NCBI RefSeq assembly: GCF_963668385.1
Contig: NZ_OY764327.1
Location: forward strand, 5,118,501-5,182,500
Source: an uncultured Carboxylicivirga sp.
Lineage (GTDB): Bacteria > Bacteroidota > Bacteroidia > Bacteroidales > Marinilabiliaceae
Reading direction: 5' to 3'
DNA length: 64,000 nucleotides
Part shown: one piece after another, positions 1 through 64,000 of the stretch
How positions within the stretch are numbered: position 1 is the first letter of the stretch
Layout of the letters: every line of letters begins with the position of its first letter
Notes under the pieces: generated by a model
The model's input: the letters and a program-made list of their open reading frames with translations, nothing else
What the model was told of the DNA's origin: nothing
Database searches by the model: none
Program-made: the position numbers and the translations under genes

Positions 1-1135
1 CAACTGTAATATAACCAGTTGCAGGATTAGGATAAACTTTAATAGTATTAAACTGCTCCTTAATAATCCCTGTTGATTTACCTATGGTAGAATAAAAATA
101 GTCCTCACGCCGATATTGTACCATATCAGTACTTTCTTCTTCTTTTTTATACAGATTATTGTGTATTATTTTATGATGATAAAATAACGCTTCTGGATTT
201 CTGAAATAATAAGGGAAAAGAACTTCATCAGAAGACATTTCATAATCATATTCAAATTGCGATTGCATAACGTCAAAATTTGGTTGCTCTTCGGAATAAT
301 CCCATACTACTGTTTTATTACCATTTATCTCACCTCTATCTCCCCTGGAATATGCTTCCATTTCATGGCGCTTCCATTCTTCGTCATACTTATGAAAAAC
401 TGTTTTTGAAATCAATTGCGCATAACTATAGGTATATAAATACCATGTATATTCGTCCTCTTCCCAAACAGATAATTCCTGATTATAAACTGAATGATAA
501 ATGTAATGCTGCTTACCTGTTGGAATATAAGTATAATCATTCTTCGATGATTTTATCCAATCTTCTGTTTGAAGGCTCCATTGTAACAAACTATCCTTTA
601 AAAGTTTACCCTCATTATCGTAACTATATTTAACTTGCTCTGTTTCTACCCATTGATTAGAGCTATACTTCCACGAAAAACAATTGGTTTGTTTCAATTT
701 ATTCTTTGTATCGTATCGGTAATCTTCTTTGATAAATTCCTTCCATTGTTTATCAATCCCCTTTACATAGGTCACAAAACCAGCCAAATTACCTTCCTGA
801 TCATACTTCATTTCATCCTTCATTAACTGATTCCAATCAGTAACTGACGAATCCCAGGATGAATAGATCCATAAAACTTCTTCTAACTTATCATTATAAG
901 TAAACTTCTGCTTACAAAAAGGCTGATCCCATTTCTGAGTGGATTCATTAAAATTAAATTCAATAATACTATCCAGCTTTTGATCATAACTCTTGGACAA
1001 AATTATATTACGCTTATTTTCGAACAAGCTTTGATGCTTTAATGCTATATCCTTTAGATCAATATCAGCAATCTGTGCTTCACTTTTGGTAATAAGTAAA
1101 GCCATCCATATTATTCCTAAGGTGTATCTTAACAT
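1..1135 (-). CDS. Secreted repeat protein with type IX secretion sorting tail (partial)
   Basis: The minus strand reads open from an ATG at 1135 to the left edge without a stop, so the C-terminus lies outside the window. Residues 1-22 form a signal peptide (hydrophobic LGIIWMALLI, then SEA). The body is Trp/Tyr/Asp-rich with loose repeats of the form YDxxxxL, for example YNDKLEEV and YDQEGNLAGF, recalling YD/RHS-like modules seen in Bacteroidota surface proteins. The last visible residues, IKVYPNPATGYITV, match the start of the type A C-terminal sorting domain of the type IX secretion system. The product is therefore inferred to be exported and surface-attached or released. The function of the body is unknown. 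The plus-strand open frames across this region are antisense shadows. Confidence 0.8.
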   Translation of the reverse strand, partial: MLRYTLGIIWMALLITKSEAQIADIDLKDIALKHQSLFENKRNIILSKSYDQKLDSIIEFNFNESTQKWDQPFCKQKFTYNDKLEEVLWIYSSWDSSVTDWNQLMKDEMKYDQEGNLAGFVTYVKGIDKQWKEFIKEDYRYDTKNKLKQTNCFSWKYSSNQWVETEQVKYSYDNEGKLLKDSLLQWSLQTEDWIKSSKNDYTYIPTGKQHYIYHSVYNQELSVWEEDEYTWYLYTYSYAQLISKTVFHKYDEEWKRHEMEAYSRGDRGEINGNKTVVWDYSEEQPNFDVMQSQFEYDYEMSSDEVLFPYYFRNPEALFYHHKIIHNNLYKKEEESTDMVQYRREDYFYSTIGKSTGIIKEQFNTIKVYPNPATGYITV

Positions 1136-1194
1136 GTTTGTCTTAATTTGAAAATTATTCAAAACAAACACATTCTTTATTTATAAAAGTTATC

Positions 1195-1806
1195 TCAGAA
1201 TAACTTCTTTGCAGCTAAACGTTTTTCTTTACTATATTGCTGTGGTGTCATATTTAAATAGCTGGCGATGTATTTATCCGGAGTATCTTCTATAATCCAT
1301 TGAGCACGCTCAACAATCTCATAAAACAGTTGATACCTTTTGGATGGATTGCGATATTGCAACATTAGGGTTCTATTTTCGCGATCAGCCAGAATAGTTT
1401 CATAAACTTTATACAACAAAAAGCTCAACTCCTGACTCGTTTCTGCCATCTCTTCCAAATCAGCTTTTTCGATATAAAACAACTCTACATCGGTAATAGC
1501 TTCGTGAATTTCAATGGAGGGCGATCCCTCCACATAACTTTTAATGCAATTAAACGCCAAACCTTTAGGGGTAATATTAATGGTTACAGGCTCATCATCT
1601 TCATAAATGTATTGATGAACAACTCCTTTTAATACTAGTTTTGACCGGGTTTCAATCTCACCTTCCTTTAGGATCGATTCTCCTTTTGTATATACTTTCT
1701 TTTTGAAAGCCTTACTCAATAATTGAAATAATTCTTCGGACACTGGCGAAGAAACTGTGAGAAAAGTATATAATTGCTGATAATCAGTTTGGGTAATGGT
1801 ATTCAT
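1195..1806 (-). CDS. Crp/Fnr-family transcriptional regulator
   Basis: A 203-residue protein with an N-terminal cyclic-nucleotide-binding-like beta-roll (about residues 25-120; KGESILKEGE and the following LKGVVHQYIYEDDE are typical) and a C-terminal helix-turn-helix (about 160-200; IASYLNMTPQQYSKEKR, in the place of the usual ITPETLSRIR). No cysteines typical of Fe-S FNR proteins are seen, so it is probably a redox-independent Bacteroidota Crp-like regulator. Targets are unknown. It lies 18 nt downstream of the exported Cys-rich protein on the same strand, so the two may share a transcript. The HTH sits at the extreme C-terminus with no wing beyond it, which is common in this subfamily. Confidence 0.8.
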   Translation of the reverse strand: MNTITQTDYQQLYTFLTVSSPVSEELFQLLSKAFKKKVYTKGESILKEGEIETRSKLVLKGVVHQYIYEDDEPVTINITPKGLAFNCIKSYVEGSPSIEIHEAITDVELFYIEKADLEEMAETSQELSFLLYKVYETILADRENRTLMLQYRNPSKRYQLFYEIVERAQWIIEDTPDKYIASYLNMTPQQYSKEKRLAAKKLF

Positions 1807-1824
1807 TGATAAAACAGAACTAGC

Positions 1825-2364
1825 TTAGATTTTGATTTGATAAACACAAGTTGAATCACCTCTGCGCACCGAAGATTTTACCTCGGCATAAACAGGTTTG
1901 TTTGCCACAAAAGAAAACATTTTTTCAGCAAATCCTTCAGAACAATAACAAATAACCGAAGTCTTGTTGCTCATCAATGGTAATACCGGACATACACAGT
2001 TTGGCTTATTTTCGTCGGCAATTAATAAACCTTCGTTTCTATCATACCTGATTTTCCAGCCCCACTCCTGCTCAATAAATTTTATAAACCTATCCATATC
2101 GCCAATATAAGGAGATAAAAACTCATCCATCTTTAACTGCTGATAGTGTATTTCAGAAGATTTTTTGATAATTGACCGTAATGTTTGCTTATCAATATCT
2201 GAATCAAGATTAAATAAAAGATCTGCCAACCACTCATTTTGAATAGAATACTCTTTATCCTGACAAGAAATATTTAAACCACTAACAGCCCTACTTGCAA
2301 TACCAAAACCACAAAAACACGCAGAAGTAACAATTGCTCTTTTAAAAAAATCTTTTCTATCCAT
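1825..2364 (-). CDS. Exported Cys-rich protein, V4R / ATC-hydrolase-like (uncertain)
   Basis: A 179-residue protein. The N-terminus MDRKDFFKRAIVTSACFCGF resembles a Tat-like or lipoprotein-type export signal (basic start, hydrophobic stretch, Cys residues at 16 and 18). The C-terminal half has two C-x-C pairs (CVC near 123, CYC near 139) and ends with RRGDSTCVYQIKI. The GD-x-x-C-x-(F/Y) ending is typical of V4R (4-vinyl reductase) and L-2-amino-thiazoline-4-carboxylic acid hydrolase-like domains. The spaced Cys residues could bind a metal or form disulfides; this is inference. It lies just upstream of the Crp/Fnr regulator. The family call is tentative. Confidence 0.55.
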   Translation of the reverse strand: MDRKDFFKRAIVTSACFCGFGIASRAVSGLNISCQDKEYSIQNEWLADLLFNLDSDIDKQTLRSIIKKSSEIHYQQLKMDEFLSPYIGDMDRFIKFIEQEWGWKIRYDRNEGLLIADENKPNCVCPVLPLMSNKTSVICYCSEGFAEKMFSFVANKPVYAEVKSSVRRGDSTCVYQIKI

Positions 2365-2669
2365 ATTAGATTTAGTTTTTAAAGGTGCATAAAGATTAAG
2401 CTTTTATTCATGAGTACAAAATCAGTTCATTTTACAACTCTTGTTTTGTTGCTTAAACTGTGTACATAACATAATCCTCGAATATTCATAAGAATAAAAA
2501 TTTCAACCCAGACAGTAAATTGAATCTTATTTATCAATTAGATGATCCTGCAAAGCACTTCAATTATTATCCAGACACACCAACTGTAACCTTTTAATCT
2601 ACATTAAGGTAGAATAATCAATTATTAATCTTCCCACTATAAGATTTAATAACCAAGCTTTCTATTTAG

Positions 2670-2699
2670 GCACCTTATCAATCCTGGTAAGGTGCTTTT
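2670..2699 (+). terminator. Orphan plus-strand rho-independent terminator
   Basis: GCACCTTA (2670-2677) pairs perfectly with TAAGGTGC (2688-2695) and is followed by TTTTA. The T-run is on the plus strand only, yet no plus-strand gene lies upstream. It may end a small unannotated transcript or be a relic. Confidence 0.6.
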
Positions 2700-2715
2700 A
2701 TTGGCATAAAAACAT

Positions 2716-2749
2716 AAAAAAAGAGGTTGCCAACTGACAACCTCTTTTC
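2716..2749 (-). terminator. gyrB terminator
   Basis: AAAAGAGGTTG (2719-2729) pairs with CAACCTCTTTT (2738-2748) around an 8-nt loop. On the minus strand it is followed by a T-run (the A-run at 2716-2722), 20 nt after the gyrB stop. The hairpin is near-symmetrical and could also act on the plus strand. Confidence 0.8.
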
Positions 2750-2769
2750 AATTTTAATATTGTAATTAC

Positions 2770-4791
<2,022 letters not shown>

Positions 4792-4806
4792 CTAAAGAGA
4801 GACTTA

Positions 4807-4823
4807 CAAATATAGCAAAAATA
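4807..4823 (-). promoter_or_regulatory. Candidate gyrB promoter (-7 elements)
   Basis: Reading the minus strand, two overlapping-spaced matches to the Bacteroidota -7 motif TAnnTTTG occur: TATTTTTG (4823-4816) and TATATTTG (4814-4807), about 75-85 nt before the gyrB ATG. No matching -33 TTTG was found at the ideal 19-nt spacing, so this is tentative. Confidence 0.35.
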
Positions 4824-4920
4824 GCCATTTTTAAGAGTTAAAAACTATGTTTTTTTACCCATGATAAAGGTCAATTTTAGAGCTAATACTTAACACCTTA
4901 GCACACAAAAGTTTTAAGCT

Positions 4921-6696
4921 TTAAAAGGTATAGATTATACCAGCCTGCATGTTAAAACGTTGCGATGGATATCCATTCCATTTATAGTATTTAGCAGCAG
5001 CTACATTGTTTACATTTGCCCAAAATGTCCATTGACTCGAAAATCGATATTCGCCCCCAAAATTAAGATCAAATACACCTTTTAAACTTTTTTGTCCATC
5101 AGCAGCATTTACATCAAAAGCCGTACGCTCGCCCAGATATCCCATACTACCATTTAGCGATATATACTTGTTAAAATCCCAACTTCCTTTTACACCTAGT
5201 TCAACCTCGGGTTTATGCCAGGCAATAGCTTCGGTATCCAGATTCCATCCATAATAAGCACCATGCAACAATAATTCAACCTCTTTTTTAGGTCGGTATA
5301 ATAATTCACCTTTTACTTTTAAAAGACTTCCATCATCGTAAACAGGTTCAAATAAATTGCTGTAATGATAATTGAAAAGTGCAGAACTTACTTCAGGTTG
5401 ATCTATATAATATTTGTTTACGTAAAAATGCTCATCGTTGAAAAAGCTATATTCAATACCTGCAGAAAACGATGTAGACGAACTAAAGTTACCTTCGATA
5501 CCGGCAAACAGATTTAAACCATAAATCGAAGACTTTACATTTGCATCGGGCGAGATAAATGGATTTTCGTAAATAGCAGTTCGATAATCATTTCTATTCA
5601 TCTTTCCATCTACACCACCATACAACGAAACAATCCCCTCTACAACGGTTAAGTTTGCCTTGATATCAGGTGCTACAAAAAACTGATCACCTTCAGTATC
5701 TATTGTTCCTCCAACAATTACTCCCACCTTCAAAGCCAAATTATCGAAGGTAAGATTAAGAGCTGGATTAGCTTCGATATAAGTCAGTTTACGTTCTTCG
5801 AAAGTATACATTGGCCCAATACTATCGGGTACACTTGTTTTATAACTCTCAATATTAGCATCTAATTCAAATCGCATATTATTTATTGGATGTTTGATTC
5901 CACCCGATAACTGAAAACCATTTTGGTTAATACCAGTTACGTTTCCAAAAGTGGAGAATCCAAAATTGGCATGATAAGCTGTTTTGCGATCATCTGTTAC
6001 ATTATTCTGAAAACCAAGTAACATATCAAAAACTGATAATCGCTGCCTTTTATCCTGTATTAAATCGCTACCTGATACTGGATCTGATGATAAAGGCAAA
6101 TAATAATCTGTTTCGCTATCTAAAGTTTGATAACCGTAGTACTTATATATATTATGAAGAAAATTTAAATCAACACTAAAGGTTTTATCATCAAAAAAAT
6201 GTTTAAAACCTAAATTAGCATAAGTATCATTCATAGGAGCATCCACACTTTTACCATCTTCAAGTTTTAAATTACCAAACGATGAGGAATGACCTACTTT
6301 AAAGCCTAATAAGAAAGGTTCAGACTCCAGAATATTGTAGCCAAGCTCACCCAAAACTGTATTATAATTACCCACTCCACCTTTCACATATGATTTCAAT
6401 AACATCTCGTGAGGCTCAGTTTTGATTTTAGCTGGTGTAATAAGGGTTGGCTTATAATCAGCACTAACCGAAGTGCTAATAATTCGATAATTAAAATTGG
6501 GGCGGGTAGTTTCCGATTCCTTCACCTCAGGCATCTGATTTACTTTAAAAGCGTCTGATACTGTTGGTGTATACTCCCTAACCACTTTAACATCTTTATT
6601 AATGTCTTCCTGTGCTTTTAAGTTAGCAGATACCAATACGCCCGCTGCTAAAAGTAACTTTATATATTTTGTTTGCATCAATCTCATTTTATTCAT
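4921..6696 (-). CDS. Outer-membrane beta-barrel protein (TonB-receptor-like, no plug seen)
   Basis: A 591-residue protein with a signal peptide (KYIKLLLAAGVLVSANLKAQ). A short conserved N-terminal stretch follows (VKVVREYTPTVSDAFKVNQM), then a long run of alternating amphipathic strands rich in Tyr, Asn and Gly. It ends in IIYTF, the terminal-aromatic signal read by the BAM machinery. There is no carboxypeptidase-like domain or clear plug, so it is an outer-membrane barrel rather than a full TonB-dependent receptor. Its start lies 9 nt after the stop of the large TPR protein, so the two are an operon. The repeated pairing in Bacteroidota suggests an outer-membrane complex, but substrate and role are unknown. 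Confidence 0.7.
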   Translation of the reverse strand: MNKMRLMQTKYIKLLLAAGVLVSANLKAQEDINKDVKVVREYTPTVSDAFKVNQMPEVKESETTRPNFNYRIISTSVSADYKPTLITPAKIKTEPHEMLLKSYVKGGVGNYNTVLGELGYNILESEPFLLGFKVGHSSSFGNLKLEDGKSVDAPMNDTYANLGFKHFFDDKTFSVDLNFLHNIYKYYGYQTLDSETDYYLPLSSDPVSGSDLIQDKRQRLSVFDMLLGFQNNVTDDRKTAYHANFGFSTFGNVTGINQNGFQLSGGIKHPINNMRFELDANIESYKTSVPDSIGPMYTFEERKLTYIEANPALNLTFDNLALKVGVIVGGTIDTEGDQFFVAPDIKANLTVVEGIVSLYGGVDGKMNRNDYRTAIYENPFISPDANVKSSIYGLNLFAGIEGNFSSSTSFSAGIEYSFFNDEHFYVNKYYIDQPEVSSALFNYHYSNLFEPVYDDGSLLKVKGELLYRPKKEVELLLHGAYYGWNLDTEAIAWHKPEVELGVKGSWDFNKYISLNGSMGYLGERTAFDVNAADGQKSLKGVFDLNFGGEYRFSSQWTFWANVNNVAAAKYYKWNGYPSQRFNMQAGIIYTF

Positions 6697-6705
6697 TTTC
6701 AGACT

Positions 6706-9700
6706 CTATTCAACAACTGAAATTGTATCGGCAGCCTCGGTTTTTTCGACTTTTGGCTGCCATTCGTTAATATACTTATCAGCTCTTGAGTGAATATCAT
6801 CATCTCCCTGATAATTTTCTTTGATACTTTGCAAATACTGAACAGCCTGAAAATCTTCATTTCTATCGTGATAAATTTCTGCTAATAAAATAAAGCTACG
6901 TGCCAACCAATACTGATGAGGCGTACCTTTATCGATATAGTCAAATATTTCTTTTTCCGATTGATCCTTCTCGCCTTTATCGTAGTAATATTGTGCTACC
7001 CAATATTTAGCCTCGGCACCTTGATTACTTTTGGTATTATCAGCCAGTTTTGAGTAGCTCTCAAATGCCAACTCCTTATTATTTAACTGATCATAGCTTT
7101 GGGCCATATAGTAGCGAGCTTCACGTTTAATCTCATCTGCTATTTTTGGCCCATTAATTACTTCTTCTGCAGCCTTTATGCACTCTTCGGGCAAATCAAG
7201 TTTTACTAGCGATCGCATAACACCAATTTTGGCTTCAATTCTGTTTTCGCCAATTTCAGCTTCTTTCTCAAGTCTTTCAAATGCATTATATGCTTTGCGA
7301 TAAGCTTCTTGTTGATAGTTCAATTCGCCTATTCGCAACAAAGACTCTTCAGTAAATAAGCTCCTACCTCTATTGGCCACATACTCATATGAGCTTAGTG
7401 CATCACTTAAATCACCAGAACGGTATTGACAATCAGCTTTATAAAAGTGGGCATTCAAAACATATTTTCCTTCGGGGAAGGTTGCCAGGTAACTTTCGAA
7501 ATGTTTAATGGCATGCTCACAATCGTTTTTCATATAAAAACGCTCGGCTGCCACAAAGCTCAACGAATCCTGCTCACGAATATCCACCCGGGCAAAATCA
7601 CCTAAACCATCAGTATATCTAACATAGCCATCCAAATTATTCTGATCCATGTAAATATTTCTGATTCCAAGCAAAGCATCTTCAGCCTCTGGCGTACCAG
7701 GATACTCATTAACCACCCTCTTATAAAAGGTCATGGAATTATTTAAATCGTTGCTATTATAATAAACCAAACCTAATTGCAACATTGCCTTTTTAGCAAA
7801 GCTACCTTTGGGATACTTCTCTTTAATGGTTTTGTAATTGTAAATTGCTTTATCGAGCTGCCCCATTGTTACGTACGATCGTCCCATTTCGTATAAGGCA
7901 TCATCAACATATGGCGATTGCGGATAACGAGTGGTCAATCCTTTTAGTACTTCAATTTTCTGATTGTTATCTTTTGATAATCCTAAACAAAAACCTTTTT
8001 GAAACAATGCATAATCGGGCGATCCTTCCGGGACTTGCGATGCCTTGTTATACATTGAAATAGCTTGGGTGAAATTGCGATTTACGTAATAACAATCGCC
8101 GCTTCTATTTAATGCATCGCCATACATCACCCTATCTTTACCATCTGTGATATTGATGTATTTTCTGAACCAAGTATTCGCTTCATTATACTCTTTTTGT
8201 TTGAAATACGAATAAGCAATGTTGTAATGAGCTATTGGAAACTCTTTGGTTTGATACGATCCAGGCATGTAAATAAACTCGCGATAATCCTGAATTGCTT
8301 TTGCATAATTACCAGTTCGATAATAAGCCTCACCTCGCCAGTAAAAGGCTCCAACCTTAAGCTGTTTATCATACTCGGCATATTTTAAACTATAATCGAA
8401 AAACTCGATAGCATCGGTAAAATTCAAATCAGTAAACAACTCTAACCCTCTGTAGTAGGCAACGCGCTGCATGGCACGATACACATCATCAGATTTACGC
8501 TGGATTTTCTCCATTGAGTTTAAGGCCTCGCGATAATTCTTGGTTGTTAAAAAGGCCTGACCTAGATATTGATAAGCCTGATCGATTTTATCACTCTCAG
8601 GAAATAAATCAATAAATGTCATGAATGAATTGATAATTTCATTAAAAGGAGAAAACGATAATTCGTAGTTCAGCTTGATGTAATTAAATAAAGCATCTTC
8701 CTGTATTTCTTTATCAAATTCATATTTTGAGGCCGCTTCGAAAGCCACTCGAGCACGTTTTTTGTCCTGCAGTTTTAAATAGCAATCACCCAAATGATAA
8801 TATGCATTTTGCGACATAATATCCTCAGCAGAGGTTACCTGCGATAATGCTTCGGTTGCTTTATTGTAGTCTTTATTATAGTATTGACAAAATCCTAAAT
8901 GATAAAAATCTTCGCGAACAGGCTTATCTGATAATTCAATGGCTTTGTTATAATATGGTATAGCCTTGGTATATTCTTTTTTACCATAGTACGAATCGGC
9001 AATGATTCGATTCATATCTGCCTGACGTTTTTCATTCCCTTCCTTAACCATTGGAAGTGCATAATCAATGGCATTATCAAAATCATCCTGCAAATAATAA
9101 ATCTGAGCAATATAAAAGGGAACCACCTTTTTAAAACCTTTATCATTTACCAGCTTTTTAAATCCATCTAAAGCCGTCTGATAATTTTCTTTCTCATATT
9201 GAATATGACTATAATAGTACAGCACCGAAGTGTAGTACTTATTATCCATCCCTTTTATTTTATTAAAATAGACCAAAGCCTCGTCGTACTTTTCTTGTTT
9301 GAACAAAGCGTAACCAGCCGAAAAATTAAAATCAACCTGAGTTTCTTTATCCAAACCATTGGCATCTACCTTTTCGTACCAACGAGAAGCCTGACGGAAT
9401 TTATTTTTTTCTTTGTAATAATCACCCATATGCATATTAGCATAAGGTAATCGATTGCTGTACGGATATTTTTGGATGAAATCATTCCACAAATACTCCA
9501 TGTCGCCATTTTCGAGTTTTTGCGAACAAACTCTCTGAAGATAAGCAGCCTCAGCCGCCCTTACCGAAACATTGTTTTGATTGGCATTAACATATGTATT
9601 AAACTGCATACGGGCTAAACCATATTTTTGATGCCTGAATAACTCCATTCCTTGTTCGTAGGCTTCTTCAACCGATTGAGTTTTCAACGATTTTTGAGCT

Positions 9701-9753
9701 ACGCTTAATTGAAGCATCCCAATAAATAATAGTAAGAAGATATTTCTCATCAT
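6706..9753 (-). CDS. Large exported TPR-repeat protein
   Basis: A 1015-residue protein with a signal peptide (MMRNIFLLLFIGMLQLSVAQ). It consists almost entirely of tetratricopeptide repeats, such as DYYKEKNKFRQASRWYEKV, ALYEMGRSYVTMGQLDKAIY and KADCQYRSGDLSDALSSYEY, with about 20 or more repeats. TPR solenoids act as protein-binding scaffolds; BamD/YbgF-type periplasmic TPR proteins are analogues. The product is inferred to sit in the periplasm, possibly attached to the outer-membrane barrel encoded 9 nt downstream. The C-terminal tail (QPKVEKTEAADTISVVE) is acidic and unstructured. No catalytic motif is visible. A hairpin separates it from ftsE upstream. Confidence 0.8.
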   Translation of the reverse strand: MMRNIFLLLFIGMLQLSVAQKSLKTQSVEEAYEQGMELFRHQKYGLARMQFNTYVNANQNNVSVRAAEAAYLQRVCSQKLENGDMEYLWNDFIQKYPYSNRLPYANMHMGDYYKEKNKFRQASRWYEKVDANGLDKETQVDFNFSAGYALFKQEKYDEALVYFNKIKGMDNKYYTSVLYYYSHIQYEKENYQTALDGFKKLVNDKGFKKVVPFYIAQIYYLQDDFDNAIDYALPMVKEGNEKRQADMNRIIADSYYGKKEYTKAIPYYNKAIELSDKPVREDFYHLGFCQYYNKDYNKATEALSQVTSAEDIMSQNAYYHLGDCYLKLQDKKRARVAFEAASKYEFDKEIQEDALFNYIKLNYELSFSPFNEIINSFMTFIDLFPESDKIDQAYQYLGQAFLTTKNYREALNSMEKIQRKSDDVYRAMQRVAYYRGLELFTDLNFTDAIEFFDYSLKYAEYDKQLKVGAFYWRGEAYYRTGNYAKAIQDYREFIYMPGSYQTKEFPIAHYNIAYSYFKQKEYNEANTWFRKYINITDGKDRVMYGDALNRSGDCYYVNRNFTQAISMYNKASQVPEGSPDYALFQKGFCLGLSKDNNQKIEVLKGLTTRYPQSPYVDDALYEMGRSYVTMGQLDKAIYNYKTIKEKYPKGSFAKKAMLQLGLVYYNSNDLNNSMTFYKRVVNEYPGTPEAEDALLGIRNIYMDQNNLDGYVRYTDGLGDFARVDIREQDSLSFVAAERFYMKNDCEHAIKHFESYLATFPEGKYVLNAHFYKADCQYRSGDLSDALSSYEYVANRGRSLFTEESLLRIGELNYQQEAYRKAYNAFERLEKEAEIGENRIEAKIGVMRSLVKLDLPEECIKAAEEVINGPKIADEIKREARYYMAQSYDQLNNKELAFESYSKLADNTKSNQGAEAKYWVAQYYYDKGEKDQSEKEIFDYIDKGTPHQYWLARSFILLAEIYHDRNEDFQAVQYLQSIKENYQGDDDIHSRADKYINEWQPKVEKTEAADTISVVE

Positions 9754-9847
9754 GAGCCTTAGGCTTAAGAAAATTATAATCGATTAATAGTATAACGCAG
9801 AAATAAGTTAATTATTCTGTATAACCACGTTACCGCTTAAAGATAAA

Positions 9848-9886
9848 AAAAGTGAATGAGCCTGAGCACAATCACTTTTGTTTTTT
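9848..9886 (-). terminator. ftsE terminator (bidirectional hairpin)
   Basis: AAAAGTGA (9848-9855) pairs with TCACTTTT (9872-9879) around a 16-nt loop. A-run on the left and T-run on the right let it act on either strand. It lies 25 nt after the ftsE stop, before the TPR gene. Confidence 0.6.
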
Positions 9887-9910
9887 ATAATTAAGAAATC
9901 AACAACTTGA

Positions 9911-10642
9911 CTAATCCAATAGATCGAAGTCAATTTCTTCTTGTTTACTTTCGGTTAAACGCGTGTCTTCACAACGAATGGTTCGTCCGGGAAATTTCTT
10001 AAGTAGATTATAATTATGAGTAGCCATAATTACCGTTCTACCTCCTTCACAAATTTTCTTCAGTAATAACATTAATTCATCTGAAGTATCCGGATCGAGA
10101 TTACCAGTAGGCTCATCAGCCAAAATTAATTCGGGCTCGTTTAACAAAGCACGGGCAATTCCAATACGTTGTTGTTCCCCTCCCGATAACTGATGAGGCA
10201 TTTTGTAGCCTTTGTGCACCATATCAACATGCGACAACACTTCACGTATACGTTTATCTATGTCTTTCTTATTTTTCCAACCGGTTGCTTTCAATACAAA
10301 CAACAGATTGTTGTATACTGTACGATCAGATAACAACTGAAAATCCTGAAAAACAATTCCCATCTTTCTTCGAAGAAAAGGCACCTGCTTCTTTTTAACT
10401 CCTTTCAAATGATATCCGGCTACAAAACCATGTCCTTCTTGCAATGGAAGTTCATTATACATAGTTTTAAGAAGACTAGATTTACCACTTCCGACCTTAC
10501 CAATTAAATACACGAATTCACCAGGTTGAATCTGAAAATTAACATTTTGCAATATCAGATATTCCTGCTGACGAATATATACATTGTTAAAATCAACAAT
10601 ATTACCTTCTGCGTTTACTGTTTTTTGAGGAGTTTTATCCAT
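9911..10642 (-). CDS. ftsE: Cell-division ABC transporter ATP-binding protein FtsE
   Basis: A 243-residue ABC ATPase. It shows Walker A GKVGSGKSS (about residues 48-56), the Q-loop IVFQDFQLL, signature LSGGEQQR and Walker B ELILADEPTGNLDP, then the H-loop MATHNYN. Overall similarity is to FtsE, which with the membrane partner FtsX recruits and activates peptidoglycan hydrolases at the septum. The IVFQDFQLLSDRTVYNNL stretch is typical of FtsE/LolD-type ATPases. FtsX is not next to it here and must lie elsewhere. It is flanked by terminators on both sides, so it is probably transcribed alone. Confidence 0.88.
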   Translation of the reverse strand: MDKTPQKTVNAEGNIVDFNNVYIRQQEYLILQNVNFQIQPGEFVYLIGKVGSGKSSLLKTMYNELPLQEGHGFVAGYHLKGVKKKQVPFLRRKMGIVFQDFQLLSDRTVYNNLLFVLKATGWKNKKDIDKRIREVLSHVDMVHKGYKMPHQLSGGEQQRIGIARALLNEPELILADEPTGNLDPDTSDELMLLLKKICEGGRTVIMATHNYNLLKKFPGRTIRCEDTRLTESKQEEIDFDLLD

Positions 10643-10695
10643 AAATGTGACAAGCGGTTACAATTGTAACCCAAAGAAACAATTTTTTGAGGAAT

Positions 10696-10725
10696 ATAAA
10701 AAGGCAGAACTATTGTAGTTCTGCC
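10696..10725 (-). terminator. aspC terminator overlapping the stop codon
   Basis: GGCAGAACTA (10703-10712) and TAGTTCTGCC (10716-10725) form a perfect 10-bp stem with a 3-nt loop. On the minus strand the stem is followed by CTTTTTATA. The aspC stop codon (10710-10712) lies inside the stem. Confidence 0.8.
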
Positions 10726-11909
10726 AATGCGTTTTTAACTCTATCGAAAGCAATTCGTAATTGCTCTTCACTTGCAGCATATGAGAATCGAATACAACGA
10801 TCGTCGCCAAAAGCTACTCCCGGAACAGATGCCACATGAGCATCTTCTAATAAATAAAGACACAAATCCATCGATCCATTCATTACTTTTCCGTTTACAC
10901 TTTTACCAAAGTAATAGCTTAAATCAGGGAAGATATAAAAAGCTCCATCTGGAATAGAAACTTTAAATCCAGGTATATCTTTTACTAAATCCAATACCAT
11001 ATCGCGACGTTTCAAAAATGCCAAACGCATTTCCTCCACACAATCCTGACTTTGACCGATGGCAGCTTCAGCAGCTTTTTGAGCAATAGTACAAACACCA
11101 GAAGTAAACTGTCCTTGTAATTTAGATGTTGCTTTTGCAAGAGCAAGCGGAGCTGCAATATAACCGATACGCCATCCGGTCATTGCATAAGCTTTTGACA
11201 CTCCATTAATAACAATGGTTCTATCTTTTAAATAATCAACTTCAGCAAAGCCAGCATGCTCTCCCATGTAGTTGATTTTCTCATATATTTCGTCAGAGAT
11301 AATTAATACCTCCGGATATTTCTTTAAAACCTCTGCCAAAGCTGCAACTTCAGCTCTAGTATATACACTTCCTGAAGGATTCGAAGGAGAATTAAACATC
11401 ACTGCCTTTGTTTTGGGCGTAATGGCTTTATCCAACTGGTCGGGTGTAATTTTAAAATCAGTATCAACACTTGATTCAATAACAACTGGTGTTCCTTCCG
11501 ATAGTTTAATTAAATCGATGTAGCTAACCCAGTAAGGAGCCGGAACAATTACCTCATCTCCTTCATTGATTAAACATTGCAACACATTAGCCAGACTATG
11601 TTTAGCACCATTTGATACAACAATTTGTGCTGGTTCATAATCTAAACCATTATCTTTTTTTAGTTTTTCGCAAATAACCTTCTTCAAAGCAGGATATCCG
11701 GGCACTGGAGGATATTTTGTTAAATTATTATTAACCGCATCAATAGCTGCTTCTTTAATATGATCGGGGGTGGTAAAATCAGGCTCACCAAGAGTTAGAT
11801 TTACAACATCAACTCCTTTATCTTGTAATTCTTTACTTTTCTGATTCATCAAAATAGTCTGCGATTCTGATAAACGATTAATTCTGTCCGAAATTTTTAA
11901 AGCCTCCAT
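10710..11909 (-). CDS. aspC: Pyridoxal-phosphate-dependent aspartate aminotransferase
   Basis: A 399-residue class I/II aminotransferase of the aspartate aminotransferase Ib-gamma type, which interconverts aspartate + 2-oxoglutarate and oxaloacetate + glutamate. Seen motifs are VNLTLGEPDFTTP near the N-terminus, SNGAKHSL (phosphate-binding region), FNSPSNPSGSVY, IISDEIYEKI, the PLP-lysine motif GVSKAYAMTGWRIGY, and the substrate-carboxylate Arg in CIRFSYAAS. Length is normal for the family. Exact substrate range (aspartate, or also prephenate) cannot be read from sequence. The terminator hairpin overlaps the end of the gene. Confidence 0.92.
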   Translation of the reverse strand: MEALKISDRINRLSESQTILMNQKSKELQDKGVDVVNLTLGEPDFTTPDHIKEAAIDAVNNNLTKYPPVPGYPALKKVICEKLKKDNGLDYEPAQIVVSNGAKHSLANVLQCLINEGDEVIVPAPYWVSYIDLIKLSEGTPVVIESSVDTDFKITPDQLDKAITPKTKAVMFNSPSNPSGSVYTRAEVAALAEVLKKYPEVLIISDEIYEKINYMGEHAGFAEVDYLKDRTIVINGVSKAYAMTGWRIGYIAAPLALAKATSKLQGQFTSGVCTIAQKAAEAAIGQSQDCVEEMRLAFLKRRDMVLDLVKDIPGFKVSIPDGAFYIFPDLSYYFGKSVNGKVMNGSMDLCLYLLEDAHVASVPGVAFGDDRCIRFSYAASEEQLRIAFDRVKNALAELQ

Positions 11910-12189
11910 AAATCGATTGCGTTTAATTAAGCCAGTTACCTGAAAATTTTACAATAATATTAAGTATGCTGCAAACCAAAACATTTTCTATCTTGCAGCA
12001 AATTTTAGACAAAATTAAGTAAAAAATACTAGAGCACAAGCCGTGAATAATTAATAATTGTTGTTTTTTATCAAGCATTTGCAATAAATTATAAGCTTAC
12101 AATTTTTATCAATTGCAAATCAGAAGTATTTGAATATTTTTTAATTAACTAACGCAAATAGCATAACATAAAAACTAAAACACCATACA

Positions 12190-12717
12190 ATGATTGATTG
12201 GCAAATAATAATATATCAAGCTATTCCGTATCTTTTAATAGGGATTCCCATTTTAGTTTTGATTAATTGGTTTTTAAAACAAAACATTAAAACAAAACAA
12301 ATAGAACTTTCGATGGCCATGCAAAAAGAGATGTTACCATTACGCATACAAGCCTACGAAAGACTAACCATATTATTGGAACGCATTAATCCGGATGCCA
12401 TGATTATACGCGAACAAAAACCAGGCCTAAACAATCTCCAATTACACACTTCGCTTCTTAAGAATATACGTTCGGAGTTCGAACATAATCTTGCTATGCA
12501 GATTTATCTTCCTGTAAAAACCTGGGATTTAATCATAAAATCTAGAGATGAAGTAATAAAACTAATTAATACCTGTGCCGGAGAAGTAAAAACGGATGCT
12601 CCTTCGATGGAATTATCACAAAAAATACTGGAACGCTACAGCAAAGAATCAGATTATTATTTAAAGCAAGCAAAAGAAGCCTTAAAAAAAGACATTCAAC
12701 AATATTATTTTTCATAA
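12190..12717 (+). CDS. Membrane-anchored conserved Bacteroidota protein of unknown function
   Basis: A 175-residue protein with one N-terminal membrane segment (YLLIGIPILVLINWFL, about residues 13-30). A mostly helical cytoplasmic domain follows, with EMLPLRIQAYERLTILLERI and a conserved-looking middle (LLKNIRSEFEHNLAMQIYL). The C-terminus is a charged helix. I recognise it as a lineage-conserved hypothetical rather than a characterised family. It is followed after 14 nt by a glycosyltransferase gene on the same strand, so the two are probably cotranscribed, but a shared role is not shown. Confidence 0.65.
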   Translation: MIDWQIIIYQAIPYLLIGIPILVLINWFLKQNIKTKQIELSMAMQKEMLPLRIQAYERLTILLERINPDAMIIREQKPGLNNLQLHTSLLKNIRSEFEHNLAMQIYLPVKTWDLIIKSRDEVIKLINTCAGEVKTDAPSMELSQKILERYSKESDYYLKQAKEALKKDIQQYYFS

Positions 12718-12731
12718 GCAGCATTTATTTT

Positions 12732-13481
12732 ATGCAAATTAGTATCATTACCGTAACCTTCAATAGTTCAGACACCTTAAAAACAACTATTGATAGCATC
12801 CGCAATCAAACCACAGCACACAATATTGAATACATTGTTATTGATGGTAAATCGTCTGACAACACTGTAGATATTATCAAAAACAACTGCGATTTAATAA
12901 AAAAATGGATTAGCGAACCCGACAATGGCATTTACGATGCAATGAATAAAGGTTTAAAAATGGCCAGTGGCGAATGGGTCGGATATCTTCACGCCGATGA
13001 CATTTTGGCCAGTAATACCATCATTGAAGAAATTATCAATACAATTTCATCCAACAACATTAATACTTTGTATGGCAACCTTAATTACGTTCAGGAAAAT
13101 AATATAGATAAGACCGTTAGACACTGGAAAAGCCAATCCTTTCAACCTAAATTATTAAAGAATGGATGGATGCCTCCACACCCAACCCTTTATGTTAAAC
13201 GAGATTTATTTTTACAATTAGGAGGCTTTAACACCCGATACAAAATTGCTGCCGATTACGATTTTATCTTACGTCTTTTTTCAAACACAAACACTAAAAG
13301 CTTCTATCTTGATCAATTGATTGTAAAAATGAGAATGGGTGGAGCCAGCAATAAATCTATCGCCAACATTATTCAAAAATCGAAAGAAGATTACCAGGCT
13401 TTAAAAAGAAATAATATTGGCGGCTTCTATTCTCTGTTTGTGAAAAATTTCAGTAAGATTTCTCAATTTTTCAAGCATTAA
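12732..13481 (+). CDS. Family 2 glycosyltransferase
   Basis: A 249-residue GT-A fold glycosyltransferase. It starts with MQISIITVTFNSSDTLKTTI and YIVIDGKSSDNTVDII, has the nucleotide-sugar region WISEPDNGIYDAMNKGL, and carries the metal-binding Asp motif in GYLHADDIL. PHPTLYVKRDLF and YDFILRLF are also typical of the WcaA/WcaE-like group that adds sugars to capsule, exopolysaccharide or O-antigen. No membrane segment is seen. It converges with the Wzc-like kinase gene, leaving only 3 nt between the two stops. This supports a polysaccharide role, but the donor and acceptor are unknown. Confidence 0.85.
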   Translation: MQISIITVTFNSSDTLKTTIDSIRNQTTAHNIEYIVIDGKSSDNTVDIIKNNCDLIKKWISEPDNGIYDAMNKGLKMASGEWVGYLHADDILASNTIIEEIINTISSNNINTLYGNLNYVQENNIDKTVRHWKSQSFQPKLLKNGWMPPHPTLYVKRDLFLQLGGFNTRYKIAADYDFILRLFSNTNTKSFYLDQLIVKMRMGGASNKSIANIIQKSKEDYQALKRNNIGGFYSLFVKNFSKISQFFKH

Positions 13482-13484
13482 CAA

Positions 13485-15878
13485 CTACGACCTGTAGTGA
13501 TCGCTGTAATACTCTGCCGAATAATAACCATACCCTCTTTCACTTAACGAAACATCATTTAGAAGAACTCCAACTTTTGCAATATCTTCATCCAATAGGT
13601 TTTCTATAGTTAATGAAAGATGCTCGCGCAAAGTGTAATTAGCCCTCACTACAAATAAGTTATAATCCGACTCTTGCATCAGCATTCTGGCATCGGCTAC
13701 CAAACCAATTGGAGGAGAATCCACCACAATCACATCGAAGTGATTTCGCAAATAAGCAAATAGTTCTTTAGGCCCATCTCCCGACAATAGCTCACTAGGA
13801 TTAGGAGGAATTGGTCCTGCAGGAATTACCGATAAATTACTATAGTCGGTAGGATATATAATCTCATCAATCTTAGACTCATCTATCAAATAATTGGACA
13901 AACCTGGTTTATCCATCAATTGAAACAATGCTGTTAATCGTGGTTTACGCAAATCAAAACCTAACAACACCGTTTTTTTTCCAGATACAGCAAAGACAGA
14001 TGCAATATTTTCGGCACAAAATGTTTTTCCTTCACCTGTATTGGTACTTGTTAGAGTAATTACTTTGGGATGATCGCCATCGTACATATACTTTAACTTT
14101 GTTCTCAAAGCCCTAAAGGACTCACTTATCACAGAATGAGGGTAATCATTAATTACATTATTACCTCCCTCTTTATTATGAATAATTGTTCCTACAATTG
14201 AAAGCCCGGGAGCAAGAAAATGGACATCATCTTTATTTCGAACCTTAGTATTCAGAAATTCTTTTAAAGCAACAAAAGCTGAAGGCAAAATCAGAGCTAA
14301 TAAAAATCCTTTCTGATAATTACTTCTTTTATTTGGCGATACAATTGCAGAAATCACAGCATTATCAATTATTTCATTATCCGGCACATTACTTGCTTTA
14401 GCAATTTGTGTTTCTGACTGTTTTTGAAGTAAAAAGGTATAAATAGCATCATTTAGTTTGTAAGTCCTATCAATCTTCAGATATTTTTTTTCTAACGCCG
14501 GTAGCTGATCCATATCTCCTACAACATCATTAATCTTCACATTCCATTTTTTCTTTTCTAAATCAATACTACGAAGTACCTGATTAATCCCTTTTTTCAA
14601 ATTATCTTTTGTAACATTTATCTTACTTTCTAATGCTCTAATGTATTGATTATCCTTTTCAGCCGAGCTAAATAGCATTTCTTTTTCTTCTTCATATGAG
14701 ATCAATTGCAACACCAACTGATTAATAAAGCTGGTATTTTCATCATTTACAGCTGGCAACATATACTCTTCAATATCCTTGGCCTTATCCAGATTATTCT
14801 GCAGATACTCATAATATGAAGATTGCATTTCCAACATCTTCACCTCTTTTTCGGCATCAAAATATTGTTCAGCTAAACGTTCCGAAAACTCTGACGGTCC
14901 CATAAACCGATTATCCCGGCGATATGTTAATAAACGATTTTGAACTTTATCTAAAGTATCGGCAATATTGTCCAATTGAGAATTAATAAACGCCAACGAT
15001 CGTGTTGCCATATCATTTTTTTGCTCAAGGTTATATTCAAGAATCACCTCACACAAAGTATCTAAAAACACTTTTATCTTTTCAGAACTTGTACCTGTTG
15101 AACTGATAAAAATAATACTAGAACCTTCGCGGTACGAATTAACTCCCAACGAAGCTCTATAATTATTCGCAATCTGACTATTAGATTTAAAGACAAATTG
15201 ATAAACTCCATCTTTACTTACCACGTTTGAGGTAGGAAGAATTCTAAATGAAAACTGATCGCGTGTTATCCATTGCCCCAGCTTTACATTTTCATCCATT
15301 TTAAAAGCACCAACACCACCAACTCCCTTCTCGGTTTTATAAACAAACAAGGAAGCACCTTCAGTTTCTACTTTTATATTTACTTCATTATCTGAAATAT
15401 AATGCACTTCAAAAGGTACATTCAACATTTGAGGATGAATCGAGTCAAACTCAATAACAAAAGGTTTAGCGTAATACAGTTCTGTATCCTTAAAAGTACC
15501 TTCCACAATGTAAGTCACTCCAAAATCCAATCGATCAATAGCCTTCTTAACCAGTTTTTTCGATCGAATAACAAACATCTGATTTTCTACGCTTCGTGTT
15601 TCAGGCGATAACCCAAATCCTTCTATCAACTCAGATCTCGTAATTGATTGTTGATTAGAACCTTTAAGAAGTAAAGTTGCACGAGCCTGATAAACAGGGA
15701 CAGTATACCTATGATACATATAAACCGACCCCACACACAAGGGTATTGAAATTAAAAACAAATACCAGTTCTTTCGAAACAGATACAATATTCGTTTTAA
15801 ATCAAATAACGATTCGGTTGGTTTTATTTTGTGCGCCTGATGCGTTTTATTAATAGTGCTTTTATCGCCGGATACCAT
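13485..15878 (-). CDS. Wzc-like polysaccharide co-polymerase / tyrosine autokinase
   Basis: About 797 residues. It has an N-terminal Wzz domain with a membrane segment (NWYLFLISIPLCVGSVYMYH), a long coiled-coil periplasmic region (about 290-480), a second membrane segment (GFLLALILPSAFVALKEF) and a cytoplasmic BY-kinase domain. The kinase has Walker A STNTGEGKTF, Walker A' LLGFDLRKPRL and Walker B VIVVDSPP. The C-terminus is Tyr-rich (YGYYSAEYYSDHY), the usual autophosphorylation cluster. Such proteins control chain length and export of capsule or exopolysaccharide with Wza. I start at the ATG at 15878; a longer reading uses a TTG at 15899 that overlaps a -7 promoter motif. Confidence 0.9.
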   Translation of the reverse strand: MVSGDKSTINKTHQAHKIKPTESLFDLKRILYLFRKNWYLFLISIPLCVGSVYMYHRYTVPVYQARATLLLKGSNQQSITRSELIEGFGLSPETRSVENQMFVIRSKKLVKKAIDRLDFGVTYIVEGTFKDTELYYAKPFVIEFDSIHPQMLNVPFEVHYISDNEVNIKVETEGASLFVYKTEKGVGGVGAFKMDENVKLGQWITRDQFSFRILPTSNVVSKDGVYQFVFKSNSQIANNYRASLGVNSYREGSSIIFISSTGTSSEKIKVFLDTLCEVILEYNLEQKNDMATRSLAFINSQLDNIADTLDKVQNRLLTYRRDNRFMGPSEFSERLAEQYFDAEKEVKMLEMQSSYYEYLQNNLDKAKDIEEYMLPAVNDENTSFINQLVLQLISYEEEKEMLFSSAEKDNQYIRALESKINVTKDNLKKGINQVLRSIDLEKKKWNVKINDVVGDMDQLPALEKKYLKIDRTYKLNDAIYTFLLQKQSETQIAKASNVPDNEIIDNAVISAIVSPNKRSNYQKGFLLALILPSAFVALKEFLNTKVRNKDDVHFLAPGLSIVGTIIHNKEGGNNVINDYPHSVISESFRALRTKLKYMYDGDHPKVITLTSTNTGEGKTFCAENIASVFAVSGKKTVLLGFDLRKPRLTALFQLMDKPGLSNYLIDESKIDEIIYPTDYSNLSVIPAGPIPPNPSELLSGDGPKELFAYLRNHFDVIVVDSPPIGLVADARMLMQESDYNLFVVRANYTLREHLSLTIENLLDEDIAKVGVLLNDVSLSERGYGYYSAEYYSDHYRS

Positions 15879-15896
15879 AGATTTTATTTTGCGTGG

Positions 15897-15904
15897 CAAA
15901 TATA
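15897..15904 (-). promoter_or_regulatory. Candidate wzc-like promoter -7 element
   Basis: TATATTTG on the minus strand matches TAnnTTTG exactly, about 19 nt before the ATG at 15878. No -33 TTTG was found at ideal spacing. It argues against the upstream TTG start. Confidence 0.35.
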
Positions 15905-15958
15905 ATTATTTTAAACGATCGAAAAATCGAACGATTCGTTTGTTTTGGAGAAAGAAAA

Positions 15959-17284
15959 CTAAACCGGACTTCGATATAGGAAACGCCCAATACTCCCTTC
16001 TTTCGTAAACTTTTCGCCATCATACACCATAGTTCCCCGTGCAAATACAAAATCAGCCCGACCTCTTAACTTTACACTCTTACTTTTACCATCCATACTA
16101 ACCGGAAAATTACAATATAGATTACGCTCAAAATCAGGATCCCAAATAATAACATCGGCATCGGCCCCTACTTTAAGAATACCCTTTTTAGGGTAAAGCC
16201 CAAATAATTTTGATAATCTTCCGGATACGATACAACCAAACTCATTAATAGAGATATTTTGCTCAACCACACCAGCCGTATAAACAACCGACAGAAAATT
16301 TTTTAACAGAAAAAACTCATCAGGCCTATTATTTACCTGACTATCTTTAACTATTCCTTCACCTGAAAGATTTATTAGAGGTCGCCCAATGAAATAACGA
16401 GGATTATGCAACAATTGCCAGAAAGTATCCAATGAAATTAATGATAAACGATTCCCCAATGAAAAGCCCGAAAAGATAGAATCTTCACTTACCTCATACC
16501 TATCTTTACCCCCTACATTATACGGAAAGACCAGCTCTGCCGATATTAATTCAGCTTCATCAAACTCATTGATCACATCCAGCTGTTCCTGAAAGCTTAT
16601 CCCCAGCAAGCAAACCTTACATCCACGCTGCACTATCTTATTAACTATATATTTTAATTGTCGAAGATGCTCATCAATCGATTCGAGGTATTTACTATCT
16701 CCATCAGCCTTGCGATGGCCGGTTATATCCGGTTGTTCCATTTCTAATACAACCAAAAGATTAAAACGAGCAATAACCTGCAAAATTTCATCCAGCTTAG
16801 TTTTACTATATGACTCCATTACAGGCCATCGTAAATAAAAAGAAGTTATCCCTTCGTGCGAATAGCAATAATCAATATCTTTTGCGGTAATGCCGTCCCA
16901 ACCTTGCAATGCTAAATGAAAACTATAATCAGGAACAACAAAAAACTTTTTATTTCTTCGATTTATCAGTTCGCTCGTTGCATTTAGGGTATAACCGGCT
17001 AACATTGTTTCGATAATAGAAGTGGTTCCACCAACTATCTCGGCTTGATTAAAACGAGATTGAATATCACTCTCAATCAAACATATTTCACCAAAATTGA
17101 TACTGGAATCAATCGCACCGGGCAAAAGAAATTTTCCACCTGCATCAATCACAGGAGTTTCCGGTTCAGGACGCTCCAAATACTCAGCAATAGCCACAAT
17201 CTTATTGTTACCTATCAACAAATCACTCTCCACCACCTTATCATCGGTAACTATCTTGCCATTTTTTATAAGTACATAATCCAT
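15959..17284 (-). CDS. Dihydroorotase/hydantoinase-family protein with lost metal site
   Basis: A 441-residue amidohydrolase-superfamily protein resembling dihydroorotase/dihydropyrimidinase in its N-terminal small domain (VIDAGGKFLLPGAID, about 45-59) and C-terminal return (GADADVIIWDP, FARGTMVY). The catalytic residues are missing. The metal-binding His-x-His that should follow PGxID is Ser61-Ile-Asn63. The metal-bridging lysine position is Tyr150 (GITSFYLRW). The later metal His positions appear as VLEMEQPD and VCLLGIS. An Asp in SLDTFW may be the only ligand left. This is inferred to be a non-hydrolytic paralogue, like eukaryotic CRMPs or inactive dihydroorotase partners. The reading frame is intact, so it is not a pseudogene. 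It lies upstream of wzc on the same strand. Confidence 0.75.
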   Translation of the reverse strand: MDYVLIKNGKIVTDDKVVESDLLIGNNKIVAIAEYLERPEPETPVIDAGGKFLLPGAIDSSINFGEICLIESDIQSRFNQAEIVGGTTSIIETMLAGYTLNATSELINRRNKKFFVVPDYSFHLALQGWDGITAKDIDYCYSHEGITSFYLRWPVMESYSKTKLDEILQVIARFNLLVVLEMEQPDITGHRKADGDSKYLESIDEHLRQLKYIVNKIVQRGCKVCLLGISFQEQLDVINEFDEAELISAELVFPYNVGGKDRYEVSEDSIFSGFSLGNRLSLISLDTFWQLLHNPRYFIGRPLINLSGEGIVKDSQVNNRPDEFFLLKNFLSVVYTAGVVEQNISINEFGCIVSGRLSKLFGLYPKKGILKVGADADVIIWDPDFERNLYCNFPVSMDGKSKSVKLRGRADFVFARGTMVYDGEKFTKEGSIGRFLYRSPV

Positions 17285-17405
17285 AATAAGGTGTTTTAAA
17301 CCAAGATAAATAAAACAAATAACCTATGCAAAAGGCAATGGTAAGAATAGAATTAATAAATTATATAGAAACGCTTAATCCCTTTTCCACTCCGCATAAA
17401 AGCAT

Positions 17406-17413
17406 TAGTTTTG
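17406..17413 (+). promoter_or_regulatory. Candidate EamA-gene promoter -7 element
   Basis: TAGTTTTG matches TAnnTTTG and lies 16 nt before the ATG at 17430. A TTTT run at 17383-17386 is near the -33 position. Tentative. Confidence 0.4.
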
Positions 17414-17429
17414 CCAAAATTTTATCACC

Positions 17430-18329
17430 ATGTGGTTTCTATACGCTTTAATTTCCGCTCTCTTTTTGGGTATTTACGATGTTTTAAAGAAGGTATCGGT
17501 AAATAACAATGCTGTTTTCCCTGTTTTACTTGTAAGCACAATGTCTTCAGCTTTATTATTTGTGCCGGTATTTATCCTTTCACGCAATAGCATTTTAAGC
17601 GAAGGCGATTTACTTTTTATACCAAAAGCCGATGCCCAAACTCATTTATACATTTTTGCAAAAGCAGTCTTGGTTCTCACTTCATGGATATTTTCATTTT
17701 TTGCATTAAAACATCTCCCATTAACTGTTGTTAGTCCAATACGTGCCACAGGTCCACTATGGACGTTAATAGGTGCTATCTTAATTTTTGGAGAACAACT
17801 CAACACCCTGCAATGGGTAGGAATAGTTACTACCTTAGTATTTTTCTATATATTTTCTACAATTGGTAAACTCGAAGGCTTGTCTTTAAAAAAGAACAAA
17901 TGGTTTTGGTTTATTATTTTAGCAACCTTAACAGGTGCTGCCAGCGGATTATACGACAAATATCTGATGACCAACCTGGATAGAATGGCTGTTCAAAGTT
18001 GGTTCTCTGTTTACCAAGCCTTCCTCATGGTTCCTTTAGTATATTTTATTTGGTATCCACAGCGAGCAAAACTAAGTCCGTTTACATTCCGATGGAGTAT
18101 TCCATTAGTAGGTATTATGTTGGTTATAGCAGACTTTGCCTACTTTTATGCCCTGAGTAACCCCGAAGCACTAATCTCTGTAATTTCAGCTCTCCGCAGA
18201 GGAAGCGTTGTAATAGCCTTCATCTTTGGAGCCATTTTATTTAAAGAGAAAAACATTAAACGAAAAGCGATCTATCTAGCTGGGATCTTGGCTGGAATTT
18301 TCATGCTTCTTCTAGGATCGATGCAATAA
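17430..18329 (+). CDS. EamA/DMT-family membrane transporter
   Basis: A 299-residue protein with about ten hydrophobic segments in two homologous EamA repeats (about 1-140 and 155-298). The first begins WFLYALISALFLGIYDVLKK. Repeat ends contain PLTVVSPIRATGPLWTLIGA and EALISVISALRRGSVVIAF, the usual position of the EamA signature. The drug/metabolite transporter family exports amino acids, nucleotides or other metabolites; the substrate cannot be read from sequence. It stands alone, divergent from the amidohydrolase-like gene. Confidence 0.85.
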   Translation: MWFLYALISALFLGIYDVLKKVSVNNNAVFPVLLVSTMSSALLFVPVFILSRNSILSEGDLLFIPKADAQTHLYIFAKAVLVLTSWIFSFFALKHLPLTVVSPIRATGPLWTLIGAILIFGEQLNTLQWVGIVTTLVFFYIFSTIGKLEGLSLKKNKWFWFIILATLTGAASGLYDKYLMTNLDRMAVQSWFSVYQAFLMVPLVYFIWYPQRAKLSPFTFRWSIPLVGIMLVIADFAYFYALSNPEALISVISALRRGSVVIAFIFGAILFKEKNIKRKAIYLAGILAGIFMLLLGSMQ

Positions 18330-18544
18330 CATACCAAAGGTGCTTTCTAGTATTTTTCATGTACGTTTTCGAACACACTGCTGTATCGTATCCGAACATT
18401 TTTTATTGAACGCAAAAACACCACCAAACAATACCATTCTAATAATCTTCACGTTACAATATCTGGCACAACGATTGATATTCCTCACCCGGTTTGCAAA
18501 GGCAAATACTGGAAAAGCAAATAGTTCACACAACTAAACTTAAC

Positions 18545-18786
18545 CAATGGAAGACTTAGGTCTTCCTCAATTTTAAACGTCGCGGTAAAAATGAAGGGTG
18601 ACCTCAAAATGAAATGGCGATTTCTTAACACTTAACGATCAGAGATTGGATCGATTCATTTTTACCAGACGCAGCTTGAATGATTAAAGTGCACAACTCT
18701 AGTGTTTTGGCGATAAAGGTGCAAATTTCTCTTCAGGCAAAGAGGCTGCTAACTAACCGTTTAGTACAGCCTCTTTATTTTTTTTT
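18545..18786 (+). ncRNA. Candidate structured non-coding RNA
   Basis: Several stems lie close together in a non-coding stretch. There is a 7-bp hairpin with a TTAG loop (18549-18555 with 18560-18566). There is a 12-bp perfect long-range stem, GGTAAAAATGAA (18584-18595) with TTCATTTTTACC (18655-18666). The last is a strong terminator (18739-18780). The terminator is about 410 nt beyond the EamA stop, too far for a simple 3' end. Two related AAAG(G)TGCA motifs lie between. Strand is inferred from the terminator. It does not match RNase P, tmRNA or SRP RNA features that I know. No clean promoter was found, so a long 3' UTR of the EamA gene is the alternative. Confidence 0.4.
18739..18786 (+). 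terminator. Strong rho-independent terminator
   Basis: AAAGAGGCTG (18739-18748) pairs with CAGCCTCTTT (18767-18776), extended by CTAA/TTAG inside the loop, then an A and nine or more T. It is the first of two tandem plus-strand terminators. Confidence 0.8.
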
Positions 18787-18819
18787 GAATCTTTCCTTAA
18801 TGTTAAATACCCTAACACG

Positions 18820-18847
18820 AGCCTCTTTATGAGGCTTTTGTTTTTTA
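18820..18847 (+). terminator. Second tandem terminator
   Basis: AGCCTC (18820-18825) pairs with GAGGCT (18831-18836) around TTTAT, followed by TTTGTTTTTT. It shares the AGCCTC/GAGGCT stem core with the hairpin 40 nt upstream. Confidence 0.6.
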
Positions 18848-18906
18848 TACTAATTACCATACATTTAACCGTTCATAAACTGTTGATATTATTAAAACCT
18901 TACCGA

Positions 18907-18936
18907 TTGTAAGTATTGATTTATTTAATATTTTTG
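18907..18936 (+). promoter_or_regulatory. Bacteroidota-type promoter of the TPR gene
   Basis: TATTTTTG (18929-18936) matches the -7 motif TAnnTTTG. TTG at 18907-18909 lies 19 nt upstream, the consensus spacing for the -33 TTTG. The ATG follows 24 nt after the -7 element. Confidence 0.55.
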
Positions 18937-18960
18937 TTGAATAAATAAAGAGATAACTAT

Positions 18961-20361
18961 ATGCAGGATTTCTTGCACACCAACCATGATGATGTACTTG
19001 AGGCTGTTGAACGTTTTGAAAGAATGATCAGTACAGATAAAGAAGTGTATTTCGATGTTCATCAAGTTGAAAATATTTTTGAGTTCTTTTTAGAAAAAAG
19101 CTTGATTAAACAAGCCGAACAAATTCTTCATATCGGGTTACGACAACATCCGCAAGCCACTTCGCTTCTTGTGAAAAAAGCAGGATTATTAGCTGACGAC
19201 AGTCGTTTAGACGAAGCTCTTGACCTACTATTTAAAGTAGCTCCCATTGAAAATACCAATACCGAAGTTTTTCTAACTTTGGGATGGATCTTGCTTCAGA
19301 AAAATGAAATTCCTTCAGCCATTAAATATTTCAAAAAAGCTGTTAATTTAGCTTTTGATGACGAAGAAGAAGTTCTACTCGAAATAGCTTATAATTTAAA
19401 TCAGGCAGAAGTATATTCCGAATCGGTTTACTTTTTGGAACTTTTGGCACAAAAATATCCGGGTAACACCAATGCCTTATTCGAATTTGCCTTTGCCTTA
19501 GAGAAGGTTGGCCAACGAAATAAAAGTATCAGCATATACGAAAGTCTTTTAGACATCGATCCGTTTTCTGAAAATGCTTGGTATAATGTTGGGATTTTAT
19601 ACAATAAAGAAGATCGATATATCGAAGCCAGTCAAGCGTATGATTTTACTCTTGCCATTAATCCATATCATAGCGAAGCTTATTTCAATAAAGGTAATAG
19701 TTTAGCACACAAAGGTTGTTTTGCTGAAGCTTTAGATGCTTATCTTGAGCATGCAAGCCTAAGTAAAGATATTGTATTGACATATCAATACATTGCCGAC
19801 TGCTGGGAGCAACTTGGTAATTTTGATATGGCCATTCGTTTTTACCAATTGGTAACCAAAGAACTTCCTGAAAGTGGAGATGCATGGTATGGTATAGGAA
19901 CAGCTTTAATGGAGAAAGAAGATTTCAAAAATGGGTTACAAGCAATTGATCAAGCCATTTCGATAAATCCTATGAATGCAGATTATTGGTTCGCTCATGC
20001 TCGAGGATTATTTGAGTTAGATCAGGCAGACGATGCCACCCGAAGTCTTGAAAATGGTTTAAACATCGACCCCGAAGAAATTACAGGCTGGTTCGAACTT
20101 GTTAAACTTAAAATGGGACTAGATAAAGATTTTGTTCCAAGAGATTTTCTGCATGAACTTAAAAAACAATATACCGATTCTGCAGCCATCTATTATTTAA
20201 GTGCTATGGTTAACTATTCTTATCTACATGATAATAGTACCGCCCTAAGCGAACTTAAAACAGCCATTGAAATAGACTCATCTTTACTTTCTTATTTTAT
20301 AGAAGAAGTACCAGAAATACAAACAATTCCAGAATTCAAAGCAATTCTACCTAATATATAA
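18961..20361 (+). CDS. Cytoplasmic TPR-repeat protein
   Basis: A 466-residue protein without signal peptide. It is built from about 10-11 tetratricopeptide repeats, such as NAWYNVGILYNKEDRYIEAS, EAYFNKGNSLAHKGCFAEAL and DAWYGIGTALMEKEDFKNGL. The N-terminus (about 1-30) is an acidic helix. TPR proteins of this type are common in Bacteroidota and serve as protein-interaction scaffolds; no catalytic motif is present and the partner is unknown. It has its own Bacteroidota-type promoter. It is followed after 17 nt by the DUF368 translocase and aroE, probably one operon. Confidence 0.8.
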   Translation: MQDFLHTNHDDVLEAVERFERMISTDKEVYFDVHQVENIFEFFLEKSLIKQAEQILHIGLRQHPQATSLLVKKAGLLADDSRLDEALDLLFKVAPIENTNTEVFLTLGWILLQKNEIPSAIKYFKKAVNLAFDDEEEVLLEIAYNLNQAEVYSESVYFLELLAQKYPGNTNALFEFAFALEKVGQRNKSISIYESLLDIDPFSENAWYNVGILYNKEDRYIEASQAYDFTLAINPYHSEAYFNKGNSLAHKGCFAEALDAYLEHASLSKDIVLTYQYIADCWEQLGNFDMAIRFYQLVTKELPESGDAWYGIGTALMEKEDFKNGLQAIDQAISINPMNADYWFAHARGLFELDQADDATRSLENGLNIDPEEITGWFELVKLKMGLDKDFVPRDFLHELKKQYTDSAAIYYLSAMVNYSYLHDNSTALSELKTAIEIDSSLLSYFIEEVPEIQTIPEFKAILPNI

Positions 20362-20378
20362 ACCTCTACCCATTACTC

Positions 20379-21299
20379 ATGAGTAAGTCAACTTTATCTT
20401 TTTATTTTAAAACAGCTATTAAAGGCGCCGCCATGGGTGCTGCCAATGTTATCCCTGGAGTATCAGGCGGAACAATTGCACTTATCACAGGGATTTTTGA
20501 ACGTTTGATTGATGCAATTAAATCATTTAACATCACCGCTGTAAAACTCTTATTATCTGGAAGATTTAAAGAATTTGCTAAACATATAGATTTAGCATTT
20601 CTCGTTTCCTTATTCACCGGCGTCGGGATTGCCATTATATCGTTGGCAAAATTATTTAAGTTTTTGTTCGAAAATTATCCCATTTATATCTGGGCTTTCT
20701 TTTTTGGTTTAGTCTTAGCATCCATCTATTTTGTTGGAAAAACAGTAGACAAATGGAACATATCCAGTATTATTAGTTTACTAATTGGAACCACAATTGC
20801 CGTTTCCATTTCCGTTCTTACTCCAGCATCAGAAAACAGCTCATTTATATATCTTATTATCTGTGGTGTAATTGCCATTTGCAGCATGATATTACCTGGA
20901 TTATCCGGCTCTTTTGTTCTGATTTTATTAGGTAACTATCAATTAGTAATGATAAATGCTGTAAGCGAATTTAACATGAGAATATTAATACCTGTTGCAT
21001 TAGGTGCTGGTGTAGGATTAATTGCTTTTTCACACTTTTTATCTTGGTTACTAAAAAAATACCATCATCAAACCATTGCCATGCTAACAGGATTTATTAC
21101 TGGCTCTTTAGGAATACTTTGGCCATGGAAAGAAGCCATTACAAAACAGTTTGGTGACAAAATAAAAACAGTTGATTACGATTATTATTTCCCAAACCTT
21201 GATTCAGGATTTTATTTAGCCTTGTTTTTTATTATTTTAGGCATAGTAAGTATTGTAGCAACCGAATTACTTGCTAATAAGAAAAATCAAAACGCGTAA
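20379..21299 (+). CDS. DUF368 undecaprenyl-phosphate translocase (PopT-like)
   Basis: A 306-residue polytopic membrane protein with about eight hydrophobic segments. It has the two re-entrant signature motifs of the DUF368 family: GAANVIPGVSGGTIALITG near the N-terminus (about 18-36) and MILPGLSGSFVLILLGNY (about 175-195). DUF368 (PopT) proteins, along with DedA-family proteins, were shown to return undecaprenyl phosphate to the inner face of the membrane for reuse in wall and surface polymer synthesis. The role here is inferred from the family. It lies between a TPR gene and aroE, 2 nt before aroE. Confidence 0.85.
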   Translation: MSKSTLSFYFKTAIKGAAMGAANVIPGVSGGTIALITGIFERLIDAIKSFNITAVKLLLSGRFKEFAKHIDLAFLVSLFTGVGIAIISLAKLFKFLFENYPIYIWAFFFGLVLASIYFVGKTVDKWNISSIISLLIGTTIAVSISVLTPASENSSFIYLIICGVIAICSMILPGLSGSFVLILLGNYQLVMINAVSEFNMRILIPVALGAGVGLIAFSHFLSWLLKKYHHQTIAMLTGFITGSLGILWPWKEAITKQFGDKIKTVDYDYYFPNLDSGFYLALFFIILGIVSIVATELLANKKNQNA

Positions 21300-21301
21300 A
21301 C

Positions 21302-22048
21302 ATGAAAACTTTTGGTCTGATAGGTTATCCTCTTGCTCAATCATTTTCGTATAAATATTTTACCAATAAATTTAAAAACGAAAACATTGATGCTCGTTTC
21401 TTAAATTTTGAGATTCCAACTATCGAAGAGTTTCCCAGCCTTGTTGATCATCACCCGTATATAGGTGGATTATCCGTGACCATACCGTACAAAGAAAAAA
21501 TAATCCAATATTTAGATGAGCTGGATGTAACCGCAGAGAAAGTTGGTGCTGTTAATTCCATTAAAGTAACCTGGAAAGACAAAAAGCCGGTTTTTAAGGG
21601 ATACAATACCGATTTAATCGGATTTAAAAATTCAATACAGCCACTATTAAAAGAGCATCATAAAAAGGCACTGATATTAGGAACTGGTGGAGCTGCAAAA
21701 GCGGTAGCACATGCCATAGAAATGCTTGGATTAGAGTATAAATACGTAAGCCGAAAAGCAGACTCTGACCAACAGATTAATTACGCTTCATTAACACCAA
21801 AACACTTTATCGAATATACCGTAGTTGTAAATTCAACACCTGTTGGCATGTACCCTAATACTGACCAATGCCCGGATATAGATTACAATTGCATTGGCGA
21901 AAAACATCTTCTGTTTGATCTAACCTACAACCCCGAAGTAACCAAATTTATGCAGATGGGTGCAAAAAATGGTGCCATCACAAAAAATGGCTTAGAAATG
22001 TTACACATGCAAGCCGAAGCATCCTGGTCGATTTGGAACGACTTATAG
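21302..22048 (+). CDS. aroE: Shikimate dehydrogenase
   Basis: A 248-residue NADP-dependent enzyme that reduces 3-dehydroshikimate to shikimate in aromatic amino acid synthesis. It has the N-terminal substrate motif IGYPLAQSFSYKYF, catalytic Lys in GLSVTIPYKEKI, Asp in GYNTDLIGF, the glycine-rich NADP motif LILGTGGAAKAVAHAI, and NSTPVGMYPN and GLEMLHMQAEASW near the end. It is slightly short compared with E. coli AroE (272), typical of Bacteroidota. It converges with truA: the two stops are adjacent (TTATAG, 22043-22048) with no terminator between. Confidence 0.94.
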   Translation: MKTFGLIGYPLAQSFSYKYFTNKFKNENIDARFLNFEIPTIEEFPSLVDHHPYIGGLSVTIPYKEKIIQYLDELDVTAEKVGAVNSIKVTWKDKKPVFKGYNTDLIGFKNSIQPLLKEHHKKALILGTGGAAKAVAHAIEMLGLEYKYVSRKADSDQQINYASLTPKHFIEYTVVVNSTPVGMYPNTDQCPDIDYNCIGEKHLLFDLTYNPEVTKFMQMGAKNGAITKNGLEMLHMQAEASWSIWNDL

Positions 22049-22849
22049 CCCAACACTAACAGGAGGCTTTTTCTCGATAGGAATAAATAAATCCTGAGGA
22101 TATTCAACATCGACCAAAAACAATGCCTGAGGCGGAACTGAAGTTCCGGCAAGCGAACGATTTTTCGCCTCAATGATTTGCCTAAAGTCTTCGATAGTCA
22201 TTTTACCCCGCCCAACTTCGAGCAAAGTACCCACAATAGCTCTTACCATATTACGCAAAAATCGATCGGCTTTTACTACAAAAACCAACATATCACCTTT
22301 ATCAAACCATTGAGCTTCCATTATTTTGCAATTATTGGTTTTAGTATCGGTATGCAACTTACTAAAACTGGTAAAATCGATGTAATCAAACAAAGTTTGA
22401 GCAGCCTCATTCATTTTATCAACGTCAATTTCATAAGTAGGACGATATGAAATATCATTAAAGAATGGGGTTTTGTATGGCTTAATATAGTAATGATAAG
22501 TACGCGAAATTGCACCAAAACGACTATGCACTTCTTCATCCACTTCAAATAGAGAATATACTACCACATCGTTTCGCAATATCCGATTTAATCTGTGTAA
22601 TATATGACTAGTATCTTCAATTACTTGCTTACAATCGAAATGCACCACAAAATACGAAGCATGAACACCGGTATCAGTTCTGCCCGCTCCAACAACATTT
22701 ACATCTTCACGGATAGCTTTTTTTAAGGCATCATTAATAACCTCCTGAACAGTAATCGCATTGGGTTGAATTTGCCACCCATGATAATGCTGACCATTAT
22801 AGGCCATCTCCATAAAATACCTTGGCATACCATTTTTAAATTTGTACAA
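22043..22849 (-). CDS. truA: tRNA pseudouridine synthase A
   Basis: A 268-residue protein that converts uridines 38-40 of the tRNA anticodon stem to pseudouridine. The catalytic Asp is in VVGAGRTDTGVHA (about 56-68). RYFMEMAYNGQHYHGWQIQP opens the protein, and FLRNMVRAIVGTLLEVGRGK is the conserved C-terminal region. Length is normal. The final 6 nt overlap the end of aroE on the opposite strand. Confidence 0.95.
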   Translation of the reverse strand: MYKFKNGMPRYFMEMAYNGQHYHGWQIQPNAITVQEVINDALKKAIREDVNVVGAGRTDTGVHASYFVVHFDCKQVIEDTSHILHRLNRILRNDVVVYSLFEVDEEVHSRFGAISRTYHYYIKPYKTPFFNDISYRPTYEIDVDKMNEAAQTLFDYIDFTSFSKLHTDTKTNNCKIMEAQWFDKGDMLVFVVKADRFLRNMVRAIVGTLLEVGRGKMTIEDFRQIIEAKNRSLAGTSVPPQALFLVDVEYPQDLFIPIEKKPPVSVGL

Positions 22850-22990
22850 AGAAACAAAAAATTCATACAGTCACAGAACTTAGAATTTTCTATTGACAGC
22901 ATCTCGTCTTTTTAGTAAATTATTTATCCATTCATTTTTTAAGAAGGACAAAAAACAGCTATTGATTACTAACCTATTAAAACCGTCATC

Positions 22991-23443
22991 ATGAATACAC
23001 TGAGTATACCCATCAGAGATTCTGAGAAAGTGGCGTCAGTACGAGCTGCTTTAAGTAAAATGTTGCGAGCACAGGAAGAAGGTGATTTAAATACTTTTGC
23101 ATCCTCCTTTGCACACGACACCGACATGATTAACATTGGTACCGATCTTGATGAAATATGGCATAACTGGAGCAGCTTTTACACCTGGATGGAAAGCGCT
23201 ATTCTGGATCGTAAAGGTTATACCATTACAGAAAAAGATACCCACATTAAGCTCAACCAAAGCGGCGACATAGCCTGGTACTCTCAATTACTCGACACTT
23301 GTTTTGAAACAAAAGGAGAACCATTTAATCTTGAAGGATTCAGACACACAGGCGTTATGGAAAAACGAAACAATAAATGGGTAATTGTACAAAGCCACAT
23401 CTCGGCTCCTATTAGCAACAAAGATGATAAACCAATGAATTAG
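22991..23443 (+). CDS. SnoaL/NTF2-like fold protein
   Basis: A 150-residue protein with the NTF2-like cone fold pattern. There is an N-terminal helix (VASVRAALSKMLRAQEEGDL), then FASSFAHDTDMINIGTDLDEIWHNW, and beta strands with AWYSQLLDTCFETKGEPF and HTGVMEKRNNKWVIVQSHIS. This is the usual layout of SnoaL_3/DUF4440-type proteins, some of which are isomerases or hydrolases and many only ligand-binding. No specific catalytic set can be assigned. It precedes a small basic protein by 19 nt on the same strand and may be cotranscribed with it. Confidence 0.75.
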   Translation: MNTLSIPIRDSEKVASVRAALSKMLRAQEEGDLNTFASSFAHDTDMINIGTDLDEIWHNWSSFYTWMESAILDRKGYTITEKDTHIKLNQSGDIAWYSQLLDTCFETKGEPFNLEGFRHTGVMEKRNNKWVIVQSHISAPISNKDDKPMN

Positions 23444-23462
23444 TTATTAAAATTTCTTTAAT

Positions 23463-23879
23463 ATGAAAAGAGAAATTGGAATATGGCTAAACACAAACAA
23501 AGCCATTCTTGTAGATTTACAAAACGGCATTCACACCGTTAAAACCATCGAATCAAATATCGAAAGTCGCAATCGGTTTCCAGGTGAAGGAAAAAACTAT
23601 TCAAGACTAGGCGCCATGCAGGTTAATCCTAGTAAAAAAACAACCAACAGAAAAAAGCATCAACTCCATCATTACTTTAACGAGATTATTCAAAACATCG
23701 AAGATGCTTCAAACATTTTTATCCTAGGACCTTCAGAAACTAAAAAGTTACTGGAAAAAGAGCTTAAAAACCAGCACCATTTTCAGCACAAAGTAATTGA
23801 AACAGAGAATTCCGACAAAATGACTTCTAACCAGTTAATAGCTAAAATTAAAGATCATTTTAAAGAAATAAGATCATAA
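23463..23879 (+). CDS. Small eRF1-domain / host-attachment-like protein (uncertain)
   Basis: A 138-residue protein. MKREIGIWLNTNKAILVDLQ and the C-terminal NIFILGPSETKKLLEKELKN fit the Rossmann-like fold of bacterial eRF1-domain-3 / 'host attachment' proteins, whose GPxxxKxxLxxxL segment is typical. A Lys/His-rich middle (KKTTNRKKHQLHHYF) is striking and could bind nucleic acid or metal; this is inference. A palindromic terminator follows within 10 nt. Function is unknown. Confidence 0.5.
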   Translation: MKREIGIWLNTNKAILVDLQNGIHTVKTIESNIESRNRFPGEGKNYSRLGAMQVNPSKKTTNRKKHQLHHYFNEIIQNIEDASNIFILGPSETKKLLEKELKNQHHFQHKVIETENSDKMTSNQLIAKIKDHFKEIRS

Positions 23880-23888
23880 TGACTAGGA

Positions 23889-23920
23889 ATCCGGATTTTT
23901 ATACATCCGGATTTTTATTT
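23889..23920 (+). terminator. Terminator after the small eRF1-like gene
   Basis: ATCCGGAT occurs twice (23889-23896 and 23905-23912); it is its own reverse complement, so the two copies form an 8-bp stem, followed by TTTTATTT. Confidence 0.7.
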
Positions 23921-23934
23921 CACACAAGCAACAG

Positions 23935-24552
23935 ATGCATAGGCAAGAGATGATTCAACATCAAATTATTGAGCGAGGCATAACCGACAATAACGTAATA
24001 AGAGCCATGTCGATTGTACCACGTCATCATTTTGTACCTCGTGAATTACAATCAAAAGCTTATTGGGATTGCCCTTTACCAATTGGACATAATCAAACCA
24101 TTTCACAACCTAACATGGTTGCCTACATGACAGAAAAGCTCAATTTAAAAGCCTCCGATAAGATACTTGAGATTGGTACCGGAAGTGGATACCAAACAGC
24201 CATTCTTACTCAAATTGTTTATTGCGTTTACTCAATTGAGATAATTAAAGCCCTTTCAATATATAGCTACCAAAAACTCAATAAAGAAAAATATACCAAT
24301 GTATATATCAAACATGCCGACGGTTACCACGGCTGGCCCGAGAAAGCTCCGTTTAATGCCATAATAGTTACAGCTGCGGCCAATTACATTCCCCAAGCCC
24401 TAATAGATCAATTGGCCAATAAAGGAAAAATAATCATCCCTATCGCAACCGCTCCCAATAAACAACATCTAAAGCTTCTGAAAAAAGAACATGATAAAAT
24501 ACTGATGACCAAACTTCTACCTGTACGATTTGTTCCATTTACCCGAAGATAG
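23935..24552 (+). CDS. pcm: Protein-L-isoaspartate O-methyltransferase
   Basis: A 205-residue SAM-dependent methyltransferase that repairs isoaspartyl damage in proteins. It has IPVPRHHFVP-type sequence (MSIVPRHHFVPRELQSKAYW), the LPIGHNQTISQPNMVAYM motif, SAM-binding LEIGTGSGYQTAIL, and FNAIIVTAAANYIPQALIDQ followed by GKIIIPIA. Length is normal for bacterial PCMT. It starts right after the upstream terminator and is probably monocistronic. Confidence 0.93.
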   Translation: MHRQEMIQHQIIERGITDNNVIRAMSIVPRHHFVPRELQSKAYWDCPLPIGHNQTISQPNMVAYMTEKLNLKASDKILEIGTGSGYQTAILTQIVYCVYSIEIIKALSIYSYQKLNKEKYTNVYIKHADGYHGWPEKAPFNAIIVTAAANYIPQALIDQLANKGKIIIPIATAPNKQHLKLLKKEHDKILMTKLLPVRFVPFTRR

Positions 24553-24636
24553 ATAATCTATCATAATTAAATCACACCAAAACCTTCCTTTTCTTTTTTT
24601 GTTATTATACTGAAATACAAATATTAAAAACCGATT

Positions 24637-25182
24637 ATGTATAGAATTATTTTAACACTAACATTGATTTTCTCACTACCCCTTCTTACATTTAGTCAAG
24701 AAAATAAATCATTGTACGATTTTGTTGTAAAAGACATTGACGGAAATCTATTTGATTTGGCACAATTAAAAGGGAAAAAGGTAATGGTTGTAAATGTTGC
24801 GAGTAAATGTGGACTCACTCCACAATACGAGCAATTACAAGAACTTTATGAAGAGTTTGAAAATAACAACTTTGTTATTATCGGATTTCCGGCGAATAAT
24901 TTTCTAAGCCAGGAACCCGGTAGCGAAAAGGAAATTAAATCGTTTTGCACCGAGAACTATGGCGTAACCTTTCCTATGATGTCGAAAATTTCGGTAAAAG
25001 GTGAAGATATGCATCCACTTTACCAATGGTTAACCACAAAAAAACTAAATGGATTTGAAGACAGTTCTGTCAAGTGGAATTTTCAGAAATACCTGATTAA
25101 CCGAGATGGAACAATAGCCAAAGTAATTTCGCCCAAAACTAAACCCTACGACGATGAAATTATAAACTGGATAAAGAACTAA
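24637..25182 (+). CDS. Exported Cys-type glutathione/thioredoxin peroxidase
   Basis: A 181-residue peroxidase with a signal peptide (ILTLTLIFSLPLLTFSQ). It has the GPx motifs: VNVASKCGLTPQYEQL with a peroxidatic Cys in place of Sec, GFPANNFLSQEPGS with the Gln-containing region, and SVKWNFQKYLI with the catalytic Trp. A second Cys in IKSFCTENYG sits where the resolving Cys of thioredoxin-dependent GPx enzymes lies, so thioredoxin rather than glutathione is the likely reductant. It is inferred to act in the periplasm, or on the outer face of the inner membrane, against peroxides. Two hairpins follow the gene. Confidence 0.88.
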   Translation: MYRIILTLTLIFSLPLLTFSQENKSLYDFVVKDIDGNLFDLAQLKGKKVMVVNVASKCGLTPQYEQLQELYEEFENNNFVIIGFPANNFLSQEPGSEKEIKSFCTENYGVTFPMMSKISVKGEDMHPLYQWLTTKKLNGFEDSSVKWNFQKYLINRDGTIAKVISPKTKPYDDEIINWIKN

Positions 25183-25254
25183 AAAGTTGTCAACCTCCTA
25201 TGAATTATGCTGCACTATCCCAATGCATTCTTTTTATATGGATGACAACTTTTT
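25181..25254. repeat. Long-loop inverted repeat after the peroxidase gene
   Basis: AAAAAGTTGTC (25181-25191) and GACAACTTTTT (25244-25254) are perfect 11-bp inverted copies around a 52-nt loop with some internal pairing. It overlaps the peroxidase stop. It may stabilise the 3' end or be a remnant of a small element. Confidence 0.5.
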
Positions 25255-25260
25255 AAAACA

Positions 25261-25297
25261 AAAGGGGATTGACACACTATCAATCCCCTTTGTTTTT
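25261..25297 (+). terminator. Peroxidase-gene terminator
   Basis: AAAGGGGATTGA (25261-25272) pairs with TCAATCCCCTTT (25280-25291) around CACACTA, followed by GTTTTTATT. Strong 12-bp stem. Confidence 0.8.
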
Positions 25298-25307
25298 ATT
25301 GTAGTGT

Positions 25308-25582
25308 TAATAACCTGAGTTCGATTTAAATTTTAAAACTCAGATTGAAATAAAGAACTGATTTACAATGAATAATTTTAGAGTAATAGTGAACTATTTC
25401 GATGAAATTTGAAGTAGTTAATCAGTTATTTATTCAAAGCTTGCTAATTCCCACTTACAAACAGCAATTTTCTTCGTGCAATCGACTCAAAATAGCCCGC
25501 TATTCTTTCGTCAACATACACTTGAAACTCACTATTTGTAAGTGTTCTGAGTTCAAAATTTTACGTCGAACTCAGGTTAATA
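25308..25582. mobile_element. MITE-like non-autonomous element with target duplication
   Basis: The ends of 25313-25577 (265 bp) are imperfect inverted repeats of about 32 bp. Left ACCTGAGTTCGA (25313-25324) is mirrored exactly by TCGAACTCAGGT at the right end. Similarity continues through a TAAATTTTAAAACTCAG-like stretch. TAATA flanks both sides directly (25308-25312 and 25578-25582), a 5-bp target-site duplication. An internal inverted pair, CACTTACAAA and TTTGTAAGTG, adds structure. There is no transposase; a 73-codon open frame inside is not convincing. It sits just past the stop of dcp. The parent IS family is not assigned. Confidence 0.65.
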
Positions 25583-27694
25583 CTAATTCAAACCTCTTTT
25601 TGACAATAAAGCATCAACAGTAGGCTCCTGCCCTCTGAATTTTACATACTGAACCATTCCTTCATCTTCACCACATTCCGACAAACAGTGCTTACGGAAT
25701 TTAGCAGCCAATTCCTGGTTAAATATATCTCCCGATTGTTTAAATGCATTGAACGCATCAGCATCTAACACTTCGGCCCAAATATACACATAGTAACCAG
25801 CCGCATATCCACCATCAAAAATATGTCCGAAATAGGTAGTACGATATCTTGGTATAATCTCATCAATCAAACCAATTTTATTCATCGAAGCTTTTTCAAA
25901 CAGCAATGCATCTTTTACCTCTGTTCCGGCATTTAAACTATGCCAATCCATATCCAAAATTGAGGCAGCAAGGTATTCAACTGTTGCAAAGCCTTGATTA
26001 AAATGACCACTATTCTGAATTTTTTCAATCAATTCATCCGGTATTGTTTCACCTGTTTTATAGTGTTTTGCAAAATGTCTTAAAACCTGAGGTTCAGCGG
26101 CCCAGTTTTCCATTACCTGCGAAGGCAATTCAACGTAATCCTGAGGAACAACTCCAGCTGTTCTTTTATACTCACCAGAAGTAAACAAACCGTGTAATGC
26201 ATGACCAAATTCATGAAACAATGTCGATACCTCGTCAAAGTTTAACAAGGCAGGAGTATCACCTGTTGGCTTAGTAAAGTTACATACAACTGACACCAAA
26301 GGAGCAGTTTTTACACCATCACGGGTAATCGATTCGCGAAAACCGGTACACCAGGCACCAGGCCCTTTGCCATTTCGAGGAAAATAATCGAGATATAACA
26401 ATCCTAAATGAGTTCCATCACTTTCTTTCACCTCAAAAACTTCTACTTCATCATTGTAAACAGGTACTTTGTTTGTTGCAGTAAAAGTAATTCCATATAA
26501 TTGATTAGCCACCCAAAACATACCATCTCGCACATGATCAAGTTTAAAATAGGGTATTATTTGCGACTCATCAAGGTCATATTTTGCTTTTCTCAGCTTT
26601 TCGGCATAATACCACCAATCCCAACTTTGAAGCTCAAAATCTCCACCTTCTGCATCAATTATTGCTTGCATCTCTTTTAGCTCAGTTTTGGATCTTTGAA
26701 GAGCAGGTTTCCATAATTGATCTAAAAACTCATACACTTTTTGAGGGGTTTTAGCCATATTATCATCAATCACATACTCGGCATAAGTATTAAATCCTAA
26801 CAACTTAGCTTTTTCAGCACGCAGATCTGCCATTTTAATAGCTACTTCTTTGTTATCGAATTCATTGTTGTTATTACCACGCATAAAATAACCACGATAC
26901 AACTTCTCTCTCAGATCTCTGTTTTCAGCATACTGTAGAAACGGTATCAAACTTGGCTTTTGAAGAGTAAACATCCATTTACCCTCCTGACCATTTTGAC
27001 TAGCAGTTAAAGCCGCAGCCTCAATTACTCCATCAGGCAAACCAGCCAAATCTTCTTTCTTATCAACAATCAAGCTAAAATTTTCATTGGTTTCAGCTAA
27101 CTGATTTTCGCCAAATTTCAACTGCAACAAAGAAAGCTCAGCATTTAATTTTTTAAGTTTTTCCTGATCATCAGCACTTAGCTCAGCACCATTACGAACA
27201 AAATCGCGGTAATATTTTTCAACTACCCTAATTTGCGACGGAGTTAAACCTGAATTCTTACGATTGTCGTAAACTACTTTTACCCTCTTAAACAAATCAA
27301 GATTCATTGAAATATTATCGCTATGCTTAGTCATTAACGGAGTAGCTTCTCTTGCAATAGCTTTTAGCTGATCATTACTATCTGTTTCTCTTATATTATA
27401 GAAAACACTCCCTACTTTAGATAATAATTCACCTGACTTATCAAAAGCCAGAATAGTATTATTAAAATCAGGCTGTTCTGAATTTTTAAGAATGGCTTCA
27501 ATTTCTTCTTCCTGCTGCTTAATACCCTCTTTGAACGCAGGTAAATAATCCGATTCTTTAATTTGATCAAATGGAGGAGCCTTAAATTCAGTAGTATATT
27601 CCTCAAAAAACGGATTTTTCTCTTTCTTCGTAGATTCTTGACATGATGTAGCCATAATGCAAAAAACAATAAATAAATAACTTAAATATTTCAT
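25583..27694 (-). CDS. dcp: M3-family peptidyl-dipeptidase (lipoprotein)
   Basis: A 703-residue zinc metallopeptidase of family M3 (oligopeptidase A / Dcp). The zinc site HEFGHALHG carries the HExxH motif, and the typical C-terminal lobe has YFGHIFDGGYAAGYYVYIWAE. The N-terminus, LFIVFCIMATSC, is a lipoprotein signal with lipidation Cys 18, so the protein is inferred to be anchored in the periplasm-facing membrane. Dcp-type enzymes release dipeptides from peptide C-termini for nutrition. The MITE-like element ends 3-5 nt beyond its stop codon without disrupting it. aguB lies upstream on the same strand after 41 nt. Confidence 0.92.
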   Translation of the reverse strand: MKYLSYLFIVFCIMATSCQESTKKEKNPFFEEYTTEFKAPPFDQIKESDYLPAFKEGIKQQEEEIEAILKNSEQPDFNNTILAFDKSGELLSKVGSVFYNIRETDSNDQLKAIAREATPLMTKHSDNISMNLDLFKRVKVVYDNRKNSGLTPSQIRVVEKYYRDFVRNGAELSADDQEKLKKLNAELSLLQLKFGENQLAETNENFSLIVDKKEDLAGLPDGVIEAAALTASQNGQEGKWMFTLQKPSLIPFLQYAENRDLREKLYRGYFMRGNNNNEFDNKEVAIKMADLRAEKAKLLGFNTYAEYVIDDNMAKTPQKVYEFLDQLWKPALQRSKTELKEMQAIIDAEGGDFELQSWDWWYYAEKLRKAKYDLDESQIIPYFKLDHVRDGMFWVANQLYGITFTATNKVPVYNDEVEVFEVKESDGTHLGLLYLDYFPRNGKGPGAWCTGFRESITRDGVKTAPLVSVVCNFTKPTGDTPALLNFDEVSTLFHEFGHALHGLFTSGEYKRTAGVVPQDYVELPSQVMENWAAEPQVLRHFAKHYKTGETIPDELIEKIQNSGHFNQGFATVEYLAASILDMDWHSLNAGTEVKDALLFEKASMNKIGLIDEIIPRYRTTYFGHIFDGGYAAGYYVYIWAEVLDADAFNAFKQSGDIFNQELAAKFRKHCLSECGEDEGMVQYVKFRGQEPTVDALLSKRGLN

Positions 27695-27735
27695 ACTTCT
27701 TTTAGGTTTTTATTGATAGATGTGGATTGTACAAT

Positions 27736-28626
27736 TTAATCGATAAACCTTTTTACAATATTTCCATAAGCATCAATTCTGCGATCGCGAAGAAATGGCC
27801 AAATACGACGAACATCTTCACTTCGCTTCATATCAACTTCCTGAATAATATTACAATGCTCATTAGCGGGTGCTTTAGCTAAAATTTCACCTTGCGGCCC
27901 GGCAATAAAACTATTTCCCCAAAATTTAATTCCATCAGAATGACCCGTTGGATCATTTTCATGTCCGGTTCGATTGGCAACAATTACCGGCAAACCATTT
28001 GCAACAGCATGAGCTCTTTGCGAAATCGTCCATGCACCTAGCTGCCTCTCCTGCTCTTCTGGAGTATCATTTGTATCCCAACCAATAGCTGTAGGATAAA
28101 TCAATAATTCAGCACCTTTCAATGCCATCAATCGGGCTCCTTCGGGATACCATTGATCCCAACAAACAAGCACTCCCAATTTCCCAACCGAAGTTTCAAT
28201 GGGCTCAAATCCCAAATCACCCGGAGTAAAATAGAATTTTTCGTAAAATCCAGGATCATCAGGTATATGCATTTTTCGGTACTTTCCAGCTATTGATCCA
28301 TCTTTTTCAAAAACAACAGCTGTGTTATGATATAAGCCAGCAGCTCTTTTTTCGAATAAAGAGGTAACAAGAACAACACCCAACTCTTTAGCTATTTTGC
28401 CATAGAATTCAGTTGATGGTCCCGGAATAGTTTCTGCCAAATCAAAATAATCAACCGTTTCGTGCTGGCAAAAATAGAGACTGTTATGCAACTCTTGCAA
28501 AACAATTAACTCTGCCCCTTTGGCTGCACATGCTCTTATGTTACTTTCGAGTAACTTACAATTATTGTGTATTGAATCAACGTTGGATTGTTGCACAACT
28601 CCAACCACTAATTTATCTTGTTTCAT
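27736..28626 (-). CDS. aguB: N-carbamoylputrescine amidase
   Basis: A 296-residue carbon-nitrogen hydrolase that splits N-carbamoylputrescine to putrescine, CO2 and ammonia. The Glu-Lys-Cys triad is visible: Glu in LIVLQELHNSLYF, Lys in YRKMHIPDDPGF and Cys in GVLVCWDQWYPEGAR. The HNSLYF and QWYPEG context separates it from general nitrilases. It follows aguA by 8 nt on the same strand, giving the complete agmatine-to-putrescine route. Confidence 0.94.
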   Translation of the reverse strand: MKQDKLVVGVVQQSNVDSIHNNCKLLESNIRACAAKGAELIVLQELHNSLYFCQHETVDYFDLAETIPGPSTEFYGKIAKELGVVLVTSLFEKRAAGLYHNTAVVFEKDGSIAGKYRKMHIPDDPGFYEKFYFTPGDLGFEPIETSVGKLGVLVCWDQWYPEGARLMALKGAELLIYPTAIGWDTNDTPEEQERQLGAWTISQRAHAVANGLPVIVANRTGHENDPTGHSDGIKFWGNSFIAGPQGEILAKAPANEHCNIIQEVDMKRSEDVRRIWPFLRDRRIDAYGNIVKRFID

Positions 28627-28634
28627 TTCAATAT

Positions 28635-29648
28635 TTATTTAATAAATCCCTTTGGAAACTGCATGGTAACACAATGCAATGATCCATGTTGTTTAATCAA
28701 AGGTAAGCAATTGACTCCAACTACCTGACGATCTGCAAACAACTGCACCAAGATAGCGATTGCAACCTCATCCTTTGGGGATTGATAAGTTGGGACTAAA
28801 ACTTTAGAATTAGTAATCAAAAAGTTTGCATAAGTTGCAGGCAATCTCTCACCATCTTCACATACAGCATCTGCCATTGGTAATTTCACAAGGTTATAAG
28901 GCTCCCCGTTATCTTGTTTCAAAGCCTTCAACTCGTCTTCCATAGCTTTTAAAGTCACGTAATGCTCATCATTTTCATCTTCGCAAGCAACATAAGCAAT
29001 GGTGCTCTCATTAACAAAACGCGCCAATGTATCAATATGGCTATCGGTATCATCACCCGCCAAATATCCATTATTTAACCACAAAACCCTTTTGGCACCC
29101 AAACGCTTTTTTAATTCCTCTTCAATCTCGGCTTTACTTAAATGAGGATTTCGTTCTTTAGAAAGTAAACATTCCGAAGTTGTAAGAATAGTTCCTTTAC
29201 CATCAGATTCAATACTGCCCCCTTCCATAATAAAATCGAGATGATGTGCATAACTTACATCTGAATTAAACACCTCAGACCTAAATTGATGGTGAGTTAT
29301 CGCATTATCTTTTTTATATGCGAACTTATTGCCCCATGCATTATATCCAAAATCGAGAACCACGGGTTTACTATCATCAAATATTGAAATACCTCCATGA
29401 TCACGCGCCCATGTATCGTCTATTTCACATTTTAAAATGGATATCCTTTTGTTTTTAGACAATAATTCTTGAACATCAGTAGGATTTTGAGCAACTATAA
29501 TCACTTTCTGATCCTCACTGATTTTTTCAGCAATATTTTGAAAAACAGGAATTACCTCTTCCAGATTATCTTTCCAATCGGTTGAGGCATCAGGCCATGT
29601 TAACTGAACAGCACTTTGTTCAAACCATTCTGCAGGAAATTCTTTCAT
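28635..29648 (-). CDS. aguA: Agmatine deiminase
   Basis: A 337-residue guanidino-group-modifying enzyme (PAD family) that converts agmatine to N-carbamoylputrescine. The conserved residues are seen in order: PAEWFEQSAVQLTWP at the start, TWARDHGGISIF, FIMEGGSIESDGKGT, NGYLAGDDTDSHIDTLARF with the catalytic His, and the nucleophilic Cys in HGSLHCVTMQ near the C-terminus. Length is usual for Bacteroidota AguA. It forms a two-gene operon with aguB; no arginine decarboxylase (the agmatine source) is in the window. Confidence 0.94.
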   Translation of the reverse strand: MKEFPAEWFEQSAVQLTWPDASTDWKDNLEEVIPVFQNIAEKISEDQKVIIVAQNPTDVQELLSKNKRISILKCEIDDTWARDHGGISIFDDSKPVVLDFGYNAWGNKFAYKKDNAITHHQFRSEVFNSDVSYAHHLDFIMEGGSIESDGKGTILTTSECLLSKERNPHLSKAEIEEELKKRLGAKRVLWLNNGYLAGDDTDSHIDTLARFVNESTIAYVACEDENDEHYVTLKAMEDELKALKQDNGEPYNLVKLPMADAVCEDGERLPATYANFLITNSKVLVPTYQSPKDEVAIAILVQLFADRQVVGVNCLPLIKQHGSLHCVTMQFPKGFIK

Positions 29649-29706
29649 CTATTAAAATTATAATGGGGCAAAAATAATGAATTTGTGAATCGAAATATTA
29701 AGACAT

Positions 29707-29738
29707 AAAAAAAGACACCCAAAATTGGATGTCTTTTT
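29707..29738 (-). terminator. dnaA terminator
   Basis: AAAAAGACA (29709-29717) pairs with TGTCTTTTT (29730-29738), with inner CCAA/TTGG pairing. It lies about 20 nt past the dnaA stop, and A-runs give T-runs on either strand. Confidence 0.75.
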
Positions 29739-29758
29739 AAAAAAATAGCGTTATCAAG

Positions 29759-31189
29759 TTATGATTTCAATTGAGCTTCAATTTCTTTGACTTGCCCTTT
29801 AAAATCTTTATCGGTTTCGATTAAATTATTAACAGCCTTACATGCATGCAATACTGTAGCATGATCTTTTTTACCAATTTTAGCTCCAATTGTTGATAAA
29901 GAAGAGTTAGTTAAACTCTTACTAAAGTACATAGCAATCTGACGAGCCTGAACAATTTCGCGCTTTCTGGTTTTTGAATGAAGAATTTCAAGATCTAAAC
30001 CAAAATAATCACATACTGTTTCTGAGATGGATTCTACAGTTACCTCTCGAGAGGTTTTCTTAACCAACTTATCAATAATGGCTTTAGCGTTTTCAAAGTT
30101 AATTTCTTGTTTATTCAATGTTGCCATTGCTAACAAAGAAATCAAAGCACCTTCCAACTCACGAACATTATTTAATACATTACTTGCAATATAATAAACA
30201 ACATCCTCAGGCACAGTTAAGCCATCGGTATATATCTTACGATTTAAGATTTCAACACGCGTTTCAAAAGCTGGAATTTGCAAATCAGCTGATAAACCCC
30301 ATTTAAATCTCGACAACAAACGATCTTCAACACCAGCCAAATCAACAGGAGCTTTATCACTAGTAATAATTAATTGCTTACCACTTTGATGCAGATGATT
30401 GAATATATGAAAGAACGTATTTTGCGTTTTAGTCTTTCCAGCAAACTCATGAACATCATCAATAATCAATACATCAATCATTTGATAGAAATTCAAGAAA
30501 TCGTTTTGAGAATTATTTCTTACCGAGTCAGTAAACTGTGTTTGAAATTTATTCGCACTAACATATAAAACAGTTTTTTCAGGCATTTGACGCTTTACTT
30601 CAATACCAATCGATTGAGCAAGGTGCGTTTTACCCAAACCAGAATTTCCATAAAGAAACAATGGGTTAAATGCTGTTTTACCTGGATTTTTAGCAACAGC
30701 GTATGCAGCATTTCGAGCTAATCTATTACAATCTCCTTCGATATAATTTTCGAAGCTATAGTCATTATTTAACTGCGGATCAACATTTAACTTTTTTATC
30801 CCAGGGATTACAAAAGGGTTTCTTATATCAAGGCGTTCCTGATTTGAACTAACAGAAACAGGTCGATTACGTAAATCTGTTTTGTTAGTAGTTGGGAAAT
30901 TTAAAGTATATGGCTTTCTGTTGTTAATATGACTATTATCCATTACAACATTATATTCAAGCTTAGCATTAGCCCCCAAATTTCTTCGAAGCGTTTTACT
31001 AAGTAAATCAATATAATGCTCTTCTAGATATTCGTAGAAGAATAAGCTAGGCACCTGTATTGTTAAGATATCCCTATCTAATTTTACAGGCTTAATTGGC
31101 TCGAACCAGGTTTGGTAACTTGTTTGAGGTATATTGTCCTTAATTACATTAAGACAACTGGCCCAAACATTAGAGTAATCGACATTCAT
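29759..31189 (-). CDS. dnaA: Chromosomal replication initiator protein DnaA
   Basis: About 476 residues. Domain I begins NVWASCLNVIKDNIPQTSYQ. A variable linker follows, then the AAA+ domain with Walker A LYGNSGLGKTHLAQSIG and Walker B VLIIDDVHEFAGK, and domain IV with the DNA-binding signature IGKKDHATVLHACKAVN. It binds oriC to start replication. I start at the ATG at 31189, which gives the usual MNVDYSNVW N-terminus. A longer reading from a GTG at 31225 would add twelve charged residues not typical of DnaA. A DnaA box lies about 260 nt upstream. Confidence 0.97.
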   Translation of the reverse strand: MNVDYSNVWASCLNVIKDNIPQTSYQTWFEPIKPVKLDRDILTIQVPSLFFYEYLEEHYIDLLSKTLRRNLGANAKLEYNVVMDNSHINNRKPYTLNFPTTNKTDLRNRPVSVSSNQERLDIRNPFVIPGIKKLNVDPQLNNDYSFENYIEGDCNRLARNAAYAVAKNPGKTAFNPLFLYGNSGLGKTHLAQSIGIEVKRQMPEKTVLYVSANKFQTQFTDSVRNNSQNDFLNFYQMIDVLIIDDVHEFAGKTKTQNTFFHIFNHLHQSGKQLIITSDKAPVDLAGVEDRLLSRFKWGLSADLQIPAFETRVEILNRKIYTDGLTVPEDVVYYIASNVLNNVRELEGALISLLAMATLNKQEINFENAKAIIDKLVKKTSREVTVESISETVCDYFGLDLEILHSKTRKREIVQARQIAMYFSKSLTNSSLSTIGAKIGKKDHATVLHACKAVNNLIETDKDFKGQVKEIEAQLKS

Positions 31190-31501
31190 TCTTTCGTTTT
31201 CCTTTTTAAGCTTTATGTTCAACACTATCCCTTTTCAGAAAACAAAAATTGTGAAAAAAAAATGGAAAAAAAAATATTAAATTTCTTGATATTTTAATTT
31301 GGGTTATTTGAACACTAAGAATCAGCTATTTAAGAAATTTTACATCAAAAACCTATAAAACAACACCTTAACACAAATCACCAAACTCTCGACCATCGTT
31401 AAAGCATTGTAAAACCAAGTGTTTTCGAATATTTGAGGAAAAAATTTAATATGTGGATAAAAAATATTTAACCCCCAACTACTTATCAGAATATAAATAC
31501 T
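31190..31501. promoter_or_regulatory. dnaA upstream region with DnaA box (possible oriC part)
   Basis: One perfect DnaA box, TGTGGATAA (31452-31460), lies in a very AT-rich spacer that also has long A/T tracts around 31255-31300. In many bacteria such boxes autoregulate dnaA, and the oriC often lies beside it. Only one exact box was seen, so a full origin is not established. Confidence 0.4.
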
Positions 31502-32743
31502 TTACTTAGATCTTTTTATTGCTTTTTTAACACTTATCGATTCCCCATTTTCAAAGGCGACGATCTTTGCTTTATCGTAAATCACCTTCACTTCGTCATA
31601 AACCTTTTGTATTTCATCAAACGAACGAGATTGACCTACCGAATAGAAATATCTCGATTTTCGAAAATCTTCATACACATTATACTTTCCTTCAATAATA
31701 ACAGAATCCATTGCTAAAGGAGTTTTTGATTCTTCTAGCTGAACCTGAAATACTATCCCTTTAATACCATAGGCACCATCTGTAACAGTTATATTCTTTC
31801 CAAAATCGATTGCTGAGAAGCTCACATACCTTTTAGGATTATGCCTAACATCAATCAACAATCGGTTCAAGCTCGCCGACACTTCAGTTAAAGAATAATA
31901 AAGGTCTTTATCTGTTAATAACAAGCCAAGGCTTCCATCACCTTCATTTATCGACGCAAGCAATTCTGAAGTATTATTTAATGTTGTTTTAAGTGCTTCT
32001 AAAGACTGATCTATCTGAGCATCTTCTAATTGTTGGCTAAAGCCAGCCATACTTTGAAAAACGGTATCAATATAAGGTCCCTGCGAAGTAAGCATCAACA
32101 TAACTGAATCGGTTCGTCTTATAACATTAGACATTTCACCCCCCTGCGACATTGTTTGTGATAACTCAGATGAAAGTTTTTCGAAATTATACATCGTATT
32201 TTTAAACGAACGCATGGTAGATTTGATATTGTTTTTATTTTCTTCATCAACAACATCACCTAGGTTAGTAAAAACAGAATCAAGTTGAACTATCAAACGC
32301 TCTGCCTTATCCTTTAAAGGTAACACCTCCATACTCACCTGATCTTTCAAATCACCCATTACAGATGTATTCATCGTATCACCATAAGCCAGTAATTCTT
32401 TCGACTTTCCGGGTAATAGCTGCACTCCTTTAGTTCCCATTAAATCCAAACTATAAATCTGTGCTTTAGAATCAGCTGGCAATGGCACGTTCTTGTGCAA
32501 TTCAAATGTAACGATAAATCGATCTGGAATAGTAGGATGAAAATCAATATCACGAACATATCCAACTTTAAATCCTCTATAATAAATAGGGCTTGCATTT
32601 GTCAAACCGTCAATACGCGCATACGTTCCATAATAAAAGTCACCAACTTTTAAAATATCCCTTCCTTTTAGGAAATTAAATCCCCAAATAAGAATAACAA
32701 ATGATACTAAAACCGTTAATCCTATTTTGACTTCCTTTTTCAT
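31502..32743 (-). CDS. MCE/MlaD-family lipid-transport protein
   Basis: A 413-residue protein with one N-terminal membrane anchor (KIGLTVLVSFVILIWGFNFL), then an MCE domain (about 35-115; ARIDGLTNASPIYYRGFKVG, then LPLPADS-like and LMGTKGVQLLPG). A long helical region follows. MlaD-type proteins form hexameric rings that carry phospholipids between inner and outer membranes. The ATPase and permease partners (MlaF/MlaE) are not in the window. It lies 26 nt downstream of the amidase gene on the same strand, both envelope functions. Confidence 0.85.
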   Translation of the reverse strand: MKKEVKIGLTVLVSFVILIWGFNFLKGRDILKVGDFYYGTYARIDGLTNASPIYYRGFKVGYVRDIDFHPTIPDRFIVTFELHKNVPLPADSKAQIYSLDLMGTKGVQLLPGKSKELLAYGDTMNTSVMGDLKDQVSMEVLPLKDKAERLIVQLDSVFTNLGDVVDEENKNNIKSTMRSFKNTMYNFEKLSSELSQTMSQGGEMSNVIRRTDSVMLMLTSQGPYIDTVFQSMAGFSQQLEDAQIDQSLEALKTTLNNTSELLASINEGDGSLGLLLTDKDLYYSLTEVSASLNRLLIDVRHNPKRYVSFSAIDFGKNITVTDGAYGIKGIVFQVQLEESKTPLAMDSVIIEGKYNVYEDFRKSRYFYSVGQSRSFDEIQKVYDEVKVIYDKAKIVAFENGESISVKKAIKRSK

Positions 32744-32769
32744 TTATATGGGTTTATTAATATTCTAAC

Positions 32770-33876
32770 TTAATTATCTGTTATTTTTCGGGCTTCGCTA
32801 ACTTTTATTTTCTTATCACTTTGAAAAGCTACAATAAAAGCATCGCCCACATCATTCTTCACATTTTTCAATTGCTGCACTATTACATTATAGTCAGACG
32901 AACTACCGGTGGTATATTTATAATAACCTCCTTCTTCAAATTCCCATAGATCTTTATATTTTCGATACAGACGCGCACCTTCTTTAATTTTACTTTTCGA
33001 AGAGGCTATTTGAATTCGATAGAATATATGATTTTCCTTTTCAAGATCCTCATGCAATTTTGCAACATCTTGCATTTTACTTTTATCATCATGCTCTTTC
33101 TTATAATCTCTTATAGCCCGGAATAATGCCGAGGCCATATATGTTTTTCCCTCCTCAGAAGATATAAATTTTTCTTCTTTTGTATTACTTACAAAACCAA
33201 GTTCTACCAAAACACTTGGCATAGCCACTTCGCGCAACACCAAAAAACCAGCTTGCTTCACTCCCCTATCATTTCGTCCCACACGGGTATGAAACTGATT
33301 TTGCATTAACGAAGCTACATGTATACTCTGATCAAGATGGACGTTTTGCATCAATTCAAATATTATATAAGATTCAGGCAAATTAGGATCGAATCCTTCG
33401 TAAGTAGTACTATAATCTTCCTCGAGAGTAATTACCGAGTTTTCTTTCTTTGCTACTTCAAGGTTTTCTTCAGTACGATGAAGTCCCAACACAAATGTTT
33501 CGGCACCTGCAATAGACGGAACGCTTATAGAATTGGCATGTATTGACACAAATAGATCTGCTTTGTTTTTATTAGCTATTTCAGCTCTTTTATTTAAAGG
33601 TACAAAAACATCTTTCTTTCGTGTATATACAACTTTAACCTCAGGTAAATATTCTTTTAAATAATCTCCCAATTTTAAAGCTACATCTAAAACAATGTCT
33701 TTTTCTTTCGATATTCTACCAATGGCACCCGGATCCTTACCCCCATGTCCGGCATCAATAATTATAGTATTCAAACCTAAGTCTTCCTGCCCTAAAAGCT
33801 CGTTTTCAGACATCAACGCAAGAAAGGTGATAATAACCAAAAAAAATATGCGTGTATTTAGTGGAAAAATTGTCAT
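32770..33876 (-). CDS. N-acetylmuramoyl-L-alanine amidase with SPOR-like C-terminus
   Basis: A 368-residue protein with a signal peptide (FFLVIITFLALMSENELLGQ). The Amidase_3 domain has the zinc His and Glu residues in TIIIDAGHGGKDPGAIG, DLFVSIHANSI and VLVELGFVSNTKEE. The C-terminal part (about 275-360; FYRIQIASSKSKIKEGARLY, FEEGGYYKYTTGSSSDY) resembles a SPOR-type peptidoglycan-binding domain. It cleaves the glycan-peptide amide bond during cell separation. It is divergent from lptD and upstream of the MCE gene. Confidence 0.92.
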   Translation of the reverse strand: MTIFPLNTRIFFLVIITFLALMSENELLGQEDLGLNTIIIDAGHGGKDPGAIGRISKEKDIVLDVALKLGDYLKEYLPEVKVVYTRKKDVFVPLNKRAEIANKNKADLFVSIHANSISVPSIAGAETFVLGLHRTEENLEVAKKENSVITLEEDYSTTYEGFDPNLPESYIIFELMQNVHLDQSIHVASLMQNQFHTRVGRNDRGVKQAGFLVLREVAMPSVLVELGFVSNTKEEKFISSEEGKTYMASALFRAIRDYKKEHDDKSKMQDVAKLHEDLEKENHIFYRIQIASSKSKIKEGARLYRKYKDLWEFEEGGYYKYTTGSSSDYNVIVQQLKNVKNDVGDAFIVAFQSDKKIKVSEARKITDN

Positions 33877-33895
33877 ACATTTACAAATTACTGTT

Positions 33896-33903
33896 CAAAA
33901 ATA
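33896..33903 (-). promoter_or_regulatory. Candidate amidase-gene promoter -7 element
   Basis: TATTTTTG on the minus strand matches TAnnTTTG and lies 19 nt before the amidase ATG. No -33 TTTG at ideal spacing. Confidence 0.4.
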
Positions 33904-33982
33904 GAAAAATATTGACGAGATAAAAAAGAGGCTTTATATCCCTATTTTTTTTTTGGAAACCTCTATGTGCGCAATTTTTAAT

Positions 33983-33990
33983 TATTTTTG
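33983..33990 (+). promoter_or_regulatory. Candidate lptD promoter -7 element
   Basis: TATTTTTG matches TAnnTTTG and lies 15 nt before the ATG at 34006. It overlaps an upstream TTG, which is therefore unlikely to be the translation start. Confidence 0.4.
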
Positions 33991-34005
33991 TGGACGCTTG
34001 AAAAA

Positions 34006-36870
34006 ATGACCACTTTGACTATTCAATACACACAATATAGTAAACTGCTTAAAACTATGTTAATAACATCCTTATGGGCAGTTATTTTTTTGCATTGTTC
34101 TTTATTAACCGCTCAATCCCCGGAATTGATGCCGGTTGCAGGGCCCGTTACTTCATTTAACGAAGTCACATTGAGTAATAATTCGTTACAAAACGACACT
34201 ATAAACAATAACATTTCTAGAACAGATAGTTTATCGCGTCGCCGCAATCCACAATTTTTAAGTAACGACTCTCTAAGTCTTACACCAAAAGACACGGTTC
34301 CTAGAACATCCGATCCAAATTCCTTTATTATCGATTCTGAAGTACAATACAAAGCCAAAGACTCGATTTTTACTGATATGATTACCAAGAAAACATACTT
34401 GTATGGCGACGCAGAAGTAAAATATCAGGACATTACATTAACAGCGAACACCATTATCTTAGATATGGATAGCAGTACAGCTGTTGCTTATGGAGCCCGC
34501 GACTCCTTAAATAACGAAATTGGATTGCCTGTATTTACGGATCCTAGCGGAGAGTACGAAATGCGGAGGATGAAATACAATTTCAAAACTGAAAAAGCAA
34601 TCATTCAGCATATCGTTACCGAACAAGGTGAAGGATTTGTGGTTGGAGACAGAGCAAAAAAAATTGAAGACAATGCCTATTGCATGAAGGATGCACGGTA
34701 TACTACCTGCGACCACCACGATCATCCCCACTTCTATTTAAATCTTACTAAAGCCAAAGTTATTCCGGGTAAAAAAACCATTACTGGTCCTGCTTATTTA
34801 GTGGTTGAAGATGTAAAACTACCTATTGTAATCCCTTTTGCAATGATACCTACTACATCTTCATATAGCTCTGGATTTATTTTCCCCTCATATCGCGATG
34901 AATCAATTAGAGGATTTGGACTGACCGACGGGGGTTACTATTGGGCTGCCAACGATTATTTCGATTTAATGGCCAAAGGTGATATTTTCACCAATGGATC
35001 GTGGGCTTCCCGAACGACAACTAATTATAAAAAACGATATAAATTTAGTGGTCGTTTGAACTTCCAGTACATGGAAAACATTTATAGTGAAAAGGATTTG
35101 CCCGATTACAAAAAAACTAAGGATATGTCAATTACATGGAGTCACAGACAAGATGCTAAGGCCAATCCTTACCAAACTTTTTCGGCAAGCGTAAACTATT
35201 CAACCAGTTCTTACGATCAAAATAACATTAACTCGATTGGTACAGTAAACGGCAGCGACATTTCGCGTAATACCAAACGATCGAGTATCTCATACAGTAA
35301 ACGATGGGCTGGTAAACCATATAATTTATCTCTTAACTTACTTCACTCTCAAAACAGTAGAGATACCACCATTGACCTTACCATTCCGGATATAACTTTT
35401 ACAGTTAACCGTTTCTACCCTTTCAAAAGCAAAAACAAGGTAGGATCTAACGAGAATTTTCTGGAAAAAATCAGTGTTTCATATACAGGAAATGCAAAAA
35501 ACTACGTAAGTGCCAAGGAGTACGAGCTAGGCTTTACAGGAAACGATTTTACAAACCAATGGAAAAATGGTATGCAACACAGTATTCCGGTTGCAATGAA
35601 TTTTAAATTCTTAAAGCATTTTACATTAAATCCATCCTTTAACTACAGAGAGCGCTGGTACCTATCCAAAACGGAACAGTACTGGGACGAAGAAAATCAA
35701 GTCATAGCTAAATCAGATCCTATTTCAGGCTTCAACCGTGCTTACGATTACAGTTTAAGTGCTGGTACTTCAACCAAAATATATACCACGTTTAAACCTT
35801 GGGAAAAACTATTTGGAGACAAAATAGAAGGCATTCGCCACGTAGCTACTCCATCGGTATCATTCTCGTACAGCCCCGATTTTAGTGAAGCAAAATATGG
35901 CTTTTACGACTCTTTTGAATACTACAACCAAGACAAGGATGAAGTTGAACGTGAAAAATACTCCTATTACGAGGGCTATTTATATGGTACTCCGGGAGAA
36001 GGAAAATCAGGATCAATGGGCTTTAGTTTAGCCAATACCCTTGAAATGAAAGTAAAGAGTACCAAAGACTCAACCGGCTTTAAGAAGATTAAAATACTTG
36101 AGAGCTTAAACTTTAGTTCAAGTTATAACTTTCTAAAAGATTCGGTAAAATTAGCTCCTATCAATATGACCGGACGTACTAAAATTGCCGGTACAAACAT
36201 TAATTTCGGAGCTCGCTTTAACGCATACGCTCTTGATGACTCGACTGGATTAGTAACCAATACTTTCCTGATTAATTCTGATAAAAAGAAGTTATTACGC
36301 ATGGAAAGTGCCAACCTAAGTTTTGGATATAGCATTGGCTCCGACACTTTTAAAAAGAAGAAAAATAACGAAGATACTAATCAAGAACAAGAGGATGATT
36401 CTTCAAATATGCCTCCATTAGACCCTAATGATCCAACATCCGGATTACCTTCATTTGGTCAGGGAGAAAACCGCAATTTAATGGCTGGCGATGACGGCTA
36501 TGCCGACTTCTCTATCCCCTGGAACCTATCTTTTAATTACTCACTACGCGTTAACGGAAGTTTCGATAAAACCCAAAAAGACTATAAATATACAGTTACA
36601 TCAGATGTTAACTTTAACGGAAATATGTCGTTAACACCCAAATGGAAAATCAACTTTTCATCGGGTTATAGTTTCGACCAAAAAGCATTGGCTCACACCA
36701 GCATGGGAATCAGTCGTGATTTACACTGTTGGAGCATGAATTTTAGCTTAGTTCCAGTCGGTAGATATAAGTCTTACTTTTTTACAATCAGAGTAAATTC
36801 AAGCATGCTTCAAGACTTAAAATACGACAAACGAAGCAGTGCCCGCGATAACCCTAATTTCTACAACTAA
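34006..36870 (+). CDS. lptD: LPS-assembly outer-membrane protein LptD (Bacteroidota type)
   Basis: About 954 residues from the ATG at 34006; a longer reading starts at a TTG. There is a signal peptide (ITSLWAVIFLHCSLLTAQ), a periplasmic OstA/LptA-like beta-jellyroll (YLYGDAEVKYQDITLTANTI) and a large barrel rich in Tyr, Ser and Asn. The conserved YTTCDHHDHPHFYL stretch marks the Bacteroidota LptD-like family. LptD with LptE inserts lipopolysaccharide into the outer leaflet. The region DTNQEQEDDSSNMPPLDPND (about 790-810) is an acidic insertion. It is divergent from the amidase gene. Confidence 0.88.
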   Translation: MTTLTIQYTQYSKLLKTMLITSLWAVIFLHCSLLTAQSPELMPVAGPVTSFNEVTLSNNSLQNDTINNNISRTDSLSRRRNPQFLSNDSLSLTPKDTVPRTSDPNSFIIDSEVQYKAKDSIFTDMITKKTYLYGDAEVKYQDITLTANTIILDMDSSTAVAYGARDSLNNEIGLPVFTDPSGEYEMRRMKYNFKTEKAIIQHIVTEQGEGFVVGDRAKKIEDNAYCMKDARYTTCDHHDHPHFYLNLTKAKVIPGKKTITGPAYLVVEDVKLPIVIPFAMIPTTSSYSSGFIFPSYRDESIRGFGLTDGGYYWAANDYFDLMAKGDIFTNGSWASRTTTNYKKRYKFSGRLNFQYMENIYSEKDLPDYKKTKDMSITWSHRQDAKANPYQTFSASVNYSTSSYDQNNINSIGTVNGSDISRNTKRSSISYSKRWAGKPYNLSLNLLHSQNSRDTTIDLTIPDITFTVNRFYPFKSKNKVGSNENFLEKISVSYTGNAKNYVSAKEYELGFTGNDFTNQWKNGMQHSIPVAMNFKFLKHFTLNPSFNYRERWYLSKTEQYWDEENQVIAKSDPISGFNRAYDYSLSAGTSTKIYTTFKPWEKLFGDKIEGIRHVATPSVSFSYSPDFSEAKYGFYDSFEYYNQDKDEVEREKYSYYEGYLYGTPGEGKSGSMGFSLANTLEMKVKSTKDSTGFKKIKILESLNFSSSYNFLKDSVKLAPINMTGRTKIAGTNINFGARFNAYALDDSTGLVTNTFLINSDKKKLLRMESANLSFGYSIGSDTFKKKKNNEDTNQEQEDDSSNMPPLDPNDPTSGLPSFGQGENRNLMAGDDGYADFSIPWNLSFNYSLRVNGSFDKTQKDYKYTVTSDVNFNGNMSLTPKWKINFSSGYSFDQKALAHTSMGISRDLHCWSMNFSLVPVGRYKSYFFTIRVNSSMLQDLKYDKRSSARDNPNFYN

Positions 36871-37009
36871 GATTAGGTTATTAGAAACATAGACAATGAC
36901 TATTGGACACAATTAAGTGTAGCCTCATTACAAAACGAGCAACAGTTGAGATTTAATTGAACCAATCAATAAAACTGTTGGTTTCATTATCAAGTAAAAT
37001 CAATCAGAA

Positions 37010-37387
37010 ATGAAAAAAATAATAGCAACAAAGAATGCACCTGGAGCCATTGGCCCTTATAGCCAGGCAGTAGAAGTAAACGGAACATTATACATTTCGG
37101 GCCAGGTACCTGTTGATCCGACAACCGGCAAAGTGATTGATGGGGGAATTTCCGAACAAACTGAGCAAGTTATGAAAAACATTGGTGCCATTTTAGACGA
37201 AGCCGGATATACTTTTGCTGATGTAGTAAAATCCACTTGCTTACTTAGCGACATGGCCAACTTTAAAGCTATGAATGAAGTATATGGGTCGCGCTATACT
37301 GAAAATCCTCCGGCACGTGCTGCGTTTGCTGTTAAAGAATTACCTCTTGGTGTACTTATCGAAATTGAAACAATAGCTATTAAATAA
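37010..37387 (+). CDS. ridA: RidA-family enamine/imine deaminase
   Basis: A 125-residue RidA/YjgF protein that hydrolyses reactive 2-aminoacrylate and related enamines. It shows the N-terminal APGAIGPYSQAVEV and ISGQVPVDPTTG, then RAAFAVKELPLGVLIEIE, where the conserved catalytic Arg and Glu lie. Length is typical. It is monocistronic, with a terminator 24 nt after the stop. The 22-bp tandem repeat follows beyond it. Confidence 0.95.
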   Translation: MKKIIATKNAPGAIGPYSQAVEVNGTLYISGQVPVDPTTGKVIDGGISEQTEQVMKNIGAILDEAGYTFADVVKSTCLLSDMANFKAMNEVYGSRYTENPPARAAFAVKELPLGVLIEIETIAIK

Positions 37388-37410
37388 ATATTACCTTAAT
37401 AATATTAAAG

Positions 37411-37443
37411 AACTGCTTTTCGTATAGAGGAGCAGTTTTTTTT
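37411..37443 (+). terminator. ridA terminator
   Basis: AACTGCT (37411-37417) pairs with AGCAGTT (37431-37437), followed by an eight-base T-run. Confidence 0.75.
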
Positions 37444-37493
37444 ATGCCTGATGGTTAGCCTAAAGTGGCGGACAGAATAATCTTGACAGAAAA

Positions 37494-37581
37494 ATCTGCA
37501 GCCCCATGCAGAAGTATCTGCAGCCCCGTACAGAAGTATCTGCAGCCCCTTACAGAATTATCTGCAGCCTCGTACAGAATT
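37494..37581. repeat. 22-bp tandem repeat (minisatellite), four copies
   Basis: Four contiguous 22-bp units start at 37494, 37516, 37538 and 37560. Each begins ATCTGCAGCC and ends CAGAAGT or CAGAATT, with 1-4 changes between copies. A decayed fifth copy starts at 37582 and a weak one precedes the array. Each unit contains CTGCAG, and the first can fold as CTGCA/TGCAG. The unit length is not a multiple of three and the array is GC-richer than its surroundings. Confidence 0.85.
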
Positions 37582-37620
37582 ATCTGTGAAGGCAGCTAAA
37601 AACCTTCAATTTATACAAAT

Positions 37621-37649
37621 AAAAAACCACCATGTCCCCATGGTGGTTT
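37621..37649 (-). terminator. rpsF-rpsR-rplI operon terminator
   Basis: AAACCACCATG (37624-37634) pairs with CATGGTGGTTT (37639-37649) around TCCC. The minus strand then runs into T-rich sequence. It is 51 nt after the rplI stop. Confidence 0.8.
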
Positions 37650-37699
37650 ATGTCTGTTTGAAAAATGTTTTTTAATCTATCCGAGATTAATAAAAAATG

Positions 37700-38143
37700 T
37701 TACTCGGCAACAACCTCAATTGAGATGTCAACCTTAACTTCACGATGCAATTTAATAGTTGCAGTGTAAGTACCCAATTCTTTAGCATCGTCTTTCATAG
37801 AAATGTTTTTACGATCAACGTCAAAACCTCCTTTAGTCAATGCTTCAGCAATTTGAATAGTATTTACCGAACCAAAAATCTTACCTGTTTGGCTAGCTTT
37901 AGCACCGATAGTAAATGACTTACCTTCTAATGTTTTAGCTACCTCAAGGGCATCATTTTTAATTTTCTCTTCTTTATGAGCACGTTGTCTCATATTTTCT
38001 TCGTGTACTTTCTTGGCAGAAACAGTAGCTAGTACAGCCATCCCACGCGGGATTAAATAGTTACGACCGTAACCATTTTTCACAGTAACGATATCGTTCT
38101 TGTGGCCAAGATTCTGAATGTCTTCTTTAAGAATAATTTCCAT
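37700..38143 (-). CDS. rplI: 50S ribosomal protein L9
   Basis: A 147-residue L9. It has the N-terminal domain MEIILKEDIQNLGHKNDIVT with the VKNGYGRNYLIPRGMAV signature, a long connecting helix (EENMRQRAHKEEKIKNDALE), and a C-terminal domain with GKIFGSVNTIQIAEAL. Binds 23S rRNA. It is the last gene of rpsF-rpsR-rplI, 18 nt after rpsR. Confidence 0.98.
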   Translation of the reverse strand: MEIILKEDIQNLGHKNDIVTVKNGYGRNYLIPRGMAVLATVSAKKVHEENMRQRAHKEEKIKNDALEVAKTLEGKSFTIGAKASQTGKIFGSVNTIQIAEALTKGGFDVDRKNISMKDDAKELGTYTATIKLHREVKVDISIEVVAE

Positions 38144-38161
38144 CGTAAATCCTCCTTTTTC

Positions 38162-38431
38162 TTATTTCATCAAATCGGTTACGTATGGCAACAAGGCCAA
38201 GTGACGTGCTCTCTTAACAGCCTGAGATACTTTTCTTTGGTATTTCAAAGAAGTTCCAGTAAGACGACGAGGTAAAATTTTACCTTGTTCGTTCAAAAAC
38301 TTCTTCAAGAACTCAGGATCTTTGTAATCGATGTACTTGATTTTGTTTTTCTTAAAACGACAGTACTTTTTCTTCTTAATCTCTACTGATGGAGGAGTAA
38401 GATATCTGATTTCTGATTGATTCTGTGCCAT
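38162..38431 (-). CDS. rpsR: 30S ribosomal protein S18
   Basis: An 89-residue S18 with [20 protein letters not shown] and the conserved [20 protein letters not shown] and [10 protein letters not shown]. It binds with S6 in the 30S platform. The gene is 3 nt downstream of rpsF. A CRFKK motif near the N-terminus retains one Cys of the ancestral zinc site. Confidence 0.98.
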
Positions 38432-38434
38432 GGT

Positions 38435-38779
38435 CTAGTTCTCCTTTTCTTTTTTGTTTGCTCTTCTTTTTTCTGCATACGCTTTAGCGTATTTGTCAAG
38501 CTTGAAGGTCAAGAAGCGAATTACACGCTCGTCGCGACGGAAAGCTGTCTCCAATGTTGCTACGAATTCAGGTTCAGCATCGAACTCAAACAATTGGTAG
38601 AAACCGGTTGATTTCTTTTGAATTGGATAAGCCAATTTGCGTAGGCCCCAATTTTCTTCGTTTACAATTTTACCTCCATTCTCGGTTATCAAACCTTTGA
38701 ATTTTTCTACCGCTTCCTTCATCTGAACATCAGACAAAACGGGAGTTAAAATGAAAACGGTTTCATAATGATTCAACAT
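38435..38779 (-). CDS. rpsF: 30S ribosomal protein S6
   Basis: A 114-residue S6. [20 protein letters not shown] opens it, then [20 protein letters not shown] and [14 protein letters not shown]. First gene of the operon, with a near-perfect Bacteroidota promoter upstream. The C-terminus is Lys/Glu-rich. Confidence 0.98.
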
Positions 38780-38818
38780 ATCTTCTTAATTTTTAGAAGG
38801 TTTTTAATAATCAGGGCG

Positions 38819-38849
38819 CAAAGATAGAAATAAATAACTTAGAAACAAA
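38819..38849 (-). promoter_or_regulatory. rpsF operon promoter, perfect Bacteroidota consensus
   Basis: On the minus strand, TTTG (38849-38846), exactly 19 nt, then TATCTTTG (38826-38819) match the -33/-7 consensus TTTG-N19-TAnnTTTG with no mismatch. The rpsF ATG is 40 nt downstream. Confidence 0.75.
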
Positions 38850-38860
38850 CAAGTTAGTAA

Positions 38861-38931
38861 GCCAAAGACCAAAGTTAAAGGGCAAAAGTCAAAAAAATAG
38901 CCCGAAGCACAAAGTCCGAAAGTCCGATAAC
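38861..38931. repeat. Dispersed intergenic repeat, copy 1
   Basis: A Lys-codon-like, AAAGTC-rich stretch with internal AAAGTCCGAAAGTCCG. About 60 bp match the inverse of 63594-63655 (CAAAGTCC, AGTCCG and GGnAAAAGTCAAAA in the same order). It lies in the non-coding gap upstream of the rpsF promoter. Confidence 0.6.
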
Positions 38932-39022
38932 TTTATATACTCTTTGCAGTTCTCAATCGAATATTGATTCATCGATTAATTGGTAATAAAATCAAGCCAA
39001 CTTTATACTTCAGTCTTCAATT

Positions 39023-40012
39023 CTATTTATTGTAACCCGAGAAATATCTCATAAACTGTACGCGCTCAAACATCTCTGGATTATTAGCCTGACTTTGGCT
39101 AAGCTTCCCTTTAAAATCAGCCAGTGATTCGTATCCTCGTCGTTCCATCCACTTATCCAACTCTGAAAGCATCCACCGGATCACCTCTGGTCCTTCTTTA
39201 TAAACCGACGAAACCAATTCAACCGACGAGGCACCCGCCATCAATAACTTAACCAATGTACCATATTCATGCACACCTGTTGATGCAATTAAATCGCATT
39301 TTGCACTAGGCGATAAAATAGAAATCCAGCGTAACGACATGGCAAAATCTTCGGGATTAGAATACACTTTTCCGCTTACCACCTGATCATTCTCAATATC
39401 GAAATCAAGCGATGCAAAACGGTTAAATAAAATCAATCCATCTGCTTTGACTGATAAACGTGACAATACATTACCCAGATTTGTAAAATACGATCCGAGC
39501 TTAATTCCAACCGGAACGGTAATATATTGTTTCACCTTATCAACAATATCAAAATAAATCTTTTCGATAGATTCGGCCGAAGCCTCTATATTATAAGGAA
39601 GCTTGAAAATATTTAATTCAATACCGTCAACTCCGGCTTCTTCAAACTTTTTAGCATACGAAATCCACTCGCTGTACGATGTACAGTTGATACTGGCTAT
39701 AATAGGAATATCAACCGCCTCTTTAGCTTCAGTAATTAAAGAAACATATTTATCCAGCGCTTCTTGCTTTAACTGATAATCGTAATAATCAAAAAACTCA
39801 AGATTATTATCATCCATTCCCAATTGCTGACCAATGGTTTGCTGAGCCTCAGCTACTATTTCTTCTTCAAAAATAGATTTTAGTACAATTGCAGCCGCTC
39901 CAGCTGCGGTAAGCTTTTTAATTCCTCCAATAGTTGATGACAAACCTGAGCTGCCAATTACAACTGGATTTTTAATAGGAATACCTAAATATGTAGTTGA
40001 AAGATTCTTCAT
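39023..40012 (-). CDS. Dihydroorotate dehydrogenase-like flavoprotein without the catalytic Cys
   Basis: About 329 residues, TIM-barrel of the PyrD family: TTYLGIPIKNPVVIGSSGLS, GAAAIVLKSIFEEE, PIIASINCTSYSEW, VPVGIKLGSYFTNL and IASTGVHEYGTLVKLLMAGA (phosphate-binding end). The canonical ELNISCPN, which carries the catalytic Cys of class 1 enzymes, reads ELNIFKLPYN here. True dihydroorotate oxidation is therefore doubtful. I start at the ATG at 40012, 4 nt after the nfnB stop; a longer reading overlaps nfnB. Cotranscription with nfnB-nfnA suggests a flavin-dependent oxidoreductase fed by that complex. Confidence 0.8.
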   Translation of the reverse strand: MKNLSTTYLGIPIKNPVVIGSSGLSSTIGGIKKLTAAGAAAIVLKSIFEEEIVAEAQQTIGQQLGMDDNNLEFFDYYDYQLKQEALDKYVSLITEAKEAVDIPIIASINCTSYSEWISYAKKFEEAGVDGIELNIFKLPYNIEASAESIEKIYFDIVDKVKQYITVPVGIKLGSYFTNLGNVLSRLSVKADGLILFNRFASLDFDIENDQVVSGKVYSNPEDFAMSLRWISILSPSAKCDLIASTGVHEYGTLVKLLMAGASSVELVSSVYKEGPEVIRWMLSELDKWMERRGYESLADFKGKLSQSQANNPEMFERVQFMRYFSGYNK

Positions 40013-40016
40013 TATT

Positions 40017-41501
40017 TTAAGAGTTATGTTTTTCCTGAAGATATTTATGCATCGATGCGGCAGCATTACGACCATCGCCCATTGCTAAAATAACGGTTGC
40101 TCCTCCCCTCACAATATCTCCTCCTGCAAACATTTCGGGTATTGATGATTGTAATTTTTCATCGTCAACAACAATGGTTCCCCAACGGGTTGTTTCCAAT
40201 TGAGGCAACGCACTTGGGATTAGAGGATTTGGTGATACACCTACACTTACCACAACCGTATCCACATCAATTTCATATTCTGAACCTTCCATAGGAACTG
40301 GTCGACGACGTCCGGAAGCATCGGGCTCACCCAATTCCATCTTCTGAACTCTCACCTTGTTCACGCGTCCGTTTTCATCGGCAAAATACTCAATTGGATT
40401 GGTAAGCGTTAAAAACTCGATACCTTCTTCCTGAGCATGTTTAATTTCTTCGTTACGCGCCGGCATCTCTTCCATCGAACGACGATAGATAATCATAGCA
40501 CGATTGGCTCCTAAACGTTTGGCTGTTCGTACCGAATCCATTGCCGTATTACCACCACCAATAACTGCTACATTCTTACCACTTATAATAGGAGTATCGG
40601 TTTCGGAACTGGCAGCATGCATTAAATTAACACGGGTAAGATATTCGTTAGAGCTTAAAATACCAATATAGTTTTCGCCTGGAATATTCATAAACCGAGG
40701 TAGACCAGCGCCACTTCCTGTAAAGAAAGCTTCAAATCCTTCCTCTTTCAAATCATCGAAAGAAGCAGTGCGGCCAACAATAAAGTTATTTTCGAACTTA
40801 ACGCCCATTTTACGTAAGATGTCAATTTCAACATCTACAATATCGTTTGGTAAACGAAACTCAGGAATACCATATTTTAAAACTCCGCCAATCTCGTGCA
40901 ATGCTTCAAAAACAGTAACATCATAGCCTTGTTTAGCCATATCGCCGGCAAAAGTCAACCCAGCAGGGCCACTTCCTATAACAGCAACTTTAATACCATT
41001 ACTTTCGGCTACAGTTGGCACAGTCATTTGATTGGTTTCGCGCTCGTAATCGGCAGCAAAACGCTCCAAATATCCAATAGCAACTGGTTCTTTCTTTAAT
41101 TTAAGTGTGTAAAAACACTTTGATTCACACTGCTTCTCCTGAGGACAAACACGTCCGCAAACAGCAGGCAAAGCACTGGTTTGTTTCAATACTTTAGCCG
41201 CTTCCACAAATTCGCCTTGCTCAATTCGCTTTATGAACTTTGGAATATTAATTTCTACAGGACAACCTGTTATACATGTAGGATCAGGACAATCCAAACA
41301 TCGACGTGCTTCGCACAATGCTTCGTCTTGTGTTAATCCTTTATTTACTTCAATATTAGAGAGAATTCTTTCCTGAGGATCCACCTCACCCATGCGAACT
41401 CTTTCTAGAGCAGTTCGCTCCTTATTTTTCATCAAACCACGTACATCAACCCTCCAGGACTGCTCTCTTTCTGCTTTTAAAAATTCTTTGCTAACAGCCA
41501 T
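40017..41501 (-). CDS. nfnB: Large subunit of NfnAB-type transhydrogenase (GltD-like)
   Basis: A 494-residue flavoprotein. N-terminal [4Fe-4S] cysteines are in CLDCPDPTCITGCPVEI and CGRVCPQEKQCESKC. FAD- and NADP-binding Rossmann motifs follow: VIGSGPAGLTFAGDMAK, NVAVIGGGNTAMDSVRTAK and FAGGDIVRGGATVILAMGDG. It resembles the small subunit of glutamate synthase, but no large subunit is nearby. Directly upstream (2 nt) is the NfnA-like gene, so I infer the electron-bifurcating NADH-dependent reduced ferredoxin:NADP+ oxidoreductase. In a database this would often be named gltA/gltD. Confidence 0.85.
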   Translation of the reverse strand: MAVSKEFLKAEREQSWRVDVRGLMKNKERTALERVRMGEVDPQERILSNIEVNKGLTQDEALCEARRCLDCPDPTCITGCPVEINIPKFIKRIEQGEFVEAAKVLKQTSALPAVCGRVCPQEKQCESKCFYTLKLKKEPVAIGYLERFAADYERETNQMTVPTVAESNGIKVAVIGSGPAGLTFAGDMAKQGYDVTVFEALHEIGGVLKYGIPEFRLPNDIVDVEIDILRKMGVKFENNFIVGRTASFDDLKEEGFEAFFTGSGAGLPRFMNIPGENYIGILSSNEYLTRVNLMHAASSETDTPIISGKNVAVIGGGNTAMDSVRTAKRLGANRAMIIYRRSMEEMPARNEEIKHAQEEGIEFLTLTNPIEYFADENGRVNKVRVQKMELGEPDASGRRRPVPMEGSEYEIDVDTVVVSVGVSPNPLIPSALPQLETTRWGTIVVDDEKLQSSIPEMFAGGDIVRGGATVILAMGDGRNAAASMHKYLQEKHNS

Positions 41502-41503
41502 TG

Positions 41504-42337
41504 TTATTCCTTTTCTTTTGAGTGAAGATACTTTTGTTCTGCTTCCTTTTCAATTTCCTTATATCCATTCAGGCGAAGCAACATCTCATCAAAATCCACC
41601 TGATGAGCATCAAACTCAGGTCCGTCAATACAAACGAACTTGGTTTTACCTCCAACTGTAATTCTACAAGCACCACACATACCTGTACCATCAACCATAA
41701 TGGTATTTAAACTGGCATAAGTTGGCACCTCGTATTTTTTAGTAGTAAGTGAAGCAAACTTCATCATGATGGCAGGACCAATCACAACCGATAAATTAAC
41801 TTCCTCGCGTTGCAGAACCTGCTCCATTGCTTCGGTAACCAAACCTTTTTGTCCATAAGAGCCATCATCTGTAGTAATGATCAACTCATCCGAAAATTCT
41901 CTAATCTGATCTTCAAGTATGATTAAATCTTTGGTACGAGCCGCAATTACAGTAATTACTCTGTTACCTGCTTTTTTCATGGCTTCAACAATAGGTAAAA
42001 GAGGAGCTACTCCAACTCCACCTCCACAAGCCAATACTGTACCCACTTTTTCGATGTGAGTAGCCTGACCAAGAGGTCCAACCAAATCCGTAATTTCATC
42101 GCCCACATTTAAATCTGCCAAACGACGAGACGAAACTCCCACCCTCTGAACAACTAAGGTAATAGTTCCTTTTTCGGGATTTGAAGAGGCAATGGTTAGT
42201 GGTATTCTTTCTCCGTTTTTTCCAACTTTTACAATCACAAAATGGCCTGCTCGGCGGGCTTTTGCAATTCGAGGAGCTTCAATTTCCAAACGCACAACGT
42301 TTACGGAAAAGAACTCCTTATCAACTATTTTATTCAT
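41504..42337 (-). CDS. nfnA: Small subunit of NfnAB-type transhydrogenase
   Basis: About 277 residues, ferredoxin-NADP reductase-like. FAD domain: GHFVIVKV, then RIPLTIASSNPE. NAD domain: VLACGGGVGVAPLLPIVEAM. C-terminal [2Fe-2S] site: the spacing D-x4-C-x2-C-x11-C (DGTGMCGACRITV through FVC) matches the unusual one-Asp, three-Cys ligand set described for NfnA, and differs from the four-Cys PyrK site. I start at the ATG at 42337; a longer reading begins at a TTG. It forms an operon with nfnB and the DHOD-like gene. Confidence 0.85.
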   Translation of the reverse strand: MNKIVDKEFFSVNVVRLEIEAPRIAKARRAGHFVIVKVGKNGERIPLTIASSNPEKGTITLVVQRVGVSSRRLADLNVGDEITDLVGPLGQATHIEKVGTVLACGGGVGVAPLLPIVEAMKKAGNRVITVIAARTKDLIILEDQIREFSDELIITTDDGSYGQKGLVTEAMEQVLQREEVNLSVVIGPAIMMKFASLTTKKYEVPTYASLNTIMVDGTGMCGACRITVGGKTKFVCIDGPEFDAHQVDFDEMLLRLNGYKEIEKEAEQKYLHSKEKE

Positions 42338-42601
42338 ATCGTACAAATAATCAATTTACTGCACCAGGCAATTGATAATAGAATTATTGCAGTTAGCAAT
42401 TATGATTCCTTGTGTTACATTCCGGATCAAAAGTAAACTATGATATTTAGAATATATAACCTATTTCTTCATGAAATCATAATTTACAATCAATCTAAAT
42501 AGAAACGATAATAGCAAATTTATGTCATCTAAATCATGATCATCCAGCGTTTAATATTAAATTAAGTTAATTTTTTAATTATCAATCAAAAACACCTCGC
42601 A

Positions 42602-43309
42602 ATGAATATAGAAGCATTCTTTAAAATTACTTATGGATTGTATATTATTTCGGCAAAAGCCAATGATAAGTCAAATGGATATATCGCCAACACTGTTTTT
42701 CAGGTAACCGCCGAGCCGCCACAAATAGCAATTAGCTGCAACAAAGACAATTTAACCTGCGATCTTATTGAACAATCAGAGTACTTTTCAATTTCGATTT
42801 TAAAACAGGATGCCAAAGCCGAGACAATTGGTTTGTTTGGATATAAAAGTGGAAAAGATACCGACAAATTTAAAGACATAAAGTATGGAACAAGTTTGAG
42901 CGGAACACCCGTAGTATTGGAAGATTCAATTGCATGGTTCGATTGTAAAGTTTCACAAAAAGTGGATGTTGGTACGCACATCATATTTATTGGCGAAATA
43001 ATTGAAAACAAACTATTGGATGCCGATGCTGATCCATTAACCTATGCATATTATAGGGACGTTAAAAAAGGTGCTGCTCCAAAGAATGCTCCTACTTATA
43101 TTGATAAATCGAAAATTCCTGCTAAACAAGAAACCAAATCATCGCCTGCAAGTCAAAAATACAAATGCCTTGCGTGTGGATATATTTATGACCCTATAGT
43201 TGGAGATGAAGAAAATGGAATTGCAGCAGGTACACCTTTTGACGATTTACCAGAAGATTGGACATGCCCAACTTGCGGATCTCCCAAATCGATGTTTGAA
43301 CCTATTTAG
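42602..43309 (+). CDS. Flavin reductase-rubredoxin fusion (Hrb-like)
   Basis: A 235-residue fusion. Residues 1-160 form a flavin reductase-like split-barrel FMN domain ([44 protein letters not shown]). A linker follows, then a rubredoxin domain (about 185-235) with both Cys pairs in [12 protein letters not shown] and [14 protein letters not shown]. Such high-molecular-weight rubredoxins pass electrons from NAD(P)H, via partner proteins, to flavodiiron proteins or rubrerythrin. The rubrerythrin gene follows 185 nt downstream on the same strand. Confidence 0.9.
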
Positions 43310-43493
43310 TACAATCTTATGCTAATAAGACTATTACCAATTAAGTATTTATAATGCATGATTTAAGACTCTTAACATACATGTTTGGAAGAAATCTAAA
43401 TTACACATTATCCCTACGAATTAGGTTTAAAAAACAGAAAATAAAAAGTAATATTGTTGACTACTGGAACTATAAATACAAAATGAACATATT

Positions 43494-44069
43494 ATGAGTA
43501 CTTTAAAAGGAACAAAAACTGAACAAAACTTATTAAAAGCATTTGCAGGTGAATCTCAAGCCCGTATGCGCTATAATTATTTTGCTAAACAAGCTCAAAA
43601 AGAAGGTTTAGAACAAATTGCTGCCATCTTTATGGAAACAGCAGATCAGGAAAAAGAACATGCGAAACGTTTCTTCAAGTTTTTAGAAGGTGGCATGGTT
43701 GAAATTACAGCTTCGTATCCGGCTGGTGTAATTGGCGATACAAAAGAAAATCTTCAAGCTGCTGCCGATGGCGAAAACGAAGAGTGGACAGAATTATATC
43801 CTGAATTTGCTAAAATAGCTGAAGAAGAAGGCTTTAAAGATGTAGCTGTAGCATTTAAAATGATTGCTAAAGTAGAAGCTCATCACGAAGAAAGATATCG
43901 TACTCTTTATACCAACCTAATGGAAGGTAAAGTATTTGAAAGAGATGGAAAAGTTACCTGGATGTGTCGTAACTGTGGATTTATTCACGAAAGTGCTAAA
44001 GCGCCAAAAACTTGTCCAGCATGTTTACATCCTCAATCGTATTTCGAAATTAAGAAAACCAATTACTAG
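43494..44069 (+). CDS. rbr: Rubrerythrin
   Basis: A 191-residue non-haem di-iron peroxidase that reduces hydrogen peroxide with electrons from rubredoxin-type partners. Four-helix ferritin-like domain with Fe ligands in [29 protein letters not shown] and [10 protein letters not shown]-terminal rubredoxin-like site has [10 protein letters not shown] and [11 protein letters not shown]. Near the rubredoxin fusion, its likely electron partner. Confidence 0.95.
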
Positions 44070-44098
44070 ACCGCAGAATCAGTAATTGCACCACCATC

Positions 44099-44419
44099 TC
44101 ACTCTTGCGTTTGAATTGAGACTTTCAGGCTATCGCATTTGTGAGGTGGTATTTTTTTATCCTTTTTCCCTCCCAACGCCAATTTCAGAATCAAAATTAC
44201 AGAAGCCGGAATAATGGCAATTGAATTGGCTATAATAATGGGCATCTCATTCAATAACACTCCGTAAATAAGCCAAAATACAATACCCAAAGTATTGGCC
44301 ATATACATCAAAAGCGAGATGCTATGCACATCTTTTGTTTTAATAATTCGAATGGCTTGTGGAAACATAGCCAAAGTTGTTAGAAAGGCAGCAATAGTGC
44401 CCATAGCTGTAACCATCAT
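44099..44419 (-). CDS. SemiSWEET sugar transporter
   Basis: A 106-residue protein with three membrane helices and the PQ-loop LAMFPQAIRIIKTKDVHSIS. This is the half-size bacterial SWEET (MtN3) homologue that dimerises to form a sugar uniporter. Its start overlaps the HAD hydrolase stop by 4 nt (ATGA), so translation is probably coupled. A hydrophilic Lys-rich tail extends past the third helix. Substrate unknown; small sugars are usual. Confidence 0.85.
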   Translation of the reverse strand: MMVTAMGTIAAFLTTLAMFPQAIRIIKTKDVHSISLLMYMANTLGIVFWLIYGVLLNEMPIIIANSIAIIPASVILILKLALGGKKDKKIPPHKCDSLKVSIQTQE

Positions 44420-45120
44420 ACTTCAGCAGTAAAAAGTTTTAAAACATCTTTTAATTGCTCTACCTCAATTACTCTATCGGATACCACCTGATGCTCAACC
44501 ACCTCGTGATGCCACGTTACATGAAAAGGAACATGAATTCCATACCCTCCAATCTCTTCAACAGGCAACACATCCGATTTCATCGAATTACCAATCATTA
44601 AAAATTCGGAAGGCTGAACATCTAAATGTTTAATTAATTTTTGATAAGCTTGAGGGTGCTTATCACTCATCACTTCAATATGATGAAAGTACTTCAGTAG
44701 GCCTGATTTAGTTAACTTTCGTTCCTGATCCAGCAAATCACCTTTGGTAGCTACAATCAGTTTATATTTTTGTGATAAAGAATCCAAAACCTCTGTTACT
44801 CCATTTAATAGCTCAACTGGCTTATTCAACATCTCCTTACCTATTTCCAGAATTTTAGACGTATGTTCGGCTGTTAACTCATCATTAGTTATTCGACAAC
44901 CAGTTTCGATTAAGGAAAGAATAAACGCCTTAATTCCATAACCATATATAGGCATATTAGCCATTTCAATCTCATATAACTGACGCATTATATCTTCTTC
45001 CGACATAAAATCAGAAAGAATCGTAGCAAACTGATGTTCGGCTTCCCTGAAAAAAGTTTCATTCTCCCACAATGTATCATCAGCATCAAAACCGATTACT
45101 TTAATTGAGCTTACATTCAT
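44416..45120 (-). CDS. HAD-family hydrolase
   Basis: A 234-residue haloacid-dehalogenase superfamily phosphatase. Motif I is IGFDADDTLWENETFF (the nucleophile and acid Asp pair), motif II is LIVATKGD, and motif IV is FLMIGNSMKSDVLPV, with a helical cap in between. The exact substrate is not known. It overlaps the SemiSWEET gene by 4 nt, which might point to a sugar phosphate; this is inference. Confidence 0.85.
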   Translation of the reverse strand: MNVSSIKVIGFDADDTLWENETFFREAEHQFATILSDFMSEEDIMRQLYEIEMANMPIYGYGIKAFILSLIETGCRITNDELTAEHTSKILEIGKEMLNKPVELLNGVTEVLDSLSQKYKLIVATKGDLLDQERKLTKSGLLKYFHHIEVMSDKHPQAYQKLIKHLDVQPSEFLMIGNSMKSDVLPVEEIGGYGIHVPFHVTWHHEVVEHQVVSDRVIEVEQLKDVLKLFTAEV

Positions 45121-45138
45121 GGGAGCAAAAATAAGCTT

Positions 45139-46467
45139 TTACTCCTTTTTATAGCTGTATGTCATACCATTTTGTTTCAACTGAAATTCTCCACTTTTAA
45201 TTTGACCTTCTTCAATAGTAAAAACAATTTGAATACCAGCCGGATCAAATTTGAAAATTCCATTCTCATAAGCCCTTAATGGAAATGCCGATTGACCACT
45301 CGCCTGAGCTGTTAGCTGTATACCATTATAAACAATCGAAATTTTTAAAGGCAATTGAGATGATACAAATGTTCCTTCAAGACTTTTTAATACAACTGAA
45401 TCCAACTCAACTTCTTTTACTGAAAAATCAGGTAATTCAAAATCACGATTATACAAAGAGCTTAAACAGGCAATCAAAATGGTATTTAAATCAAAATCAT
45501 AGGCATTTCCCAATACAGCAAGACTAACATTATCATTAATAGACAAATTACTTCGAAAACCATCAATACCTCCATTATGTCCCAACCTTGTTTGGTTATA
45601 AAACAGGAAGCCAAATATTCCATATCCAACACCACCAGTTAAAGCGGTCATTTTCGACAAACTTCCATCCGAAATAACCTCACCATCAAACAGCTTTTGA
45701 ATAAAAAAATTCAAATCGCGAGTGGTTGAGATGATAGAACCAGCTCCTAAAGGAATAGTCATACTGGTTTCGGGAGCTAATTTCCAGCCATCTGCCGGGT
45801 AGTACGATAATGCTTCGTCTTTAGCAGGGGTGATTTTTTCACCTACCTGAGTATCTTTCAAGCCAAGTTCGGCACACAAATTATTCACCAACTGATGATA
45901 GCTTTTATGAGTAATATCTTCCAAAATAAAAGTGAGTAATACAAAATTACTGTTACTGTATTTCATTTTAGAACCGGGTTCAAAATCTACTCCCTTCGAT
46001 TGAATGATCTCCACCAAATCATCCCGGGTTTTATCCATCTTCATATACCCTTGATAATCCAAATCATCAGTAAAATTATGAATCCCACTTCGATGACTTA
46101 ATAACTGACCAATGGATATCTTATCAGCATTTTTAATTTGAGGAAAATACTGGCTCAGCTTGGTTTCAAGAGATAAATTTCCTTTATCAATTTCACGAAA
46201 AACAAGCACCGAAGTAAACATCTTGCTGATGGAACCTATTCTAAACTTTGTATTTGAATCAACAAGTATTTTATTTTCTAAATCGGCATAACCAACATAT
46301 CGCGCGTATAGCAATTCATCTCCATGATAAGCAGCAACGGCCCCCATAAACTTATGATTCTGTTCGAGAATATCGAAAAACTGATTGAGTTTAGAATAAC
46401 TGATCGAGTCCTGAGCAAAAGTTACAGTGCAACTAAACACCATCAATAGAAGGGTTAACTTTTTCAT
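45139..46467 (-). CDS. Exported serine hydrolase (class C beta-lactamase / PBP-like)
   Basis: About 442 residues. Signal peptide MKKLTLLLMVFSCTVTFAQ; I therefore start at the ATG at 46467, not at an ATG 18 nt upstream. Catalytic motifs: SxxK in GSISKMFTSVLVF, Tyr-x-Asn in MKYSNSNFVLLTF and HNGGIDGF (His-Asn-Gly for the usual KTG/HxG). The C-terminal 100 residues form a separate beta domain. Family members are D-alanyl peptidases or esterases; beta-lactamase activity is not implied. Confidence 0.85.
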   Translation of the reverse strand: MKKLTLLLMVFSCTVTFAQDSISYSKLNQFFDILEQNHKFMGAVAAYHGDELLYARYVGYADLENKILVDSNTKFRIGSISKMFTSVLVFREIDKGNLSLETKLSQYFPQIKNADKISIGQLLSHRSGIHNFTDDLDYQGYMKMDKTRDDLVEIIQSKGVDFEPGSKMKYSNSNFVLLTFILEDITHKSYHQLVNNLCAELGLKDTQVGEKITPAKDEALSYYPADGWKLAPETSMTIPLGAGSIISTTRDLNFFIQKLFDGEVISDGSLSKMTALTGGVGYGIFGFLFYNQTRLGHNGGIDGFRSNLSINDNVSLAVLGNAYDFDLNTILIACLSSLYNRDFELPDFSVKEVELDSVVLKSLEGTFVSSQLPLKISIVYNGIQLTAQASGQSAFPLRAYENGIFKFDPAGIQIVFTIEEGQIKSGEFQLKQNGMTYSYKKE

Positions 46468-46581
46468 TATGTTAGGGTTTAACATTCAAACTTATTTAAT
46501 TTTATAAGGAAGATAGTAAAGACTTTCCTATTTTTCTACTTATAAAGGATTAATCGTATTTTTACGGTCAAATACACACTT

Positions 46582-46929
46582 ATGGCAAAAAAGAAATGGA
46601 AAAACCTGGATGGAGTTGTTTTTTCAACCAACCAGGATTTTGACTATCAATACAACGAAGACGAAGACCAGGAAACCTTATCTCCGTCGCAACAAGACTT
46701 ACGAGTAATGCTTGATAAAAAGCAGCGTGGCGGTAAAAAAGTAACACTGATTACAGGCTTTATCGGTAGCAATGACGACCTTAAAGATTTAGGAAAGATG
46801 CTGAAAAGCAAGTGTGGTGTTGGAGGGTCGGCCAAAGATGGTGAAATTCTAATCCAGGGCGATTTTAGAGATAAAGTAGTTGAATTGCTTAAAAACGATG
46901 GTTATAAAGTAAAGAAATCAGGAGGCTGA
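46582..46929 (+). CDS. yciH: SUI1/eIF1-type translation factor (YciH-like)
   Basis: A 115-residue SUI1-domain protein. The signature block KKQRGGKKVTLITGF is followed by CGVGGSAKDGEILIQGDFRDKV, as in bacterial YciH and archaeal/eukaryal eIF1. The first 45 residues are acidic and variable. A bidirectional terminator follows. Confidence 0.9.
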   Translation: MAKKKWKNLDGVVFSTNQDFDYQYNEDEDQETLSPSQQDLRVMLDKKQRGGKKVTLITGFIGSNDDLKDLGKMLKSKCGVGGSAKDGEILIQGDFRDKVVELLKNDGYKVKKSGG

Positions 46930-46936
46930 ATAAAAA

Positions 46937-46975
46937 AGGCTGTTAACCTTATTAAGATTAACAGCCTCGTTTTTT
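46937..46975 (+). terminator. Shared terminator of yciH and the lipocalin-like gene
   Basis: AGGCTGTTAA (46937-46946) pairs with TTAACAGCCT (46958-46967), followed by CGTTTTTT. The A-run on the left lets it serve the converging minus-strand gene, whose stop is at 46974. Confidence 0.75.
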
Positions 46976-47399
46976 ATGCTTTCTTCCAATATACTTCAAT
47001 AATAGCATCACGGCCGTTTATTTTCATTTTAGGAGTCCATATTTTTAATACTTCTTCCTTCAGTTCATAATAACGAACCTCTTTTTCACCTACCCATTGA
47101 GGATGAACACATCCGGTTACCTCATGAATAATCTGTCCGGGTGATTCTTCGTAATAATCGCCATAATACGCCATGTAATTGGTAAATAACTCAGCACAAC
47201 TATGCGATTGAAAATCGTAGCTTCTATGATTTCTACTCCCTAATTGAGCATTCATTATTCCATTTGCATCGTACATTAAAACACCCAAGGGATTAGGACC
47301 ATACATATCCTGCTTACTGCCATCATCAAATAAATAATAGATAGAAGATAAAATCCAGGTTCCAACCACTGGCAACTGCGATGTATTTTCGTTACTCAT
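46974..47399 (-). CDS. Lipocalin-like domain protein
   Basis: A 141-residue beta-rich protein with the Lipocalin_5-type pattern (VVGTWILSSIYYLFDDGSKQ, GPNPLGVLMYDANGIMNAQL, HEVTGCVHPQWVGEKEVRYY). No signal peptide. It lies 61 nt downstream of the polyketide synthase on the same strand; lipocalin-like proteins near PKS genes sometimes process or bind the product. Here that is only suggested by position. Confidence 0.7.
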   Translation of the reverse strand: MSNENTSQLPVVGTWILSSIYYLFDDGSKQDMYGPNPLGVLMYDANGIMNAQLGSRNHRSYDFQSHSCAELFTNYMAYYGDYYEESPGQIIHEVTGCVHPQWVGEKEVRYYELKEEVLKIWTPKMKINGRDAIIEVYWKKA

Positions 47400-47460
47400 A
47401 TTAAAATATATTAAGCAGAGAAAGCCTCATAAGAATGATAGCTTTCTCTTTAATTTATTA

Positions 47461-50400
47461 TTAAGCCTCTGCTTCAACCAGACAACGAGCCAAACGTTCG
47501 CTAACGATTTGTGGAGCTACTTCTGGTGTATCATACACAAAGTTATGCCCTCCTTTTACTTCAAATAGTTCAAACGATTTTTCAGTTTCAGATGGCCATT
47601 TCTTAACATCTTCGATATTTACACGATCATCATCAATTGCATGAAGTGCGGTTACTGTACATTTCAGCTTATCACCTTGTTCGTATTGATATTTATGAAT
47701 CAATTTAAAATCGTTTCGAAGAGTATTCAGCATTTCTTTCACTAAATCGTTCTCTAATGACAAACCAGTATCGTTACCCGATGTAAGTAACGACAACCAT
47801 TGTTCATCGGTATATTGGCTTTCGAAGATATTGTTTACAAATTCGTTCACAAATCCTTTTAAACAAGGTGTGCCCGATACAATTAACTCTTGAGCAACAT
47901 GGCCATATTGATATTGTAGACGACGAGCAGCTTCAAATGCCACTAATCCCCCCATACTATGTCCATAAATACTAAATGGTTTGTCAATTGCTTCATTCAT
48001 CAATGGTAATAAATTATCCATTAACTCATTAATATCACTTACCGGCGCTTCATCTGTACGATTATCACGACCCGGCAATTGAATCATAATTAACTCGGTA
48101 GAGTCGTCCAATACTGATGTCCATGGTTCGAACAAGCGAATACTTCCTCCTGCATCATGAAAAACAAACAACTGTTGTTTCGTCTCTCCGCTTAAAGGTT
48201 GTTTTATCAACCATCCTTTTGTATTTACGGTAGAATCAATCATTGGAATGTTATCTTCCGAAATAATTAACTCATTTAAGATTTGAGAGAATGCATCAAT
48301 AGATGGAAACTCATGAAACATTTTAATCGATATTTTAATATCAAATTGTTTCTCGATGATATTGCGCAACTGAACGATAGTTAATGAATCGATACCCATG
48401 TTTTTAAAGGTCATCGACAAATCCAACTGATCTGGAGAAGCCTTGGCTGCTTCAGCCACCAAATTCAACATATAATCGTTGATGATAGCCAATCGTTGTT
48501 TCGCATCCGATTCGTTTAACACTTTCATTCTGATGTCGCCATCAGCCTCATCATCCTCGGCTCGTTCAATACCCGTATCAATTACTTTAGCCTGAGCCCC
48601 TTTCAATTCAAAAAGCAAATCTTTATTGTTATCATAAACAGCAATATCGCCTTTAATAACAAAAACATTGTCATTACCTTCTGTTACTATTGGCGCTAAA
48701 TTTGCTGCAACGTAGAATTCGCCTTCGAAATTGAATTCCTTACAGAAACGAATGCTCTCCAAACCTTCGACAAATGTAGTTTTGATGGTATTATCACTTA
48801 CCGACGAAAATGCTTTTGCAAATAAAGGATGAAAACAATTATCGAATAAAATTGGCGATGCACTAAACAGCTCTTTACGATAAAAACTGGTATCAGTCAA
48901 ATTAACTTTTGCTCTTACCTCATCACCTGCAATTGCCATTTCTTGCACATTCTGGAAATATTCTTTAAAAGTAACTCCAAGATTATTAAACGAACTATAA
49001 ACCGCAGACTTATCAAGAGTAGTTTCAACATTGGCAAGCTCAGTATACTCTTTTTGAATCGCTTCGGCCTTGGCATTTAATGCCCCAAAGCAAGTTAACT
49101 CCCAGTTTTGGTTGTCGCCTACTTTTTTAAACACTTTAAACTGTGTACAAGCACCTTGCTCCGACTCAATTTTTACTTGAATACTTACCGGCTCGTTATT
49201 AAAGATTTCGATAGACTGTACAAATCTCAAATCTTCTATCGAATAAATCCTATCATTATCAATTTGCTTGATAGCGGACAATATCATTTCAACATAAAAT
49301 CCACCCGGGAAAACAGCATTTTCATTCACTTGATGATGCGCCAGATAAGGCGTACTATACAAGCTTAACTTCGACTCCCAGTAATGAACATCTGACTCTG
49401 CCAATTTGATTGGCGAACCTAAGAAAGGATGACTATTAACCGTATCTGAACCAGACTCGAAGTGGCTTGATAAATCTTCGATCTCGTAATTCTCACGTTG
49501 GAATGGGTATGCAGGTAATTCAATATTTTTATTGTATTGAGTACCATAAATATTCTCCCAGTTCACAGCATATCCTGCTTCGTACAACAATCCAAAATTG
49601 GTAGCAAACTCTTCCATCGATGGATTTTCGCGATGCAACGAACCAATCACTGAAACATTATTAAAATTAAAATGCTCAGCACATTCTTTAATAGCTGTAC
49701 TTAATACCGAGTGCGGACTCACTTCTACAAAAACCTCGTAGCCATCATTCAACAACTTCTCGGTAACAGATGCAAACTGAACAGTACCACGTAGATTCGA
49801 ACGCCAGTAATCAGCATCCATATCAAGCCCATCAAAAATTTGATTTTTAACGGTTGAGTAAATAACCAATTCGTTTTTTTGAGGACTTACTGACTTAACT
49901 CGATCGAATAGCTCATCCTTAATAGAATCCATTTGTGGACTATGCGAGGCAACATCTACTTTTACCTGACGACAGAATAAATTTTTAGCCGTTAGGTCCT
50001 CCAATATTTCCTGAATAATATCATTATCTCCAGCTAAAACAGTCGATTTTGGACTATTTTGAACGGCCAATGAAATTTTACCATCATACTGACTTACAAT
50101 CGCCTCTGCTTCATCAGCACTTAATTCAGTAACTGCCATAGCTCCTCCCTGACCACTCAATGTATTCATTAAAATACTACGAGTGCAGATTACATTTGCT
50201 GCATCATCAATAGAAAGAGCACCAGCAATATAAGCAGCACCAACCTCTCCCATACTATGTCCAACAACAGCAGATGGCTGAACTCCTTTTGACATCCAAA
50301 GCTCAGACAGGGCAACCTGCATGGCAAATAAATAAGGCTGAATAACATTAATGTTTTTCAGTTTACTATCTTCTTCTGTTGTAAAAATTTCTTCAATCAA

Positions 50401-52131
50401 CGACCAATCAGCATATTTCGAAAAGGCTTTGTCGCATTTATCAATTGATTGTTTAAATACTGGTTCGTTCTCGTACAGCTCCTTACCCATACCAAACCAT
50501 TGCGCTCCTTGACCAGGAAATACAAATACAACTTTATCCTTATTGCCCTTAACAGGCTTAATTGCTTTTTGATCAGCTCCTTTAAAGCCATCTAATTGCT
50601 TAGTAATATCCTCCAATGTTTTACCCCAAAACATCTTCTTATATTCAAAATCAGTTTTTCGATATGCTGAGGAAGCACATACATCAGCCAAACTTTCGGA
50701 TAAAGAAGGCTGTTGAAGCATCTCCTTATATCTTTGAGAATAATCAATAAGAGCTTTTGGCGAATGAGCGGAAAGCGGCAAATAAAAAGTTGAATCTGGA
50801 TTTACAGCTTTGGCTTCTACAACTTCTTTTTCTTTATATTCTTCAAAAACGATATGCACGTTAGTTCCACCCCATCCATACGAGCTAACTCCAGCTTTTA
50901 ATGTGCCATTATTAGCTTTTTCAAGCACAACATTTTCGGTAGGCACTCTAAGCTTAAGAGTTTTAAAATCGATTTTGGGATTAGGCTTGTTAAAGTTCAG
51001 GTTACGAGGTAAAGTATGATTCTTTAACGCCAAAACTGTTTTTATTACACCAGCAATACCAGAAGAAGACTCACAGTGTCCCAAATTGGTTTTTACTGAT
51101 CCAACCCATAAAGCAGCATCATCACTTCGATTAGCTCCAAAAAATTCACCTAAAGCACCGGTCTCTGTTGGATCGCCTTGCTTAGTACCTGTACCATGCG
51201 CTTCAATATAATCAACATCCGATGGTTCAACACCAGCATCCTCGTAGGCCTCAGTTAATACTTCTACCTGACCACTTCTACTTGTGGCCGGCATATTAAC
51301 ATTGAAACCATTATTAGTAACCGCTCCACCACGAATAACACCTAAAATCTTATCACCATCTTTTTCTGCATCTTCTAATCGTTTTAAAAGAACCAAACCA
51401 GCACCTTCTCCGCGCACAAAACCATCGGCATCAGCATCAAAAGCACTACATTTTCCCTTGGAAGAAAGACCACCGAATTTTGAAAGATATACATACTCAT
51501 CCTGATCAATCAGGTGATTTACCCCTCCTGCAATACACATGTTTGACGAACCATCTCTTAAACTCTGTACCGCAAGCATCAGTGCAACCAACGAAGAAGA
51601 GCATCCTGTATCCAACACCAAACTAGGCCCTGTTAAACCAAAATAATACGAAATACGATTGGCTATAATATTCGATGATTGCCCCATTGCCGAAAAGTTA
51701 TTAATTTCTGATTTCCTAACTTTTCTTAAGTGCTCAAAATCCGCCCAAATATTACCAATATACACACCTGTTTTTGATCCGTAAAACTCATCTTTGGTTA
51801 ATGAAGAGTTTTCGTACGACTCCCATGCCAATTCCATCATCAATTTTTGTGATGGACTCATTTCAATAGCTTCTTTGGGTGACACATGAAAGAAATAAGG
51901 ATCAAAATGATTAATATCCTTTAGTAAAGCACCCGAATCTTGATTGGTTTTTAAAGGAGTATCCGGATTTGGATCAAATAATTCATCATGATTCCAGCGA
52001 TCATTAGAGATCTTTTCAATAACTGATTTTCCCTCACTCAATACATTCCAGAAATCTTCAAGATTGTCGATTTGCGAAAAACGACACGACATACCTATTA
52101 CAGCTATGGCATCTTTCTTTAGTTGTTTCAT
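47461..52131 (-). CDS. Single-module type I polyketide synthase, KS-AT-DH-ACP-TE
   Basis: A 1556-residue PKS. KS (about 8-430) has active Cys177 in LDTGCSSSLVA, His312 in EAHGTGTKQGD and His352 in NLGHCESSSG. AT (about 533-840) has Ser626 in VGHSMGEVGAAY and the specificity tetrad VASH at 727-730, compatible with methylmalonyl- or ethylmalonyl-type extenders but not decisive. DH (about 895-1185) keeps His933 and Asp1097 (PILFDNCFHP), but the HxxxGxxxxP motif has Glu937 in place of Gly. ACP has Ser1249 in GIDSL. TE (about 1315-1553) has GHSMGG with Ser1392 and His1529 and looks like a type II thioesterase. No KR, ER or MT domain is seen, so any keto reduction would need a trans partner. Confidence 0.92.
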   Translation of the reverse strand: MKQLKKDAIAVIGMSCRFSQIDNLEDFWNVLSEGKSVIEKISNDRWNHDELFDPNPDTPLKTNQDSGALLKDINHFDPYFFHVSPKEAIEMSPSQKLMMELAWESYENSSLTKDEFYGSKTGVYIGNIWADFEHLRKVRKSEINNFSAMGQSSNIIANRISYYFGLTGPSLVLDTGCSSSLVALMLAVQSLRDGSSNMCIAGGVNHLIDQDEYVYLSKFGGLSSKGKCSAFDADADGFVRGEGAGLVLLKRLEDAEKDGDKILGVIRGGAVTNNGFNVNMPATSRSGQVEVLTEAYEDAGVEPSDVDYIEAHGTGTKQGDPTETGALGEFFGANRSDDAALWVGSVKTNLGHCESSSGIAGVIKTVLALKNHTLPRNLNFNKPNPKIDFKTLKLRVPTENVVLEKANNGTLKAGVSSYGWGGTNVHIVFEEYKEKEVVEAKAVNPDSTFYLPLSAHSPKALIDYSQRYKEMLQQPSLSESLADVCASSAYRKTDFEYKKMFWGKTLEDITKQLDGFKGADQKAIKPVKGNKDKVVFVFPGQGAQWFGMGKELYENEPVFKQSIDKCDKAFSKYADWSLIEEIFTTEEDSKLKNINVIQPYLFAMQVALSELWMSKGVQPSAVVGHSMGEVGAAYIAGALSIDDAANVICTRSILMNTLSGQGGAMAVTELSADEAEAIVSQYDGKISLAVQNSPKSTVLAGDNDIIQEILEDLTAKNLFCRQVKVDVASHSPQMDSIKDELFDRVKSVSPQKNELVIYSTVKNQIFDGLDMDADYWRSNLRGTVQFASVTEKLLNDGYEVFVEVSPHSVLSTAIKECAEHFNFNNVSVIGSLHRENPSMEEFATNFGLLYEAGYAVNWENIYGTQYNKNIELPAYPFQRENYEIEDLSSHFESGSDTVNSHPFLGSPIKLAESDVHYWESKLSLYSTPYLAHHQVNENAVFPGGFYVEMILSAIKQIDNDRIYSIEDLRFVQSIEIFNNEPVSIQVKIESEQGACTQFKVFKKVGDNQNWELTCFGALNAKAEAIQKEYTELANVETTLDKSAVYSSFNNLGVTFKEYFQNVQEMAIAGDEVRAKVNLTDTSFYRKELFSASPILFDNCFHPLFAKAFSSVSDNTIKTTFVEGLESIRFCKEFNFEGEFYVAANLAPIVTEGNDNVFVIKGDIAVYDNNKDLLFELKGAQAKVIDTGIERAEDDEADGDIRMKVLNESDAKQRLAIINDYMLNLVAEAAKASPDQLDLSMTFKNMGIDSLTIVQLRNIIEKQFDIKISIKMFHEFPSIDAFSQILNELIISEDNIPMIDSTVNTKGWLIKQPLSGETKQQLFVFHDAGGSIRLFEPWTSVLDDSTELIMIQLPGRDNRTDEAPVSDINELMDNLLPLMNEAIDKPFSIYGHSMGGLVAFEAARRLQYQYGHVAQELIVSGTPCLKGFVNEFVNNIFESQYTDEQWLSLLTSGNDTGLSLENDLVKEMLNTLRNDFKLIHKYQYEQGDKLKCTVTALHAIDDDRVNIEDVKKWPSETEKSFELFEVKGGHNFVYDTPEVAPQIVSERLARCLVEAEA

Positions 52132-52477
52132 AGTTTATGATAAAACTGTTCTTATCCCACCCTTTCCCTATAAAGAATAGAATAATTTGATTAATAAATA
52201 ATTAATTAAATCCCCGAATTTGAGTTAGCCCCCTATAAAGTGCAAGTAACCACCCGTTCCAAACAGTTTTTCCTACATAACAAGCTATCTAGTGATAGAT
52301 AGATTCTATCATTAAAAGACAGGAAATTTAATTGATAGCTTAGTACCCAGGCACAATAAAAGTGAATTAAACTTAAGGTTAAGGTTGATTATGCAATTTA
52401 ATTCATCAATGGCAGTTAGCAAAACACTAACTGCCTTGTATTATAAAACAATAAAACAGGCTATTGCCTGTTTTATA
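52132..52477. promoter_or_regulatory. Polyketide synthase upstream region with hairpins
   Basis: It contains no gene. It holds a perfect 7-bp palindrome TGATAGA-TAGAT-TCTATCA (52293-52311), 160 nt before the PKS start and a possible operator. It also holds a 9-bp hairpin GGCAGTTAG/CTAACTGCC (52411-52435) and the terminator of the upstream gene. No clear TAnnTTTG promoter was found. Confidence 0.5.
52451..52476 (-). terminator. Terminator of the STAS-like gene
   Basis: ATAAAACAGGC (52451-52461) pairs perfectly with GCCTGTTTTAT (52466-52476) around TATT, directly after the STAS-like stop at 52478. The T-tract on the minus strand is modest. Confidence 0.6.
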
Positions 52478-52945
52478 CTAGTTAGTTTGCACCCATTCTA
52501 CAGCAGCTTCAACATTATCGAAATTACGAGTAGAGAATCCGCTAACTTTTTTATCCCAATCGTCGACCGCTAATTTTGCAAAAACATTTGCAGGTAGAAC
52601 AACAGCATTATTACTTAAACCAATTTTGATCAAGCTAGGCATATAATCATTAGCCAACCAATCGTTAACCGAAGAAAAACTACCTTCCATTTTACGGTTG
52701 TCAATAATCATGTTAGTACACTTATTTTGTGCAAATAAATCATACAAATGACCACCTAATACTTCTTTAATCTGATCGGCAGTTCTAAATCCAATCCATC
52801 CATGAAACAAAATACCTTTCGATAAATAAGTAGTGTCAATAAAATGAAATTCTTTTCCCATTTTATTAATACTCTTAATGATATCGCCTTCTTTAACGAC
52901 TTTAAGTCCGCTTTTTGATTGATCGTAATCCTTAATAACTTCCAT
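52478..52945 (-). CDS. SpoIIAA/STAS-like domain protein (uncertain)
   Basis: A 155-residue soluble protein. The alternating strand/helix pattern and the end (GFSTRNFDNVEAAVEWVQ) resemble SpoIIAA-like/STAS proteins, in which a final helix follows a strand with the F-D-x-x-x-A-x-x-W pattern. The DNRKMEGSFSSVNDWLAND segment is where STAS anti-sigma-factor antagonists carry a phosphorylated Ser; the Ser residues here are only candidates. It is 54 nt downstream of the MCP gene and could be a regulatory partner. Function unknown. Confidence 0.5.
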   Translation of the reverse strand: MEVIKDYDQSKSGLKVVKEGDIIKSINKMGKEFHFIDTTYLSKGILFHGWIGFRTADQIKEVLGGHLYDLFAQNKCTNMIIDNRKMEGSFSSVNDWLANDYMPSLIKIGLSNNAVVLPANVFAKLAVDDWDKKVSGFSTRNFDNVEAAVEWVQTN

Positions 52946-52999
52946 TACTTCACTAATTTAATCGATTATTAATATAATGCACGGTAGTGCCTTTCCTTA

Positions 53000-54433
53000 T
53001 TATTCTTCTAATTTGAAAAAATCCAACGTCTTACGTACTAATTCTGCTTGCGAAGACATTTCTTCGGCATTAGCAGCCAATTCTTCACTTGCCGCAGCAT
53101 TCTGTTGAGTTATATAATTCAATTGCTGAATAGCAGAGTTTATCTGACTAGCACCCGTAGACTGCTCGTTACTGGTACTTGCGATCTCCTGCAATAAAGC
53201 TGATGTCTTTTGAATTTCGGGTAAAATATTCATTAATCGTTCGTATGATAACTTTGAAATATTTAATCCATCATTCGATAAGGTTGAGATCTCAATTGAT
53301 GCTTCTTTACTATTTTCGGCCAGCTTACGAACTTCGGAAGCAACCACTCCAAAACCTTTACCTAACTCTCCAATACGAGCCGCTTCAACTGCTGCATTTA
53401 ATGCCAATATATTGGTTTGAAAAGATATGTAATTAAGTGTACCCACCTCTTTTGCAATGCTTTCGTTAGCTTCAACACTTTTCATCGAATCATCACCAAC
53501 CTCATAAATACCTTGTAAGGCTTCTGTCGAAATTTGCTCTGTTAAGTAGGCATTTTCTTTACTTTGCTCGATACTTACAGCCATTTCTTCCATGGTTGAG
53601 CTAATCTCCTCAACCGAAGATGATTGTTCATTGGCACTTTGCGATAATTGTTGTGAGGTAGAGCTTAATTGGGATGTTGCCACTGCGATGTTATCTGCGC
53701 TATAAATCACCTCCGACAATAATTCTTTATATTTACTACAAATCAAGTTGAGCTTATCGTGTAGCTGCAATATTTCATTATCCACCGTTACCGGACATAC
53801 TTGGGGTATTAGCTTTCCTTCTGATATTTCTGTTGCAAATTGCCTCAAATGCGCCATTCCATCTAGTAGATTTAATTTTACAAGCTTATACCGACGATAG
53901 AAGATCCAAGCAGTACCACCAACTACCATTACAATGGTAATTACCAATAATACATTTCGTTTAGTATTAAATGATTCATACAACATTTCCTTTTTATCAT
54001 TAAGCCTCTCATTAACAGACCCAACCAAATCTAACAACTTACTTTTCTGTAGCTCATCCTCTTTTAAAAATTTGGATGATTGTTGAAGCATCAGATCAAT
54101 ATTTTCTTTAACATCAACGAGTTGATTAGCTTCTAGATCTGAATCGGAACTGGCAAAAAACACTGCGAACTGTTGTGTTGCAAATTCCACTAACTTCTTG
54201 TTTTCAGGATTTTTATCAACTACAACATTTTCTATAGCTTGGTTATATCCAGTCACTAATTTATCAAACTGACTCATGAGGTGAGTCTGGTTAAAATAAT
54301 GATTGTATGCCTGTAAACACAACAACAATAGGATGGATGAAATGGCAATAGTTAATATACTTAACAAACCATCAACTGTAAAATTCCTACTTAACGTAGA
54401 TTTTTTACCTAGAACATCTAAATTTAGCTTCAT
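53000..54433 (-). CDS. Methyl-accepting chemotaxis protein
   Basis: A 477-residue receptor. Membrane segments are about 25-45 and 163-180, with a helical periplasmic domain of about 115 residues between. A HAMP-like stretch ([13 protein letters not shown]) leads into the cytoplasmic four-helix signalling domain with hairpin tip [20 protein letters not shown] and [19 protein letters not shown]. Gln/Glu-rich pairs such as [17 protein letters not shown] are methylation sites. No CheA, CheW, CheB, CheR or CheY gene is in the window. It is the first of three same-strand genes MCP - STAS-like - PKS. Confidence 0.9.
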
Positions 54434-54934
54434 TTTTATCTTATATTCAATATATTAGAGTATTATATAAACATATTAATACCATATAGATATATTTTAT
54501 TATCCTACTTTATCTATATGAAATTAACAAAACACTTCTTTCCCCTACTTTTTTATCTTTTTATCAAGCTGTTAGGTAATATCTAAATACAAATCAAAAT
54601 ACATAATTATCTTTTGAACCATTACCTAATGTTCAATAGCAAGTTAAGTACGACAAAACAATGATTTAGTTATATAATTTCAAAAATTATTTTTTGGCAA
54701 CTCCAGAATTAGCGTTTATTATGTCTTTTACAAATCTTTTAGTAGTTGATTTACAAATATTTATTGAATTTTTTATTTATAACACACTTAATATTTACCC
54801 ACACAAACATAAGTCCTGATTATGATTAATTTAATAGTAATAAGAAGCACCACACCATAAGAAATTTGCTAACTCCCAACTACTATTCAACTCATTTATT
54901 TATATTCGGAAGCTAGAAAACAAATAAAAACAAA
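54434..54934. other. AT-rich divergent spacer
   Basis: No gene is seen in these 501 nt. The only structure noted is a 9-bp inverted pair TTAGGTAAT (54572-54580) and ATTACCTAA (54621-54629). It should hold divergent promoters for the MCP and NlpC/P60 genes. Confidence 0.6.
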
Positions 54935-55774
54935 ATGAAGCATCTGAAACTCATTATTACCATTATCATACTAACTGTTCAGTTTTGGTCAATACCTTTT
55001 AAAGCTGCTTCAATACCTCAGATTACTAACTCTGACCCATCAAATCCAAAGAAAGAGATACGCCAATTACAACGAGAACTTAAAAAATTAGATAAGGAGA
55101 TAAGCGAACTAAAGTCGATAGAACAAAAGCAGGCTGATGAAGAGAATATATTAAAGAAAAAAGCGTGGGCCGAAGCTGGTAAACGCAAAAAAAGACACAA
55201 CAAAACCAAGATACGTAAAAAGGAACAGAAAATTCTGGATAAGTTAACAACTAAAAGACGCGAATTATCAGCTACGCGATCAGAGTTGGATCAACTTCAG
55301 GAACAAATTAGAACCATCAACAATCGCATTGCACATCTATCTGGCGGATCTTTAATCACCAATAAAACCATTTCGAACCCCACAATAAAAGAGAATCCTA
55401 AACCAGCAAAAGCTTCAGGTAATTTAAACCGAGAAGCCAGGAAATGGATTGGTACACCCTACAGATATGGTGGAACTAGCAAATCAGGTATTGACTGCTC
55501 TGGTCTCACATCACAACTGTACAAATCTATTTACAACATCTCCCTTCCTCGCTCATCAAGAGATCAGTATAGTCAATCGAAGAAAATAGCTAAAGCCAAA
55601 TTACAACCAGGCGACCTGGTATTTTTTAAGATTAACAAAACAGTGGTAAACCATGTTGGAATATACCTAGGCAATAACGAGTTCGTTCATGCTTCGTCGA
55701 GTCGAGGTGTTGTTGTAAACAACCTTACGGAACTTTACTATAAAAAATACTTTATTGGAGGAGGACGTTATTAA
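54935..55774 (+). CDS. NlpC/P60 cell-wall hydrolase with coiled-coil N-terminus
   Basis: A 279-residue protein. Signal peptide (LIITIIILTVQFWSIPFKAA), a Lys/Glu-rich coiled coil (about 38-135), a Pro/Lys linker, then an NlpC/P60 domain with Cys in GIDCSGLTSQLY and His residues in VVNHVGIYLGN and EFVHASSSRG. It cleaves peptidoglycan stem-peptide bonds. The coiled coil resembles EnvC/PcsB-type regulatory segments. A strong terminator follows; the gene stands alone. Confidence 0.9.
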   Translation: MKHLKLIITIIILTVQFWSIPFKAASIPQITNSDPSNPKKEIRQLQRELKKLDKEISELKSIEQKQADEENILKKKAWAEAGKRKKRHNKTKIRKKEQKILDKLTTKRRELSATRSELDQLQEQIRTINNRIAHLSGGSLITNKTISNPTIKENPKPAKASGNLNREARKWIGTPYRYGGTSKSGIDCSGLTSQLYKSIYNISLPRSSRDQYSQSKKIAKAKLQPGDLVFFKINKTVVNHVGIYLGNNEFVHASSSRGVVVNNLTELYYKKYFIGGGRY

Positions 55775-55812
55775 AAAAGGCTCCGATGATCTAACACCGG
55801 AGCCTCTAAATT
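55773..55812 (+). terminator. NlpC/P60-gene terminator
   Basis: AGGCTCCG (55778-55785) pairs with CGGAGCCT (55798-55805), followed by CTAAATTTT. It can also serve the converging VOC gene. Confidence 0.7.
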
Positions 55813-55828
55813 TTCACAATAATGAAGA

Positions 55829-56899
55829 TTAATCCTTGATTCTATTAAATGCCAAAGTGCTAATCATCCACTTTGGAATACCTTTATCTGGATTTCTATC
55901 TTTTAAATTCATATACCATCCTAACTTTTCGATGATAGGTAATTTATGTGTTTCAACAAACTCTATTAATGTACCATCCGGATCTTCAATGTATGAGAAG
56001 TGCCCAGCAGCAACACCCATATCAAAACTATCGGCGCTATCTACGGTAAACGGAAAGCCTTTACATTTAACTTCTTCTCTCAAACTATCCATTCCTATAA
56101 CATCAAAACACAAATGAATAAAACCCAATTCCCCCCATATTCTGTTTTCAAATATTTTCTTCGATTCACGACCTTCAATCTGCACCAATTCAATTTGAGT
56201 AGGACCATAAACTGAGCTGAAACTACCTGTACGTTTTTCAGAGTGTTTAAGTAATACTCTTCGACATGAAAGATTGCCACCCGGCAAGGATTCTAAATCA
56301 GAAAAACTACCTTTCTTATCGTAAATTACCTCATCGTATTGCAATATATCAGAGTATACTTTTAAGGATGCATCAATATCTGTGACCCCAATTACACATC
56401 CAAAAACACCACCTGTTAATGATTTTTGTTTCTTAAAACAGCTTTCATTTTCGATAACCTGAAATACATTATCATAAGGATCTTTAACGAAATAGTGTTT
56501 TTTACCAGTCGGATCCTCTACTAATTCACCAAGTATATTTAAACCTCTTTCTTTATGTGTTAGATAGGCTTTTTGAATATTACGACATTTAATTTTTGTA
56601 ATATAAATTCCTAAATCGCCTAATTGCAGTTCAAAAGCAGCAGCTTTAGGGGTAATACCATTATGCTGCCATATTTCAAAACCACCACCACCTTCAAGGT
56701 TTAAGGCAAGGGCTGCATATCTTTCTCGTGTTTTTCCATCAGTATGAGGCAGCATAAGCTCTGCAACAGCAGTATCTTCAAACACATTTATATCCATACC
56801 AAATTGTGTTCTATACCACTTCCATGCTTCTTGGGCGTCTTTAACCCCGACACCAATTTGTTGTATTCCGCATAGTTTTTTGCTCATAACTCCCTTCAT
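55829..56899 (-). CDS. Two-domain VOC (glyoxalase-fold) dioxygenase-like protein
   Basis: A 356-residue protein with two tandem vicinal-oxygen-chelate domains (about 8-150 and 160-325). First: IQQIGVGVKDAQEAWKWYRT and KKHYFVKDPYDNVFQVIEN. Second: GGVFGCVIGVTDIDASLKVY and HFSYIEDPDGTLIEFVETHK. This arrangement is found in 4-hydroxyphenylpyruvate dioxygenase and extradiol dioxygenases, but metal ligands (HxxxE) are only partly matched and no substrate can be named. It begins 2 nt after the decayed SDR gene; an ATG 12 nt inside (MSKKLCG) is an alternative start. Confidence 0.7.
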   Translation of the reverse strand: MKGVMSKKLCGIQQIGVGVKDAQEAWKWYRTQFGMDINVFEDTAVAELMLPHTDGKTRERYAALALNLEGGGGFEIWQHNGITPKAAAFELQLGDLGIYITKIKCRNIQKAYLTHKERGLNILGELVEDPTGKKHYFVKDPYDNVFQVIENESCFKKQKSLTGGVFGCVIGVTDIDASLKVYSDILQYDEVIYDKKGSFSDLESLPGGNLSCRRVLLKHSEKRTGSFSSVYGPTQIELVQIEGRESKKIFENRIWGELGFIHLCFDVIGMDSLREEVKCKGFPFTVDSADSFDMGVAAGHFSYIEDPDGTLIEFVETHKLPIIEKLGWYMNLKDRNPDKGIPKWMISTLAFNRIKD

Positions 56900-56900
56900 A

Positions 56901-57366
56901 TTATTTACTAATCTTGTTTACCAATTTATAATATAATGCTGGCAAGTATTTATGTATATAAACAATCAATAGCTCACTTAATCCAACCAACACATTTTTA
57001 TTATTATACTTAATTGCTTTCAATATTCCTTTTGCACATATATCAACATCCGGTCATTTGGCCTGTCCGGAATCCATTTCACCTTAATACACTCTTCTTT
57101 TGATGAAAGCATGCTTAGAAATGTCAGTTTTTATCCTCCCCGGGCGACACAATAGTAACATTTATATTTCCCAATGCCAACTCTGCTCTTAATGATTCAA
57201 AAAATCCTTATATAGCATGTTTGGTCACTGCATAAGCTGATCGCAAAGAAAAACCAAATTTTCGGTTATACTGCTTACGACACAAAGTGGATTTTGTTTG
57301 CAACATATGCGGCAACACCAATTTGGTTATGGCTACAGCCCTAAAAAAGTTTAGCTCAGTAAACAT
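56901..57366 (-). pseudogene. Decayed short-chain dehydrogenase (SDR) remnant
   Basis: The minus strand from an ATG at 57366 encodes FTELNFFRAVAITKLVLPHM, then SAYAVTKHAI (the SDR Tyr-xxx-Lys active site), an in-frame TAA, GFFESLRAELALGNINVTIV and SPG, where a frameshift occurs. The other frame continues RIKTDISKHAF and, after two more stops, ICAKGILKAIKYNNKNVLVG and LPALYYKLVNKISK to a TAA at 56901. These match an SDR C-terminal half closely. The Rossmann half (glycine-rich NAD site) is missing, so it is truncated and has three internal stops and a frameshift. It sits between the acyltransferase and VOC genes. Confidence 0.85.
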
Positions 57367-57371
57367 ATTTC

Positions 57372-58670
57372 CTACTGGACTTGAACTATTTCCAGAATTT
57401 TTTCTCGTTTCGCCCGCAATTCATCCACCCATTGCGGATGTTTTTTCTTGAATGACACAAAGCGAAATTTAGCTTTTGCAACAATAAACTGATCGCGAAT
57501 GAAAACAGATAAAAAACCTGTTAGAGCTGCTCCACAAACAGCAATAAATCCAATCAAACCAAATAAAACACTAAACACAATAAACAGAATTAAGTATTGA
57601 ATAAGAAATAATAACCATGACGCCCCCACAAAAACCGAAGCATAAAACTCAACCGTTTTACATACTTTTTCGGCCAGCTTTCTGGCTATCATTACTGGCC
57701 ATGCATTTATTAAATACCCAAATAAGAAAATGGGTGACAATAGAAACAAACCCAACCAATGTAGAAAAAAGTCGTTTCGGTTTGCAGCTAAATCACGATC
57801 GGTAATATTGTTTTTTTTCAGCTGAATGAAATAATCATTACATAATCGCTCTAACTTCGAGAATTTCTCTTCTGATTCAGCGAATAAGGTATTTATTTTA
57901 TCACAAACTTGTTTCTCTAATGCAAAGCGGCTATTGTTTTTTTCAGCAATGGGCAATATTGTAACCGGATAATTATTACGAGCCAAAAGCAAACAATACT
58001 CAGCAACATCCTCTGTTCCTTTTTCTTCAATTACAGCACCTTTTTGAAGCGCCGAAAAAATAACTTTATTAAGTTCGTTGTATGCTCTGGCTGGGTTTTC
58101 GAGATATAAATCTTTGTAATCACTCACCAAAATAGGTTCGGCACATTCAATCATCAAGTCTTCTCTAATGTATGGTGCATTAGTATAATTTAACGATACT
58201 GGTACAATACGAATTCCCAAGTTAAAGTCATTAGCTTCTTCGGCGCCAAAGGCAATTTTTACGGTTCCCTTTTTTAAAGGCCTTACTCTTTTTTCATGTA
58301 CACAAATACCTTCAGAATGAATTAAAAGTGTGCCTCCTTTCTTTAATGTTCTAGTATAAACATTAAATGCATCCAGATTTTTTTTAACATCTCTGGAATT
58401 ATCCATCGCCCTATAAACCGGGGATACATTCATTTGATTTAGAAAAAAACGAGCCACCCTGGTTTTAAAAACATCACCTCTGGCTAAAAAACGAAGATTT
58501 CTACCTGAGAAAACGCCTAAAACAAAATCATCAATAAACGAATTAGGATGCATTGATGCCAATATAACCGGACCTTTTCTGGGAATATTGTGCTTATTGT
58601 TGATGAATATCTTCTTAAAAAAAAGTCGCAATGCTAAGGGCATTGTATACTTGAGGACATAATAATTCAT
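57372..58670 (-). CDS. Lysophospholipid acyltransferase (PlsC-like) with C-terminal membrane region
   Basis: A 432-residue protein. The acyltransferase motifs are ASMHPNSFIDDFV (catalytic His/Asp; spacing of the NHPNSFLD-type group), LARGDVFK, LIHSEGICVHE and VPVSLNYTNAPY. The C-terminal third has two or three membrane segments (FFLHWLGLFLLSPIFLFGY and LLFLIQYLILFIVFSVLF). It transfers an acyl chain to a lysophospholipid or similar lipid in the inner membrane. The RND exporter gene is 4 nt upstream on the same strand, so a linked lipid-export role is likely. Confidence 0.85.
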   Translation of the reverse strand: MNYYVLKYTMPLALRLFFKKIFINNKHNIPRKGPVILASMHPNSFIDDFVLGVFSGRNLRFLARGDVFKTRVARFFLNQMNVSPVYRAMDNSRDVKKNLDAFNVYTRTLKKGGTLLIHSEGICVHEKRVRPLKKGTVKIAFGAEEANDFNLGIRIVPVSLNYTNAPYIREDLMIECAEPILVSDYKDLYLENPARAYNELNKVIFSALQKGAVIEEKGTEDVAEYCLLLARNNYPVTILPIAEKNNSRFALEKQVCDKINTLFAESEEKFSKLERLCNDYFIQLKKNNITDRDLAANRNDFFLHWLGLFLLSPIFLFGYLINAWPVMIARKLAEKVCKTVEFYASVFVGASWLLFLIQYLILFIVFSVLFGLIGFIAVCGAALTGFLSVFIRDQFIVAKAKFRFVSFKKKHPQWVDELRAKREKILEIVQVQ

Positions 58671-58674
58671 TTAC

Positions 58675-61083
58675 CTACTTTCTCTTCTTTCCTTTTAACT
58701 CTTTTCGTTTCATTTTTTCAAGCGACAAAAGCAATGCCGGTAATAAAAGCAAGTTGGTTATCATGGCAACCAAAAGCGTAAGCGACACCAGCAAACCTAA
58801 TGCTACCGTTCCTCCAAAACTTGAGGCTGTAAAGATAGCAAATCCAAAAAACAGCACAATTGAGGTATAAATCATGCTTACACCCGACTCTTTGATAGCA
58901 ACCACTACAGAGTGCTTTATTCGTCCTTTATGATGTTTTAGTTCTTGCCTGTACTTGGCTAAAAAGTGTATACTATCATCAACCGAAATACCAAATGCTA
59001 TACTAAAAACCAATATTGTAGAAGGCTTAATAGGAATCCCGAAATAGCCCATAATACCTGCCGTGAACAGAAGCGGTATTAAGTTAGGTATTAACGATAT
59101 AAAAACCATACGAAAGGATTTGAACATACTAGCTATGAACAATGAAATCAATACAATAGCTATAGCCAAACTCACAAATAAATTGCGAATAAGAAAATAA
59201 GTTCCCTTTAAAAACACCACACTAGTACCAGTAAAGCTTACATTGTAGTCGTTTGTTTCAAATATATTATCAACCTTAACTCTCAATGAATCTTGAATAT
59301 GATCTATCTGATCGGTGGTAACATTAGCCATTTTTAAACTCATACGCGTTACCTGCCTGTTTGAGTCCACAAACGAATTAAATACCGAGTTGTCACCTTC
59401 GTCTTCGTTTACATACTTTTTAAGTTTATTTAGTTGACTTGGCGAAGGTAATAAGTTGTATTTTGGATCACCACCACGATGTGCCTGATACAAATAACGA
59501 ACTCCATCTAAAATAGAAACTGGCTTAGAAAAATAAGGCGTAAATAAAGTATCGCGCATTAATATTTTTTCCAAACGGCGCATCTTATACAGCGTTTTAG
59601 CTCCATTCCCAAAAACTCCACCTTCTTCTTTCGTGTCAATTACTATTTCAAAAGGAAGCACTCCGTTAAACTGTTCCTCAAAAAACAATAAGTCGACATA
59701 AACATCATCATCATGTGGAATATCATCTACCACCGTCCCCTCAGTTTTTATGCGTGAAATACCAATTACACTAATTAAAACCAATAAGAAAGAAGCACTG
59801 TAAACCCATCGTCTGTTTTTGATTGAACTAAGTACCAACCATTTTATAATTTTTTGTAAAGGCTTATTTTTCAAATGATTTAAATGCCTGTCTGTTGGCA
59901 TTTTTTGAAAACTAAGTAAAATAGGAAAGATGGTTATTGATAAGAAGAATAAACCAAAAATATTGATGGCAGCAATTACCCCAAATTCAACCAAAATAGC
60001 TGAACTAGTTAAAATAAAGGTTGCGAAGCCAGCGGCAGTCGTAAGATTAGAAAGAAATATAACCCAACCAATTTTACTTATCGTCTGCTTTAAGGCCTTC
60101 CATTTATTTCCTTTTTTATGGCATTCTTGATGATATTTATTGATGAGAAAAATAGAATTAGGTATCCCTATAACAATAATAAGTGGGGGGATTAAGCCAG
60201 TTAAAATTGTTATTTTAAAACCAAACAAAGCGATACTTCCAAACACCCAAATAACCGAAACACCAACAATCAGAAGCGAAATCATCACCACTCGGTACGA
60301 TCGAAAAAACAGGAACAAAATAACGGCCAATACTAATGCAGCCAAGGCAATAAACAAGCTTAACTCGCCCCTTACAGTGGCCATTACATGTGTTCTGATA
60401 AATGGTAAACCAGAGTAATGAACATTAATTCCGGTTTGTTTATGAAATTGTTCGCCCAGCTCGTACACATCATGCACAAAGGCTATTCTACTTTTTGAAT
60501 TAACCAAATCATTCCTAAGTGTTATGGTAAGAATGGTTACAAATGAATCGTCCGTTTCTTTAAACAACAAATCCTTATAAAAAATCTGTTCTTTTGCAAT
60601 TGCCAGCAAACTATCCAGCTCAGCCTGTGTTTGTACCGGATACTTAAAAAGCTCTTGCAGGTTTAATTTCTGATTTTCTTCATCTTTTGCAAGCACATGA
60701 ATATTGCCCAATGACAAAACGCTTGATTCCGGATCTTCATTATCATCACCTTTCACTCGTATTGCTCCAATATCATTGCTTAACTGCTGAAGAGCTTTAA
60801 AATTATCAAGCTCCAGAATAGATTTATCTCTAAAACCCAATAAAATCAATTTGGCATCCTCGCCAAAAATACTTTTGAAACGATTGTACTCAATAAAAGC
60901 CGTATCCTTCTCAGGCAGCATTTGCGCCAATTCATAATCCAGCGCCACTTTTTTGGCCTGAAACCCCATAAAAATAGTAATAGCAGCAATGACAACTAAA
61001 ATAGAAACCCTGTATTTTATAATGGGATGCTTAACAGATAGATAATTCACGAGTATATTTTTTAAAATGTGCAAAATTAGCAC
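58675..61083 (-). CDS. RND/MMPL-family lipid or hydrophobe exporter
   Basis: An 802-residue transporter of the HAE-3/MMPL type. Twelve membrane segments are arranged as 1+5 and 1+5 with two large periplasmic loops. The SSD-like region has LTGLIPPLIIVIGIPNSIFL in the first half and VFSIAFGISVDDSIHFLAKY in the second, with the Asp pair that carries protons. Such proteins export lipids, hopanoids or siderophore-like molecules. The listed start is a GTG; no ATG occurs before the first membrane segment, so the start is uncertain by about 11 codons. Operon with the acyltransferase gene. Confidence 0.88.
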   Translation of the reverse strand: MLILHILKNILVNYLSVKHPIIKYRVSILVVIAAITIFMGFQAKKVALDYELAQMLPEKDTAFIEYNRFKSIFGEDAKLILLGFRDKSILELDNFKALQQLSNDIGAIRVKGDDNEDPESSVLSLGNIHVLAKDEENQKLNLQELFKYPVQTQAELDSLLAIAKEQIFYKDLLFKETDDSFVTILTITLRNDLVNSKSRIAFVHDVYELGEQFHKQTGINVHYSGLPFIRTHVMATVRGELSLFIALAALVLAVILFLFFRSYRVVMISLLIVGVSVIWVFGSIALFGFKITILTGLIPPLIIVIGIPNSIFLINKYHQECHKKGNKWKALKQTISKIGWVIFLSNLTTAAGFATFILTSSAILVEFGVIAAINIFGLFFLSITIFPILLSFQKMPTDRHLNHLKNKPLQKIIKWLVLSSIKNRRWVYSASFLLVLISVIGISRIKTEGTVVDDIPHDDDVYVDLLFFEEQFNGVLPFEIVIDTKEEGGVFGNGAKTLYKMRRLEKILMRDTLFTPYFSKPVSILDGVRYLYQAHRGGDPKYNLLPSPSQLNKLKKYVNEDEGDNSVFNSFVDSNRQVTRMSLKMANVTTDQIDHIQDSLRVKVDNIFETNDYNVSFTGTSVVFLKGTYFLIRNLFVSLAIAIVLISLFIASMFKSFRMVFISLIPNLIPLLFTAGIMGYFGIPIKPSTILVFSIAFGISVDDSIHFLAKYRQELKHHKGRIKHSVVVAIKESGVSMIYTSIVLFFGFAIFTASSFGGTVALGLLVSLTLLVAMITNLLLLPALLLSLEKMKRKELKGKKRK

Positions 61084-61254
61084 ATTGAAAAATTTTATCC
61101 TATTTATTCAAGAATGAATCATGCAAAATAACACGAATTCTTCTTTTCCTTAATCGTATTTCACTCCTACTGATGTTAGTGGTATTAATACCCCGTTGTT
61201 TGTACTAGGCTTTTACAGTAAATATTTATATTTTGGACTTCTCATTCCTAATCA

Positions 61255-62811
61255 ATGAAAAAGAAGTACGCAAAAATAAGTCCCTTGTTTTTTGTTCTAG
61301 TCATTTTGATAATTCCAACCACCCTATTTACGGTATTGGAATTAAGCTCAATGAACGATCAGGAAAAACTCATTGAAGATATTTATAAGAATCAACTGGA
61401 AGCAGTTTTATTTTCGATTAATCAGTTTGCCGACGATAATGTAAATGCCTGGATTAATGATTTGGAAAAGATGAATTGGACTGATAAAAACACTCAATCA
61501 AACATTAGAGAGTATATTCAGAGAAATCCTCAATGCCAAAATCTTTTTTTACTTCCATTTCATAACGATGACTTTGATTACAAGCATATTTTGCTTGACA
61601 ACACCAGTCTTAAACAAGAAATAATTGATTCAATACAAAATAAAAAAGATGAATTAAAACGTCAGTTTACCTATTTAGAGGCTGGGTATAGAAAACTTCA
61701 AGGAATTGATTTGATCATTGGTCATAATTCACTCATTACTTTTGTTACAAAGATTAATAATCAACCTCAGCTTGGTATTATTTTGCTTGATGCACGTCAA
61801 TTTATTTCAGATGTATTATCTCCACGTATGCAACGTATGGCCGGCGATAATTTTATATTAAGTGTTAAACAAAACAGTAGCTCACAATTTATTTTCAGCA
61901 CATTGCTCAACACCACACCCACTTCGGTTACTGGCGAAATAGCCATTTGGTTGCTACCCGATTATAGTATTGGAATACAACCCAAAGGATTAACCATTGG
62001 TGAAGTAGCAAAAACACGAGCCTATAACAACATTTTATACCTGGCCTTAATTGATATCCTCCTAATTATTGGAGCATGGTTTTTTCACCGAAATATAAAA
62101 AGGGAAATTAACTTAGCTAAGATTAAGTCTGATTTTGTATCCAATGTTTCGCACGAAATCAGAACTCCACTCGCGCTCATAAGCATGTATGCCGAAACAC
62201 TGCACCTGAATCGCGTCAATAACGAAACCAAACGTAAAAATTACTACAGTATTATCTATAAAGAAACACAGCGACTCTCTTCAATAGTTAATAACATTTT
62301 GAACTTTTCAAGAATAGAAAGCGGCAAAAGACAATTCACCTTTTCCTTGGTTGATATAAATGACCTGATTAGTGAAGTGATGAAGAACTATGCATTTCGA
62401 ATGGAGTCAAAAGGTTTTGAAGCTCAGGTACAATTAAACGACGACATTCCTTTAATTGATGGCGATGCAGAAGCAATTAGCGAAGCCATCACTAACCTAC
62501 TCGACAATGCAGTTAAGTATAGCAAACATATAAAACAAATAGATTTAACCACATCTCTTTACGACGATTTTGTTAAAATTTCTGTTAGTGACTATGGCAT
62601 AGGGATACCTGTCAAAGAACAAAAACATATATTTGACAAGTTTTATCGGGTAACCAAAGGCGCTTTGGCTCATCATGCAAAAGGATCGGGTCTTGGACTT
62701 AGTATTGTTTTGCATATTATGCAGGCACACAAGGGATCGGTTAACGTAATTAGCGAAGAACATAAAGGAAGTACATTTACATTACAATTCCCAATCTCAA
62801 AAAATATTTAG
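61255..62811 (+). CDS. Sensor histidine kinase
   Basis: A 518-residue membrane kinase. Membrane segments about 8-30 and 258-278 enclose a roughly 225-residue extracytoplasmic sensor domain without a family I can name. HisKA: FVSNVSHEIRTPLALISMY with the phosphorylated His. HATPase_c: N box ITNLLDNAVKYSK, G1 DYGIGIPV, F box FDKFYR, G2 GSGLGLSIV. It is 2 nt upstream of an OmpR-type regulator gene and is its partner. Ligand unknown. Confidence 0.92.
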   Translation: MKKKYAKISPLFFVLVILIIPTTLFTVLELSSMNDQEKLIEDIYKNQLEAVLFSINQFADDNVNAWINDLEKMNWTDKNTQSNIREYIQRNPQCQNLFLLPFHNDDFDYKHILLDNTSLKQEIIDSIQNKKDELKRQFTYLEAGYRKLQGIDLIIGHNSLITFVTKINNQPQLGIILLDARQFISDVLSPRMQRMAGDNFILSVKQNSSSQFIFSTLLNTTPTSVTGEIAIWLLPDYSIGIQPKGLTIGEVAKTRAYNNILYLALIDILLIIGAWFFHRNIKREINLAKIKSDFVSNVSHEIRTPLALISMYAETLHLNRVNNETKRKNYYSIIYKETQRLSSIVNNILNFSRIESGKRQFTFSLVDINDLISEVMKNYAFRMESKGFEAQVQLNDDIPLIDGDAEAISEAITNLLDNAVKYSKHIKQIDLTTSLYDDFVKISVSDYGIGIPVKEQKHIFDKFYRVTKGALAHHAKGSGLGLSIVLHIMQAHKGSVNVISEEHKGSTFTLQFPISKNI

Positions 62812-62813
62812 CC

Positions 62814-63506
62814 ATGAATAACAAACACTTATTAATTGTTGAAGATGAGCCCGACATGCAACAGGGCATAAAAGACAACCTTGAATTTGAAGGTTATTCA
62901 GTAGACGTGGCTGATGATGGAGAGATGGCCATTAAGAAAATATCGAACAGCAATTACGATCTTATCCTGTTGGATGTGATGATACCTAAAATTAGTGGAT
63001 TTGATGTATGTAAGCAGGTGCGACATAAAGGCATTGAAACCCCCATCATATTTTTAACTGCCAAAGGAGAAGAGATTGATAAAGTGATTGGCCTGGAATC
63101 GGGAGGAGATGACTATATGACCAAACCTTTTAGCCTACGCGAGTTAATGGCACGTATTAAAGCTGTGCTTCGCCGTACGGGCGGAAATACTTCAGCCGAA
63201 ACAGATACGTCTGTTACCATTGGTAAGCTCGAAGTTAATTTTGAAAACTATATGGCAACGTGTGCAGGTGAGACCGTTAAGCTAACAGCAAAAGAATTTG
63301 ATATTCTGAAATATCTGATTGAGCATAAAAATTCAACCATCAGCCGCGATAATATACTTGACAGTATTTGGGGATACGAGTATCAGCCAACTGCCCGTAC
63401 TGTAGATAATTTCATTCTAAAATTGCGCCAAAAAATAGAATCCGATCCCAACCATCCCGAAATATTAATTACCGTTCATGGTATTGGATATCGGTTTGTT
63501 TATTGA
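62814..63506 (+). CDS. OmpR-family response regulator
   Basis: A 230-residue regulator. Receiver domain: LLIVEDEPDMQQGI with the acidic pair, phosphorylatable Asp in LILLDVMIPKISGFDVC, and Lys in DDYMTKPFSLREL. Winged-helix DNA-binding domain: VKLTAKEFDILKYLIEHKNS, ARTVDNFILKLRQKIESD and VHGIGYRFVY. It pairs with the histidine kinase; target genes are unknown. Confidence 0.94.
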   Translation: MNNKHLLIVEDEPDMQQGIKDNLEFEGYSVDVADDGEMAIKKISNSNYDLILLDVMIPKISGFDVCKQVRHKGIETPIIFLTAKGEEIDKVIGLESGGDDYMTKPFSLRELMARIKAVLRRTGGNTSAETDTSVTIGKLEVNFENYMATCAGETVKLTAKEFDILKYLIEHKNSTISRDNILDSIWGYEYQPTARTVDNFILKLRQKIESDPNHPEILITVHGIGYRFVY

Positions 63507-63518
63507 TAAAAAAACTAC

Positions 63519-63546
63519 TAGCTGCTAGCGATTAGCTGTTAGCGAT
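63519..63546. repeat. Tandem 14-bp repeat
   Basis: TAGCTGCTAGCGAT (63519-63532) is followed at once by TAGCTGTTAGCGAT (63533-63546), one mismatch. A related stretch with GCTAATGGCTAATAAC lies at 63574-63589. Short GCTAxTAGC-type elements like this are common between genes in Bacteroidota. Confidence 0.7.
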
Positions 63547-63593
63547 TTCTACATCGCCTATTTTTAGTCAATAAGCTAATGGCTAATAACTTT

Positions 63594-63655
63594 TATCCGG
63601 ACTATGGACTTTGCGCTCCAGACTTACTTTTGACTTTTACCTTTTTAAGTTTAAA
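63594..63655. repeat. Dispersed intergenic repeat, copy 2
   Basis: The reverse complement of this stretch matches 38861-38931 in order: AAAGGnAAAAGTCAAAA, GAGCnCAAAGTCC, AGTCCGnATAA. It lies in the gap between the response regulator and nudC. Confidence 0.6.
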
Positions 63656-63668
63656 CCGTTGACTTGAA

Positions 63669-64000
63669 CTACAGCTCTCTGTTTACAAATTTTTCTATTA
63701 TCTCGCCAGCAATACTCCGTGTTACCGGATGGTTTGGTAAATTATCACGGGTGTACCAATCGGCATGCTCAATTTCTTTATTATCTACCTGTATAGTTTG
63801 TCCTTCTTCGGCTTCGGCAATAAAACCAATCATCATTGATCCTGAATAAGGCCAGGGCTGACTATTATAATAACGAATATTCTTGATTTTTATCCCAACC
63901 TCTTCCCTTACTTCGCGTCGCACAGCATCTTCGATCGACTCTCCTATATCAACATAACCCGCCACAAGTGAGTAAAATCCTTCCCGAAAATTAGCATTAT
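63669..64000 (-). CDS. nudC: NADH pyrophosphatase, C-terminal part (partial)
   Basis: The minus strand reads open to the right edge, so the N-terminus is outside the window. Visible residues run from NANFREGFYSLVAGYVDIGE through the NUDIX box (the Gly-Glu with downstream REVREEVG), then SQPWPYSGSMMIGFIAEAEE, the SQPWPF-type signature of NudC. NudC hydrolyses NADH to NMNH and AMP and can remove NAD caps from RNA. The zinc-ribbon half, if present, is beyond the edge. Confidence 0.88.
   Translation of the reverse strand, partial: NANFREGFYSLVAGYVDIGESIEDAVRREVREEVGIKIKNIRYYNSQPWPYSGSMMIGFIAEAEEGQTIQVDNKEIEHADWYTRDNLPNHPVTRSIAGEIIEKFVNREL

Follow-up and report, generated by a model that had tools for sequence, protein, structure and literature searches.

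Among the closest described systems are the AviM-type orsellinic acid synthases of Streptomyces, which are presented with the domain order ketosynthase-acyltransferase-product template-acyl carrier protein (KS-AT-PT-ACP) (PMC9135731). In that account AviM has no ketoreductase (KR), its PT domain shows a dehydratase (DH)-like fold with one essential histidine, and the 56 sequences of this architecture are all actinobacterial (PMC9135731). AviM with the mutated histidine is reported still to release a lactone, whereas the synthase with the PT domain deleted gave little or no product (PMC9135731). A fungal non-reducing orsellinic acid synthase is tabulated as KS-AT-PT-ACP-TE, with a terminal thioesterase (PMC8374128), and fungal orsellinic acid synthases are described as carrying SAT and TE domains (PMC9135731).

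A ketoreductase-free synthase in a single protein

The window, by which we mean the whole stretch of 64,000 nucleotides from an uncultured Carboxylicivirga sp. that was analysed, contains one intact open reading frame on the minus strand (47461-52131) encoding a type I polyketide synthase (PKS) of 1556 amino acids. Pfam places KS at residues 7-380, AT at 535-847, PKS_DH_N at 901-1002 followed by PS-DH at 1031-1185, PP-binding at 1220-1283 and Thioesterase at 1319-1538, and thus bears out the earlier sequence-only reading of KS-AT-DH-ACP-TE in one protein. As KS, AT and ACP reside on one chain, with Pfam matches above cut-off and active-site motifs present, the enzyme classes as a type I cis-AT PKS. 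The missing KR noted by the same reading is equally real: no Pfam match to a KR occurs over the whole 1556-residue protein, residues 1185-1215, where one might have been concealed, included, and the DH and ACP matches lie only 34 residues apart, which leaves no room for a KR between them. The orthologue from C. linearis has an identical Pfam order, as has the DH-ACP-TE part of the orthologue from a MAG, and orthologue dN/dS indicates purifying selection on each domain. No other large KS protein was found in the genome; the remaining two of its three KS matches lie in frames of 421 and 422 amino acids.

Pfam matches together with motifs or invariant residues define the individual domains, all on the minus strand. 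The KS (amino acids 7-430; 50842..52113) contains the active-site motif DTGCSSSL and His312 and His352, to which we assign active-site roles. The AT (amino acids 535-847; 49591..50529) has the motifs GHSMGE and VASH, the latter in place of HAFH, which is the motif of malonyl-specific ATs; aromatic ring formation is simplest from malonyl units. In the ACP (amino acids 1220-1283; 48283..48474) Ser1249 is presumably the functional serine of the GIDSL motif. The C-terminal TE (47518..48177) belongs to the type II (RifR-like) family, and we take Ser1392 of its GHSMGG motif and His1529 to be the catalytic residues. Its closest solved relatives, 6vap (E 1.3e-31) and RifR (3fla, E 2.4e-28), and the presence of the GHSMG motif confirm the previously noted resemblance to a type II enzyme, but whereas type II thioesterases are free-standing, this one is joined C-terminally to the ACP. 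The KS-AT part scores 675.8 bits for the bacterial 7zma as compared to 364.2 bits for norsolorinic acid synthase.

The DH-fold domain

The DH-fold domain (amino acids 901-1185; 48577..49431, minus strand), as delimited by Pfam and alignment, combines an intact catalytic pair with altered motifs. His933 (49333-49335) and Asp1097 (48841-48843) are retained in all three orthologues and in 25/25 comparison DHs, which are not independent of one another as nine come from one family. HPxxxD, YGPxF and LPF/VPV are the named conserved motifs of DH domains. At position 1092, the His of HPxxxD, the three orthologues have S, S and P as opposed to H in 25/25 others; the Gly of YGPxF (position 1056) is replaced by K in 3/3 orthologues but kept in 23/25 others, and the Pro of LPF/VPV (position 1122) reads E, E and Q as compared to P in 24/25. 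Measured against a classical PKS dehydratase, the domain thus has the His/Asp pair but lacks the three motifs and a KR in the same module. Among the proteins of the comparison set, KR was checked by Pfam in three, being present in L057 and L074 and absent from L058; L020, L021 and L041 were dropped for lack of a long frame bearing the KS motif, and L049, L052, L053, L058_1, L058_2, L060_1 and L060_3, which did not match the DH pattern, are outside the DH counts.

The earlier reading had drawn attention to Glu937 (49321-49323, minus strand) at the Gly place of HxxxGxxxxP, and had passed over the altered DH motifs, the KS motif DTGCSSSL, the AT motif that departs from HAFH and the partner genes. 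The residue is indeed there, but it is no anomaly: the position is Gly in 11 of the 25 comparison DHs and D, S, N, A or E in 14, one of them Glu, and in an alignment the solved MAS-like DH has Gln. This variety rules out Glu937 as a sign of inactivity. The DH of CurF, like that of the window, carries HH ahead of the motif.

His933, Asp1097, Glu937 and Pro942 are invariant in orthologues down to 46% identity in the DH domain. PS-DH scores are 36.2, 45.8 and 33.1 bits in the Carboxylicivirga DH regions as compared to 105.1 bits in Aureibacter, 93.4 in Streptomyces L058 and 84.0 in the closest of the KR-containing relatives examined. Between the window and C. linearis the DH has a dN of 0.117 and a saturated dS of 2.06; its C-terminal half is among the fastest-evolving parts of the protein (dN 0.128, the same as the TE), and against the MAG this half reaches a dN of 0.595 and the TE 0.414. 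Low dN/dS and the constancy of His and Asp across the three orthologues show that the DH has not merely decayed, and the loss of motif positions that most of the comparison DHs retain favours a changed function. We conclude from these residues that the domain is probably no longer an ordinary dehydratase.

Comparison with product templates speaks against a cyclase. The nearest DH sequences are the AlnB, MAS-like, fluvirucin and curacin dehydratases (E 2.4e-13 to 3.8e-11), whereas the PT chain of AviM (7vwk), the sole bacterial PT compared, matches weakly (E 0.029 and 0.01). Each of the 50 listed Foldseek matches is either a PKS dehydratase, these coming first, or a PKS entry bearing the name of another part; 7vwk is absent from the list, and so are fungal product templates, the query being a weak model (pLDDT 64). 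The fungal PT model TIGR04532 gives 40.9 bits on the DH-fold domain against a cut-off of 168, and as two control DH regions score alike (47.1 and 36.7 bits) it was discarded as proof of a product template. With AviM as a bacterial precedent, a cyclase role for the domain is nonetheless possible.

Gene unit and distribution

The PKS gene belongs to a four-gene unit, all on the minus strand, that is kept in two chromosomal contexts. A protein of 141 amino acids with a Lipocalin_5 domain (PF13924; 46974..47399), assigned by Pfam and from the orthologous loci, is encoded 61 bp downstream of the PKS. Upstream lie the genes of a STAS/SpoIIAA-fold protein of 155 amino acids (52478..52945), which has no Pfam match, and of an MCP-type receptor of 477 amino acids (53000..54433; Pfam and locus comparison). 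The lipocalin and STAS-fold genes share the distribution of the PKS, being found in exactly those 3 of the 14 genus genomes that have it; the receptor gene precedes the STAS gene in 3/3 PKS loci, its product remaining unaligned with the MAG counterpart in the N-terminal part. A hairpin scan placed terminator-like structures 3' of the lipocalin gene (46936..46968, minus strand; 15 pairs and a T tail) and directly 3' of the STAS gene (52451..52476, minus strand; 11 pairs), the region having 6 such sites against 4.2 expected from shuffling. The latter hairpin suggests that MCP-STAS and PKS-lipocalin may form separate transcription units.

In Brasilonema, too, a Lipocalin_5 gene lies directly 3' of a PKS that lacks KR, one of different make-up. 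A plasmid scan for Lipocalin_5 matched 47 records, from which seven contexts were opened, one of them without annotation at that place; a KS-type gene is adjacent in 2/6 annotated contexts and not in 4/6, which rules out Lipocalin_5 as a PKS-specific marker.

None of the three partner genes encodes a KR by Pfam. The nearest SDR (56907-57405) is a frame-broken remnant outside the conserved unit, and no counterpart of it was found in the MAG stretches examined; a KR supplied by an adjacent gene is thereby ruled out. The genome as a whole has 19 KR-profile matches, so that a FabG encoded elsewhere in it is conceivable as a partner.

The sequence-only reading took the PKS to be part of the core chromosome, which is wrong: the gene is accessory, being present in 3/14 Carboxylicivirga genomes and in a different context in one of them. 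In a class sample of 395 genomes including its own (E 1e-150), none of the 394 others gave a match reaching the TE end; an overlapping phylum sample of 395, again including its own (E 1e-180), showed no relative of the same architecture; and in 0/284 plasmid records with a match did one place cover 80% of the DH-TE part, all at thresholds that would miss weaker relatives. Two narrow peptide patterns run against genome contigs returned 2 loci from 80 stretches. Outside Carboxylicivirga, the phylum sample has its best match in a KS-AT-DH-ER-KR-ACP protein (39% identity).

Possible function and relation to known systems

The enzyme may be a KR-less, iterative type I PKS whose DH-fold domain steers cyclisation and whose TE releases the product, a reading that we prefer though we give it somewhat less than an even chance. 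KS and AT would assemble an unreduced β-keto chain on the fused ACP, over several rounds if the iteration that we assume holds. The DH-fold domain has probably lost dehydration, as it lacks motif positions that the comparison dehydratases keep, and most likely its His would act as a base steering cyclisation of the poly-β-keto chain, as in the PT domain of AviM. Against this reading stand the closer sequence and fold resemblance of the domain to dehydratases and the AT motif VASH. The fused type II-family TE would then release the product, which the Lipocalin_5 protein probably binds or finishes, and the upstream MCP and STAS proteins would be a co-travelling signalling pair. The lack of a reducing step and the reshaped DH-like domain together suggest that the product is probably a small unreduced compound.

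The earlier reading had offered two ways out of the missing KR, a ketoreductase acting in trans or an inactive DH serving as product template. The conserved unit has no KR; the lost motif positions favour a changed DH, and simple decay is unlikely. If the domain were merely structural or idle, the chain might leave as a β-keto acid, a methyl ketone or a spontaneous pyrone, with the TE or the lipocalin setting the product. The three changed motif positions and the fast evolution of the C-terminal DH half would agree with this, as would AviM itself, where a productive His mutant and a nearly unproductive domain deletion imply that the fold can matter without chemistry (PMC9135731). Yet an idle site would not be required to keep the four invariant residues, and we regard this explanation as doubtful. 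Rather unlikely is that FabG or another SDR reduces the chain in trans before normal dehydration by the DH yields a conjugated product: the intact His-Asp pair, the many KR-profile matches in the genome, the leading place of dehydratases in the fold search and the HH shared with CurF speak for it, but no KR co-travels with the PKS in either context, the sole neighbouring SDR is broken in the window genome and DH positions mostly kept elsewhere are changed.

The least probable explanation sees in the PKS a relict module of a formerly larger reducing synthase that is now kept to extend an acyl starter of lipid-metabolic origin once. A protein such as the best match outside the genus could have lost its KR and ER, but selection on each domain, the retention of partner genes in two contexts and the lack of another large KS protein in the genome argue against a relict. 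It would be a long shot to extend the preferred cyclising synthase to a second, independently arisen bacterial PT-type lineage, in which a Bacteroidota reducing PKS shed KR and ER, its DH turned cyclase, a type II TE took over release, Lipocalin_5 became a co-cyclase and MCP-STAS sensed the product.

Should the DH-fold domain prove to be a cyclase, bacteria would have a further path from dehydratase to product template, this one lying beyond the Actinobacteria, from which such synthases have been reported; one protein and a lipocalin would make a small self-contained enzyme for dissecting this change, and the Lipocalin_5 family would be tied to KR-less PKSs. If the DH is merely idle, this is an ordinary orphan PKS.

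With the reducing modules of MAS, curacin and L095/L074 the PKS shares homologous KS, AT, DH and ACP domains and its best sequence and fold matches, but it differs from them in lacking KR and ER, in the three altered DH motif positions and in the added type II-like TE. L058 from plasmid p2 of Streptomyces sp. W1SF4 is likewise KS-AT-DH-ACP without KR; unlike the PKS it is flanked by other PKS genes, has docking domains and intact DH motifs and lacks a TE. The fungal non-reducing orsellinic acid synthase, as tabulated, agrees in the absence of KR and in an order ending in ACP-TE, but fungal non-reducing PKSs begin with a SAT domain, whereas here there is none and the KS starts at residue 7. Typical of AviM-type synthases is C2-C7 aldol cyclisation of a malonyl-derived tetraketide. 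AviM is described without a TE, which the PKS has at 1319-1538, and malonyl use and cyclisation are demonstrated for AviM only (PMC9135731). Then again, both are KR-less single type I proteins of the order KS-AT-(DH-fold)-ACP (PMC9135731), and both hold between AT and ACP a DH-like double-hotdog domain with conserved His and Asp.

Domain order and distribution of the polyketide synthase

The open reading frame at 47461-52131 (minus strand) encodes a polyketide synthase (PKS) of 1556 amino acids, in which Pfam finds a KS, an AT, a DH in two halves, an ACP and a thioesterase, in this order, and no KR over the full length of the protein. The sequence-only reading was thus mostly right in describing a KS-AT-DH-ACP-TE protein without KR, but its key residue argument was wrong. 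The PKS of Carboxylicivirga linearis, a member of the same genus (Marinilabiliaceae, Bacteroidia, Bacteroidota), has the identical Pfam order, and that of the third carrier, the metagenome assembly (MAG) Carboxylicivirga sp. McD6.26, agrees over the DH-ACP-TE part. The window genome, one contig of 6.27 Mb, contains three PF00109 matches, of which the two besides the PKS sit in frames of 421 and 422 amino acids, and one phosphopantetheinyl transferase-type gene, whose product could activate the ACP of the PKS.

The gene had also been assigned to the core chromosome. The full protein, however, is present in only three of 14 genus genomes (its own, and at 84% and 59% identity). Within the family, 6 of 71 genomes gave matches at E 1e-100, the three that are not orthologues lying in frames of 2408, 2216 and 1020 amino acids. 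The class sample gave matches in 23 of 395 genomes at 1e-150, which besides the protein's own share 33-38% identity and do not reach the TE end, and the phylum sample in 3 of 395 at 1e-180 (best besides its own, 39%). The PKS is therefore accessory, yet it is part of a conserved four-gene unit: the Lipocalin_5 gene (46974-47399) and the STAS-like gene (52478-52945) were matched in the same three of 14 genus genomes and not in the other 11, and the order MCP receptor, STAS, PKS, lipocalin is identical in all three loci. All 17 other window genes tested were matched in the fetched C. linearis stretches, whereas 29 kb of MAG contig matched a single one of them, weakly (flavin-reductase, 25%), which argues that the unit has remained together when relocated or transferred. 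Its G+C is similar to that of the flanks, and a tRNA search of 36000-64000 gave none. The lipocalin and STAS genes are each followed by a terminator-like hairpin, but these are only supportive, since six such sites were found as compared to 4.2 expected by shuffling. An acyltransferase gene and the neighbouring MMPL/RND-type exporter gene (57372-61083, minus strand) are matched in C. linearis and have no match in the fetched MAG stretches, and thus lie outside the unit.

Comparison of the window with C. linearis gives dN/dS pairs (NG86) of 0.047/2.00 for KS, 0.078/1.29 for AT, 0.117/2.06 for DH, 0.057/2.17 for ACP and 0.128/1.93 for TE; as dS is saturated, only strong purifying selection can safely be stated. 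For the MAG pair dS was not computable for the DH, its two halves, the ACP and the TE.

Partner genes of the unit

Pfam gives no match for the STAS-like protein. Its predicted structure (pLDDT 85.6) resembles RsfB, RsbS, SpoIIAA and SiaC, with a best E of only 0.007, and 22 of 394 other class-sample genomes contain distant relatives, several within long frames. Those in the comparison loci L083, L085, L087, L088, L089 and L090 lie in open frames of 511-973 amino acids, the ends of which resemble PAS/kinase-type sensor proteins on visual inspection of the domains. The MCP (53000-54433, minus strand) could feed chemotaxis, given the four CheW-profile matches in the window genome. It aligns with the MAG MCP only over residues 164-475 (51% identity), and a HAMP match is found in the MAG protein and not in that of the window.

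At E 1 no solved structure is related in sequence to the Lipocalin_5 protein, which has matches in 8 of 394 further class-sample genomes. Among plasmids, 47 records have matches; seven contexts were opened, one of them without annotation, and two of the six annotated ones have an adjacent KS-type gene. On Brasilonema octagenarum pBOCT1 (locus L105, 2819-8426) a Lipocalin_5 relative lies directly downstream of a KR-less KS-AT-MT-ACP-TE PKS. This pair belongs to an NRPS-PKS cluster.

Ketoreductase candidates and possible origin

The KR profile has 19 matches in the window genome, none inside the window and the nearest among the matches listed about 45 kb away. In C. linearis the acyltransferase gene and a glyoxalase-type gene flank an intact SDR; the window counterpart of this SDR is a broken remnant in two pieces and different frames (56907-57405, minus strand), and the fetched MAG stretches contain no significant match.

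The KS (50842-52113, minus strand) reads DTGCSS in all three orthologues as opposed to DTACSS in 32 of 32 other rows. The AT motifs are GHSMGE and VASH, which presumably bear on the extender unit, in a sense that we take to be uncertain. Among the rows compared, the nearest AT (49%; GHSMGE and YASH) and the nearest DH are those of the KR-containing relative L074, and for the KS L050 and L074 are about equally near (367 and 363 bits). In the trees the three Carboxylicivirga sequences form one long-branched clade, which has no resolved neighbours by KS-AT and is neighboured by L074 in the DH tree (support 95/92, with long-branch warnings). Since L074 is KS-AT-DH-ER-KR-ACP, loss of KR and ER would be a plausible origin of the PKS. 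Its TE matches stand-alone type II enzymes.

Reading of the DH-fold domain

Glu937, held to be an anomaly by the sequence-only reading, is present and invariant in the three orthologues. The position, however, is Gly in only 11 of 25 other PKS DH domains, and one has Glu; by alignment, Gln takes this place in a solved MAS-like DH, and in the CurF DH, as in the window PKS, HH precedes the motif. All three orthologues and 25 of 25 others retain the catalytic His933 and Asp1097. The orthologues do differ at position 1092 (His of HPxxxD), with Ser, Ser and Pro as opposed to His in 25 of 25, at 1056 (Gly of YGPxF), with Lys as opposed to Gly in 23 of 25, and at 1122 (Pro of LPF/VPV), with Glu, Glu and Gln as opposed to Pro in 24 of 25, these rows being fewer than 25 independent cases because they are mostly of one class and include near-copies; two come from Streptomyces plasmids. 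One plasmid PKS, of Streptomyces sp. W1SF4 p2 (L058, 5899-10176), is a docking-domain protein of the order KS-AT-DH-ACP without KR, and its DH motifs are intact, at 1092, 1056 and 1122 alike. KR loss alone thus does not erase these motifs. For the three Carboxylicivirga regions the scores of PS-DH, the C-terminal DH half, are 36.2, 45.8 and 33.1 bits, as compared to 84.0 in L074 (with KR), 93.4 in L058 and 105.1 in Aureibacter.

An AF2 model of the domain built from the three sequences has a mean pLDDT of 64, and with this predicted structure the best 50 of 238 Foldseek matches (E <=0.001) are either PKS dehydratases or entries for PKSs that are named after other parts. This does not discriminate a dehydratase from a product-template (PT) domain, since, according to PMC9135731, the PT of the bacterial orsellinic acid synthase AviM likewise resembles DHs more than fungal PT. 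In sequence the domain is nearer to the AlnB, MAS-like, fluvirucin and curacin DHs than to AviM PT (7vwk), and the fungal PT model scores 40.9 bits in it and 47.1 and 36.7 in two control DHs.

In the literature covered, which leaves most subscription journals outside, no description of this PKS was found, nor anything on KS-AT-DH-ACP-TE, on Lipocalin_5 with polyketide or on Marinilabiliales with T1PKS; the accessible part of PMC12325347, on Carboxylicivirga and polyketide, describes no such gene. The best reading makes the protein a non-reducing and probably iterative PKS in which the DH-fold domain has been repurposed. This domain may hypothetically act as a cyclase, for which AviM provides one good bacterial precedent.
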